Source: an uncultured Bacteroidales bacterium (lineage in GTDB: Bacteria > Bacteroidota > Bacteroidia > Bacteroidales > UBA4417). Taken from it: DNA of 42,792 bases. The notes beneath the pieces are model-generated. The model did not search any database and was not told the origin of the DNA. It saw only the letters and a list, made by a program, of their open reading frames with translations. A program made the translations under genes and the position numbers. Shown here one piece after another: positions 1 through 42,792 of the stretch (within the stretch, counting starts at the first letter, position 1; each line of letters starts with the position of its first letter). The stretch is taken from assembly GCA_903879715.1 (NCBI GenBank), contig CAIRMR010000066.1, positions 1 through 42,792 on the forward strand, written 5' to 3'.

Positions 1-263
1 AGAAGATGTGGGTATAGATAAAACGCAAAACCTGATACAAGGGGTTCTTTTCTGAAAACGAATAAATTGAAACCTAAAACCCTGATATATTTATACCTTT
101 ACTTCAATTACAAAACGTTTAGGACAGTATTGATATCAGACCTTTATTTCACCTGTTTCCGGTTTACTTTCGCAAGTACTCCGGTTGAAACCCGGTTATC
201 AAAGCCGTGTGATTAACCGGAATTCCCGGCATCCGGTTTCCTTTTAATTCATTTTAAAGCAAA
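1..263. other. Left-edge noncoding stretch
   Basis: No reading frame with coding character is visible here. The sequence is A/T-rich with several short CCGG- and AACCGG-containing inverted segments around 180-240, for example CCGGTTA near 191 facing TAACCGG near 214. These could fold locally, but I cannot assign a function. The stretch lies beyond the terminator of the minus-strand sigma operon and may belong to a neighbour outside the window. Confidence 0.4.
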
Positions 264-291
264 AAAAGAACCGGCGGGCGCCGGTTCTTTT
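264..291 (-). terminator. Rho-independent terminator of sigma/anti-sigma operon 1
   Basis: A perfect 12-bp inverted repeat, AAAAGAACCGGC (264-275) against GCCGGTTCTTTT (280-291), encloses a GGGC loop. Read on the minus strand it starts about 20 bases after the anti-sigma stop codon and ends in a run of U (the complement of A261-A267). The A and T flanks on both sides mean it could also stop plus-strand transcripts. Confidence 0.88.
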
Positions 292-313
292 GGTAAACAG
301 GGTGTGGGAAAGT

Positions 314-1069
314 TTATTTGAGCTGCAATTTTTCTAAAATATTTTTAGCTTCCTGGCAGTGGAAATTATCAGGGTTCGAAGCCACAACAACAAACTGGTC
401 GATTGCTTTATCCTTTTGATTATTTTTAAGATAGCAAAGACCTAAGTACCATTCAGCATGTTCTATATAAAGGTTGTCGTTTTGTTTGATTATCGTAGTG
501 AAAGCTTTAATCGAGTTATCATAATTTTTAGTTTCGATGTTAGAAATCCCGTAATAAAACCATACGGCTATATTCGTATTATCTTTATCCAGAATGCTTT
601 TGAATAGTTGGGAAGCTGACGCAAAGTCCTTCTGCTGGAACTTGATCACGGCTTCTACTATATTCTGATCACCGCGTGTCTGATCAATAATATTCTCTGA
701 GTTATAATACTGGGAGAAGAGCGAATCATTGGTAATCCTGCGGGGAGTCTGCAAATACAGGGTTGCGGCAACAGCAACCAGGGCTATCAGTGAAGCGGCG
801 GCATACCACCATTTGCGGGTATACATGCGCACAACCGGTACCTCAGCTTTAACTACCTTGCTGGCATTAATGGCCGCAATAAGCTTTTGCCGTAAATCGA
901 TAATATCATCCCTCATCAGGGCCGAATCAATATTTTGGGAGAGTCTCAGCTCTTCTGCCAGCTCAGGATTTGATGTCAATTCCTTTTTAAAGGCAGTCCG
1001 CTCAGAGGGCACCATTTCATTGGCAAGATATTGCTCAATGGTGGCTGAATGTTTAAAGTTAGTTTTCAT
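314..1069 (-). CDS. Anti-sigma-factor-like membrane protein with TPRs, copy 1
   Basis: Predicted membrane-bound partner of the ECF sigma factor encoded just upstream. From the chosen start (ATG at 1069-1067) the protein has 251 residues. An acidic helical N-terminal segment (about 1-80, with IEQYLANEM and PSER motifs) resembles the sigma-binding region of Bacteroidota anti-sigma factors. One transmembrane helix follows at about 87-106 after R-K-W-W, then a C-terminal region with TPR-like helices (about 140-250). This places the N-terminus in the cytoplasm and the TPRs in the periplasm. The start overlaps the sigma stop by 11 bases, exactly as in copy 2. An upstream in-frame ATG at 1105 would extend it inside the sigma gene and is less likely. 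No zinc-binding HxxxCxxC motif is visible, so assignment as an anti-sigma factor rests on context and architecture. Confidence 0.8.
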   Translation of the reverse strand: MKTNFKHSATIEQYLANEMVPSERTAFKKELTSNPELAEELRLSQNIDSALMRDDIIDLRQKLIAAINASKVVKAEVPVVRMYTRKWWYAAASLIALVAVAATLYLQTPRRITNDSLFSQYYNSENIIDQTRGDQNIVEAVIKFQQKDFASASQLFKSILDKDNTNIAVWFYYGISNIETKNYDNSIKAFTTIIKQNDNLYIEHAEWYLGLCYLKNNQKDKAIDQFVVVASNPDNFHCQEAKNILEKLQLK

Positions 1070-1643
1070 TTTTAAAATTTTTTTGACTACGTGGGTCATC
1101 AGCAATACGTTTCTTTAATTCTTGTTTGCACAGGTACTTCCGGGTTTTTGCATAATTTTCGGTTTTAAAACCCATAATTCCGGCAATTTCGCGTAAAGGG
1201 ATATTCTTAATAAAAAGTTTTAACACTTTTTGGCAGTCTTTAGGCATTGACAAAAAATGTATTTGAATAATCCGGTGCAATTCAGCTTCTTCAAGGTTTG
1301 CTTCCTGAAACAAGTCTTTAGGCAAATCAATAAAATCATCTACATCTGTAAGTTTGTCAAAAATAGCTTTCCGCCTGGCAAGCTTTTGAAGCCATAAATT
1401 CCGGCAAACCGAATACATATAAGTTTTGAAAGAACTGGTTAATACTAATTGGTTTAAGCTTATCTTGGTATAAAGTATAATGATCCCGTCCTGAAATACA
1501 TCCTCAGCATCCTCCCCTGATCCTCCATTCTCGGCGACAAGAAATTTGACCAGTGGGAAAAACTCCCTGTAGGTGAAATTAATGATGTAATCACTCCTTA
1601 ATCTCAGTCCTTCCAATATGGCTTCGTCAGAATAATGGATCAT
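1059..1643 (-). CDS. ECF-type RNA polymerase sigma factor, copy 1
   Basis: A 194-residue sigma-70-family protein of the extracytoplasmic-function type. Region 2 (core binding and -10 recognition) lies at about 24-92, including EDAEDVFQDG and the aromatic run ending RNLWLQKL. Region 4, a helix-turn-helix for -35 recognition, lies at about 124-180 with the core PLREIAGIMGF. Length is usual for the class. The stop overlaps the start of the anti-sigma-like gene, indicating translational coupling. It is about 84% identical (163/194, counted by eye) to the second copy at 2727-3311, and residues 136-173 are identical in both, so the two probably read the same -35 element. The upstream sequence at 1672-1709 is conserved in copy 2 and may be a self-recognised promoter. 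Confidence 0.93.
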   Translation of the reverse strand: MIHYSDEAILEGLRLRSDYIINFTYREFFPLVKFLVAENGGSGEDAEDVFQDGIIILYTKISLNQLVLTSSFKTYMYSVCRNLWLQKLARRKAIFDKLTDVDDFIDLPKDLFQEANLEEAELHRIIQIHFLSMPKDCQKVLKLFIKNIPLREIAGIMGFKTENYAKTRKYLCKQELKKRIADDPRSQKNFKNEN

Positions 1644-1671
1644 CTTTTATACTACTATATCCAGAAAATCG

Positions 1672-1709
1672 AAAAAGGTGATACCGTTTTCAGAACTTTT
1701 TTTCAATTA
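1672..1709 (-). promoter_or_regulatory. Candidate promoter block, sigma copy 1
   Basis: Read on the minus strand, this segment contains AAGTTCTGAAAAC followed by GGTATCACCTTTTT, ending about 28 bases before the sigma start. The same block with few changes is found at the same distance before sigma copy 2 (3338-3378), while the flanks have diverged more. The T-rich end resembles a weak vegetative -7 element (TAnnTTTG) with changes, so a housekeeping promoter is the alternative to an ECF-dependent one. Confidence 0.45.
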
Positions 1710-1936
1710 TTTTTAATATGATATATATCTAACTATTATACAGCTACTTATAGATTAAAATATTTTTCAACAATTATTGGTTCAGGCACCTGTTTTATTG
1801 AAAAACCAAAGAAATACAGATTAAATCATTCACTTGAAAATATAAATGCAGTTAACAATACAATTCCAAACAGTATGGGACAATTAAAATAGTTGTCCCG
1901 TGTTTACCAAAACTGCTCATGTTTGAAAGCATCAAA

Positions 1937-1960
1937 CAAAACCGACTAAGGTCGGGTTTT
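1937..1960 (-). terminator. Terminator of sigma/anti-sigma operon 2
   Basis: The arms AAAACCGAC (1938-1946) and GTCGGGTTTT (1951-1960) pair with one mismatch or bulge around a TAAG loop. On the minus strand it lies about 22 bases past the stop at 1982 and runs into a T-rich tail. A second hairpin at 1877-1899 lies further on and could act as a backup. Confidence 0.75.
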
Positions 1961-1981
1961 AGCTATTGAATAAATAAGTGA

Positions 1982-2737
1982 TTATCGGAGTTGAAGTTTC
2001 TCTAAAATATTTTTTGCTTCCTGGCGGTGGAAATTATCAGGATTTGAGGCAACAGCAACAAACTGGGCAATAGCTTTCTGTTTATAATTGTTCTTCAGGT
2101 AACAAAGACCCAAATACCATTCAGCATGTTCGATATATAGATTGTCGTTTTGCCGGATGATTGTAGTAAAGGCTTTAATGGAGTTGTTAAAATTCTTAGT
2201 CTCTATGTTTGATATCCCGTAATAAAACCAAACCGCAATATTCGAATTGTCTTTATCTAGCAGACTCTTAAATAATGCAGAAGCTTGAGCGAAATCTTTT
2301 TCCTGGAATTTAATTATCGCTTCTACTATATTCTGATCACCACGGGTCTGATCGACAATATTCTCCGAATTATAATATTGGGAGAAAAGAGAATCAGTGG
2401 AAACCTGCCGTTGTGCATGCAAATACAAAGTTGTAGCAACAGCAAACAATACCAGTACCGAAGCGGCAGCGTACCACCATTTCCGTGTATTCATACGTAC
2501 TACCGGAACTTCCGCTTTTACTACCCGACCTGCGTAAATAGCTAAAATAAGCTTCTGTCGTAAATCGAGAATATCATCGTTTAAAATAGCCGCATCAATA
2601 CTTTGCGAAAGCTTCATTTCTTCTGACAGGTGAGGATTCGATATCAGCTCCTTGTTAAAGGCAACGCGTTCCGAAGGAGTCATTTCATCGGCAAGATATT
2701 GCTCAACGGTGACTGAATGTTTAAATTTATTTGTCAT
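1982..2737 (-). CDS. Anti-sigma-factor-like membrane protein with TPRs, copy 2
   Basis: Paralogue of the protein at 314-1069 with the same 251-residue layout: an acidic helical N-terminal sigma-binding-like region (motifs VEQYLADEM and TPSER), one transmembrane helix at about 87-106 after RKWW, and a periplasmic TPR-like C-terminus. By eye roughly three quarters to four fifths of residues match copy 1. The C-terminal TPR part and the TRGDQNIVEA segment are the most alike, and the membrane segment and its flanks are the most different. The start at 2737 overlaps the upstream sigma stop by 11 bases, as in copy 1. A longer start at 2773 exists but lies inside the sigma gene. The differing membrane-proximal segments could separate the signals sensed by the two copies. 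Confidence 0.8.
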   Translation of the reverse strand: MTNKFKHSVTVEQYLADEMTPSERVAFNKELISNPHLSEEMKLSQSIDAAILNDDILDLRQKLILAIYAGRVVKAEVPVVRMNTRKWWYAAASVLVLFAVATTLYLHAQRQVSTDSLFSQYYNSENIVDQTRGDQNIVEAIIKFQEKDFAQASALFKSLLDKDNSNIAVWFYYGISNIETKNFNNSIKAFTTIIRQNDNLYIEHAEWYLGLCYLKNNYKQKAIAQFVAVASNPDNFHRQEAKNILEKLQLR

Positions 2738-3311
2738 TTTTAATAAATTTCTGACTACGAGGGTCATCTGCAATACGTTTTTTTAAATCTTCCTTGCACA
2801 GGTACTTCCGGGTTTTAGCGTAATTCTCGGTTTTAAATCCCATGATTCCGGCAATTTCACGTAAAGGAATATTTTTAATAAAAAGTTTCAATACTTTCTG
2901 ACAATCTTCGGGTAACGACAAAAAATGTATTTGAATAATCCTGTGCATTTCAGTTTCCTCAATACTTGCTTCCTGCAGCATATCTTTTGGCAAATCTATA
3001 AATTCCTCAACATCTGTAAGCTTATCGTATATAGCTTTTCGCTTATTAAGTTTTTGAAGCCATAAATTCCGGCAAATCGAATACATGTATGATTTAAAAG
3101 AACTGGATAATACCAATTGATTTAAACTTATTTTATTATAAAGTATAATAATCCCATCCTGAAATATATCTTCAGCATCTTCATCAGCACCACCATTTTC
3201 AGTCACAAGGAATTTGATCAACGGGAAAAAATCCTTGTATATGAAATTAATGATATAATCACTCCTTAATCTCAGCCCTTCAAGTATGGCTTCATCAGAA
3301 TAATGGATCAT
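2727..3311 (-). CDS. ECF-type RNA polymerase sigma factor, copy 2
   Basis: A 194-residue paralogue of the factor at 1059-1643, with 31 substitutions, mostly conservative. Region 2 spans about 24-92 (EDAEDIFQDG) and region 4 about 124-180. The 38 residues 136-173 around the recognition helix are identical in the two copies, so target promoters are expected to be shared. Most changes fall in the linker between regions 2 and 4 and at the C-terminal tail. Its stop overlaps its own anti-sigma-like gene. Both operons point the same way, which fits an old tandem duplication of the whole two-gene unit. Confidence 0.93.
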   Translation of the reverse strand: MIHYSDEAILEGLRLRSDYIINFIYKDFFPLIKFLVTENGGADEDAEDIFQDGIIILYNKISLNQLVLSSSFKSYMYSICRNLWLQKLNKRKAIYDKLTDVEEFIDLPKDMLQEASIEETEMHRIIQIHFLSLPEDCQKVLKLFIKNIPLREIAGIMGFKTENYAKTRKYLCKEDLKKRIADDPRSQKFIKNDK

Positions 3312-3706
3312 CGCTCTGCTATATTATCCGGATTATTAAAAAAGGTAATGCCATTTTTAGAACTTCATCTTTCAATTAATAAAACTATCGCCTTACGTGT
3401 TGTTATTCAGTATTTTATGTTACTCAAAACTCACTAACATTTTATTTTTGCTTACACGAAATCAAAAAAATAATTTTAATCCCGGCAATCTATTCTACGG
3501 CAAAGATGAGACAAATTTGAAAATTTTTTAAAATATTTTTTAAAATAAGTATTACCTTTTCAATAAAAGCGGATTAAGACTTATACTGCATCACGCTGAG
3601 GGTTAATTTTATCTATAAAGATTCATAAAAACAAATTACATAGACAGGAATATAATTATAAAATCAAAATCAAAAAAATGCTCATCAAAAACTAATCTAA
3701 CTCGTC
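3312..3706. promoter_or_regulatory. Divergent promoter region, sigma copy 2 and secreted protein
   Basis: This 395-base A/T-rich gap separates divergent genes. The minus-strand block at 3338-3378 (GGCATTACCTTTTTT near 3352-3338) matches the block before sigma copy 1. On the plus strand AGTATTACCTTTTC at 3548-3561 resembles the same motif and lies about 145 bases before the secreted-protein start. The segment 3515-3546 is a run of A and T with short palindromes. No coding frame was seen. Assignment of these motifs to an ECF promoter is inference from similarity alone. Confidence 0.45.
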
Positions 3707-4945
3707 ATGAAAAATCATTTTCTCTTCACCGCATTTTTATTTTTTGCATTGATTTTAACACAAACTTCTAACGCAGGTGACATTACCGGTAAAGTATTAT
3801 ATCAGGGAGATGTCAACAGACCTATCGGAAGCGTTTTAGTTACTTTGAAAAACATTGAAAACAATACCATTAAAACGTATATAACTCAAAACGACGGATC
3901 TTATCAGTTTACTGATCTGAGCAGTGGCAACTACGTTGTTACAGGCGCAACATCTATTGCAGCCAGCGGAGTAACGTATTATGATGCTACATTGGTATTC
4001 CTTCATTTGGCAGGGTTTATCAAATTTACCCCGATACAACTTATGGCAGCCGATGTAAACGGCAGCGGAAATGTTACCTGGGGTGATTATACGCTTATTG
4101 TTAAACACATATTGAAAGGTACACCCTTTCCTGCCGGCCCTTGGAAATTTGAAAGTGCAACTTTCCCGTTATCAAACTTAAAAACGGTTGGTATTGATCC
4201 TACATCCCTGGGAGGAACTTGTTCAGGTGATGTGGGAGGTACATTTGTTCCTCAACTTTACAATACACCTGCAATGCCACTAGCATTGGAGGGCGAAATC
4301 AATGTTACCTCTGGCGAATCGTTTACATCAAGAATACTTACTCAAAACGCGCTTTCGATTACCGGTGCAGGGCTGATTATCAATTATCCTTCTGATTTAC
4401 TACAAATTGAGTCGGTTGAATTTAAAGGAGCTGATTATGAGTATGATATTGCTGATGGGCAAATACGCCTTGTCTGGGGGAATCCAAACTCGAGTCCTCT
4501 TGATTTCGGTGAAGGCGAAACCTTAATTACCATTCATGGTGTAACCACATCTGCATTCCAGCCCGGAATGAATGCAAGTATAAGTCTGGATGGAAATACC
4601 AGCCTTATGAGTACATCAAATACAGAAATAACAAACCTTAAGTTTGCATCCCCAATCATTAAATATGGGAAACAATCCTTAAGACTCAACAATTATCCCA
4701 ATCCGTTTACAAATTCAACCAAGCTCACTATTTTCTCTCCGGAGGCAGGAAACGCAACTGTTGAAGTGTATAACACAAGCGGACAATTGGTAAAAAAGAT
4801 TTCTATGGGTGTAGTGAATGCCGGATACCGCGAAGTAGATCTTGATGCATCGCAAATGTCAAAAGGTAACTATTTTTGCAAATTACGAATTCAGTCCGAA
4901 AGCTCTGAATCCACAAACACTATACGAATAGTAAATGCAAAATAA
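3707..4945 (+). CDS. Secreted dockerin/cohesin-like protein with type IX secretion sorting domain
   Basis: A 412-residue exported protein. A Sec signal peptide covers residues 1-23 (cleavage after SNA). A carboxypeptidase-regulatory or prealbumin-like beta-sandwich follows (about 25-85, starting ITGKVLY). Next comes a dockerin type I-like segment: a degenerate first half around 90-105, then a clear calcium-loop motif DVNGSGNVTWGD at 116-127. A cohesin-like beta domain spans about 195-315, and a type A sorting domain runs from about 325 to the end with YPNPF at 330-334. It should cross the inner membrane by Sec and the outer membrane by the type IX system, ending at the surface or in the medium. 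Dockerin and cohesin in one chain suggest self-association or binding to similar proteins. It lies divergent from sigma copy 2 and may be in its regulon (inference). No enzymatic domain is visible. Confidence 0.88.
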   Translation: MKNHFLFTAFLFFALILTQTSNAGDITGKVLYQGDVNRPIGSVLVTLKNIENNTIKTYITQNDGSYQFTDLSSGNYVVTGATSIAASGVTYYDATLVFLHLAGFIKFTPIQLMAADVNGSGNVTWGDYTLIVKHILKGTPFPAGPWKFESATFPLSNLKTVGIDPTSLGGTCSGDVGGTFVPQLYNTPAMPLALEGEINVTSGESFTSRILTQNALSITGAGLIINYPSDLLQIESVEFKGADYEYDIADGQIRLVWGNPNSSPLDFGEGETLITIHGVTTSAFQPGMNASISLDGNTSLMSTSNTEITNLKFASPIIKYGKQSLRLNNYPNPFTNSTKLTIFSPEAGNATVEVYNTSGQLVKKISMGVVNAGYREVDLDASQMSKGNYFCKLRIQSESSESTNTIRIVNAK

Positions 4946-4963
4946 TTCACAAAATATTGGAAT

Positions 4964-4993
4964 AAAAAAAAGGAGCTTTTGGCTCCTTTTTTT
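4964..4993. terminator. Bidirectional-looking rho-independent terminator
   Basis: The arms AAAAAAAGGAGC (ending 4976) and GCTCCTTTTTTT (4982-4993) pair around a TTTTG loop, 19 bases after the stop of the secreted-protein gene. The T-run gives termination on the plus strand. It overlaps an upstream in-frame ATG of the next gene at 4979, one reason to place that gene's start downstream. Confidence 0.88.
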
Positions 4994-5017
4994 ATGTACA
5001 TGAGGTTAACTTTGTCT

Positions 5018-5025
5018 TATCTTTG
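5018..5025 (+). promoter_or_regulatory. Candidate -7 promoter element of the CHAT gene
   Basis: TATCTTTG matches the Bacteroidota vegetative -7 consensus TAnnTTTG and lies 58 bases before the chosen start at 5084. No exact TTTG is present 19-21 bases upstream; only TTATG at 4992-4996 falls at a suitable distance. A second motif, CGTATCACTTGTC at 5042-5054, resembles part of the block before the sigma genes and is an alternative promoter. Confidence 0.45.
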
Positions 5026-5083
5026 CATTTACTCAAATACTCGTATCACTTGTCTCTTACCGGTAATTTCGAAGTCGTGCCCT

Positions 5084-8000
5084 ATGAAAAGCCCTTTGGC
5101 ATTATTTTGCTTCAGTTTTCTTATATTTACCGGACTATGGGCTCTATGGTCGTGTGATAACAATACCCCCGGAAACTCAAATCTAAACAAAGTACCGGAT
5201 CTGGTTGTTGCTGAGCAACTGAAAAACCGCAGCAGTTACGATTCGGCTATTATATTTTACAGGAAAGCTGCTGACAATCACCTTAAGAATCGTCAATACG
5301 CTGATTGGGTAAAGGGCGTATCGGGTCTGATTGATTGCCTCAAGGCTAAAGGCAATAAGGAAGAAGCTATGCGGACTGCAGATCAGGCTCTTGAAATCGC
5401 AAAAGCCAGGATTGACACTTCCGCCAATCTCTATAATAATTTAATTCACAAGAAAGCCGGTTTATTCTCAGATAACCGGCAATTTGATCAGGCTACAGCA
5501 CTTTTTAATAGGAATATCAGGGTTTATTCATCAAGGTCGGCTCCGCCTGATACCGGTCTTGCTATGGCTTTCAATGGTATGGGTACTGTAAATCTTTTAC
5601 AGAATAAATATAATGAAGCAATTGAAGAATATTATAAGGCAATTGAAGTTTATGAAAAAACCAGTCATACCCGGAATGTAAATTATACCGGTACATTGCA
5701 GAATATTGGAATAGTATATTCAATGACTGGCAATTACGAAAAAGCTGAACAATATTTTTTAAAATCGCTGAAGGTAAACCAGGACCTGCTTAAATCTAAA
5801 GACCCTAGACTAGCCGCACTATATCTTAATATGGGCAGGTTTTATCAGATAGTTCGCAACGACTTGAAAGCTATTGAGTATATGAAACAAGCCGAAAATA
5901 TTTATCTTAGTCAAAATCAATCGAATTCTATCACTGCAGGCTCACTATTCCTGAACATGGGGGTAATTTACATCTATACTTCCGATTTCGAAAAAGCCCA
6001 AAGTTATTTTAATAAATCGCTGGAAATCATTCTGGCCAAAGCTCCGGGTAATAAGGCTGATTTACTCACCTTATATCTGAATATGGGTTTTATTGCTGAA
6101 AAAAAAAGCGAATATACCAGTTCAAAAAACTATTACCTGAAAGGATTATCGATTGGAGATAAACTTCCGAATTCAGTTAAAGTTCTCAGAGGTTTAGCAA
6201 ATGTATCATTCAAAATGTCGGATAAAACCAATGCGAATGCCTATTATAAAATGGCATTACAAAAAAGCATTGAGATGTATGGAGAGGAACACCCCGAAAC
6301 TGCCCTCACTTACCTCAGATATGGTGATTTTCTTTCAGGGACAGGCGAGAAGCAAGCATTATTATACCTAAAAAAGTCATTGGATATTTATAAAAATTCC
6401 TTTGGCAATGTTAATATAGATGTGTCAACAGCTTATAATTATATTGGCAGTTATTATAGCAGGATACATGATTTTAAAAAAGCGCTCAGTTATTTTCAAT
6501 TCTCACTGATTGCGGGATTTCCATCATTTACGTCTAACAACATCTCTGATAATCCTGAAATCTCATCAGATAACCTGAATGACAACCTTCTGAAACCACT
6601 AACTTACAAAGCTACGGCACTTCTTTCGCTATACTTGTCGGATACAACCAGGACAGATTTGTTAAAAGACTGTGTTGCCAGCTATACTCTTTCGTTGAAA
6701 ATGATAGAAATGCTCCGATCCACCTACCAGGATGAAAACAGCAAGTTATTTATTTCGGAGAATGAGAAAACCACCTTTACCAATGCACTGCTTTCGCAGG
6801 TAAAACTCTATTATAAAACGCAAAACCCTGCCGCCTTAGATGAAGCTTTCAGCCTTTCAGAAAAAGGGAAATCAGCTGTTTTGCTATCGCACCTTCGGGA
6901 TAAGGAAGCCAAAAGTATCGGGCGAATTCCTGAAAATCTGCTGAATCAGGATGCAAGCCTGAAATCAGAGATCTATTTTTATAACAAACAGATCCATGAT
7001 CAAAAAATTACTACAAATCCGGATGATGCTAAAATCAAAATGTGGAATAGCAGGATTTTTGACCTAAGCCGCAAACAGGATGAACTCATCAAATCAATTG
7101 AGAAAAATTATCCTGCATATTATAATCTCAAATATGACAATTCAGTTATATCTATAAACGACATACAGAAAAAGCTTTCGCCTGAACAGGCAATAATTGA
7201 ATTTACACTTACAGATTCCACCTTATATACTTTTGCAATAACCAGCAGCAGCAAGCAACTCGTAAACACCTCAATTGACAGCTCATTCTTTACTAATCTT
7301 CAAATACTAAGGGCACAATTAAGCGGCAAAGATTTCAATAATTATACAGCTGCTGATTTCAAAGCATTTGTTAATTCATCCTATGATCTCTATAGGAAAT
7401 TGCTTTCCCCCATTCAAGAATTAATTAAAGGGAAAGAACTTATAATTATTCCTGACGGGGAACTAGGGTACCTTTCATTCGATATATTACTAACATCACT
7501 GCCTGGTTTAAGTAAACCTTCCTATAGAAAACTTCCATACCTGATTAAGGAGTCGGCAATATCTTATGCCCCTTCTGCAACTACTTTCTTCGATGAGCTG
7601 AACCGCAAGAATATAAAAAATAATGGGCGGATACTCGCTTTTGGTCCCGATTACGGACCTGACAATACAGTACTCAATCAAAAAGATGAAAATGGCAAGT
7701 TGTCAGAAAACGCCCTCGCAAATCTTACTAATACGCGGGATGAAATCAAGAACCTGAAGGAATATTTCAATGTTAAAGCCTACCTGGGGAAAGAAGCAAC
7801 TGAAACAACATTCAAAAAAACAGCTGCTGATTACCGGGTTTTGCATCTCGCTATGCATACCGTTATTAATAATGAAAATCCATTATACTCCAAATTAATA
7901 TTCTCCAGGCAAAAAGGGGATACAACTGATGATGGGATGCTTAATGCGTCAGAATTGATTACTATGGAATTACACGCTGATATGGCTGTATTAAGTGCCT

Positions 8001-8416
8001 GTAATACCGGTTCGGGAAAGATGAGGAAAGGCGAAGGCATCATGAGCCTTTCACGTGATTTCTTTTATGCCGGAGTACCTGGTATTATTATGACTTCCTG
8101 GGCTGTTGAAGATCGTTCGGGGGTAAAACTTATGGAAAACTTTTACAAGTATATTGCCCAGGGCAAACCGCGCCATGAGGCATTGCGCCTGGCTAAAATT
8201 GAATACCTCGAAAATTGCGACAAACTTACATCTCATCCTCACTACTGGGCTGCTTATATGAATGTTGGAGATATCAGCCCGCTTCGGGGATTTGGTAAAA
8301 AAACTACTCCTTTTTCAATTTACGGAGCTGCCGCGACTCTTTTCTGTTTAGCTTTATTACTGCTGGTATATTTGATAAGAAAGAAGACCAGAAACAAACG
8401 CAGTAGCGATATTTAG
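5084..8416 (+). CDS. TPR-CHAT lipoprotein, predicted caspase-like protease
   Basis: A 1110-residue protein. The start at 5084 gives a lipoprotein signal peptide (MKSPLALF... to LWSC, lipid-anchored Cys24); an earlier in-frame ATG at 4979 lies in the upstream terminator and spoils the signal. About eight to ten TPRs fill residues 30-500 (motifs such as LNMGVIYIYTSDFEKAQSYF). A helical linker follows, then a CHAT domain from about 730 to 1065. Its catalytic pair is intact: His925 in HLAMHT and Cys973 in LSACNTG, with the downstream HPHYWAAYMNVGD block. A transmembrane helix (about 1078-1100) and a basic tail end the chain. CHAT domains are caspase-family cysteine peptidases; TPRs usually bind the trigger or substrate. 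The double anchor would put TPRs and protease in the periplasm. Proximity to the sigma/anti-sigma pairs suggests a role in envelope signalling, but this is inference. Confidence 0.9.
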   Translation: MKSPLALFCFSFLIFTGLWALWSCDNNTPGNSNLNKVPDLVVAEQLKNRSSYDSAIIFYRKAADNHLKNRQYADWVKGVSGLIDCLKAKGNKEEAMRTADQALEIAKARIDTSANLYNNLIHKKAGLFSDNRQFDQATALFNRNIRVYSSRSAPPDTGLAMAFNGMGTVNLLQNKYNEAIEEYYKAIEVYEKTSHTRNVNYTGTLQNIGIVYSMTGNYEKAEQYFLKSLKVNQDLLKSKDPRLAALYLNMGRFYQIVRNDLKAIEYMKQAENIYLSQNQSNSITAGSLFLNMGVIYIYTSDFEKAQSYFNKSLEIILAKAPGNKADLLTLYLNMGFIAEKKSEYTSSKNYYLKGLSIGDKLPNSVKVLRGLANVSFKMSDKTNANAYYKMALQKSIEMYGEEHPETALTYLRYGDFLSGTGEKQALLYLKKSLDIYKNSFGNVNIDVSTAYNYIGSYYSRIHDFKKALSYFQFSLIAGFPSFTSNNISDNPEISSDNLNDNLLKPLTYKATALLSLYLSDTTRTDLLKDCVASYTLSLKMIEMLRSTYQDENSKLFISENEKTTFTNALLSQVKLYYKTQNPAALDEAFSLSEKGKSAVLLSHLRDKEAKSIGRIPENLLNQDASLKSEIYFYNKQIHDQKITTNPDDAKIKMWNSRIFDLSRKQDELIKSIEKNYPAYYNLKYDNSVISINDIQKKLSPEQAIIEFTLTDSTLYTFAITSSSKQLVNTSIDSSFFTNLQILRAQLSGKDFNNYTAADFKAFVNSSYDLYRKLLSPIQELIKGKELIIIPDGELGYLSFDILLTSLPGLSKPSYRKLPYLIKESAISYAPSATTFFDELNRKNIKNNGRILAFGPDYGPDNTVLNQKDENGKLSENALANLTNTRDEIKNLKEYFNVKAYLGKEATETTFKKTAADYRVLHLAMHTVINNENPLYSKLIFSRQKGDTTDDGMLNASELITMELHADMAVLSACNTGSGKMRKGEGIMSLSRDFFYAGVPGIIMTSWAVEDRSGVKLMENFYKYIAQGKPRHEALRLAKIEYLENCDKLTSHPHYWAAYMNVGDISPLRGFGKKTTPFSIYGAAATLFCLALLLLVYLIRKKTRNKRSSDI

Positions 8417-8461
8417 ATTGCATCACAGACCCCGCAATTCCAATGAAATCCTAAGCGTAAA

Positions 8462-8545
8462 GTCTCAAACTCCAAATTTAAAATTTAGTCTTATAACCAA
8501 TCCTTCCTTTGGTTTTGGAATTTGAATCTTGGAATTTGGAATTTC
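8462..8545. repeat. Dispersed TTTGGAATTT-type repeat
   Basis: The 200-base gap before mutS2 carries short, partly palindromic words such as CTCCAAATTTAAAATTTAG and GGAATTTGAATCTTGG followed by AATTTGGAATTTCC. The reverse complement of 8512-8545 closely resembles 42551-42579 near the other end of the window (about 26 of 28 bases by eye). It is a low-complexity, dispersed intergenic sequence and no function is known to me. Confidence 0.55.
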
Positions 8546-8596
8546 CGTGTGCTCCAACTTATCCCATTATCATTATATTCATAGGTTGATTTTGCG

Positions 8597-8604
8597 TAAT
8601 TTTG
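8597..8604 (+). promoter_or_regulatory. Candidate -7 promoter element of mutS2
   Basis: TAATTTTG fits TAnnTTTG exactly and lies 13 bases ahead of the GTG start at 8618, implying a very short leader, which is common in this phylum. No TTTG was found at the usual distance upstream, so the call rests on the -7 element alone. Confidence 0.45.
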
Positions 8605-8617
8605 TAAAAAAATAATT

Positions 8618-11038
8618 GTGATTTCACCCTCAAACTTCGAAGAAAAAACCGGTTTTAATGTTATCAGGCGTATGCTTGACGGTTATTGCCAGGGCGAAGG
8701 TGGTAAATCGCGCGTTGCCAACATCAGGTTTAACAACAATCCTGAATTGTTAAACAATGAGCTTAATGTTACGGAAGAGTTCCGTACTATGTTGCTTACT
8801 GTTTTCGGATACCCCGCTTCGGAATATTTCGACCTGGTAGAAGAACTCAATCACATTCTTATACCAGGCACATTTCTGGCGGCAGAGTCGCTTTTACTTT
8901 TGCGGACATCCTATTCGGCGTATATCAACTGTAAAACCTTTATTTCAGAAACATCAGCCAATACCTTCCCTCATCTTCATTCGCTGATTGCAGGGCAATA
9001 TATTGAACCGGGAATTCTGTCGGGCATTAACCGGGTTCTCGATATCGAAGGCAACATCCGCGACAATGCCTCTCCTACCCTGCTCGAAATCAGGAAAAGC
9101 CTTTCGAGGATGATTCACATGATTGACAAAAAGATTGCGCAGGCTCTTACGCAGGCCAAACTCGACAAATATGTTCCTGCCGATACCGAAATTGCTATCC
9201 GCGATGGAAGGGCCGTAATTCCTGTAAATTCATCAAATAAACGCAAGATAAGCGGAGTGATCATCGATGAATCTGCAACCGGTCAAACATCCTATATTGA
9301 ACCAACGGAGGTTTTCGAACTCAGGAACAGCATCCGCGAACTGGAACTGGCCGAAAGGAGAGAAATCATTAAAATACTTATTGAACTGGCCGATGAATTA
9401 CGCCCGTATATTCAATTACTGAAAGACTCTCTTGACTTTTTGGGACACCTCGATTTTCTCAGGGCCAAAGCTTTGCTGGCAATCGAAACCGGATCGCTGA
9501 AACCTGTATTGCACAACCAGCAGTCATTCAGCTGGATACAAGCCCGGCATCCGCTGCTGATGCTTTCGCTGAAGAAACAGAAACGTGAGATAGTACCTTC
9601 AAATGTCTCTTTAGATTCATCCAACAGGATACTTATTATTTCGGGACCTAATGCAGGCGGAAAATCGGTATTGCTAAAAACAGTAGGATTACTGCAATAC
9701 ATGCTGCAATGTGGTTTATTGATACCTGTGCTTGACACTTCTGATGCAGGTATTTTCGACAACCTTTTTATAGATATTGGTGATCAGCAATCCATTGAAA
9801 ATGATTTGAGTACATACAGCAGCCATTTACTGAATATCAAAAACCTATTAGGATATGCGGATCATTCCACCCTATTCCTTATCGATGAATTTGGAGCCGG
9901 AACTGAACCTCAGTCCGGAGGAGCAATTGCCGAGGCTGTTCTCGAAACATTGAATGATAAAAAATCATATGGCGTTGTTACCACCCATTATGCCAATCTG
10001 AAACTGCTTGCTTCCAACCATTCGGGATTCCTGAACGGAGCCATGCTTTACGATACCAAACACATGAAACCGCTATTTGTGCTTAAAACCGGCAGACCTG
10101 GCAGTTCGTTTGCTTTTGAAATTGCAACAAACATTGCTTTCCCGAAAGAAGTACTCGAAAAAGCAGGAGAAAAAGTAGGTCACGCCAAACTCGATTTCGA
10201 TAAGCAGATGCAGGATCTTGAAGCCGAAAAGCTGGAGTTAAGCCTGAAAGAAAAGCAGCTTCAGCAGGCGGATGAAATGCTCACCGGGCTTATAAATCGC
10301 TACTCATCCCTCAAAGAAGATCTGGATAATAAAAAGAAAGAAATTCTCGAAAAAGCCAGTAACGAGGCAAAGTCAATTTTGAATAAGTCGAACCAGATTA
10401 TTGAAAAAACCATACGCGAAATAAAACAGTCGCAGGCTGATGCATCGCGGACAAAACAATTACGGACCGAAATAAAGGAATTTACTGAGAAGATTGTCGA
10501 AATTCCTCTTGTTGGTCCAATTATTGAAAAAGAAGAAGAAGTAATGCCTCCCGAAAAAGCAACAGGGAAACCTGTTGTTAAAGGTAGCCGTGTCCGAATG
10601 ATTGGTCAGCACGAATCAGGCGAAGTGGTCGATATTCATGGAAATGATGTTACTGTAGCTTTTAGCACAATTACATTAAAAGTCAAATCTGAAAACCTGG
10701 AAGTACTCCAGGCAAACGCACCGGTTAAGAAACAAATTAACCGTGGATACGCCTATCAGAATATGGTGAATGATATGAATGCCCGGACAGCTAATTTCCG
10801 AATCACCATTGATGTAAGAGGAAAGCGGGCTGACGAAACCGAAACGCTTATTCAACGCTATATAGACGAAGCCATTATGCTTCATGTTTCCGAAGTAAGC
10901 ATTTTACATGGAAAAGGGAACGGTGTGCTGCGTAGTATTATCCGCAATTACCTTGGCGGCATTCCTGAGGTGAAACAATTTTCGGATGCTTCTCTTGAAA
11001 CAGGTGGTTCCGGCATTACATTAGTGACATTAAAATAA
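8618..11038 (+). CDS. mutS2: MutS2-family ATPase/nuclease
   Basis: An 806-residue MutS2. In the family these proteins bind branched DNA and limit recombination, and in some bacteria they split collided ribosomes. The MutS core has a Walker A GPNAGGKS at about 343-350 and a Walker B LFLIDEFGAGTEP from about 418. A long charged coiled coil covers about 510-640. The C-terminal Smr domain (about 726-806) has DVRGKRADE and HGKGNGVLR, the motifs expected for the nuclease. There is no mismatch-recognition domain, which separates it from MutS1. The start is GTG; the N-terminal sequence ISPSNFEEKTGF fits the start region of Bacteroidota homologues. It is followed after 45 bases by the thioredoxin gene on the same strand. 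Confidence 0.95.
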   Translation: MISPSNFEEKTGFNVIRRMLDGYCQGEGGKSRVANIRFNNNPELLNNELNVTEEFRTMLLTVFGYPASEYFDLVEELNHILIPGTFLAAESLLLLRTSYSAYINCKTFISETSANTFPHLHSLIAGQYIEPGILSGINRVLDIEGNIRDNASPTLLEIRKSLSRMIHMIDKKIAQALTQAKLDKYVPADTEIAIRDGRAVIPVNSSNKRKISGVIIDESATGQTSYIEPTEVFELRNSIRELELAERREIIKILIELADELRPYIQLLKDSLDFLGHLDFLRAKALLAIETGSLKPVLHNQQSFSWIQARHPLLMLSLKKQKREIVPSNVSLDSSNRILIISGPNAGGKSVLLKTVGLLQYMLQCGLLIPVLDTSDAGIFDNLFIDIGDQQSIENDLSTYSSHLLNIKNLLGYADHSTLFLIDEFGAGTEPQSGGAIAEAVLETLNDKKSYGVVTTHYANLKLLASNHSGFLNGAMLYDTKHMKPLFVLKTGRPGSSFAFEIATNIAFPKEVLEKAGEKVGHAKLDFDKQMQDLEAEKLELSLKEKQLQQADEMLTGLINRYSSLKEDLDNKKKEILEKASNEAKSILNKSNQIIEKTIREIKQSQADASRTKQLRTEIKEFTEKIVEIPLVGPIIEKEEEVMPPEKATGKPVVKGSRVRMIGQHESGEVVDIHGNDVTVAFSTITLKVKSENLEVLQANAPVKKQINRGYAYQNMVNDMNARTANFRITIDVRGKRADETETLIQRYIDEAIMLHVSEVSILHGKGNGVLRSIIRNYLGGIPEVKQFSDASLETGGSGITLVTLK

Positions 11039-11083
11039 CTGTAGCAAAAATCCCATAGTTTTAAACCCTATAAACTTTTTATA

Positions 11084-11488
11084 ATGAAAAAAGCCTTCAT
11101 AATTTCTGTACTTTTTACTTCGGTAATTTTATCTATGACAGCATGTAAATCAGGTTCATCAGATAAAAATATTATCACACTGACAACCTCAAATTTTGTG
11201 GACGAAACGTCGAAGGGAGTTGTGATGGTTGATTTCTGGGCTTCATGGTGTATGCCTTGTAAAGCCATGGCTCCGGTTATCGAGGAAATTGCAGGCCAAA
11301 CTAAAGGAAAAGTAAAAGTGGGCAAGGTTGATATTGATGCCAACGGACCATTGGCAAATCAATACGGAATACAAGCCATCCCTACAATACTTATTTTAAA
11401 AGATGGCCAGGTAGTTGAAACATTGGTGGGTGTTCAATCTAAAGCTGCGCTTGTTAATGCGCTTTCAAAATATGTGACGTTGCAGTAA
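11084..11488 (+). CDS. Thioredoxin-like lipoprotein
   Basis: A 134-residue thioredoxin-fold protein with a lipoprotein signal peptide: a hydrophobic stretch at 4-18, lipobox LSMTAC, lipidated Cys21. The active site is WCMPC (Cys56 and Cys59) instead of the usual WCGPC. The cis-proline loop AIPTILIL and the helix after the active site are intact. It should act as a membrane-tethered periplasmic thiol-disulfide exchanger, possibly keeping secreted proteins or cytochrome-maturation substrates reduced. The Gly-to-Met change between the cysteines may alter redox potential. It follows mutS2 closely and could be cotranscribed. No dedicated electron donor is encoded next to it. Confidence 0.9.
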   Translation: MKKAFIISVLFTSVILSMTACKSGSSDKNIITLTTSNFVDETSKGVVMVDFWASWCMPCKAMAPVIEEIAGQTKGKVKVGKVDIDANGPLANQYGIQAIPTILILKDGQVVETLVGVQSKAALVNALSKYVTLQ

Positions 11489-11658
11489 TTTGTATAGATA
11501 AAGGAACTAATAGTTAAAAAATTGATTTAAGAACAAAGATTAACGATTGTTGATTTTAGATGTCAGATGAACTTTTATCGATTTCCTAAATCTTGAAAAA
11601 TCGCAAATTAAAATTCCTTGTTCGTAAATCAACAAGCAACTGTTACACAATATCACTT

Positions 11659-12024
11659 TTAAAGTTTTCCGGACATTTCATTAAAAAGAGCTTTTTCTTT
11701 TCGTGAAAAACCGGCCACAATAAGATTGTATGATTCGTCAATCCATTGTTTCAGAAGAGTTTCGGAAATGGTACCGTCAATCATTACCGTGTTCCAGTGA
11801 ATTTTACTCATATGATATCCGGGTAAAACGCTGGGATACTGTCCCCTGAGTTCAATTATTTTTTCGGGAGAATTTTTAACATTCATCGAAAAAGCATCAA
11901 CAAGATCCGTGAGCAGGAACATTTTGCCTGCGACTTTAAACACCAGTGTGGATTCATCGAAAGGGAAGCTTTCGGTAACGGCAGGCTTACGGATACAATA
12001 ATCCCGCAATTCTTCGATATTCAT
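11659..12024 (-). CDS. MmcQ/YjbR family protein
   Basis: A 121-residue protein of the MmcQ/YjbR family, small proteins with a CyaY-like fold whose role is not settled; some are described as DNA-binding. Family features seen are the N-terminal LRDYCIRKPAVTESFPFDE, KMFLLTD, and the central YHMSKIHWNTV, with a C-terminal helical LIDESY-type segment. Length is usual for the family. It stands alone on the minus strand, facing the thioredoxin gene tail to tail. A TAATTTTG -7-like element on the minus strand at 12043-12050 lies about 19 bases before the start, giving a short leader. Confidence 0.88.
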   Translation of the reverse strand: MNIEELRDYCIRKPAVTESFPFDESTLVFKVAGKMFLLTDLVDAFSMNVKNSPEKIIELRGQYPSVLPGYHMSKIHWNTVMIDGTISETLLKQWIDESYNLIVAGFSRKEKALFNEMSGKL

Positions 12025-12042
12025 CGCATATGTTTAAGACCT

Positions 12043-12050
12043 CAAAATTA
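12043..12050 (-). promoter_or_regulatory. Candidate -7 promoter element of the yjbR-type gene
   Basis: CAAAATTA on the plus strand reads TAATTTTG on the minus strand, an exact TAnnTTTG match ahead of the start at 12024. No TTTG (CAAA on the plus strand) is found at 19-21 bases; the nearest, at 12062-12065, is only 11 bases away, so confidence is limited. Confidence 0.4.
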
Positions 12051-12127
12051 AGCATTTATATCAAATGTTAACTCCTGTTGTTACTAAAAATGCATTATTT
12101 GTACATGAATTAACAATTAAATGATTG

Positions 12128-12135
12128 TATCTTTG
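12128..12135 (+). promoter_or_regulatory. Candidate -7 promoter element of the carboxyltransferase gene
   Basis: TATCTTTG matches TAnnTTTG and lies 60 bases before the start at 12196. A TTTG is present at 12098-12101, but the 26-base spacer is longer than usual. The leader downstream contains CCGCCGCAGGGCGG, a short G/C hairpin at about 12152-12165. Confidence 0.45.
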
Positions 12136-12195
12136 CCCGCTTATGATTAATCCGCCGCAGGGCGGAACAACGTATTATTCACAAACCAAAAACCT

Positions 12196-13743
12196 ATGTC
12201 CTTAAGCTCCAAATCATCCGATCTGAAACGTAGAATGCAGGAAGCGTTGCGTGGCGGTGGTGATAAAGCCATCCAAAAACAAAAAGCCACCGGAAAGCTT
12301 ACAGCCCGCGAACGAATTATCGCTTTGCTGGATGCAAAGTCATTTCACGAATACGATCTGTTTGTTGAACATGCCGGTCGCGATTTCGAAATGAGCGACA
12401 AATACCTTCCAGGCGATGGCGTAATTACCGGAACCGGAACCATCAACAATTATCCTGTATGTATTTTCGCCCAGGATTTTACAGTTGCCGGCGGTTCACT
12501 TGGCTATATGCATGCCAAAAAGATCACCAAAATCATGGATCACGCCATGAAACTTAAGATTCCGCTTATCGGGATTAATGATTCAGGCGGAGCCCGTATT
12601 CAGGAAGGTGTAAACTCACTGGCAGGCTATGGTGAAATATTTTACCGTAACACTCAGGCATCCGGTGTTATTCCTCAGATTTCGGTAATCCTTGGGCCTT
12701 GCGCCGGAGGTGCGGTATATTCACCGGCATTGACAGATTTTGTTTTTGTGGTTGATAAAATATCCAAGATGTTTATCACCGGTCCGGAAGTTATAAAAAC
12801 TGTACTCGGCGAAGAGATATCAATGGAAGAATTAGGCGGCGCACGCGTTCAGGCCGAGATAACCGGCAATGTGCATTTCTTTGCCGAAAGTGAAATTGAA
12901 TGTTTCGAGCAAATTAAAAAACTATGCAGTTTCATTCCATGGAACAACCTGAAGAAAGCTGATCCTTTCCCAAAGAAACCACCCCGTGTACGCCAATACA
13001 GTTTGGATAAAGTATTCCCTACCAATCCGCGTCAGCCTTATGATGTAAAAGATGTAATCCGTGGTATCTGCGATGATTCTGACTTCCTCGAAGTTATGGA
13101 TTTATTTGCTCAGAATATTGTAATCGGCTTTGCCCGCATGAATGGATACACAGTTGGATTTGTTGCTAACCAACCTCTGGTACTCGCAGGAGTTCTCGAT
13201 GTTGACTCCAGCGATAAGGCAGCCCGGTTTATCCGCTACTGCGACGCCTTCAGTATTCCACTGGTCACTTTGGTCGATTTACCAGGTTACCTGCCAGGTG
13301 TTGACCAGGAACATGCCGGTGTAATCCGCCATGGAGCTAAAGTACTTTATGCTTATAGCGAAGCAACTGTACCGAAAATAACAGTTATTACACGCAAAGC
13401 GTATGGCGGAGGATATATAGCCATGTGCTCCAGCCATTTACGTGCCGACTTTGTTTTTGCATGGCCAACAGCAGAAATTGCGGTTATGGGTCCTGAAGGC
13501 GCTGCTAATATTATTTTCAGAAATGAAATTAAAGAAGCCGAAAATCCGGAGGAAATGCGCAAACTCAAAATCAAAGAATACAAGGAGAAGTTTGCCAATC
13601 CGTTTGTTGCCGCGGCATATGGATATGTTGATGCGGTAATCAGTCCGGAAGAAACCCGCGATATGGTTATACATGCTCTCGCCATTTCCGCCGATAAAAA
13701 AGTTGACGTTCCTTTGAAAAAACATGGTATCCCACCATTTTAA
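12196..13743 (+). CDS. Acyl-CoA carboxylase carboxyltransferase (propionyl-CoA / methylmalonyl-CoA type)
   Basis: A 515-residue biotin-dependent carboxyltransferase beta-chain. It transfers CO2 between carboxybiotin and an acyl-CoA, most likely propionyl-CoA/methylmalonyl-CoA, in propionate metabolism. Two crotonase-like halves are visible. The N-terminal half has GGSLGYMHAKK and INDSGGARIQEG with the oxyanion-forming GPCAGGAVY. The C-terminal half has LVDLPGYLPGVDQEHAGVIRHGAK and RKAYGGGYIAM. Sequence alone does not separate PccB from the MmdA subunit of the sodium-pumping decarboxylase. The biotin carrier follows on the same strand. Neither a biotin carboxylase nor the membrane subunits OadG/OadB are encoded in the window, so partners must be elsewhere. 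Confidence 0.93.
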   Translation: MSLSSKSSDLKRRMQEALRGGGDKAIQKQKATGKLTARERIIALLDAKSFHEYDLFVEHAGRDFEMSDKYLPGDGVITGTGTINNYPVCIFAQDFTVAGGSLGYMHAKKITKIMDHAMKLKIPLIGINDSGGARIQEGVNSLAGYGEIFYRNTQASGVIPQISVILGPCAGGAVYSPALTDFVFVVDKISKMFITGPEVIKTVLGEEISMEELGGARVQAEITGNVHFFAESEIECFEQIKKLCSFIPWNNLKKADPFPKKPPRVRQYSLDKVFPTNPRQPYDVKDVIRGICDDSDFLEVMDLFAQNIVIGFARMNGYTVGFVANQPLVLAGVLDVDSSDKAARFIRYCDAFSIPLVTLVDLPGYLPGVDQEHAGVIRHGAKVLYAYSEATVPKITVITRKAYGGGYIAMCSSHLRADFVFAWPTAEIAVMGPEGAANIIFRNEIKEAENPEEMRKLKIKEYKEKFANPFVAAAYGYVDAVISPEETRDMVIHALAISADKKVDVPLKKHGIPPF

Positions 13744-13761
13744 TTCACCGGATGTTGTGAC

Positions 13762-13799
13762 CCTGAACTGATATTCATTCCGATAAATATCAGTTCAGG
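13762..13799 (+). promoter_or_regulatory. Strong hairpin between carboxyltransferase and biotin carrier genes
   Basis: A perfect 14-bp stem, CCTGAACTGATATT (13762-13775) with AATATCAGTTCAGG (13786-13799), has a 10-base loop and starts 18 bases after the carboxyltransferase stop. No T-run follows, so it is a poor intrinsic terminator. It may instead be an mRNA stabiliser or processing site that sets the ratio of the two products. Confidence 0.6.
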
Positions 13800-13868
13800 T
13801 ATAACATTGTTCTGATACAGCAATTGCAATACTGCGTTTTTCAATAGTTGTTTTAACTAAAAATAATT

Positions 13869-14252
13869 ATGCCAACAAGCGATAACTCAAAAAGTCTGAA
13901 TTTAAAGGACATAAAACAAGATGAAACATCTGAAAATCTTGACACCGAAGTTTTTCAAACCTTAATGATTGAAGATGTTAAATACAAAACCCGGTTAACA
14001 AAGAAGTTTCTCAGCCGGAAACCCTATGAGCCGATAGATCCAAAAAAAATTCTTGCATTTATTCCCGGAACCATAAAGAAGATTTATTTTACCAAAGGGA
14101 AGAAAGTAAAAGAAGGTGACAAACTTGTTGACCTTGAAGCTATGAAAATGCTGAATAGCATTTTTGCACCTGATAATGGCACTATAGCCGAAATTTATGT
14201 AAAAGAAGGGGATTTGGTTTCCAAAAACCACTTGCTCATGTTGTATAAATAA
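13869..14252 (+). CDS. Biotin carboxyl carrier protein of an acyl-CoA carboxylase/decarboxylase
   Basis: A 127-residue biotin/lipoyl-domain protein. The C-terminal domain (about 60-127) has the biotinylation motif EAMKM, with Lys93 the predicted attachment site, flanked by the paired glycine turns of the barrel (KKVKEGDKL and VKEGDLVSK). The first 58 residues are charged and probably flexible, tethering the biotin arm to its enzymes. It follows the carboxyltransferase gene by 125 bases on the same strand and is its obvious partner. A lipoyl role is unlikely, because AMKM is the biotin signature and lipoyl sites usually read DKA. Confidence 0.92.
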   Translation: MPTSDNSKSLNLKDIKQDETSENLDTEVFQTLMIEDVKYKTRLTKKFLSRKPYEPIDPKKILAFIPGTIKKIYFTKGKKVKEGDKLVDLEAMKMLNSIFAPDNGTIAEIYVKEGDLVSKNHLLMLYK

Positions 14253-14387
14253 AAATAAATACAATCAGAGAGAGAGTTCTGAAAATCAGCTTTCGTTGAA
14301 GCATATAAGAAATAATAATCTTTTAATCCTGACTACCGGAATGAAGATTGAAAGATCTTAGCTCAGAAAGAAGTTTTTTGAACTCTC

Positions 14388-15011
14388 TTATTGTTTCTGC
14401 TCTGTCAGTAAATTATACTCAGTGTTTGTAGTGGCGATAAAACTGTTTATTTCGCTTTTCCCTTCACCTGAATTTGAAGACGTAATAAAAACCGGGGGAA
14501 GCTCTTCCCAATTCTCAGCAAGAATCTTTTTATATTCATCCACATTTCTCCGGACCGCATTGCGTGATATTTTGTCGGCTTTTGTAAATACCAAACAAAA
14601 CGGCAATCCTTCCTCACCCATCCAGTTAATAAGTTCAAGGTCGCTTTTCTGGGGTTCGTGCCGGGTATCGACAAGTATAAAAGTGTAAACTAATGACTGT
14701 CGTTGCAACAGGTATTCGCGAATAATCTTTTCCCAGTTTTTGCGCGATTTTTTCGACACTTTAGCATATCCATATCCAGGAAGATCAACCAGGTACCATG
14801 TGTCTTCATCCACCATATAATAATTCAGTAGCTGGGTTTTACCAGGTGTTGAGGAAGTACGCGCCAGGTTTTTAACCCCGGTAATCATATTGATAAGTGA
14901 TGATTTGCCGACATTCGACCGGCCGAAGAATGCATATTCAGGTAATCGCGCTTGGGGACAGCCTGTTATATCGGCAGCACTTATCATAAAAGCGGCCCTG
15001 CGATTATTCAT
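14388..15011 (-). CDS. engB: Ribosome biogenesis GTPase EngB (YsxC/YihA)
   Basis: A 207-residue TRAFAC-class GTPase needed for late assembly of the large ribosomal subunit. The motifs appear in order: G1 GRSNVGKSS (30-38), G2 region ending GKTQLLNYY, G3 VDLPGYGYAK, G4 TKAD, and G5 SSNSGEGK. The N-terminal AAFMISAADITGCP matches the family start, supporting the ATG at 15011 over the internal one. It is the last gene of a minus-strand operon, 11 bases after the acyltransferase gene, and faces the biotin-carrier gene. Confidence 0.96.
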   Translation of the reverse strand: MNNRRAAFMISAADITGCPQARLPEYAFFGRSNVGKSSLINMITGVKNLARTSSTPGKTQLLNYYMVDEDTWYLVDLPGYGYAKVSKKSRKNWEKIIREYLLQRQSLVYTFILVDTRHEPQKSDLELINWMGEEGLPFCLVFTKADKISRNAVRRNVDEYKKILAENWEELPPVFITSSNSGEGKSEINSFIATTNTEYNLLTEQKQ

Positions 15012-15022
15012 AAAAGTTCAGA

Positions 15023-15964
15023 TTAGATGTTTGGCGGCATGCTCAAATGCCTGTCTTTTTTAAAATCGTAAACATCATCCAGCGTTACCAGTATTCCTGA
15101 TTCCTCCACATCACCGAATCCCGGATTGAGTGAAGTACCAAAAAACAACATGGTGGATGATAGATTCATATATGCATTTACCAATGGAGGTATATTTTCG
15201 TGCCTTTGCCGTACCAGCTGAACCAGGATTTTATAATCCTTTTCGTAGGATCCGCCCGTAAACTGTTCGGAAAGGAAATCCAATGAAGTTTCTAACGCGA
15301 GTGATTCGTGTGGGTAAACCAGGTTGTTTTTATCACTGAAATATTTGCGCAGGAAATAGAGAATTAAATCACGTGCTTCAACATTATAGTGAGGGTACAT
15401 AGTAATTTTCCCAAAATAATATTTCACATCAGGATTTTGTACCAGTATGGCTCCCAAACCGTTCCATATATTATCGAGTGCGTACATCCCTTTGCGCAGG
15501 TTTACAGTTGGCTGGTAATTGGGTTGTACAAACGACCGACCAAGTTCAATAGTATGTGGAAGATATTCTTCTATAAATTTTTCAGATAAATGGAAAAGTT
15601 CACTGGTAGGAGTATTGATATGACCGTCCTTATGCCGTTTAAGAGTTTTGCCATGAATAAACCTGTAACCGCCTATGATTTCCTTTTCTCTTGGATCCCA
15701 TACAAAAAGCTGTTGGAATGGATTTTCCTCTTCTATATCAAATTCATCCAGGTCGCAATCCAATCCTGTTCCGCCACCGGCATCCCGAAACGTAATTTCA
15801 CGTAAGCGGCCTATTTCCCTGACAATATTAGGTGAATTTTGATATGTAACAATATAAATCTCATTGTTCCCGCTGTTTGTGGGTTTCACAAATCGTTCGG
15901 GAGTGAGTTCTTTCTCAATTATACTACGGTCAACTGCTTCTATTATCTCCTGCATCGCATTCAT
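15023..15964 (-). CDS. glsB: GlsB/OlsB-like N-acyltransferase (GNAT-related)
   Basis: A 313-residue acyltransferase of the OlsB/hemolysin-like group, which moves a 3-hydroxy fatty acid from acyl-ACP to an amino acid. Features seen are REITFRDAGGGTGLDCDLDEFD (split by the typical acidic run), FVWDPREKEIIGGYRF, and ELGRSFV, the segments expected around the acyl-donor site. In Bacteroides the GlsB homologue makes N-acyl-glycine, and the neighbouring GlsA adds a second fatty acid to give glycine lipids. The upstream gene here is a PlsC-type acyltransferase only 5 bases away, matching that pair. The glycine specificity is inferred from this synteny; ornithine lipid synthesis is the alternative. 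Confidence 0.82.
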   Translation of the reverse strand: MNAMQEIIEAVDRSIIEKELTPERFVKPTNSGNNEIYIVTYQNSPNIVREIGRLREITFRDAGGGTGLDCDLDEFDIEEENPFQQLFVWDPREKEIIGGYRFIHGKTLKRHKDGHINTPTSELFHLSEKFIEEYLPHTIELGRSFVQPNYQPTVNLRKGMYALDNIWNGLGAILVQNPDVKYYFGKITMYPHYNVEARDLILYFLRKYFSDKNNLVYPHESLALETSLDFLSEQFTGGSYEKDYKILVQLVRQRHENIPPLVNAYMNLSSTMLFFGTSLNPGFGDVEESGILVTLDDVYDFKKDRHLSMPPNI

Positions 15965-15969
15965 GTTGC

Positions 15970-16833
15970 TTATTCAGTTATAAACGAACTGTTCAGATTG
16001 TTTTCAAGGGTATACACATGGTTTTTCAGTTTCTGGGCCCACGCTGAATCTGTTATCTTTTTATCAAAGATAGTATAAGAAATTGGTTTCCCAAAGGTAA
16101 TTACAATTTCTTTATTGCGTTGCCTGAACATTTCGTCGACCAGGTATAACATTTCAATATTCGACTTGATCCCCAAAAAGGTACGAAGACGGGCCAGGTT
16201 GTAGAACCAGTCGGAATTCCGGCCATTAATAAAACAAGGTATGATATCCCGTTTGTATGCTTTGGCCTTGGCAATAAAGCTCTTTTTCCATTCAAGATCA
16301 CAGATTCCGTTTTTCAGTTTTCGGGAACACAATCCTGCCGGGAAAAACAACATTGCTTTATCTGATGCAAATGTATCCTCAATAATCCGGACATTACTGG
16401 CATTCGAACCATGTTTATTGATTGGAATGAAAAGCTCCTTGAGATTTGCAATATTCATAAGCAGATCATTCACCGGAAAAACAATATCCTTCCTTACCTT
16501 ACCTATAACCCACATCAGGGCCATTCCGTCCAAACCACCCAACGGATGATTTGATGCTACAATCCAACGTCCGTCAGCCGAAACATTCTCAAGTCCTTTA
16601 TAGATGACTTTTACTCCAAATCCTCTCAGGCAGGCATCTAAAAAATCGATGCCATATTGATTCCTGTTATTCCGGACTATTTCGTTGAGATCATCCTGAT
16701 GAATTACTTTTTTAAGATAATTCTTAACAAAGCGAGGCATCATTCGGAGTAATGCCGGGTTTTTATTGCCAATCACACGGTCAAGATCAAGAAAATTTTC
16801 TTTATCCTGGCTGCCAACAGACTGATCTTCCAT
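15970..16833 (-). CDS. glsA: GlsA/PlsC-like O-acyltransferase
   Basis: A PlsC-family acyltransferase of 287 residues from the chosen start. The acceptor motif HPLGGLD is a variant of the HxxxxD catalytic motif, in WIVASNHPLGGLDG. Further on lie MLFFPAGLCSRK, corresponding to the glycerophosphate acyltransferase block III, and PCFINGRNS. There is no clear transmembrane helix besides weakly hydrophobic parts. An in-frame ATG at 16902 would add 23 residues, but a TAATTTTG promoter element (16878-16885, minus strand) lies inside that extension, favouring 16833. It is the first gene of the operon with the N-acyltransferase and engB. Its likely job is the second acylation step of an amino-acid lipid in the membrane. 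Confidence 0.82.
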   Translation of the reverse strand: MEDQSVGSQDKENFLDLDRVIGNKNPALLRMMPRFVKNYLKKVIHQDDLNEIVRNNRNQYGIDFLDACLRGFGVKVIYKGLENVSADGRWIVASNHPLGGLDGMALMWVIGKVRKDIVFPVNDLLMNIANLKELFIPINKHGSNASNVRIIEDTFASDKAMLFFPAGLCSRKLKNGICDLEWKKSFIAKAKAYKRDIIPCFINGRNSDWFYNLARLRTFLGIKSNIEMLYLVDEMFRQRNKEIVITFGKPISYTIFDKKITDSAWAQKLKNHVYTLENNLNSSFITE

Positions 16834-16877
16834 ACAATGGATTAAATATAAACAATATTGAAGTATACTGTGTAATG

Positions 16878-16885
16878 CAAAATTA
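16878..16885 (-). promoter_or_regulatory. Candidate -7 promoter element of the glsAB-engB operon
   Basis: CAAAATTA on the plus strand reads TAATTTTG on the minus strand, an exact TAnnTTTG. It lies about 45 bases before the ATG at 16833. No TTTG was found at the standard spacing (CAAA at 16896-16899 is too near). The element helps decide the start of the first gene. Confidence 0.4.
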
Positions 16886-17066
16886 ATGAATTTCCCAAAC
16901 ATAGTATTATGCTCAGCAGAGCAATTTTAGCCAATTATTATTAATTCCCAAATCAGTTGCAGATATTCAATATATCCGGAACTATCCAATGTTATCACTT
17001 ATTTCAGGGCTAAAATTGCTTGAATCCCTTTATTAATAAGCGCTCTGTGTATTGTTAATAAAAAAA

Positions 17067-17096
17067 AGTGGTAAGAAGTGGTGGTAAGTGGTAAAT
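17067..17096 (+). promoter_or_regulatory. MraZ operator: three AGTGGT direct repeats, 10-bp period
   Basis: Three consecutive decamers, AGTGGTAAGA, AGTGGTGGTA and AGTGGTAAAT, start at 17067, 17077 and 17087. MraZ in other bacteria binds GTGG-type direct repeats with the same 10-bp period ahead of its own gene, so this is very probably the autoregulatory site of the division cluster. TATTTTTA at 17103-17110 lies just downstream and differs by one base from TAnnTTTG. With it as the -7 element, the operator would cover the -35 region. Confidence 0.85.
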
Positions 17097-17129
17097 CATG
17101 TCTATTTTTACATCAAAATAACAGCACCC

Positions 17130-17594
17130 ATGATACCCTTACAAGGAGAGCATATTTGCCGGGTTGATGCGAAAGGAAGATTTATGCTTCCGGTTGCGTT
17201 AAAAAACCAGCTTAGTGCTTCATTGGGTGAAGGTTTCGTGGTAAAACGCAGTATCCTTAGTCCATGTCTCGAGCTCTTTCCACGATCAAACTGGAATGAA
17301 CTTATAAACAAGATAACCAGCAAATTGAACAGGTTTGTAAAAAGAGACAATGATTTTATTCGTGCCTATAATGCTGGTTTAAAGGAACTTGAAATCGATA
17401 GCACAGGCAGGATATTGATACCACGCGATCTGGCTGTAATCGCAGGCATAAGCAGTGACATTGTGGTAACTGCCAAAATGGGATGCATTGAAATTTGGGA
17501 TAAAGCTAAATACGATGAAGTAATCAGCGAAACCCAGACTAATATTTCCGCATTAGCCGAAGAAATATTAGGGAATATTAACCTCAACGAATGA
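17130..17594 (+). CDS. mraZ: Transcriptional regulator MraZ
   Basis: A 154-residue MraZ from the ATG at 17130. A GTG at 17088 would start inside the operator and adds 14 residues not typical of the family. Two AbrB/SpoVT-like repeats carry the signatures VDAKGRFMLP and IDSTGRILIP, which form the DNA-binding face in the ring-shaped multimer. In other bacteria MraZ represses the division and cell-wall cluster it heads. The operator repeats end 33 bases before this start. rsmH follows after 7 bases. Confidence 0.95.
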   Translation: MIPLQGEHICRVDAKGRFMLPVALKNQLSASLGEGFVVKRSILSPCLELFPRSNWNELINKITSKLNRFVKRDNDFIRAYNAGLKELEIDSTGRILIPRDLAVIAGISSDIVVTAKMGCIEIWDKAKYDEVISETQTNISALAEEILGNINLNE

Positions 17595-17601
17595 AAACCG
17601 G

Positions 17602-18495
17602 ATGTACCACCAACCCGCTTTATTGCACGAATGTATTGAAGGCCTCAGCATCAATCCGTCAGGGATTTATGCTGATCTTACTTTCGGTGGCGGTGGACAT
17701 TCGCGCGAAATACTAAGCAAACTGAATTCCGACGGTCGATTGATCGCTTTTGACCAGGATGAGGATTCCATAGAGAATGCATTAGACGATGAGCGCTTCA
17801 CCCTGGTAAATGAAAATTTTCGCTATCTGAAAAACTTCCTTCGACTACACAAAGCTTTTCCGTTGGATGGAATACTGGCTGATCTGGGCATCTCATCGCA
17901 CCAGATTGATACCCCGGAACGGGGATTCGCAACCCGTTTCGAAGGTCCGCTCGATATGCGCATGGGCCGCAGCCAGGTAATCACTGCATCACATATGGTT
18001 AACACCTATCCGGAAGATAAACTCCAGTCAGTTTTTAAACTCTATGGGGAATTATCGAATGCACGGCAACTCGCAGCTGCAATTGTTCAGGCCCGATCAA
18101 ATCCTATTACTACCACAACCGAATTGAAAGAAGCCATAAAGTCATGTTTGCCTTCCAATTACGAAAACAAGATACTGGCCCAGATTTTTCAAGCTATCCG
18201 CATAGAGATAAACGACGAAATGGGAGCCTTGCAAGCTATGTTGAAACAATGCGCTGATGTTTTAAAACCGGGAGGAAGGCTTGTAATTATTTCCTACCAC
18301 TCACTCGAAGACCGCTTAGTGAAAAACTATATGAAATCAGGCAACGTTGATGGCACGCTGGAAAAAGATTTTTATGGTAACATACTAGTGCCTTTGAAAT
18401 CTATTACCCGTAAGCCTATAACTCCTGGTACAGCTGAACTGGCAAGCAATCCCCGTTCACGAAGTGCAAAATTGCGTATAGCTCAAAAAATATAA
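17602..18495 (+). CDS. rsmH: 16S rRNA (cytosine-1402-N4)-methyltransferase RsmH
   Basis: A 297-residue SAM-dependent methyltransferase (formerly MraW) that modifies C1402 of 16S rRNA. Visible motifs are the N-terminal HQPALLHECIEGL, the SAM loop DLTFGGGGHSREIL, the acidic FDQDEDS, the DLGISSHQID block and the C-terminal SYHSLEDRLVKN. Length is normal. It is seven bases after mraZ and two bases before the FtsL-like gene, so it is part of the same transcript. Confidence 0.97.
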   Translation: MYHQPALLHECIEGLSINPSGIYADLTFGGGGHSREILSKLNSDGRLIAFDQDEDSIENALDDERFTLVNENFRYLKNFLRLHKAFPLDGILADLGISSHQIDTPERGFATRFEGPLDMRMGRSQVITASHMVNTYPEDKLQSVFKLYGELSNARQLAAAIVQARSNPITTTTELKEAIKSCLPSNYENKILAQIFQAIRIEINDEMGALQAMLKQCADVLKPGGRLVIISYHSLEDRLVKNYMKSGNVDGTLEKDFYGNILVPLKSITRKPITPGTAELASNPRSRSAKLRIAQKI

Positions 18496-18497
18496 TC

Positions 18498-18938
18498 ATG
18501 GCTGAACTACGTAATACAATCAATATTGAGCCGGAAGTGGTTGCACCTGAACCTAAACCCTCGTCTGCCGAAGAGTCATCTACAAAAAAAACAAAAGGGC
18601 AAAGTAAAAGCAAACAAGCAGGAGGCAAAGTAAAAAGCATACTTGAAGGGTCGTTCCTGGTCCGTGAAAAAATGATAGGACTTCTACCCTTTCTCGTATT
18701 CCTTACAGGTATCGGATTGCTTTACATTTTTAATTCAAATTATGCCAACCGTACTATCATAACTATCAGTAAAACAAAAAAACAGATTGAAGAACAACGT
18801 TTCGAATACATCAATACCAAATCGAAGCTGATGCAAACTACCAGGCAAACCGAAATAGCTAAAAGATTGCAAAATAGCGGACTGAAAGAATCAAAAACCC
18901 CGCCCCGCAAAATACTGATTGATCAAACTAAGGAATAA
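18498..18938 (+). CDS. ftsL: FtsL-like divisome protein
   Basis: A 146-residue single-pass membrane protein in the ftsL position, between rsmH and ftsI. A charged, lysine-rich cytoplasmic N-terminus (1-55) leads to one transmembrane helix at about 56-76 (LLPFLVFLTGIGLLYIF). A periplasmic stretch of about 60 residues with coiled-coil character (KKQIEEQRFEYINTKSKL) follows. This topology and size fit FtsL, which with FtsQ and FtsB activates FtsW-FtsI. Sequence conservation in the family is low, so the call rests on topology and position. Confidence 0.85.
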   Translation: MAELRNTINIEPEVVAPEPKPSSAEESSTKKTKGQSKSKQAGGKVKSILEGSFLVREKMIGLLPFLVFLTGIGLLYIFNSNYANRTIITISKTKKQIEEQRFEYINTKSKLMQTTRQTEIAKRLQNSGLKESKTPPRKILIDQTKE

Positions 18939-19001
18939 TGCAAATGGCTAATGTACTAATACCTAGCACGTCGTACAAAATCCAACTCCGTTCACCCAAC
19001 T

Positions 19002-19029
19002 CATAACCTATAACTTATAACCTATAACT
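19002..19029 (+). repeat. 7-bp tandem repeat before ftsI
   Basis: Four consecutive heptamers, CATAACC, TATAACT, TATAACC, TATAACT, occupy the 108-base gap between ftsL and ftsI and end 17 bases before the ftsI start. The alternating C/T end gives a 14-bp higher period. Copy-number change here would alter spacing to the ftsI start without touching a reading frame. Confidence 0.75.
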
Positions 19030-19046
19030 ATCAGATAGCTCAACCA

Positions 19047-21149
19047 ATGGATTCAAGGAAATCGATACTTACACGTGTATACCTGGTTTATGGCTTTATG
19101 TTTGTCATAAGCTTTGCTATTATCGCAAAGATCCTTTATATCCAGCTGGTTGAAGGCGAAATGTGGAAAGCAAAAGCCGAAAAACTCTCCCTGAAATATT
19201 TCACCATTCAACCAAACCGGGGAAACATCTATGATATAAACGGGGAAATGCTGGCAACTTCGGTACCCTTATTTGAAGTTCGCATGGATGCGGCTTCGCC
19301 TCTGATAGCTGATTCAACTTTCGAAAAAGATATTGACTCGCTTGCTTTGTGTCTGGCCGGTTATTTTAAGGATAAAACTACCAAAGCGTACAAATCTTTA
19401 TTGGTTAAAGGGCGTAAAAACAAAAACCGCTATTTGCTAATAAAGCGTAAAGCAGATTTCGATCAACTCAAAGCCATCCGTAAATTCCCGATTTTCCGAT
19501 TAGGGAAAAACAGCGGAGGCCTTATTACTATTGTTCAAAACAAAAGAGTTTATCCGTTTGATAATCTGGGATACCGGACACTGGGATGGTATAAGGACGG
19601 TAACTCAAATAATGTTGGTATTGAAAGTTCTTTCAATAACGAAATGCAGGGCATGGTCGGGAAAAGACTATATCAGCGTATTCCGGATGGCAACTGGCGC
19701 CCGATGAACAGGGGCAATGAAATAGAGCCGGTAAATGGCGCAGATATTCTTACCACCATTGACATTAATATTCAGGATGTTGCCGAAGAAGCTTTACTGC
19801 AACAACTTATAGTAAATAAAGCCGATCATGGCTGCGCCATACTGATGGAAGTAAAAACCGGCGAAATAAGAGCTATTGCCAACCTTGGGCTTACAAAACA
19901 AGGCACTTACGAAGAACTGTATAATTATGCCATTGGCGAAAGCACGGAACCCGGATCTACATTTAAACTGTTTTCGTTACTGGCTGCTTTTGAAGACGGC
20001 AAGACTAAACTCGATGATCTTGTTGATGTAACCGGAGGTGTGACGAAATTCGGAAGGCGCACTATGCGTGACTCTCACCTTGGCGGCGGTGTAATGACTG
20101 TTCAGCAAGCATTTGAGAAGTCATCAAATGTGGGCATTTCGAAAGTTATAACAAAAGCATACGCATCCGATCCGCAAGCCTTCGTTGACAGGCTTCATAG
20201 TTTTAGTGTAAATAAAAGACTTGGTCTTGAAATCAAAGGTGAAGGCCGGCCACAGATTCTGGGCACCAAAGATGGTTTGTGGTCAAATTCATCCTTACCA
20301 TGGATGTCTATAGGTTACGAAGTTGCTCTTACACCGCTTCAAATACTGACATTTTATAATGCCATTGCAAACGACGGAGTAATGGTAAAACCCCATTTTG
20401 TAAAAGAAGTCCGTAAGGCAGGTCAGCCTGTAACAAGTTTCGAACCACAGGTAATAAACCAACGAATTGCTTCAAAAGAGGCAATTGCAATGGCTAAAAC
20501 CATGCTCGAAGCTGTTGTGGATCACGGAACTGGTTCTGTATTAAAAAATCCTATTTACAAAGTTGCAGGAAAGACCGGAACTGCCCAGGTTGCTCAAAAT
20601 CGTGGTGGCTACAATAAAACCAACTACAAAGGGTCGTTTGTTGGCTACTTCCCGGCTGACAATCCAAAATACTCCTGTATAGTTGTAATCAACAATCCAA
20701 CAGTCGGAGGTTATTATGGTGGCACCATTTCAGCGCCGGTATTTCGTGAAATTGCCGACCGCATTTATGCCACCGATCCTGAAGTTGGAATGAACTGGAC
20801 CGACACAACACATTCCATCCGCAGCAATCCGATGCTGGCAGGTAATACAAAAGATATACAATATCTGACCAAGTGGCTTGGATATGCAATGGGTGTTCCC
20901 AATAACCAGGATTGGATAACCCAGGTTACCGACAGCGTTGGTACCAGGAATGCTTCGGTTGCTTATGGCCCTCAGACGATACCAAGTGTAATTGGAATGG
21001 GCGCAAGCGATGCTGTTTACCGGCTCGAAAAGCTGGGTGTAAAAGTTCAGATAAACGGTGTGGGGCTTGTAAAACAACAATCCCTTCCAGCCGGAAGTAA
21101 ATTTTTGCCCGGCATGCCGGTATTGCTGAGCCTGGGATTTAACAATTAA
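19047..21149 (+). CDS. ftsI: Division transpeptidase FtsI (PBP3-type) with PASTA domain
   Basis: A 700-residue class B penicillin-binding protein that crosslinks septal peptidoglycan. An N-terminal transmembrane anchor (about 10-30) precedes the dimerisation/pedestal domain (NRGNIYDINGEMLA). The transpeptidase domain has the catalytic Ser304-x-x-Lys307 (STFK), the S-S-N motif at 359-361 and K-T-G at 509-511. A single PASTA domain closes the chain (about 640-700, IPSVIGMGASDAVYRLEKLGV). PASTA-bearing FtsI is common in Bacteroidota. It should work with FtsW encoded downstream. murE starts 30 bases later. Confidence 0.96.
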   Translation: MDSRKSILTRVYLVYGFMFVISFAIIAKILYIQLVEGEMWKAKAEKLSLKYFTIQPNRGNIYDINGEMLATSVPLFEVRMDAASPLIADSTFEKDIDSLALCLAGYFKDKTTKAYKSLLVKGRKNKNRYLLIKRKADFDQLKAIRKFPIFRLGKNSGGLITIVQNKRVYPFDNLGYRTLGWYKDGNSNNVGIESSFNNEMQGMVGKRLYQRIPDGNWRPMNRGNEIEPVNGADILTTIDINIQDVAEEALLQQLIVNKADHGCAILMEVKTGEIRAIANLGLTKQGTYEELYNYAIGESTEPGSTFKLFSLLAAFEDGKTKLDDLVDVTGGVTKFGRRTMRDSHLGGGVMTVQQAFEKSSNVGISKVITKAYASDPQAFVDRLHSFSVNKRLGLEIKGEGRPQILGTKDGLWSNSSLPWMSIGYEVALTPLQILTFYNAIANDGVMVKPHFVKEVRKAGQPVTSFEPQVINQRIASKEAIAMAKTMLEAVVDHGTGSVLKNPIYKVAGKTGTAQVAQNRGGYNKTNYKGSFVGYFPADNPKYSCIVVINNPTVGGYYGGTISAPVFREIADRIYATDPEVGMNWTDTTHSIRSNPMLAGNTKDIQYLTKWLGYAMGVPNNQDWITQVTDSVGTRNASVAYGPQTIPSVIGMGASDAVYRLEKLGVKVQINGVGLVKQQSLPAGSKFLPGMPVLLSLGFNN

Positions 21150-21179
21150 TTCAAAAAACGAAAAGAGACAATACATAAA

Positions 21180-22631
21180 ATGAAAACCCTGACCGAACTA
21201 CTTCGCGATGTTAACGTAAAGCAAATCAAAGGTGCTGCTGATCAGGTGATCAGTGGCATTACGTATGATTCGCGCGAAGTAACGGCCGGAAGTATGTTTT
21301 TCGCGGTTAAAGGCACCCGTGTGGATGGCCACAGCTATATTGCGCAAGTAATTGAAAAAGGGGCTGTTGCTATTGTTTGTGAAGAACTCCCGATAACAAT
21401 AAGTGAAGGAATATCCTACATTCAGGTTGCTGACAGCAGTTATAGCTCAGGCACAATTGCATCCAACTGGTTTGGCAACCCTTCAAAAAAACTTAAGCTT
21501 GTCGGAATTACCGGTACAAATGGTAAAACAACCACTGTTACCTTGCTTTTCAACCTTTTCAGGGAACTCGGCTATCATACAGGATTGCTTTCAACCATTC
21601 TGAACAGGATTGACGATGAGATTATTCCTTCGACACACACCACACCGGATGCCATTCATCTCAACCAGTTACTCAGCCATATGGCTGAAAAAGGTTGCAG
21701 TTACTGCTTTATGGAAGTGAGTTCGCATTCTATTGTTCAAAACCGGATTGCCGGATTAACATTTGCCGGGGGCATTTTCTCCAATATCACACTTGATCAT
21801 CTTGATTTCCACAAAACCTTTGACGAATACCTGAAAGCCAAGAAGCGCTTCTTTGATGAATTGCCAGCCACCGCTTTTGCTCTGACCAATCTTGACGACA
21901 AAAATGGACTGGTGATGCTGCAAAATACAAAAGCCAGCAAGTATACTTACAGCTTTCAGAAAATGGCTGACTTTAAAGGCCGCATTATTGAAGCACCGCT
22001 CGACGGCTTACACCTCGACCTGGATGGCAACGAAATATGGTGCCGCCTGGTAGGCAAGTTTAACGCTTACAACCTGATGGCTGTATATGCTGCCGGAGTT
22101 TTGCTTGAGCAGTATCCACTGGAAGTGCTAACCATACTAAGCAACCTCGAAAGTGTTGAAGGCAGGTTCGATTATATCAAATCACCTCAGGGCATTATTG
22201 GAATAGTCGATTACGCTCATACTCCTGATGCCTTGCAGAATGTTCTCGAAACGATAAACCAGCTGCGCACGGGAAATGAAATGCTGATCACAGTTGTTGG
22301 CTGCGGTGGTGACAGGGACAAGAGCAAACGCCCTATCATGGCCAAAATTGCTGCCCGCTTAAGCGACAGGGTGATACTTACTTCTGACAATCCACGCAGC
22401 GAAGTTCCTGAACAGATTATTGCTGAAATGCTTGTTGGTGTTGAAAAAGAGTTTGCCCGGAATGTGCAGAATATCACAGACCGGCACGATGCCATACGCA
22501 TTGCCTGTGCTATGACCCGCGATAATGATGTAATCCTGATAGCAGGAAAAGGCCACGAAAAATACCAGGATATAAACGGGGTAAAACATCCTTTCGATGA
22601 TAAAGAAATTTTAAAAAAATATTTACTCTAA
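21180..22631 (+). CDS. murE: UDP-MurNAc-tripeptide ligase MurE
   Basis: A 483-residue Mur ligase that adds the third stem-peptide residue in the cytoplasm. The N-terminal UDP-binding domain has GITYDSREV. The ATP site GTNGKTTT is at about 111-118, and the central domain has SSHSI and [10 protein letters not shown]. The C-terminal domain carries DNPRSE at 403-408, the motif associated with meso-diaminopimelate specificity, so a DAP-type peptidoglycan is expected. It lies between ftsI and mraY on the same strand. Confidence 0.97.
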
Positions 22632-22669
22632 ACCAACTCAAACTAAATACTAACCGAAAACGAAGCCAT

Positions 22670-23926
22670 ATGCTGTATTATCTTTTCACATATCTTGATA
22701 AAGCGTACAATGTACCCGGAGCCGGAATGTTTCAATTCATTTCGTTCCGAGCTGCTATGGCCACGATTTTTTCATTGTTTATTTCCCTGATCTATGGCAA
22801 GCGGATCATTAATTACCTGCGCGCCAAACAGATAGGCGAAACTGTCAGAGAACTCGGGCTCGAAGGTCAGATGGCAAAAACAGGAACTCCAACCATGGGT
22901 GGACTTATTATACTTGGAGCTCTGCTTGTACCAACACTTTTGTTTGCCAAGATCCTGAACATCTATATTCTCCTTATGCTATTCGTAACCGTTTGGCTAG
23001 GCTTGATCGGCTTCCTGGATGATTACATCAAGGTTTTCAGGAAAAATAAAGAAGGACTGGCCGGCAGGTTCAAGATTATCGGGCAGGTAGTTGCAGGTTT
23101 GGTTGTAGGATCAGTATTGTATTTCAATGAAGGAATTGTAATCCGCGAACGCGTTCCTGAAAAAAGAACCGAGGTAAGAACAAGCACACTTACCGCCTTT
23201 GAACAGGTTAAAGATCACAACAAAAAATTTAAAAAAACACCTGAAAAATCAACTAAAACAACTATTCCATTTTTCAAAAACAATGAATTCGACTATGCCG
23301 TATTGCTGAAATGGACCGGCGACGACTACAGGAAATATGCCTGGCTGATTTTTATCCCGATGGTAATATTTGTGATAACGGCAATCTCCAACGGAGCAAA
23401 CCTCACCGACGGCATGGATGGGCTGGCGACAGGAACATCGGCTGTTATTGCCGCTACACTTGGCTTGCTTGCGTGGGTCAGCGGCAATATTGTGTTTGCT
23501 GATTATCTCAACATCATGTACATCCCGAATACAGGCGAACTGGTGGTTTTCATCTTTGCGCTTGTAGGAGCTTGCGTAGGATTTCTCTGGTATAATTCGT
23601 ACCCGGCTCAAATATTTATGGGCGACACCGGAAGCCTGGCTTTGGGTGGCATCATAGCGGCACTGGCAATTATGATCAGGAAAGAATTGCTCATTCCGAT
23701 TCTCTGCGGGATTTTTATTGCCGAAAATCTGTCGGTCGTAGTACAGGTATTTTATTTCAAATACACCAGGAAAAGGACCGGCGAAGGAAAAAGAATATTC
23801 CTGATGGCACCCTTGCATCATCATTACCAGAAGAAAGGATATCCTGAACCAAAAATTGTGATGAGGTTCCTCATTATAGGTATCGGGCTGGCACTTATTT
23901 CTATAATCACATTAAAGATCAGGTAG
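22670..23926 (+). CDS. mraY: Phospho-MurNAc-pentapeptide-transferase MraY
   Basis: A 418-residue polytopic enzyme that attaches phospho-MurNAc-pentapeptide to undecaprenyl phosphate, making lipid I. About ten transmembrane helices are evident. Catalytic motifs are the [10 protein letters not shown] block, [10 protein letters not shown] at 244-253, [11 protein letters not shown] from 317, and the C-terminal [10 protein letters not shown]. It is longer than E. coli MraY because of a charged loop at about 160-205 (rich in Lys and Thr), as is usual in this phylum. It starts 38 bases after murE. Confidence 0.97.
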
Positions 23927-23943
23927 CGGAAAAGGTTGAAAAA

Positions 23944-25284
23944 ATGACTAAAAAGATAGCCATACTGGGAGCGGGCGAAAGCGGAACAGGAGCAGCAGTG
24001 CTGGCTAAAAAACAAGGATTCAGGGTTTGGCTATCCGATTCCGGAAAAATTAAAGAAAAATACCAAAACGTTCTTTCACATTTTGAAATAGCATTCGAAG
24101 AAGGAAAGCATACAGAAGAAGAAATTCTTGACGCTGATGAAGTGATTATCAGCCCGGGAATACCATTAACAGGGCCATTGGTAAAGAAAATCAAGGCTAA
24201 ACTGATACCGGTAATATCGGAAATAGAATTTGCTTCGAGATATACAAAAGCGAAGAAAATCTGCATTACTGGCTCAAATGGAAAAACAACTACCACGCTG
24301 CTGATCCATCATATCCTTAAAAACGCAGGTTTTAATGTAGGCCTGGCTGGAAATGTTGGTGAGAGTTTTGCCATGCAGGTCGTAACGAAAGATTATGACT
24401 GGTATGTGTTGGAAATCAGCTCCTTTCAGCTCGACAGCATGTTTGACTTTAAAGCTGACATTGCCATTTTAACAAATATTACACCCGATCACATGGACCG
24501 GTACGATTACAAATTTGAAAACTACATCAACTCGAAATTCAGAATTACTCAGAATCAAACGAATGAAGATGCTTTTATCTATTGCCTGGACGACGAAGTA
24601 AGTGCTGCCGAAGTTATCAGGCGTAACCTGAAAGCTCAGATTTACACAACTACTTGTCAACCGGGAAACACCACTGCGAATGCTTATTGTTTTGAAAATA
24701 AAATCCAAATAACCACAAATACTAATTTTTTTACCATGACATTGGAAGAACTCGCCTTACAAGGCAAACACAATGTGTACAATTCGATGGCTGCTTCAAT
24801 AGCCTCAAAACTGGTTGATATCCGGAGTGAAAGTATCCGCCAGTCGCTGAGCGCTTTTGAAAATGTACCGCACCGCCTCGAATTTGTGGCACGTATCCAT
24901 GGCATTGATTTTATCAATGATTCCAAGGCTACCAATGTTAACAGCGCCTGGTACGCACTCGAAACCGCCGACTCGCCACTGATTTGGATTGCTGGTGGCG
25001 TGGATAAAGGAAATGATTACGCTAAACTTGAGGAGTTAGTTTCACAAAAAGTGAAAGCTATAATTTGCCTTGGAGTTGATAATGCTAAGCTCATTGAGAC
25101 TTTCGGATCAAGGGTTGACGCCATTTATGAAACCCAATCCGCTGAACAGGCTGTCTTGACTGCCTATACCATTGGAAAAAAAGGAGATACAGTCTTATTA
25201 TCACCAGCTTGCGCCAGTTTCGATCTCTTTGAAAGTTATGAAGACCGTGGCAATAAATTTAAACAGGCAGTCAGAAACTTATAA
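23944..25284 (+). CDS. murD: UDP-MurNAc-alanine--D-glutamate ligase MurD
   Basis: A 446-residue Mur ligase adding D-glutamate to UDP-MurNAc-L-alanine. It begins with a Rossmann-like N-domain (IAILGAGESGTGAA). The ATP-binding loop ITGSNGKTTTT starts near 108. The central domain has LEISSFQLD and the carbamoylated-lysine region TPDHMDRYD, and the C-domain has NDSKATNVNSAWYAL and SPACASFDLFESYEDRG. All are intact. It starts 17 bases after mraY. Confidence 0.96.
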   Translation: MTKKIAILGAGESGTGAAVLAKKQGFRVWLSDSGKIKEKYQNVLSHFEIAFEEGKHTEEEILDADEVIISPGIPLTGPLVKKIKAKLIPVISEIEFASRYTKAKKICITGSNGKTTTTLLIHHILKNAGFNVGLAGNVGESFAMQVVTKDYDWYVLEISSFQLDSMFDFKADIAILTNITPDHMDRYDYKFENYINSKFRITQNQTNEDAFIYCLDDEVSAAEVIRRNLKAQIYTTTCQPGNTTANAYCFENKIQITTNTNFFTMTLEELALQGKHNVYNSMAASIASKLVDIRSESIRQSLSAFENVPHRLEFVARIHGIDFINDSKATNVNSAWYALETADSPLIWIAGGVDKGNDYAKLEELVSQKVKAIICLGVDNAKLIETFGSRVDAIYETQSAEQAVLTAYTIGKKGDTVLLSPACASFDLFESYEDRGNKFKQAVRNL

Positions 25285-25313
25285 CAAAAACCAAATTACA
25301 ATAAGACGTAACA

Positions 25314-26489
25314 ATGATTCAGATAGTTCCGAAAGTACGTGGGGATAAAGTAATATGGGGAGTTGTAATTATACTCTCTGTATTCTCAGTTCTGGCTGTG
25401 TACAGTTCGACCACAACGCTTGCTTATCGTTTCAAACAGGGAAATACGGAATATTACCTGCTGAAGCATATAGGCATCCTTCTTTTTGGATTTATCCTGA
25501 TGTATGCAGCGCATAAGATCAAGTATGTGTATTATTCCAAAATATCCATGCTGGCTGTAATAATTGCGGCTCCGCTCCTTCTTTACACACTTGTTTTTGG
25601 TGAAGTCCGCAACGAAGCTGCCCGCTGGACAACCTTGCCGGGAGTCAACATTATGTTTCAGCCCTCGGATCTTGCCAAGCTGGCTTTGATTATGTTTGTT
25701 GCCAGTATGCTTGCAAAAAAACAAAGCAACATCAAAGATCTCAGAAGCGCTTTTCTTCCGATCCTGCTACCTATATTGGTTATTTGCGGGTTGATTTTAC
25801 CGGCGAATCTTTCAACAGCTGCCATCCTTTTTGTGACTTGTATAATTCTGATGTTTGTCGGGGGTGTAAAATTCAGGTATCTGCTGGCTCTGGCAGGCAT
25901 TGGTATTGCGGCACTTGCTATCCTGATTGCTTTCCTGATGGTTTCGCCGAAATCAAGTGGTCGTTTAGGAACCTGGCAGAACCGCATCGAGCATTTCAGC
26001 GGTGGTGGCGACAGCGATGAAACTTTCCAGGTGGATCAGGCGAAAATTGCAATTGCAAACGGAGGCTTTGTCGGAAAATTCCCGGGAAACAGCATGCAGA
26101 AGAATTTCCTCCCGAATCCTTTTAACGACTTTATTTTTGCCATTATCATTGAAGAATATGGAGTTATCGGAGCTATAACTATTGTGCTGATGTACCTTAT
26201 TCTACTCTTTCGTGGGATAAGGATTGCAATAAAAGCGCCCGGGAATTTCGGGGCATTACTGGCTATCGGCGTAACAATAAGCCTGGTCATACAAGCTTTT
26301 GCGAACATGGCGGTAGCTGTTCACCTGGTTCCGGTAACCGGGCAGCCTCTGCCACTGGTGAGTATGGGAGGAACCAGCATCTGGTTCACCAGTATTGCAA
26401 TCGGGATCATATTGAGCGTAAGTAAAGAAATGGATGAGGTTGAGGTACCAACAGAAGAAACAACAGAACTGGAAAATGCAGCAGTTTAA
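25314..26489 (+). CDS. ftsW: Septal peptidoglycan polymerase FtsW (SEDS family)
   Basis: A 391-residue SEDS-family protein with about ten transmembrane helices. It polymerises lipid II into glycan strands at the septum together with FtsI. Characteristic segments are the extracellular ARWTTLPGVNIMFQPSDLAKLA and the C-terminal GQPLPLVSMGGTS. The last residues are acidic and cytoplasmic. Its 3' end overlaps the murG start by 14 bases. Confidence 0.95.
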   Translation: MIQIVPKVRGDKVIWGVVIILSVFSVLAVYSSTTTLAYRFKQGNTEYYLLKHIGILLFGFILMYAAHKIKYVYYSKISMLAVIIAAPLLLYTLVFGEVRNEAARWTTLPGVNIMFQPSDLAKLALIMFVASMLAKKQSNIKDLRSAFLPILLPILVICGLILPANLSTAAILFVTCIILMFVGGVKFRYLLALAGIGIAALAILIAFLMVSPKSSGRLGTWQNRIEHFSGGGDSDETFQVDQAKIAIANGGFVGKFPGNSMQKNFLPNPFNDFIFAIIIEEYGVIGAITIVLMYLILLFRGIRIAIKAPGNFGALLAIGVTISLVIQAFANMAVAVHLVPVTGQPLPLVSMGGTSIWFTSIAIGIILSVSKEMDEVEVPTEETTELENAAV

Positions 26490-27597
26490 CAACATAAGGG
26501 TAATACTGAGCGGTGGCGGCACAGGCGGGCATATTTTCCCGGCGGTGGCCATTGCGAATGCTGTTAAAGAAACAGCACCCGATGCTGAAATTATGTTTGT
26601 CGGTGCCAAAGGCCGCATGGAAATGGAAAAAGTTCCGGCAGCCGGATATCCAATCGAAGGATTGTGGATCAGCGGATTGCAACGCAGACTTACTATTGAT
26701 AACCTGATGTTCCCGATTAAAGTTATTTCCAGTTTGTACAAAGCGCTAAAAATCATAAAATCATTTAAACCTGATGTCGTAATTGGCACTGGTGGCTATG
26801 CATCCGGGCCAACACTTCGCATGGCCACATGGTTAGGGATACCAACACTTATACAGGAACAGAATTCATTTCCCGGTATTACAAATAAAATGCTGGCTTC
26901 GAAAGCCGACAGAATCTGTGTCGCGTATCCGAGCATGGAAAAGTTCTTCCCTGAATCAAAAATCAGCATTACAGGTAACCCGGTCAGGCATGATATTGAG
27001 TTTAATAACAATTCAAAGGCAGATTCGCTGAAACACTTTGGGCTTAATGAAGGGAAGATAACATTACTTGTAGTTGGAGGAAGCCTGGGAGCAAGAACTA
27101 TAAATCAAAGCATTCACGCAGGATTAAAATCACTGGTTGACAACAATATTCAACTTATCTGGCAAACAGGAAAACTTTACGGCATTCAGGCTGCCAAAGC
27201 CGTGTTGGATTACAAATTGAATGGAATTATCACCATGCAATTTATCAAAGAGATGGACATAGCGTATTCAGCCGCAGATATAGTAGTTTCCAGGGCTGGT
27301 GCAATTGCTATTTCGGAGTTGTGTCTCACGGGGAAACCTTCCATACTTGTACCCTCACCCAATGTTGCCGAAGATCATCAAACCAAGAATGCACTGGCAC
27401 TTTCGTCACGTAACGCAGCCATTCTGGTAAAAGATTCCGATGCATCAGCCGGTTTGATAAGCACAATTACAGCACTCGCATCTAATCTGAATGAACAGAA
27501 AACTCTTAGTTCAAATATCAGTTCAATGGCTATCCGGAATTCAGCCCGGCAAATAGCTGAACACATCTTTGAACTTGCATCAAAAGGAAAGAAATAA
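26476..27597 (+). CDS. murG: UDP-GlcNAc--lipid I N-acetylglucosaminyltransferase MurG
   Basis: A 373-residue GT28 glycosyltransferase making lipid II on the inner face of the membrane. The start at 26476 gives the N-terminal glycine loop SGGGTGGH at 12-19. A second glycine motif (VVGGSLGAR) and the donor-site ISELCLTGKPSILVPSPN with the following H-Q are present. An upstream in-frame ATG at 26434 would add 14 basic residues and deepen the ftsW overlap, so it is disfavoured. murC follows after 10 bases. Confidence 0.96.
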   Translation: MQQFNNIRVILSGGGTGGHIFPAVAIANAVKETAPDAEIMFVGAKGRMEMEKVPAAGYPIEGLWISGLQRRLTIDNLMFPIKVISSLYKALKIIKSFKPDVVIGTGGYASGPTLRMATWLGIPTLIQEQNSFPGITNKMLASKADRICVAYPSMEKFFPESKISITGNPVRHDIEFNNNSKADSLKHFGLNEGKITLLVVGGSLGARTINQSIHAGLKSLVDNNIQLIWQTGKLYGIQAAKAVLDYKLNGIITMQFIKEMDIAYSAADIVVSRAGAIAISELCLTGKPSILVPSPNVAEDHQTKNALALSSRNAAILVKDSDASAGLISTITALASNLNEQKTLSSNISSMAIRNSARQIAEHIFELASKGKK

Positions 27598-27607
27598 TAA
27601 AACCAGC

Positions 27608-28981
27608 ATGTCGTTGAGAATTAAAGAACATATCATTTATTTCCTCGGAATCGGAGGCATCGGCATGAGTGCTTTGGCGAGGTATTTCCTGACCAAAGGT
27701 TACCAGGTTCATGGTTACGACCGTATGACTACCAGCCTGACTTCATCGCTTGAGAATGAAGGAATGGTAATTCATTATCACGAAGATATAAGCAAAATTC
27801 CAGCTGAAACCGGACTGGTAATTTATACACCGGCTATTCCTGCAACAAATATAGAGTTACAATATCTCCAAAAAAGCGGCGTCCGAATGATGAAACGCGC
27901 CGAAGTCCTGGGCATGCTTTCATCTGAATATAAAACCATTGCATGTGCCGGGACTCATGGAAAGACCACGACTTCCTCCATGGTTTCATACCTGATGGAA
28001 CAATCTCATGTAGGTTGCCAGGCTTTTTTAGGTGGGATTTCGAGGAATTTCGACAGCAACCTGATGATATCCGAAACATCTCCCTTTATGGTTGTTGAAG
28101 CTGATGAATACGACAGATCATTCCTTCATCTGCACCCTTATATTGCCATCATAACAAGCATTGATTCAGACCACCTGGATATTTATAATAACCTCGCCTC
28201 TGTTCATGAAGCCTTCAGCAGTTTTACCGGAAACATTGTTTCTCCGGGCTCATTGATTATAAAAAAAGGCCTTGAACTTCCTTTGCAAACTACTCCGGAT
28301 TGCAATGAGTACAGATATGCCGTGAACGAAGAAGCTGACTTTTATGCTTCAAACCTGAACCTTGTTGATCACTTGTATCATTTTGATTTCAACTACCCTA
28401 ACGGAAAAATAAATAACCTGGTTCTTGGAATTCCGGGATTGTATAATGTCGAGAACGCAGTCGCTGCTTTGGCAGCCGCCATACTTGCCGGAGTTACCCC
28501 GGAAGAATTGAGCCGGGGATTAGCAACATTCAAAGGAGTAAAACGGAGGTTTGATATCAGGCTGAATGAAAATGATTTCGTTTATATCGATGATTACGCG
28601 CATCATCCTGAAGAAATAAAAGCCTGCATACGTTCAGTAAGAGCCATGTTTCCCGATCGCAAGTTTACAGGTATATTTCAACCACATCTTTTCTCACGTA
28701 CCCGCGATTTTGCCGCTGATTTTGCGAATAGTTTGTCCTTATTGGATGAAATATTGCTTTTACCAATTTACCCGGCACGCGAACTTCCTATTCCGGGAGT
28801 TGACTCACAAATGCTTCTTTCGCTGATAAATCATACCAATAAACATCTTATTGAGAAGAAAGATATTCCAGGATATTTTAAAGGAAAACATCCTGAAGTA
28901 CTTATAACTATGGGTGCCGGGGATATTGATACTCTGGTAGAACCGATTGAAAACTATTTCAGAACAAATAAAAACAAATAA
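27608..28981 (+). CDS. murC: UDP-MurNAc--L-alanine ligase MurC
   Basis: A 457-residue Mur ligase that begins stem-peptide synthesis. It has the N-terminal dinucleotide-like fold with FLGIGGIGMSALA, the ATP loop AGTHGKTTTSS near 113-121, the central EADEYDRSFL and the SDHLDIY region. The C-terminal YIDDYAHHPEEIKA and QPHLFSRTRDF are diagnostic for MurC. The ATG at 27608 was chosen because the upstream one at 27569 is inside murG. ftsQ starts 3 bases after the stop. Confidence 0.96.
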   Translation: MSLRIKEHIIYFLGIGGIGMSALARYFLTKGYQVHGYDRMTTSLTSSLENEGMVIHYHEDISKIPAETGLVIYTPAIPATNIELQYLQKSGVRMMKRAEVLGMLSSEYKTIACAGTHGKTTTSSMVSYLMEQSHVGCQAFLGGISRNFDSNLMISETSPFMVVEADEYDRSFLHLHPYIAIITSIDSDHLDIYNNLASVHEAFSSFTGNIVSPGSLIIKKGLELPLQTTPDCNEYRYAVNEEADFYASNLNLVDHLYHFDFNYPNGKINNLVLGIPGLYNVENAVAALAAAILAGVTPEELSRGLATFKGVKRRFDIRLNENDFVYIDDYAHHPEEIKACIRSVRAMFPDRKFTGIFQPHLFSRTRDFAADFANSLSLLDEILLLPIYPARELPIPGVDSQMLLSLINHTNKHLIEKKDIPGYFKGKHPEVLITMGAGDIDTLVEPIENYFRTNKNK

Positions 28982-28983
28982 GC

Positions 28984-29784
28984 ATGAAAATATTGGTGAA
29001 AATATTACTCATTACCCTTTGGGTTGCCATAGCAGCAGGAGTTGTGGTGATGATGAGTTTTGCCAATGTAACGCACGAAGTAAAGCAATGCCGGGGAATT
29101 ACATGCCGCATTGATTACAGGGGAGCACAACCCTTAATGAGTGGAAACGACCTGATTGGCCAAATCAACAGAAAATATGGCCAGCTGCAATCCAAAACTA
29201 TAGGGGAAGTAGATATTGCAGGAATTTCCGCGTTGGTAAAAAAGAATCCATACCTCGAAAATACAGATGTTCTGATTACTGTTGAAGGAGATATCCTGGT
29301 CCGGGCCGACCAATGCATTCCTTTAATCAGGTATTATTCATCTGCCGGATATCCGCATTATATTGATAACAACGGACGCATCATGCCTGTAAATACAGCT
29401 TATCCATACAAAATACTTATCGCGAGCGGCCAAATTGAAAGTCCGTTGAAAGATGGCACAAATATCTTTTTGGTTTCGGATTCCAATTTTGTACTGAAAG
29501 CAAAGCTCAAAAACCTTTATGATATTCATTTGCTTGCGGAAATCATTAATACAGATAGTACATTAAAAGCGTTGATTGAGCAGGTGTATGTTACCGGCAA
29601 TGGAAAAATCCAACTGGTTACAAAAGCAGGATCGCACATAATTTATATGGGAGATACCACCGATGCCGCCGAAAAACTTGAAAACCTAAAATGTTTCTAT
29701 AAAAACGGCTTGGTTAAAACCGGCTGGAATAAATACAAAAAACTGAATCTGGAATATAAAAATCAAATAGTGTGCACAAAATAA
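28984..29784 (+). CDS. ftsQ: Cell division protein FtsQ
   Basis: A 266-residue bitopic protein with one N-terminal transmembrane helix (about 4-26) and a periplasmic remainder. Sequence around 75-105 (IAGISALVKKNPYLENTDVLITVEGDILV) has the POTRA-like pattern of FtsQ, and the beta domain follows. It links FtsL/FtsB to the ring. The family is weakly conserved; position between murC and ftsA makes the call firm. Confidence 0.92.
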   Translation: MKILVKILLITLWVAIAAGVVVMMSFANVTHEVKQCRGITCRIDYRGAQPLMSGNDLIGQINRKYGQLQSKTIGEVDIAGISALVKKNPYLENTDVLITVEGDILVRADQCIPLIRYYSSAGYPHYIDNNGRIMPVNTAYPYKILIASGQIESPLKDGTNIFLVSDSNFVLKAKLKNLYDIHLLAEIINTDSTLKALIEQVYVTGNGKIQLVTKAGSHIIYMGDTTDAAEKLENLKCFYKNGLVKTGWNKYKKLNLEYKNQIVCTK

Positions 29785-29794
29785 ATTTAAAGCT

Positions 29795-31072
29795 ATGTCA
29801 TCGGAAATCGTAGTCGGGTTAGATATCGGAACAACAAAGATTGCTGCCATTGCGGGACGCCGCAACGAATTCGGCAAAATTGAGGTATTGGGCTATGGCC
29901 ATACTGAATCTATTGGCGTTCGCCGCGGAGTTATTACCAATATAGAAAACACGGTAAATTCCATTCAAACAGCCATAAAACAGGCGGAAGCTCATTCCAA
30001 AGTCACCATACGGACAGTGAATGTGGGTATTGCCGGGCAGCATATACGTAGTATCCAGCACAGGGCCAGTACGATCAGGCCCAATCCTGAAACCGAGATC
30101 AGCCAGGCAGATATTGACCAGTTCACTAACAGCATTTATAATATCGCCATGAATCCCGGCGAAAAAATAATCGATGTTCTGCCTCAGGAGTTTATTATTG
30201 ATGGAGAAGCCGGAGTTAAAGATCCCAAAGGCATGCTCGGTCACCAGATGGGAGCCAGCTTTCATATAGTGACTGCACAGACTTCTGCTGCCCAGAATAT
30301 TATGAAATGCATTGAAAAATCCGGATACAATCTTCAGCATATGATCCTGCAACCTCTGGCATCAGCGGAAGCTGTGCTAAGCCTGGATGAAAAGGAGGCT
30401 GGGGTTGTATTGGTCGATATTGGTGGTGGAACCACAGATGTCGCCATTTTCCTTGATGGGATTATCAGGCATACCGCTGTTATTCCTTTTGGCGGAGAAA
30501 TCATAACCGAAGATATCAAAGCAGGCTGCAGCATAATAAAGAAACATGCTGAAGATCTTAAAGTAAAATTTGGATCGGCACTTGCCAGTGAAAACCGGGC
30601 TGAAGAGGTTGTAGCCATTCCTGGTTTAAGAGGTCGTGAACCTAAAGAAATCACCCTGAAAAATCTGGCAAAGATCATTCAGGCTCGCATGGAAGAAATT
30701 ATAGAAGCAGTATATCAGGAAATCAAAAGCACAGGACTTGAGAAAAGACTGATCGCTGGCATTGTTTTAACAGGCGGTGGCTCTATGCTCAAGCATATAG
30801 AACAACTCACACAATTTATTACCGGCATGGATACCCGTATTGGTTACCCGAATGAACACCTGGCGGCCAATTCAGTGGATGAAATGACAAGCCCTATGTA
30901 TTCAACCGGTCTTGGTTTGGTTCTGATGGGAATGCAACGCGCTGATGTATCGCGCATCAAAAATGATGTAACCAAACCTGAGGATACCAAAGCCGAGCCC
31001 AAAACTCCGGCGCCAAAACACAACAAGGTAGCTGACTGGATTGACCGTTTTTTTAAAGATGGAATCAGTTAA
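29795..31072 (+). CDS. ftsA: Cell division protein FtsA
   Basis: A 425-residue actin-fold ATPase that tethers FtsZ to the membrane. Phosphate-binding motifs are VVGLDIGTTKIAA near the N-terminus and VLVDIGGGTTDVAIF mid-chain, with the adenosine-site LTGGGSML further on. The C-terminal KVADWIDRFFKDG is an amphipathic helix of the membrane-targeting type, after a proline/lysine-rich linker (about 385-410). ftsZ follows after 83 A/T-rich bases. Confidence 0.97.
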   Translation: MSSEIVVGLDIGTTKIAAIAGRRNEFGKIEVLGYGHTESIGVRRGVITNIENTVNSIQTAIKQAEAHSKVTIRTVNVGIAGQHIRSIQHRASTIRPNPETEISQADIDQFTNSIYNIAMNPGEKIIDVLPQEFIIDGEAGVKDPKGMLGHQMGASFHIVTAQTSAAQNIMKCIEKSGYNLQHMILQPLASAEAVLSLDEKEAGVVLVDIGGGTTDVAIFLDGIIRHTAVIPFGGEIITEDIKAGCSIIKKHAEDLKVKFGSALASENRAEEVVAIPGLRGREPKEITLKNLAKIIQARMEEIIEAVYQEIKSTGLEKRLIAGIVLTGGGSMLKHIEQLTQFITGMDTRIGYPNEHLAANSVDEMTSPMYSTGLGLVLMGMQRADVSRIKNDVTKPEDTKAEPKTPAPKHNKVADWIDRFFKDGIS

Positions 31073-31143
31073 TAATTAACACCTATTTTGTTAGTAAATA
31101 ATTAATCAACAGAAAGTAACAAGAATATTAAACAATTAATTTT

Positions 31144-31151
31144 AGGGGGAG
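31144..31151 (+). promoter_or_regulatory. Strong Shine-Dalgarno-like site of ftsZ
   Basis: AGGGGGAG ends 4 bases before the ftsZ ATG (31156). Bacteroidota genes generally lack such sites, and the other genes in this cluster show none as strong. It may raise FtsZ output relative to FtsA. Confidence 0.55.
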
Positions 31152-31155
31152 AAAT

Positions 31156-32724
31156 ATGACTGAAATGCTAAAATTCGACAGGCCTGACGAACAGGCCCCA
31201 ATCATAAAGGTAATTGGTGTAGGCGGAGGAGGCAGCAATGCCGTTTCGTACATGTATACTCAAGGAATAAAGGGAGTAGATTTTTATATCTGCAACACTG
31301 ACTCACAATCGCTTAGCAAGTGTGAAGTACCAAACAAAATACGACTTGGTAACACCGGATTAGGAGCCGGCGCCAACCCTACAGTAGGGCGTGACGCAGC
31401 TATTTTAATAGCTGATGAAATACGGGAAATCCTATCCACAAATACTTCCATGCTTTTTATCACAGCAGGAATGGGTGGAGGAACCGGAACAGGCGCCACT
31501 CCTATCATCGCGCAAATTGCAAAAGAATTAGGGATATTAACAGTTGGAATCATAACCAAGCCTTTCAGTTTCGAAGGACGTAAGCGCGAATTACAGGCTA
31601 CTGCCGGTATAGAAGAACTGAAAAAGTATGTAGATACCACTCTTGTAATCTGCAACGACAAGTTGCTTGATATGCAGGGCGACATGAAACTCAGCCAGGC
31701 ATTTGGCAAAGCTGATAATGTACTTACCATCGCTGCGAAAGGAATTGCTGAAATCATAACTGTTACCGGCCGTATAAACGTCGATTTCGAGGATGTGAAA
31801 ACGGTAATGCAGGGAAGTGGTAAAGCTATCATGGGCTCAGGTATTGCAAGTGGTCCGGATCGTGCAGTTAAAGCTGTAGAGATGGCTCTGAACTCGCCTC
31901 TTCTTGACGATACTGATATTAAGGGAGCAGCAAATGTATTGCTGTATATTACTTCAGGAAAAAATGAAATTTCACTTGAAGAACTCAACGATATAACCGG
32001 TTATATTACATCCCGCACAGGCGAAGATGCCAATGTAATATGGGGTGATGGTGTTGATGACAACCTGGAAGATGAAATCTCTATAACCCTGATCGCTACT
32101 GGTTTCAGCAGACCTGTTGTTACCAAACACAACCTTGACGATGTTAAAAACACCTTGTATGCCCCACAGGCAGCCGTTAAGGTTGAACCCATAACTGAAG
32201 TTCAGCTGGTTGTTGAGCCGGTAATTATTCAAAAAACAGTTGAAGAACCTACCCGGATAATTCCTGAGCCTACTGCAAATAATACACCGATGACACTTTT
32301 TGCTGACAACTCAGCAGAAAAATCAGAACGGACAACTGAAACGAGTATACAGAATCCGGAGCCTCTTGAAATAAGATCATTCTTCAACCAGGAACCGGAG
32401 TTCGAAATTGTAAACCCGACTATACGGACTGAGCCAAAGGCACCGGTTTACGAGCAAATCCCTGCACCCAAACAAACGCTGGAGCAGGAAGACCTTCGGC
32501 TGGATCGCATCAATAAGTTAAAAAACCTGAGCCACAAAACATTGAGTCCATCCAATGTGGAAGAAATGGAAAGGGTTCCGGCTTATATGAGGCGTAATGT
32601 TGATCTGCCTGAAACAAGTCATTCGAGCGACAGCCAGGTTTCGCATTTTTCTCTGAGTACCGATTCCAATAACAAAACTGGTCTGAGGGAGAATAATTCA
32701 TTCCTGCATGATAATGTTGACTAA
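31156..32724 (+). CDS. ftsZ: Cell division protein FtsZ
   Basis: A 522-residue tubulin-like GTPase that forms the division ring. The tubulin signature GGGTGTG is at 107-113. The early GVGGGGSNA and the synergy-loop region NVDFEDVKTVM are intact. The core ends around 320. A long variable linker of about 150 residues rich in Glu, Pro and Thr follows, then the conserved ERVPAYMRRN segment near 475-485, the FtsA-binding-type motif of this phylum, and a further polar tail of about 38 residues. It is larger than the E. coli protein because of the linker. Confidence 0.98.
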   Translation: MTEMLKFDRPDEQAPIIKVIGVGGGGSNAVSYMYTQGIKGVDFYICNTDSQSLSKCEVPNKIRLGNTGLGAGANPTVGRDAAILIADEIREILSTNTSMLFITAGMGGGTGTGATPIIAQIAKELGILTVGIITKPFSFEGRKRELQATAGIEELKKYVDTTLVICNDKLLDMQGDMKLSQAFGKADNVLTIAAKGIAEIITVTGRINVDFEDVKTVMQGSGKAIMGSGIASGPDRAVKAVEMALNSPLLDDTDIKGAANVLLYITSGKNEISLEELNDITGYITSRTGEDANVIWGDGVDDNLEDEISITLIATGFSRPVVTKHNLDDVKNTLYAPQAAVKVEPITEVQLVVEPVIIQKTVEEPTRIIPEPTANNTPMTLFADNSAEKSERTTETSIQNPEPLEIRSFFNQEPEFEIVNPTIRTEPKAPVYEQIPAPKQTLEQEDLRLDRINKLKNLSHKTLSPSNVEEMERVPAYMRRNVDLPETSHSSDSQVSHFSLSTDSNNKTGLRENNSFLHDNVD

Positions 32725-32735
32725 ATATATCACTT

Positions 32736-33188
32736 ATGGGACTGGAAATACTTATAAATGAGGATATAAAGCAGGCAATGATTCATAAGGACAAGGATAA
32801 ACTTGAAGCCTTAAGATCGATCAAAGCCGCGTTGTTACTCGAAAAAACAGGCAAGGATGTCACAGGTGGAATAATCCCTGAAACTGTAGAACTCAAAATG
32901 CTGCAGCGCCTTGTAAAACAGCGCCGTGAAAGTGCTGAAGTTTACAAGGCTCAAGGCCGTCCTGACCTGGCTGAACCTGAAATCTTCCAGGCTTCCATTA
33001 TTGAGAAATACCTGCCGGAGCAACTAAGCGACGAGGATGTAATTGCTATTGTTAAAAAAGTAATTGCCGATATCGGCGCAACTGGCATTAAGGATATGGG
33101 AAAAGTCATGGGACTTTCAACAAAATTGGTTGCCGGTAAAGCAGATAATAAAATGATTTCGGAAATTATCAAAAAGTTACTCCCTTAA
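32736..33188 (+). CDS. GatB/YqeY domain protein
   Basis: A 150-residue all-helical protein of the YqeY family, similar to the C-terminal tail domain of the GatB amidotransferase subunit. Typical segments are LEALRSIKAALLL, MLQRLVKQRRESAEVY and IEKYLPEQLSDEDV, ending in KADNKMISEIIKKLL. A tRNA-related role is suspected for the family, but its substrate is unknown. It follows ftsZ by 11 bases and ends the cluster before a terminator. Confidence 0.92.
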   Translation: MGLEILINEDIKQAMIHKDKDKLEALRSIKAALLLEKTGKDVTGGIIPETVELKMLQRLVKQRRESAEVYKAQGRPDLAEPEIFQASIIEKYLPEQLSDEDVIAIVKKVIADIGATGIKDMGKVMGLSTKLVAGKADNKMISEIIKKLLP

Positions 33189-33216
33189 TCTAACATACTT
33201 CTACATTTTCTTTTGC

Positions 33217-33249
33217 AAAAGACCCTGTGGCCCCCTGCAGGGTTTTTTG
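33217..33249 (+). terminator. Terminator of the division and cell-wall cluster
   Basis: The stem ACCCTG (33222-33227) with CAGGGT (33238-33243) is extended by A-rich against T-rich flanks and followed by TTTTTT. It starts about 30 bases after the yqeY stop. Confidence 0.85.
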
Positions 33250-33735
33250 TTTTATGTCCGTAAAAGAATCCTCCCTCAGCTGTACTGTAAATTACAAATA
33301 ATGTATATTTAGACCAGGCCATACTTTGAAATACTAAAATCTACAACTAAAATTCAAATGCCATCTTTAATCAGATAAAAAATATCAGCAAACCATTCCG
33401 AGTGATTCGATTATGGAACTTGAATGCAGAAATACTTTATTCAGTTAGTTATCTTTAACTTCTTCCGTTTGTTTTGAGAGCAATTTTGTTTTAGGATATT
33501 AGAATTAATGTATCTTTACATTACAATAGCGTACTAATCTAAAATCTGAATTAATATTACGCGATAATTAGTTTCGATGTGTTGCAAATGCAATTAAATA
33601 TACGCATGTTACAACTATTCCCGAAAACTACGCAAAAAATGCTGGTTATTCTAAATACCAGGGAATAAAACACTTACCAACATTGAACTAATTCGGTTCA
33701 ATAATTACTTTTAGCAAAAATATTTATTAATTATT
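33250..33735 (+). promoter_or_regulatory. Long A/T-rich leader/promoter region of the ATP-grasp operon
   Basis: A noncoding stretch of nearly 500 bases. TTTTG (33484-33488) and TATCTTTA (33511-33518), 22 bases apart, form a reasonable vegetative promoter, which would leave a leader of about 210 bases. The leader includes a nested foldable segment: TATTCCC near 33616 can face GGGAATA (33661-33667), and CTGGT/ACCAG sits just inside. It also has a perfect 7-bp inverted repeat ATTGAAC/GTTCAAT (33682-33688 and 33696-33702), about 35 bases before the start. No known riboswitch class was recognised. Confidence 0.45.
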
Positions 33736-34938
33736 ATGGTTTTTAACAATGAGCATACAGCTTTAGTTCTTGGCATGTTTGAAACAGGCCTTGGAGTCGG
33801 GCGTAGCCTTGGCAAAAAAGGAATTAAAGTCTATGGATTTGATTTTAAAAAAGATATCGGTTTCTATTCAACCTATATCAAGTCATATTTGTGTCAGCAC
33901 CCATGCAAAGAACCCAATCTTCTGCTGGAAGAATTAATGGCATTTTCAAAGTCACAAACACACAAACCAGTCTTATTTGTTACTTCTGATACCTTCCTGG
34001 ATTTTGTAGCCAAATATTTCAATGAACTCAAACTATATTACCTGTTCAATCTTTCATCATCTGAACTTATAGGAAAGATTTCGAACAAATACGAACAATA
34101 TTTGCTTGCCTCTGAAGCCGGAGTATCATTACCCGCGACTTTTAAAATCAGTTCCGAGTACGAGCTACAGAAAGTACTGCCTGAATTGAAATTTCCGGTT
34201 TTCATTAAAGCGCTGGAAGTTAATAGCTGGCGAAAGCTGGTTGGAAGCATTACCAAAGGGTTTGTAATGCAAAATGAAACGGAACTTAAAGAAAAAATTA
34301 ACTACCTGTTAAATATAGGGCTCGAAGTTATTATTCAGGAAATAATTCCCGGGCCTGATACACTTCATTTCAAATACTGCTCTTGTATTGGAGCTGATGG
34401 AAGAATTCTGCTGGAATTCACACTTCGAAAGATACGTCAAAGCCCAATCCGCTATGGCGTTGGAGCTGTAGTTGAGAGCATATTCTACCCTGAATTACTA
34501 ATTGAAGGGCGTAAGCTAATCCAAAATATAGGATATCGTGGAGTAGGCTCAGCTGAATTTAAGCTTGATGAGCGCGATGGAAAGCTGAAACTTATAGAGC
34601 TTAATCCAAGATACTGGCAGCAAAATTCATTGCCAACAGCCTGCGGAATGAACTTTGCTTTAATGGATTACCTGGAAGCTACAGGGCAAAATCCTGAGCC
34701 TGTAACAGAATTTACTGCAAATATAAAATGGGTAAACCGGCATATGGATTTCAATTCATATATTCAATATCGTAACGCGGGAGAATTATCATTTTGGGAA
34801 TGGAGAAAGTCATTAGCCGGGAAAAAAGTGTATTCTCATTTTTCATGGGATGACCTGGTACCAGTACTTTATGATATTGAATTCGGATTGAAGTTATTCA
34901 GAGTACCCCGGCTTCTTTTTAATAAATCCTTTAAATGA
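33736..34938 (+). CDS. ATP-grasp domain protein (predicted carboxylate-amine ligase)
   Basis: A 400-residue ATP-grasp enzyme of the COG3919-like group, which in other members joins a carboxylate to an amine or similar nucleophile via an acyl-phosphate. A Rossmann-like N-domain (LVLGMFETGLGVGRSLG) precedes the ATP-binding lobes (FPVFIKALE and VIIQEIIPGPD). Magnesium ligands are recognisable: Glu274 in SAEFK, and Glu288 and Asn290 in IELNPRYW. The substrate cannot be read from sequence. It overlaps the dehydrogenase gene by 4 bases (ATGA), so the two are translationally coupled and probably act in one pathway. It is cytoplasmic, with no signal peptide. Confidence 0.85.
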   Translation: MVFNNEHTALVLGMFETGLGVGRSLGKKGIKVYGFDFKKDIGFYSTYIKSYLCQHPCKEPNLLLEELMAFSKSQTHKPVLFVTSDTFLDFVAKYFNELKLYYLFNLSSSELIGKISNKYEQYLLASEAGVSLPATFKISSEYELQKVLPELKFPVFIKALEVNSWRKLVGSITKGFVMQNETELKEKINYLLNIGLEVIIQEIIPGPDTLHFKYCSCIGADGRILLEFTLRKIRQSPIRYGVGAVVESIFYPELLIEGRKLIQNIGYRGVGSAEFKLDERDGKLKLIELNPRYWQQNSLPTACGMNFALMDYLEATGQNPEPVTEFTANIKWVNRHMDFNSYIQYRNAGELSFWEWRKSLAGKKVYSHFSWDDLVPVLYDIEFGLKLFRVPRLLFNKSFK

Positions 34939-35969
34939 CAATGAATCAGATAAAAGATTTCATATTAAAAAATATTATCTCTGCTAAAAAACCTAAATGG
35001 AAATCAGTTGATAAAATTAAGGTTGCCATAGCCGTCAATCGAAATTTTACAGAAAAAAGATGGAGTAATTTGTTATACGGATCTACGATCCCCGATACAA
35101 CTAACTGGGAAGTGATTTACTGCAAAAAAAAGATTGAAGTTTATCGACATTTTGAGAATGCAGATATCTGTTTTATCTTCGGCATAGGCGATTATATGCT
35201 GAGGCAGGTCAACCCGCCGAAAATGATTTACTTCCCGACATTAGGATTAGATTTCCTTAACAACTATACAATTCCTGACAAACTTACCATTGAACAACCA
35301 CCGCCATTATCGGCACAATCCATCGCCGAATATTGTATCGCAATGGCTATAATGCTAACACGTAATTTACATCACTCCTTTGAAAACCGTTTCGATAGAA
35401 AATGGAAACAAAGTAATATTATTCCTGGTTCGGTTGTTTCAATAACTCAATGTAAGATCGGCATCCTGGGGTTAGGCCGGGTTGGAAAAGTTATTGCTGA
35501 AAATTTCAGTAAGCTGGGGTGTGAAGTTCTGGGTTGCGACCTAATACTACCAGAAAACAAAGGAGTTCTGTCCTTATTTTACCCGGCTGACAAGTTACTT
35601 GATTTCCTTGAAAATACAGATATTCTTATTATTTCTCTTCCCTTAAATGATTCTACGAAGAAGATCATAGATTCGAGGGCAATAAGTACCCTTGGTAAAA
35701 ACAAATACCTGATTAATGTAAGCCGGGGTGAAATAATTGATGAAGCGGCATTGTTACAGGCTCTATCTTCAGACAATCTCAAAGGGGCTGTACTGGATGT
35801 TTTCGAAAATGAGCCCTTATCTAGAAACAGTGACTGGTATTATACAAACAATACAATCCTCACACCGCATATTGCCGGAAATATAAATCTATTTGTTGAT
35901 GAAATTCAAAAGGATTTTGTGCGTAAAGCATTGGCATATAGTAAAAAGGACCTGAATAAATTGAGCTAA
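34935..35969 (+). CDS. D-2-hydroxyacid dehydrogenase family protein
   Basis: A 344-residue NAD-dependent dehydrogenase of the PGDH/D-lactate dehydrogenase superfamily. The dinucleotide-binding loop GILGLGRVG starts at 176. The catalytic triad is intact: Arg264 (NVSRGE), Glu293 (VFENEP) and His312 (TPHIAG). The N-terminal catalytic half is less typical and preceded by about 25 basic residues. It should interconvert a 2-keto acid and a D-2-hydroxy acid; the substrate is unknown. Coupling to the ATP-grasp gene suggests that one makes the substrate of the other. It is not serA, since it lacks ACT and regulatory domains. Confidence 0.88.
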   Translation: MTMNQIKDFILKNIISAKKPKWKSVDKIKVAIAVNRNFTEKRWSNLLYGSTIPDTTNWEVIYCKKKIEVYRHFENADICFIFGIGDYMLRQVNPPKMIYFPTLGLDFLNNYTIPDKLTIEQPPPLSAQSIAEYCIAMAIMLTRNLHHSFENRFDRKWKQSNIIPGSVVSITQCKIGILGLGRVGKVIAENFSKLGCEVLGCDLILPENKGVLSLFYPADKLLDFLENTDILIISLPLNDSTKKIIDSRAISTLGKNKYLINVSRGEIIDEAALLQALSSDNLKGAVLDVFENEPLSRNSDWYYTNNTILTPHIAGNINLFVDEIQKDFVRKALAYSKKDLNKLS

Positions 35970-36051
35970 TAAGTTCAGCCCTGTCCGTAATACTCCTATA
36001 TTTTCTGATTCAACAACTCATATACGACCCAAACAGGCATTATAATTTATT
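35970..36051. other. Short spacer before the repeat array
   Basis: Nothing recognisable as a terminator or promoter is seen in this segment, which follows the dehydrogenase stop. Together with the array and the A/T-rich segment 36367-36534 it makes a 565-base gap. The last part of the gap has a perfect 9-bp inverted repeat TTTTAAAAT/ATTTTAAAA (36511-36519 and 36523-36531) that ends 3 bases before the next start codon. Confidence 0.5.
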
Positions 36052-36366
36052 AGGCCGGAAGTGACTTGGTACAGGCTGGAAATAATATTGTATAGGCCGG
36101 AAATGACAAAGTACAGACCGGAAATAACATAGTATAGGGCGGAAATAACAAGGTACAGGCCGGAAATGACAAAGTACAGGCCGGAAATAACATAGTATAG
36201 GGCGGAAATAACAAGGTACAGGCCGGAAATGACAAAGTACAGGCCGGAAATAACATAGTATAGACCGGAAATGACATGTTACTTGTCGGAAATGACATAG
36301 TACAAGCCGGAAATGACATAGTACAAGCCGGAAATTATATAGTACGGGCCGGAAATGATAAGTTAC
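36052..36366. repeat. Tandem array of 15 copies of a 21-bp unit
   Basis: Fifteen head-to-tail units of exactly 21 bases start at 36052, with the most common form opening AGGCCGGAAATGAC and closing AAAGTAC. There is no spacer DNA between units. A 63-bp higher-order period is visible: the units at 36094, 36115 and 36136 recur almost unchanged at 36157, 36178 and 36199, and two of the three again at 36220 and 36241. The outer units are more diverged, as expected from unequal exchange in the middle. CCGG occurs in nearly every unit at 21-base steps, about two helical turns. A partial unit follows to about 36380. It lies in the gap between two same-strand genes. Confidence 0.95.
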
Positions 36367-36534
36367 ACAGGAAACAATAAAAATCGGTTTTCAGAGATTA
36401 ACGGTTGCCATATCTGTTAATAAACTGGTAATAAGTATTTTGCATCCACAGTTATATAGCGCAAAATTGATTTTAACTTTCATACACTTTTAAAGAACAC
36501 GGCTATAATATTTTAAAATTAAATTTTAAAAACC

Positions 36535-37452
36535 ATGAAAGATCACCAAAGGGACAAACTAAACATGTATGTGCTGGTTAAAGATTTTTTACTGGCATCA
36601 ACCACTATTACAGGCAGATGGAATGCATTTGCAGCCTTGTTTGCCAGTTTTGTAGATTATGTAGCTGAAATTTTCAGGGTATCGGGTTTGCAGAAGGATG
36701 ATAAGACAGGAGTAACTAAATCGAAAAGCCAGCTTAGAAAGCTTTTGATCGACCAGATTGTGGATATTTCGGTAAAATGCATTGCGTATGCCACCGTGGC
36801 TGAGGACAACGAATTCCTGTCGCTGATAAAATTTGCTAAAGGGGCATTGCAGAAAATGGCCGATGCCGACCTGGTTAAGACAGCCGGCACTTTTCATGCC
36901 AATGTATTACCTAAATTAGCATTGGTAGCTGATTACGACCTTGTACAAGCCGAACTGGATGAATTGCTGACACTGACCAGCGATTACATTGCTATTTACA
37001 CCAAGCCTAAAGGCAATATAAAGGAGACCGCTCAATTAACGGCCAAAGTGAATACCATTTTTGCCCTTGCTGATAAAGTGCTGGTAAAAATTGACGCGAT
37101 GATACAATCGGCACAAAAAAAGGAGCCTGCTTTTGTAGCAGAGTATAACAGCAAACGGATAATTATAAAAACACCTTCGCGTACCCGTGCGTTTTTAATG
37201 ACCGTACTTAACGATGCTACAGGGGAACCTTTAGCAAAAGCGAAAGTGATGATTAAAGCCGTATCTGGTCCTGACCTGGCAAAAATAGTTAAACGCACCG
37301 GGTTGCAGGGCAATATAACCAAGGATATACTAACAGATGGAGGGTATGACTATGAAGTGGAATATAATGGCTGTGTTAAAGAAACAGGTACATTTTTTGT
37401 AAATAACGGGGTTACGACGAAGGTGGTGGTGAGGTTGAAGAAGAGTGAATAA
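36535..37452 (+). CDS. Unknown protein: helical N-domain plus carboxypeptidase-regulatory-like beta-sandwich
   Basis: A 305-residue protein I cannot assign to a characterised family. Residues 1-190 are predicted mostly helical, with leucine/alanine-rich stretches. Residues about 205-305 look like a carboxypeptidase-regulatory or prealbumin-type beta-sandwich (TVLNDATGEPLAKAKVMIK and GGYDYEVEYNGC then VTTKVVVRLKK). There is no signal peptide, although such beta-sandwiches are normally found in exported proteins. It stands alone between the 21-bp array and a terminator. A cytoplasmic structural or binding role is possible, but I have no direct support. Confidence 0.75.
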   Translation: MKDHQRDKLNMYVLVKDFLLASTTITGRWNAFAALFASFVDYVAEIFRVSGLQKDDKTGVTKSKSQLRKLLIDQIVDISVKCIAYATVAEDNEFLSLIKFAKGALQKMADADLVKTAGTFHANVLPKLALVADYDLVQAELDELLTLTSDYIAIYTKPKGNIKETAQLTAKVNTIFALADKVLVKIDAMIQSAQKKEPAFVAEYNSKRIIIKTPSRTRAFLMTVLNDATGEPLAKAKVMIKAVSGPDLAKIVKRTGLQGNITKDILTDGGYDYEVEYNGCVKETGTFFVNNGVTTKVVVRLKKSE

Positions 37453-37468
37453 TGCATAGTGAAAAGTG

Positions 37469-37507
37469 AAAAATCCCTGTTGCTGAATGAGGTGGCGGGG
37501 ATTTTTT
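37469..37507 (+). terminator. Terminator of the unknown-protein gene
   Basis: AAAAATCCCTG (37469-37479) pairs with CGGGGATTTTT (37496-37506), with one G-U pair and a 16-base loop, followed by T. Its 3' arm contains a 14-base word that recurs at 38413-38426. Confidence 0.75.
37492..37505 (+). repeat. 14-bp direct repeat, left copy
   Basis: GTGGCGGGGATTTT, within the 3' arm of a terminator, recurs exactly at 38413-38426. The two copies bracket the HEPN-like gene, 921 bases apart. Confidence 0.8.
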
Positions 37508-37588
37508 AGTAGAACTAAGCCAAGGGATTCGCAAGGGAGCGAGGAGATTCAGAGAAGCAATCAGGAAACCCATATAAATAAAATCAAT

Positions 37589-38374
37589 ATGAAAAAAGAT
37601 GAAAATAATAGCGAGCATCATATCAGTAATGGAAATGGCAGGTCACTTTATGAACTCAATCAGAGCAAACAAGGAGAATGTTTTTATATTAATGCTGTTG
37701 AAAATGCAATTGATTCGCTAGAAACGGCTGTTAGCTTTTTGGATAGGAACGACAATTTAAAATGGAAATGGATTGCTATTTCTTTGCATCACTCTCTTTA
37801 TTCATTCTGTATTGCTTGTCTCAAAAACAGTGATTATACTAATGTTATATCCACAATTAATGATGGGAATCTATATATTAAAAAAGGAAATGATTCCAAT
37901 TGGAAGAAATCCAAGAAAGATCCGAGAAAGAATGGACCTGGATATACAATTAAATGGGAGAATACAAATGAGGAACCGAAAAGAACAACTGGTGAGGAAC
38001 GGATAAAAATAACTGGCAAGAAAAGTAAAGAAAAAGGGTCTAAGCTCATAGGCTTTTGGACTGCTCTAGCTCGTGTACAAGATCAGACCTTATGGATGGG
38101 GAAACTAATGTGTACGAAGGCACTTGTTCTCAGTGATGCTGAATGGCAGAGCATTGAATGGACCACTGAGCAAGTCAGAAATGCCACGGTTCATTTTATA
38201 CCTAAATATTTGGCTGTATCCATACCCAGTGTTAAGAGTGCTTCAATTGATATTCTTAGAGTTATAGAGTTTTTAGCTTTAGAATCTTTTTCTATTGCTT
38301 ACACAAACTATGAACAGGATATAAAAAGAATAAAAATGGCGCTTGATATATTTCGTTCTAAAATTGCAGTTTAA
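37589..38374 (+). CDS. HEPN-like protein, putative RNase
   Basis: A 261-residue protein from the ATG at 37589; the longer frame to 37487 runs into the upstream terminator and was not used. The C-terminal part contains Arg197-Asn-x3-His202 (RNATVH) in a helical context (about 180-255), which matches the R-x4-6-H catalytic motif of HEPN ribonucleases, with Asn after Arg as in many active members. An earlier helix (KWIAISLHHSLYSFCIACL, about 60-78) would be the first helix of the bundle. A lysine-rich insert at about 105-150 may contact nucleic acid. HEPN proteins are frequent in toxin-antitoxin, abortive-infection and CRISPR systems. No antitoxin-like gene is adjacent. Base composition is more A/T-rich than the neighbours. 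The HEPN call is motif-level and needs a profile search. Confidence 0.62.
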   Translation: MKKDENNSEHHISNGNGRSLYELNQSKQGECFYINAVENAIDSLETAVSFLDRNDNLKWKWIAISLHHSLYSFCIACLKNSDYTNVISTINDGNLYIKKGNDSNWKKSKKDPRKNGPGYTIKWENTNEEPKRTTGEERIKITGKKSKEKGSKLIGFWTALARVQDQTLWMGKLMCTKALVLSDAEWQSIEWTTEQVRNATVHFIPKYLAVSIPSVKSASIDILRVIEFLALESFSIAYTNYEQDIKRIKMALDIFRSKIAV

Positions 38375-38412
38375 GTTGGAAAGCAAGAAGGAAAGGATTC
38401 GCGGTAGTGGTA

Positions 38413-38426
38413 GTGGCGGGGATTTT
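38413..38426 (+). repeat. 14-bp direct repeat, right copy
   Basis: This is an exact second copy of GTGGCGGGGATTTT, 39 bases after the HEPN-like stop. Unlike the left copy it has no matching 5' arm, so it does not form a terminator. A shorter word, GGATTCGC, is also shared inside the bracket (37525-37532 and 38395-38402). Confidence 0.75.
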
Positions 38427-38472
38427 ATTGATATAACCAGAATTGGCACAGAATGACTATCGCGCCTGGAGG

Positions 38473-38487
38473 AGGATTACAAATCCT
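38473..38487. repeat. Small palindrome in the gap between convergent genes
   Basis: AGGATT-ACA-AATCCT is a perfect 6-bp hairpin in the 184-base gap between the HEPN-like gene and the membrane protein gene. Surrounding sequence (38456-38500) is richer in G/C than the flanking genes. It may be a leftover of a mobile or dispersed repeat element, which is a guess. Confidence 0.4.
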
Positions 38488-38558
38488 GCCTGACGAAGGT
38501 CTTGTTCCACAGATTCTTCGCTTTTCTCGTTTCAGAAAAACCATCTTTTAACTTAACT

Positions 38559-39254
38559 CTAGTTTTGCATTTTCAACACAATATACGAGCAATACATACA
38601 TAGACAAAGGATTCCAGGAATAATACCTATACTTCCATACAAAATATTTGCTCCAGTTTCTTTGTTAGTTTTAAATTTTGAAAACAGCAGTTTAGTAATA
38701 AGGTATAAGATAAAACACGTAAATAAGGATAATATAAAGAAGCCAATAACAGTCAAATAACCGGGGTACATTTCTTCTTTTATTTTAAATCCTACTGATA
38801 TTTGCCCTAAAATCTTAAATGAAAATATCTGAAAGGCTAAAATACATTGAATTAACTCAGAAACGCCAGGTATAGTTGTAAATATTTTCCCCACTATAGG
38901 GAAAAGAGAAAGCAGTATCATGGCAATACCCAAAAATAGTCCTGTTCTCAAAATTAGCCACCAATTGTTCGATATTATAGATAAAGGGGTAAATCCACCT
39001 ATATTTGCAAATACTGGTATTAATCCTGCAATTAAAAAAGTTATAATTACAGCACCCAACAAAACCATTACAAATGAATTGACTGTAAATAGGAACAGAC
39101 CACTTTCTGGCTTGTAGTCTATCGCATTCATTACAATAGATGACAAAAGAGAATTATAAAGGAGATATATGATAAAATACGCTACTATACATACCCATAT
39201 TTCCCAGTTTGTAAAAAACATTATTATTCCATTAATTATAGATTGCAAAAACAT
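38559..39254 (-). CDS. Unknown six-helix membrane protein
   Basis: A 231-residue, very hydrophobic protein with about six predicted transmembrane helices (near 15-35, 50-80, 95-120, 130-150, 165-190 and 210-228). The only notable soluble parts are short loops (DYKPES and KFKTNKETG). It resembles Yip1-type or other small integral membrane proteins only in general character; I do not recognise a family. Start choice is uncertain: an internal ATG 11 codons in (MFFTNWEIW) is possible. It is convergent with the HEPN-like gene and transcribed toward it. It is notably A/T-rich with many Ile and Phe codons. Confidence 0.65.
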   Translation of the reverse strand: MFLQSIINGIIMFFTNWEIWVCIVAYFIIYLLYNSLLSSIVMNAIDYKPESGLFLFTVNSFVMVLLGAVIITFLIAGLIPVFANIGGFTPLSIISNNWWLILRTGLFLGIAMILLSLFPIVGKIFTTIPGVSELIQCILAFQIFSFKILGQISVGFKIKEEMYPGYLTVIGFFILSLFTCFILYLITKLLFSKFKTNKETGANILYGSIGIIPGILCLCMYCSYIVLKMQN

Positions 39255-39397
39255 AATATACAGTTTAAATTACTTCTACAATAACAAATATATGGCATAT
39301 TCCTCTATATCTGTTCCGAGTTGAAAAATTTATTTTATATTAGGATTATTTGTTTGTAACCCCGTTTGTGCGCGTCATATTTTCTGACATGTGTCGC

Positions 39398-39430
39398 AAA
39401 AAAAAATCCCGCCTTTTCGGACGGGACTTT
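39398..39430 (-). terminator. Terminator of the rplM-rpsI-rpsB-tsf operon
   Basis: On the minus strand, GTCCCGTCC faces GGCGGGAT around a GAAAA-type loop and is followed by a run of nine T (the complement of A398-A406 of this kilobase). It lies about 20 bases after the tsf stop at 39449. Core pairs are 39407-39411 with 39422-39426. Confidence 0.88.
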
Positions 39431-39448
39431 TCAAAAAAAAAAATGATC

Positions 39449-40285
39449 TTATGCGCCTAACTGTAAACGCTTGAAAGCAGTTACAGTAAGGTCTTTGTCT
39501 GCTTTCTGCAGGTATTCACGAATCGTAACTTTCGAATCGTTAATATATTCCTGGTTTAACAACGTATTTTCTTTGTAGAACTTGTTCAGTTTGCCCATAG
39601 CAATCTTTTCAAGCATTTCTTCAGCTTTACCTTCTTCACGAGCCTGGTCTTTTCCTACTTCAATTTCGCGTGCAATAGTTTCTGCATCAACACCGTCTTT
39701 ATCCAGAGCTACAGGAGCCATAGCAGCGATCTGCATAGCAACGTGTTTAGCCACATCTTCGAGGCCGGCTACATCTGATTTATTCAAACCAAGAATAGCA
39801 GCTAAGCGGTTACCGAAATGGTTATATGCATATGTTAAAGGAGCTTCAACAAAATCGTAGTGCGACAATTGCATTTTCTCCCCGGTTTTGCCGGTAAGAT
39901 AAGTTACACCATCAGCAACGGTTGCGCCGTCAATTGTCAAAGCCAGAAGAGCTTCGAGTGATGCTGGTTTAGCACTGATAGTGAGATCGATAATTTTATT
40001 TGCATAATCAATAAACTCCTGGTTTTTTGCAACAAAGTCTGTTTCGCAGTTCAACATGATAACTGAAGCGAATTTCTTATCTTCAGTAGTTTTAGCAACA
40101 ACAAAACCCTGGTTTGCATCGCGGTCAGCACGTTTAAGAGCCAGCTTTTGTCCTTTTTTACGTAAGGTGTCAATTGCCTTTTCGAAATCGCCTTCTGATT
40201 CCACTAATGCATTTTTGCAATCCATCATTCCGGCACCGGTCATCTGGCGCAGTTTATTTACCTCTGATGCTGTGATATTAGCCAT
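39449..40285 (-). CDS. tsf: Elongation factor Ts
   Basis: A 278-residue nucleotide-exchange factor that releases GDP from EF-Tu. The N-terminal UBA-like domain has VNKLRQMTGAGMMDCKNAL, followed by the coiled coil and core domain with the EF-Tu-contacting NCETDFVAKN motif. Length is close to the bacterial standard. It is the last gene of the operon, 94 bases after rpsB, and precedes a strong terminator. Confidence 0.98.
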   Translation of the reverse strand: MANITASEVNKLRQMTGAGMMDCKNALVESEGDFEKAIDTLRKKGQKLALKRADRDANQGFVVAKTTEDKKFASVIMLNCETDFVAKNQEFIDYANKIIDLTISAKPASLEALLALTIDGATVADGVTYLTGKTGEKMQLSHYDFVEAPLTYAYNHFGNRLAAILGLNKSDVAGLEDVAKHVAMQIAAMAPVALDKDGVDAETIAREIEVGKDQAREEGKAEEMLEKIAMGKLNKFYKENTLLNQEYINDSKVTIREYLQKADKDLTVTAFKRLQLGA

Positions 40286-40379
40286 TGTTATTTTATTTCA
40301 GTTTGTTTATATACCGTTGTAATTGCATAAACCTGCACTTAAAGCACAGGTTCATGAATACAATAAAATTTTCCAGTAA

Positions 40380-41285
40380 TTATGGTCTTGGTTTGCGAGC
40401 TGCACCAGGTGCAGGTTTGCGTGTAACCGCTTTGCGTGGACGTTTGCGATCGTCGCCATCAGCTGGCTCTAAACCTGCAGCAACACGTTTCTTACGAGCT
40501 ACTTCGCGTGCATCGTCGTCGTCGTCATCACCGCTGATTCTGCTTGCTGCCTGCTCTTCAGTTTCTTCGCCTTCTTCTTCGCGTTTGTCGCGATCAAGCT
40601 TACGTTCGCTGCTTCCTTCGTCAATAGCTTCAATCATTTTTTTGATGATCAGCGCGATTGATTTTGATGCATCGTCGTTTGCAGGAATAGGGAAGTCAAC
40701 CAGGTTAGGATCGCTGTTTGTATCAACGATAGCGAATGTAGGGATATTGAGTTTGCGTGCTTCAGCAATGGCAATGTGTTCTTTCATGATATCAACCACG
40801 AAAACAGCTGAAGGAAGTTTGTTCAGGTCAGCGATTGAACCTAAGTTCTTTTCGAGTTTGGCACGTTCGCGGGTAATCTGGAGACGTTCGCGTTTCGAAA
40901 TACCAAGGAAAGCAGGGCTAACCATCAGTTTGTCGATTGACGACATTTTCTTAACAGCTTTACGGATAGTTGCAAAGTTGGTAAGCATTCCACCCGGCCA
41001 ACGCTCAGTTACATAAGGCATGTTGGTAGGACGAACCAGTTCTGCAACCAATTCTTTAGCCTGTTTTTTTGTAGCTACGAAAAGGATACGTTTTCCTGAT
41101 TTCGAAATTTGTTTGATAGCTGCAGCAGCTTCATCGATTTTAGCAATAGTTTTGTAAAGATCGATGATATGGATTCCATTGCGTTCCATAAAGATATACG
41201 GAGCCATATTAGGATTCCATTTACGACGGAGGTGGCCAAAATGTGCGCCTGCGTCGAGTAACTCGTCAAATGTTGTTCTTGCCAT
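40380..41285 (-). CDS. rpsB: 30S ribosomal protein S2 with long charged C-terminal tail
   Basis: A 301-residue S2. The core (1-223) is typical, with GAHFGHLRRKWNPNM, ERWPGGMLTNF and VDTNSDPNLVDFPIPANDD. Residues 224-301 form an extension unlike the short tails of E. coli or Bacillus S2. It is first acidic and glutamate-rich, includes six aspartates at 253-258, then turns basic with Lys/Arg/Pro/Ala to the end. It is low-complexity and probably disordered. A Shine-Dalgarno-like AGGAG lies about 10 bases before the start (41295-41299). The leader contains the hairpin at 41331-41372. Confidence 0.97.
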   Translation of the reverse strand: MARTTFDELLDAGAHFGHLRRKWNPNMAPYIFMERNGIHIIDLYKTIAKIDEAAAAIKQISKSGKRILFVATKKQAKELVAELVRPTNMPYVTERWPGGMLTNFATIRKAVKKMSSIDKLMVSPAFLGISKRERLQITRERAKLEKNLGSIADLNKLPSAVFVVDIMKEHIAIAEARKLNIPTFAIVDTNSDPNLVDFPIPANDDASKSIALIIKKMIEAIDEGSSERKLDRDKREEEGEETEEQAASRISGDDDDDDAREVARKKRVAAGLEPADGDDRKRPRKAVTRKPAPGAARKPRP

Positions 41286-41330
41286 TTAATTTATCTCCTG
41301 ATTAATTAGTTTACATTCTTTAATGTCACA

Positions 41331-41372
41331 ATTGCCAGGTAGCCCGGTATAAGATACAGGAGTCCTGGCAAT
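41331..41372 (-). promoter_or_regulatory. Hairpin in the rpsI-rpsB gap, candidate S2 leader
   Basis: A perfect 9-bp stem, ATTGCCAGG (41331-41339) with CCTGGCAAT (41364-41372), encloses a 24-base loop with further internal pairing potential. It lies 46 bases before the rpsB start in a 117-base gap. No T-run follows on the minus strand, so a terminator is unlikely. rpsB messages in other bacteria are autoregulated by S2 through their leaders, so this is a candidate binding site. Confidence 0.6.
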
Positions 41373-41402
41373 TTAGATACTAAACTTCCTTCATTTTCAC
41401 TA

Positions 41403-41789
41403 TTAACGCTTGCTGAACTGGAAGCGTTTACGAGCTTTTTTCTGTCCGAATTTTTTACGTTCAACCATACGTGGGTCGCGACGCATCAGGCCTTCAGCCT
41501 TCAGAGCAGGACGACGTGTAGGGTCGAGTTCGCAGAGAATACGTGAAATACCGAGCCTCAATGCTCCGGCCTGGCCAGTAATGCCACCACCGTCGAGGTT
41601 AGCAGTTACATCGTAAGTTCCAACCGTAGCTGAAATTTCGAATGCCTGCAGAACAGTATTCTGTAAAATTGCGGTTGGGAAATATTCTTTAAAGTCACGT
41701 CCGTTAACGGTGATTACACCAGTACCTTCTTTGATGTAAACACGTGCAACAGCACATTTACGCCTACCAATAGCATTCGTAGTCTCCAT
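41403..41789 (-). CDS. rpsI: 30S ribosomal protein S9
   Basis: A 128-residue S9. The N-terminal [20 protein letters not shown], the central [19 protein letters not shown] and the C-terminal [12 protein letters not shown] are all present. The very end is the basic tail that reaches the P-site tRNA. It follows rplM by only 5 bases, the standard pairing of these two genes. Confidence 0.98.
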
Positions 41790-41794
41790 TGTAT

Positions 41795-42250
41795 TTATTT
41801 AATTTCGTTAATGTTAATCTTTTTTGGCTGTTGAGCTTCGTGTGTGTGTTCAGCACCGGCGAAAACGCGCAGGTTGCGGAATAATTCAGCACCAAGCTTG
41901 GTTTTAGGAAGCATACCACGTACGGCTTCTTCAACTACGTAAGTAGGTTTCTTATTCAGCATGATCCTGGGGGTATTTATTTTCTGCCCGCCTGGATGTC
42001 CTGAATAATGAACATACTCTTTATCGTTCATCTTTTTACCTGTAAGACGGATCTTTTCGGCGTTGATAATAATGACATTGTCACCACAATCGAGATGAGG
42101 AGTATAGTTGGTTTTCGTTTTACCGCGAAGAATCCTGGCAACTTGTGTTGCCATACGGCCCAGAATTTCGTTTTCGGCATCAACCAAAACCCATTCCTTT
42201 TTGATATCGGCGGCTTTTGGAGTGACTGATTTGTAACTTAATGTGTTCAT
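41795..42250 (-). CDS. rplM: 50S ribosomal protein L13
   Basis: A 151-residue L13, first gene of the operon. The ATG at 42250 ([11 protein letters not shown]) was chosen; one at 42277 would add 9 residues and shorten the leader. Family segments [25 protein letters not shown], the [12 protein letters not shown] block and [10 protein letters not shown] are intact. Transcription is probably from tandem vegetative promoters at 42307-42337 and 42413-42445. Confidence 0.97.
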
Positions 42251-42306
42251 CGTCCTGAGTAATATGCTGTTAATCAAATAATCCCTGATCGGTATAAAAA
42301 GGGGTG

Positions 42307-42337
42307 CAAAGGTATTATTATAATTTGAAATTCCAAA
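42307..42337 (-). promoter_or_regulatory. Vegetative promoter P1 of the rplM operon
   Basis: On the minus strand, TTTG (42337-42334), a 19-base spacer and TACCTTTG (42314-42307) match the Bacteroidota TTTG / TAnnTTTG promoter exactly. The predicted start is around 42300, giving a leader of about 50 bases to the rplM ATG. Confidence 0.85.
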
Positions 42338-42412
42338 GACTTATTCACAATATTTTGTTGATTACTTTTATGCAACCCGTGAAGTGTCGTTTGAGTTTCA
42401 AAAATGAGAGTG

Positions 42413-42445
42413 CAAAAGTAGTTAAAAATGCATTAGAAATACAAA
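42413..42445 (-). promoter_or_regulatory. Second upstream promoter P2 of the rplM operon
   Basis: On the minus strand, TTTG (42445-42442), a 21-base spacer and TACTTTTG (42420-42413) again fit the consensus. It lies about 106 bases upstream of P1, which would give tandem promoters for a heavily expressed operon. Confidence 0.65.
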
Positions 42446-42792
42446 ATACTTACGGATTAAAATTCAATCCCTAAATATTTGGCTTACTGACAATTTAAGC
42501 CGGGCACAGATACGGATATCATTACATAAATTTCAAAATTCCAAGTTCCAAATTCCAAGTCTCAAATTCCAAAAGAGAAACATTTAGCATCTGATCTTTT
42601 AATTTATTCGCTCCTTGCTTATTTTAAATGAGCTCACTTCGGCAAGCGTTCGGCTGAGCTCACGCCGAAGTCTCAGTGCATCGCATGAGATCGCTATGCT
42701 AAGTTGATGTTTTTTCTGGCACAATATTTCAGGAAGGAATTAAAAACATTGTAACTAATCAGTTTGTCTAAAGTATTGAATAACAAATATAT
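42446..42792. other. Right-edge noncoding stretch with dispersed and inverted repeats
   Basis: No convincing gene is present. At 42533-42579 lies an AAATTCCAAG-rich dispersed repeat related to that at 8512-8545. At 42630-42690 there are overlapping inverted repeats: GAGCTCA (42630-42636) with TGAGCTC (42655-42661), ACTTCGGC (42636-42643) with GCCGAAGT (42664-42671), and the imperfect palindrome TCTCAGTGCATCGCATGAGA (42671-42690). The cluster is far more G/C-rich than its flanks. It could be a remnant of a mobile element or an intergenic structured repeat. Confidence 0.5.

Follow-up and report, generated by a model that had tools for sequence, protein, structure and literature searches.

Analysis of a 42,792 nt stretch of the forward strand of contig CAIRMR010000066.1 (GCA_903879715.1) from an uncultured environmental Bacteroidales bacterium (UBA4417), referred to here as the window, revealed a TPR-CHAT protease gene encoded together with ECF sigma factors and their membrane inhibitors. 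We lean towards interpreting these genes as a signalling module, in which the TPR-CHAT protein would cut the anti-sigma factor within its linker and free the sigma factor. At the level of sequence, this interpretation draws on the conserved linkage of the genes, the predicted topology of their products, the catalytic pair of the protease, an Arg motif in the anti-sigma linker, a shared element upstream of the sigma genes and the presence of RseP. All the parts named in an initial annotation of the window, i.e., sigma/anti-sigma pairs, a secreted protein and a TPR-CHAT protein, were recovered with small corrections (Table 1). The sigma/anti-sigma system indeed consists of two ECF sigma/TPR anti-sigma pairs (314-3311), and its start was moved from 1059 to 314, where the first anti-sigma gene (314-1069, reverse strand) is located. 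The two cassettes represent a tandem duplication, with 80% identity across 1330 nt.

Table 1. Positions of the features of the sigma/anti-sigma and TPR-CHAT locus in the window.
Feature	Position	Strand	Description
Anti-sigma factor 2	314..1069	-	251 aa; predicted cytoplasmic N-domain, TM residues 88-106, periplasmic TPR
Linker Arg132-Gly133 of anti-sigma 2	674-676 (Arg codon)	-	
ECF sigma factor 2	1059..1643	-	194 aa; TIGR02937 56.8 bits, cut-off 42.9
Candidate autoregulatory promoter, conserved element before sigma 2	1658..1684	-	GTATCACCTTTTTCGATTTTCTGGATA
Anti-sigma factor 1	1982..2737	-	251 aa; TM residues 90-108, linker, TPR
Linker Arg132-Gly133 of anti-sigma 1	2342-2344 (Arg codon)	-	
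ECF sigma factor 1	2727..3311	-	194 aa; TIGR02937 58.0 bits, cut-off 42.9
Candidate autoregulatory promoter, conserved element before sigma 1	3325..3351	-	GCATTACCTTTTTTAATAATCCGGATA; 13 nt before ATG
Secreted protein, optional neighbour	3707..4945	+	412 aa; signal peptide, then Ig-like domain (about 24-82)
Domains of the secreted protein			Dockerin-like 89-145, cohesin-like about 194-290, T9SS sorting tail 330-400
TPR-CHAT protein	5084..8416	+	1110 aa; TPR repeats and CHAT domain behind a lipoprotein-like signal peptide
Catalytic His925 codon of TPR-CHAT	7856..7858	+	Invariant 20/20
Catalytic Cys973 codon of TPR-CHAT	8000..8002	+	Invariant 20/20
C-terminal TM helix of TPR-CHAT	8321..8377	+	Best 19-residue window, residues 1080-1098; basic tail after

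Both sigma factors of the window scored above the Pfam cut-off for Sigma70_r2. Pfam matched region 2 only, and the missing separate match to region 4 says little, because the TIGR02937 alignment extends through residue 177-178. The anti-sigma genes overlap the sigma genes and encode proteins with a single TM helix, predicted within residues 88-108, and an ectodomain; the curated anti-sigma model NF052375 returned 27.2 and 23.3 bits, below its cut-off of 100.

The CHAT domain (PF12770) of the protease was recognized with 200.2 bits against a cut-off of 24, and PADLOC, run on four of the locus proteins, matched the TPR-CHAT protein to a generic TPR model only. Translation probably starts at ATG 5084 and not at TTG 4979, because several relatives have an upstream stop and the alignment shares that start. 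Counting from this ATG, the numbering of the His925/Cys973 pair is exact, and the pair is intact, as previously described, with both residues invariant in 20/20 aligned relatives. The protein had also been described as double-anchored. This fits as a prediction at the C-terminus, where a hydrophobic helix occurs in 83/85 CHATs and a net-positive tail in 81/85, and less so at the N-terminus, where signal-like stretches appear in the alignment of relatives and a lipobox-like string was found in only 31/85 (a Cys occupies the lipobox position in 14/20 rows of the 20-row alignment, read by eye). As 9/85 CHATs also contain an additional internal hydrophobic stretch and so few have the lipobox-like string, the topology should be regarded as a prediction. 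The signal-like N-terminus, the C-terminal TM helix and the positive tail are consistent with a periplasmic active site near the membrane, and by predicted topology the CHAT domain, with its invariant catalytic pair, lies in the periplasm together with the linker and TPR domain of the anti-sigma factor, in agreement with the earlier proposal.

The co-occurrence of sigma, TPR anti-sigma and TPR-CHAT genes was strongly positive, as the linkage postulated in the initial annotation would have it. Of the 41 related loci whose flanks reach 3.5 kb or more in each direction, 39 have both a sigma and an anti-sigma gene within 5 kb of the CHAT gene. Several layouts occur, and other families of the phylum show the linkage too. 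The zone up to 2 kb from CHAT (275 kb in total) contained 62 sigma genes and the zone from 5 to 10 kb (462 kb) contained 2, corresponding to a drop in density of about 50-fold. Among the 46 loci with the complete set, the pair lies downstream of CHAT in 27 and upstream in 19; in 21/81 loci both genes are found only downstream and convergent, on the strand opposite to CHAT, while in two near-identical loci of family f40 (L148 and L153) sigma, anti-sigma and CHAT all run in one direction. Neither gene was present within 5 kb in 17/81 loci, only one of which (L083) has full flanks, and the remaining loci without the pair were not counted as losses because their flanks are incomplete. A chance neighbourhood was rejected on the basis of the distance profile and the recurrence in different layouts and families.

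The phylum sample comprised 94 loci, 10 of which (L194, L203, L204, L207, L209, L211 and L214-L217) were left unscored because no CHAT ORF reached the profile threshold. Among the 50 CHAT ORFs of the sample that carry a TM helix at the C-terminus, 36 had an anti-sigma gene within 5 kb and 30 had both genes. In a tree of 79 of the 89 scored ORFs, linked anchored CHATs were spread over several clades. In one clade, which unites anchored CHATs from families f37, f42, f44, f49 and f55 (10 rows, support 99/98), no such sigma/anti-sigma genes lay nearby, and a clade of anchor-less CHATs (family f47) had the pair about 2-3 kb away, with anti-sigma factors that keep the Arg described below. Among cultured isolates, Marinifilum, Ancylomarina and Labilibaculum carry CHAT with the pair. 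At the genome level, CHAT was detected in 29/31 genomes with the anti-sigma factor versus 59/118 overall (Fisher p 8e-9, genomes not independent), a figure that is inflated because some of these genomes also went into building the A4 profile; for 46/59 anti-sigma factors, a CHAT domain is encoded no more than 8 kb away. Two genomes (G011 and G013) gave no match to CHAT or to the anti-sigma factor, which fits, weakly, a coordinated loss in the genus, G011 being split into about 1000 contigs. In a further genome (G004) the CHAT gene is split into several pieces; a decayed locus was rejected there, the missing sigma gene seemingly lying in the gap that separates two contig ends.

A feature new to this analysis is an Arg-small motif in the linker of the anti-sigma factors, about 24 residues past the TM helix on the predicted periplasmic side. 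The motif was counted in linked anti-sigma sets of 180-330 aa, excluding the 5/135 proteins without a clear TM helix and setting aside L242, L244 and L246. An Arg-[SGAND] dipeptide occurred in the linker stretch of 61/64 non-redundant anti-sigmas (three of them, L136, L140 and L198, counted via an Arg further on), versus 33.7 +/- 3.7 in shuffled sequences, with 0/500 shuffles as high; the cytoplasmic control gave 34 versus 33.5. A clear TM helix was present in 119 linked anti-sigmas (median TM start 85), and in 117 of these the first Arg-small dipeptide was located at a median of 24 residues after it (quartiles 23-25). In a separate and strict position test, residues 20-29 after the TM helix held the dipeptide in 42/53 proteins and the remaining ten-residue blocks in 0-10; at 20-28 residues it was found in 41/53 anti-sigmas versus 12/65 single-TM control ORFs, which are mechanical ORFs and may include some that are not genes. 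Six linked anti-sigmas have no Arg-small dipeptide at 16-30, among them L190 and L198, with Lys-Gly and Lys-Ser there, and L136 and L140, which adjoin anchor-less CHATs. Apart from the Arg, the linker varies in sequence, and across 100 linker Arg residues the Arg was followed by Ser (36), Gly (14), Asn (10), Ala (7) or Asp (5).

The idea that the motif occurs only beside CHAT was rejected, as the dipeptide was also present in 10/11 non-redundant unlinked anti-sigmas, and it therefore marks the anti-sigma family and not the neighbourhood. For 9/11 of these proteins the genome has a CHAT elsewhere. The two proteins from genomes without CHAT at 1e-15, whose linkers were read by eye, showed Lys-Thr in one case (L236 in G116) and, in the other (L240 in G112), an Arg-Asn nearer the membrane, via which the protein was counted. 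Unlinked anti-sigmas that retain the motif and the clade of anchored CHATs that have no pair both stand against the simplest version of the module, and the linker Arg could have a structural role or serve to bind a different partner.

From these data we infer cleavage, its trigger, release of the sigma factor and its regulon as follows. The ECF sigma factor would be held by the cytoplasmic N-domain of the single-pass anti-sigma factor, whose TPR domain would lie in the periplasm. The exported TPR-CHAT protein would reside in the periplasm with its C-terminal helix holding it to the inner membrane, and this anchoring would consequently place the CHAT domain just outside the membrane. An envelope signal might be received by the TPR region of the CHAT protein or by the TPR domain of the anti-sigma factor, whereupon the CHAT Cys/His site would act as a site-1 protease and cut the anti-sigma factor on the C-terminal side of the conserved Arg, which is Arg132 in the window. 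The initial annotation had placed cleavage in the TPR region of the anti-sigma factor; the linkage of the three genes that it assumed is conserved, and the position of the Arg-small dipeptide about 24 residues past the TM helix points to a cut in the linker instead. Loss of the ectodomain would expose the anti-sigma stump to RseP and then to cytoplasmic proteases. The site-2 protease RseP is encoded in the genome of the window (235.9 bits, cut-off 147.55). The free sigma factor would then transcribe its own operon and, in at least one relative, the secreted/CHAT operon.

The element upstream of the sigma genes, a candidate autoregulatory promoter, was found at 17 sites in 8 genomes with up to 3 mismatches (reversed control, 0), of which 11 precede sigma genes, 1 precedes the secreted gene of a relative (G001) and 5 lie elsewhere with no common theme seen. 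As for the secreted protein itself, its assignment as type IX-sorted was supported by TIGR04183 (41.8 bits, cut-off 23) and by a Por_Secre_tail in 20/20 relatives. The window copy reached 21.9 bits for Dockerin_1, just under the cut-off of 22.9, and a dockerin match at E 0.01 was obtained in 15/20 relatives. Pfam detected a cohesin domain in 2/20 relatives, and the profile of the secreted family matched the solved cohesin 2xdh (E 3.2e-5). The secreted protein, with its dockerin- and cohesin-like parts, is present in the window, and as part of the system it is an optional neighbour only, located within 1 kb of CHAT in 32/81 loci (contig edges included), with no cohesin/dockerin gene in the Marinifilum loci.

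These observations bear on the possibility that the protease is output and not input, i.e., that the sigma factor drives the secreted protein and the TPR-CHAT protein, with CHAT as an effector on other envelope proteins, and that the genes stay together because they form one regulon. This we consider unlikely. It would account for the element of G001, which is oriented in the direction of the secreted gene and starts 199 nt before an ATG, for the adjacent, same-strand secreted and CHAT genes and for the anchored CHATs without a sigma pair, yet it leaves unexplained the convergent layouts and the fixed distance of the anti-sigma motif, and the two sigma genes are the only places in the genome of the window where the element stands (up to 3 mismatches). 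Less probable still, in our judgement, is a scaffold or sensor role, in which the TPR repeats of CHAT dock onto those of the anti-sigma factor and alter its hold on sigma without anti-sigma proteolysis, the Arg being structural or a docking residue. TPR repeats do occur in both partners, unlinked anti-sigmas also keep the Arg, and in the Bacteroidales set a Tyr ten residues before it is likewise invariant; however, a pure scaffold would not need the invariant His925 and Cys973, and the Arg sits in a variable linker, mostly before small or polar residues. C14 and CHAT proteins belong to one peptidase clan. It seems improbable that another periplasmic protease cuts at the Arg, with CHAT regulating it or acting in parallel, an idea compatible with the Arg of unlinked anti-sigmas and with one pair (L229) whose neighbours, in place of CHAT, are a trypsin-like protein and two proteins with a caspase domain (C14), whereas CHAT is the protease recurring next to the pair, a weak counterargument, and L229 may represent a partner swap compatible with CHAT-mediated cleavage because of the shared clan.

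The closest analogue of the proposed TPR-CHAT/anti-sigma module appears to be the CRISPR Csx29-Csx30-sigma switch. The window protease differs from Csx29, which we take to have neither a signal peptide nor a membrane anchor, in carrying both by prediction, and its putative substrate is a predicted membrane protein with a TPR ectodomain. The type III-E system (Craspase/CASP) likewise encodes a TPR-CHAT Cys protease with catalytic His/Cys, Csx29, with an ECF sigma factor, CASP-sigma, and its inhibitor, Csx30, whose cleavage is proposed to relieve sigma; unlike here, Csx29 works as a partner of Cas7-11 and target RNA activates it, and Csx30 consists of two domains and was studied in solution (PMC10028731). 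The Csx30 cut was mapped to residues 427-429 in a flexible loop, and nothing in the passages on it was seen to speak for an Arg there (PMC10028731). No direct sequence relation to Csx29 or separase was seen: profile A5 (CHAT region) searched against PDB sequences at E up to 10 gave 4 matches, none of them CHAT, in a set from which Csx29 chains may be absent, and a relation in fold is possible. The S1 pocket of separase contains an Asp. Among site-1 proteases, DegS is a PDZ serine protease and not a TPR-CHAT Cys protease, and the ectodomain of its substrate RseA is not TPR. The DegS-RseA-RseP-RpoE pathway, where an envelope protease first cuts the membrane anti-sigma factor and RseP follows (PMC10028731), resembles our proposal in the site-1 cut and in the RseP of the window genome. 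The type III CRISPR Lon protease system CalpL-CalpT-CalpS also has a signal-activated protease that cuts an ECF-sigma-bound anti-sigma factor, as proposed here, but that protease is Lon-type, activated by a cyclic nucleotide and CRISPR-linked (PMC11417357). The Bacteroides Dma proteins are Bacteroidota membrane anti-sigmas adjoining ECF sigma factors, with a disordered tether and a C-terminal beta-barrel versus the TPR domain here; "CHAT" has 0 occurrences in the main text (PMC13088901). In the open-licence PMC literature, "CHAT domain" appeared together with "anti-sigma" only in PMC10028731, and among the matches listed nothing concerned a membrane TPR-CHAT with an anti-sigma factor, a mention in ECF classification work being possible.

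More tentatively, and with less than even confidence, we propose a class of envelope signalling widespread in Bacteroidota, in which an inner-membrane TPR-CHAT protein would be an Arg-directed site-1 protease, cutting TPR anti-sigmas at a basic residue that stands at a fixed distance from the membrane, about 24 residues on its outer side. Such a class would be a membrane counterpart, possibly related in origin, of the CRISPR TPR-CHAT/anti-sigma/sigma switch. To our knowledge, few substrates are known for bacterial CHAT proteins outside CRISPR. If the proposal is true, it would provide many Bacteroidota CHAT genes with a substrate, a candidate cut site and, in sigma activity, a readout, testable in isolates already in culture, Marinifilum, Ancylomarina and Labilibaculum among them. 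A family of sigma systems would also have its site-1 protease, and the logic of the CRISPR Csx29-Csx30-sigma switch would be common in the envelope.

The association of CHAT, anti-sigma and sigma genes is real and old, and there is hardly any doubt that the three work together. The window is an entire contig (C66, 42,792 b) of a source genome of 6.07 Mb in 223 contigs, and its gene order in this region is reported in the table below. The tandem cassettes share 80% identity across 1330 nt and, since both are also carried by the relatives G003, G008 and G009, their duplication is not recent. Elsewhere in the window, three ORFs in the stretch 36535-39254 (36535-37452, 37487-38374 and 38559-39254) gave no Pfam match at 1e-4.

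Gene order around TPR-CHAT in the window
Feature	Position	Strand
Anti-sigma/sigma cassette, left copy	314-1643	minus
Anti-sigma/sigma cassette, right copy	1982-3311	minus
Secreted protein	3707-4945	plus
TPR-CHAT	5084-8416	plus
MutS2	8618-11038	plus

A CHAT family scan of 84,980 species genomes returned 429 relatives, and the best 80 together with the window provided 81 loci; as they were chosen by similarity to the query, these 80 lean to orthologues, and the nearest named relatives among them were Bacteroidales MAGs. Both sigma and anti-sigma genes were located within 5 kb of CHAT in 39 of the 41 loci of this set flanked by 3.5 kb or more on each side, the exceptions being L083 with neither gene and L085 with the anti-sigma only. 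Throughout the best 80 of 429 and the window, the zone 0-2 kb from CHAT (275 kb in total) held 62 sigma genes, and the zone 5-10 kb from it (462 kb) held 2. The pair lies upstream and divergent from CHAT in loci of the window type, downstream and convergent in Marinifilum, Ancylomarina and Labilibaculum, and is split on either side of CHAT in a third layout. Protein distances calculated on the 46 loci of the same set with all three genes returned an r value of 0.80 for CHAT versus anti-sigma, matched by none of 500 permutations, and of 0.82 for CHAT versus sigma, while the nearest neighbour was identical in 19 and 24 of the 46 loci respectively. These correlations show co-inheritance and not contact.

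The linkage was also examined in an unbiased, phylum-wide sample, where CHAT was detected at E 1e-15 in 59 of 118 genomes; 94 loci were fetched and 89 CHAT ORFs scored, 10 loci having no ORF at threshold. The 50 CHAT ORFs with a C-terminal TM had an anti-sigma within 5 kb in 36 cases, a sigma in 31 and both in 30, and the corresponding figures for the 39 ORFs without it were 15, 17 and 14. Twelve of these 14 anchor-less proteins belong to one f47 clade in which some 2-3 kb separate the pair from CHAT, the other two being L136 and L140 (f40). In the CHAT tree, from which L212 and L213 were excluded as too short or weak, the anchored proteins without anti-sigma consisted of one 10-row clade (f37, f42, f44, f49, f55; support 99/98) plus L178 and L188. 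A full-length anti-sigma (at least 75 bits, profile A4) was present in 31 of the 118 genomes, 29 of which have CHAT, a co-occurrence inflated because A4 includes anti-sigmas from the same genomes; 46 of 59 anti-sigmas detected by A4 have a CHAT domain no more than 8 kb away. The narrower profile A2, applied to 38 selected genomes at 50 bits or more and counted by eye, agreed with this trend, with 18/26 genomes with CHAT versus 2/12 without. The three f38 loci L218, L219 and L220 carry an anchor-less CHAT and an ECF-like sigma match about 1 kb downstream on the opposite strand, with no window-family anti-sigma within 5 kb.

Both window sigmas score over the curated cut-off for an ECF factor, and the window anti-sigmas reach no curated anti-sigma model. 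Each anti-sigma is predicted to consist of an N-domain, a single TM helix at about residues 90-108, a linker and external TPR repeats. Most genus genomes additionally encode a third ECF sigma, of about 48% identity; its copy at L243 (5439-6011; G000:C77:62453-63010) has no adjoining window-type anti-sigma within the 12 kb read. The window-family anti-sigma at L239 (6280-7095; G001:C12), which retains the linker Arg, has no directly adjoining sigma, the nearest match being about 3 kb off, and no CHAT within the stretch. At L229 (G106:C116, 1-6855) a window-family sigma/TPR anti-sigma pair is divergent from two Peptidase_C14 (caspase-domain) proteins, one truncated by the stretch edge, and a trypsin-like protein; the stretch contains no CHAT, and a swap of protease partner is possible. 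Window-family pairs at L237 and L238 (G022:C72, G029:C140) are followed by a large gene resembling, by eye, a peptidase-containing ABC transporter.

Alignment of the anti-sigmas revealed an Arg invariant in 20/20 within an otherwise variable linker. The motif is an Arg with Ser, Gly, Ala, Asn or Asp directly after it; within a 46-residue stretch beginning four past the TM, it occurred in 61 of 64 anti-sigmas (<50% mutual identity) versus 33.7 +/- 3.7 in shuffled linkers, with none of 500 shuffles reaching 61. When Lys was also permitted, the count was 64/64 versus 51.7 expected, and a cytoplasmic control stretch gave 34 versus 33.5. As some of the 61 owe their score to an Arg at another place in the stretch (L136, L140, L198 and L240, by eye), the position was tested too. 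The first Arg-small dipeptide lies at a median of 24 residues past the TM (quartiles 23-25; 117 of 119 linked anti-sigmas). Scored over successive ten-residue blocks past the TM, the numbers of 53 non-redundant linked anti-sigmas with such a dipeptide were 3, 4, 42, 10, 9, 5, 0, 4, 2, 4 and 3. It was present 20-28 residues past the TM in 41 of these 53 versus 12 of 65 further ORFs with a single TM taken from these loci, and at 16-30 in 47 of 53 versus 14 of 65. Six anti-sigmas lacked it at 16-30. Of these, L136 and L140 adjoin anchor-less CHATs, L190 has Lys-Gly, L198 Lys-Ser and L075 Arg-Ile, and L124 does carry Arg-Ser but differs in the placing of its TM. The cleavage site of an Arg/Lys-directed protease would be expected to look like this, a small residue directly after a basic one at a constant spacing from the membrane within a linker that otherwise varies; several families of clan CD prefer Arg or Lys. 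The Arg could instead play a structural role; the dipeptide is also carried by 10 of 11 unlinked anti-sigmas, which counts against a tight link between motif and CHAT.

The window TPR-CHAT contains TPR repeats and a CHAT domain scoring 200 bits. Its His925/Cys973 pair, correctly numbered in the initial annotation on the protein starting at 5084, was invariant in 20/20 relatives with identities down to 23%. In the N-terminal hydrophobic stretch the lipobox position is occupied by Cys in 14/20 (read from the alignment), and a lipobox-like string occurred in only 31 of the 85 CHATs of a wider set, which showed a C-terminal TM in 83, a positive tail in 81 and an additional internal hydrophobic stretch in 9. 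The N-terminal stretch and the C-terminal TM with its positive tail suggest that the protein is exported, which would make both TPR and CHAT periplasmic and set CHAT beside the inner membrane. Tandem TPR-CHAT genes were observed at L079, L080, L083 and L102, and at L245 (G004:C9, 1-3851) CHAT is in several pieces (pseudogene or assembly error), the adjoining MutS2 being one ORF. The secreted protein combines a T9SS tail with a dockerin-like part, and a cohesin-like part is more weakly indicated. Its gene lies within 1 kb of CHAT in 32/81 loci, contig edges included (best 80 of 429 relatives plus window), and is absent from Marinifilum loci; it is an optional member, on which the initial annotation placed too much weight.

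A 27-nt element, GTATTACC-TTTTTT-NANNATCYGGATA, is located shortly 5' of the start in all 11 sigma genes compared (8 genus loci), including both window copies. Allowing up to 3 mismatches, 17 sites were found in 8 genomes (reversed pattern, 0): 11 at sigma genes, 1 before the G001 secreted gene, starting 199 nt 5' of a secreted-gene ATG in the same direction, and 5 elsewhere. The element is a candidate autoregulatory promoter. A copy at L261 (G003:C132) precedes a small peptide and a gene resembling, by eye, an ATP-grasp peptide maturase. RseP, a site-2 protease, is encoded in the source genome.

When PDB sequences were searched with a profile built on the CHAT region of the window type, no CHAT chain was matched, and among the papers listed from the open-licence literature none described a membrane-bound TPR-CHAT paired with an anti-sigma. 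The best analogue is Csx29, the type III-E CRISPR TPR-CHAT. It cleaves a flexible loop of Csx30 (residues 427-429), which is proposed to relieve CASP-sigma (PMC10028731); the two systems share the proposed logic and the part list, whereas compartment, trigger and inhibitor architecture differ. CalpL/T/S (PMC11417357) is another case from CRISPR, in which the protease is of the Lon type.

The initial annotation had proposed that TPR-CHAT frees the sigma factors by cleaving the TPR region of the anti-sigma-like proteins. Its partners and its idea were right, and the TPR region is probably the wrong place, the linker Arg being favoured; we lean, with modest confidence, towards CHAT cutting the anti-sigma at this residue.
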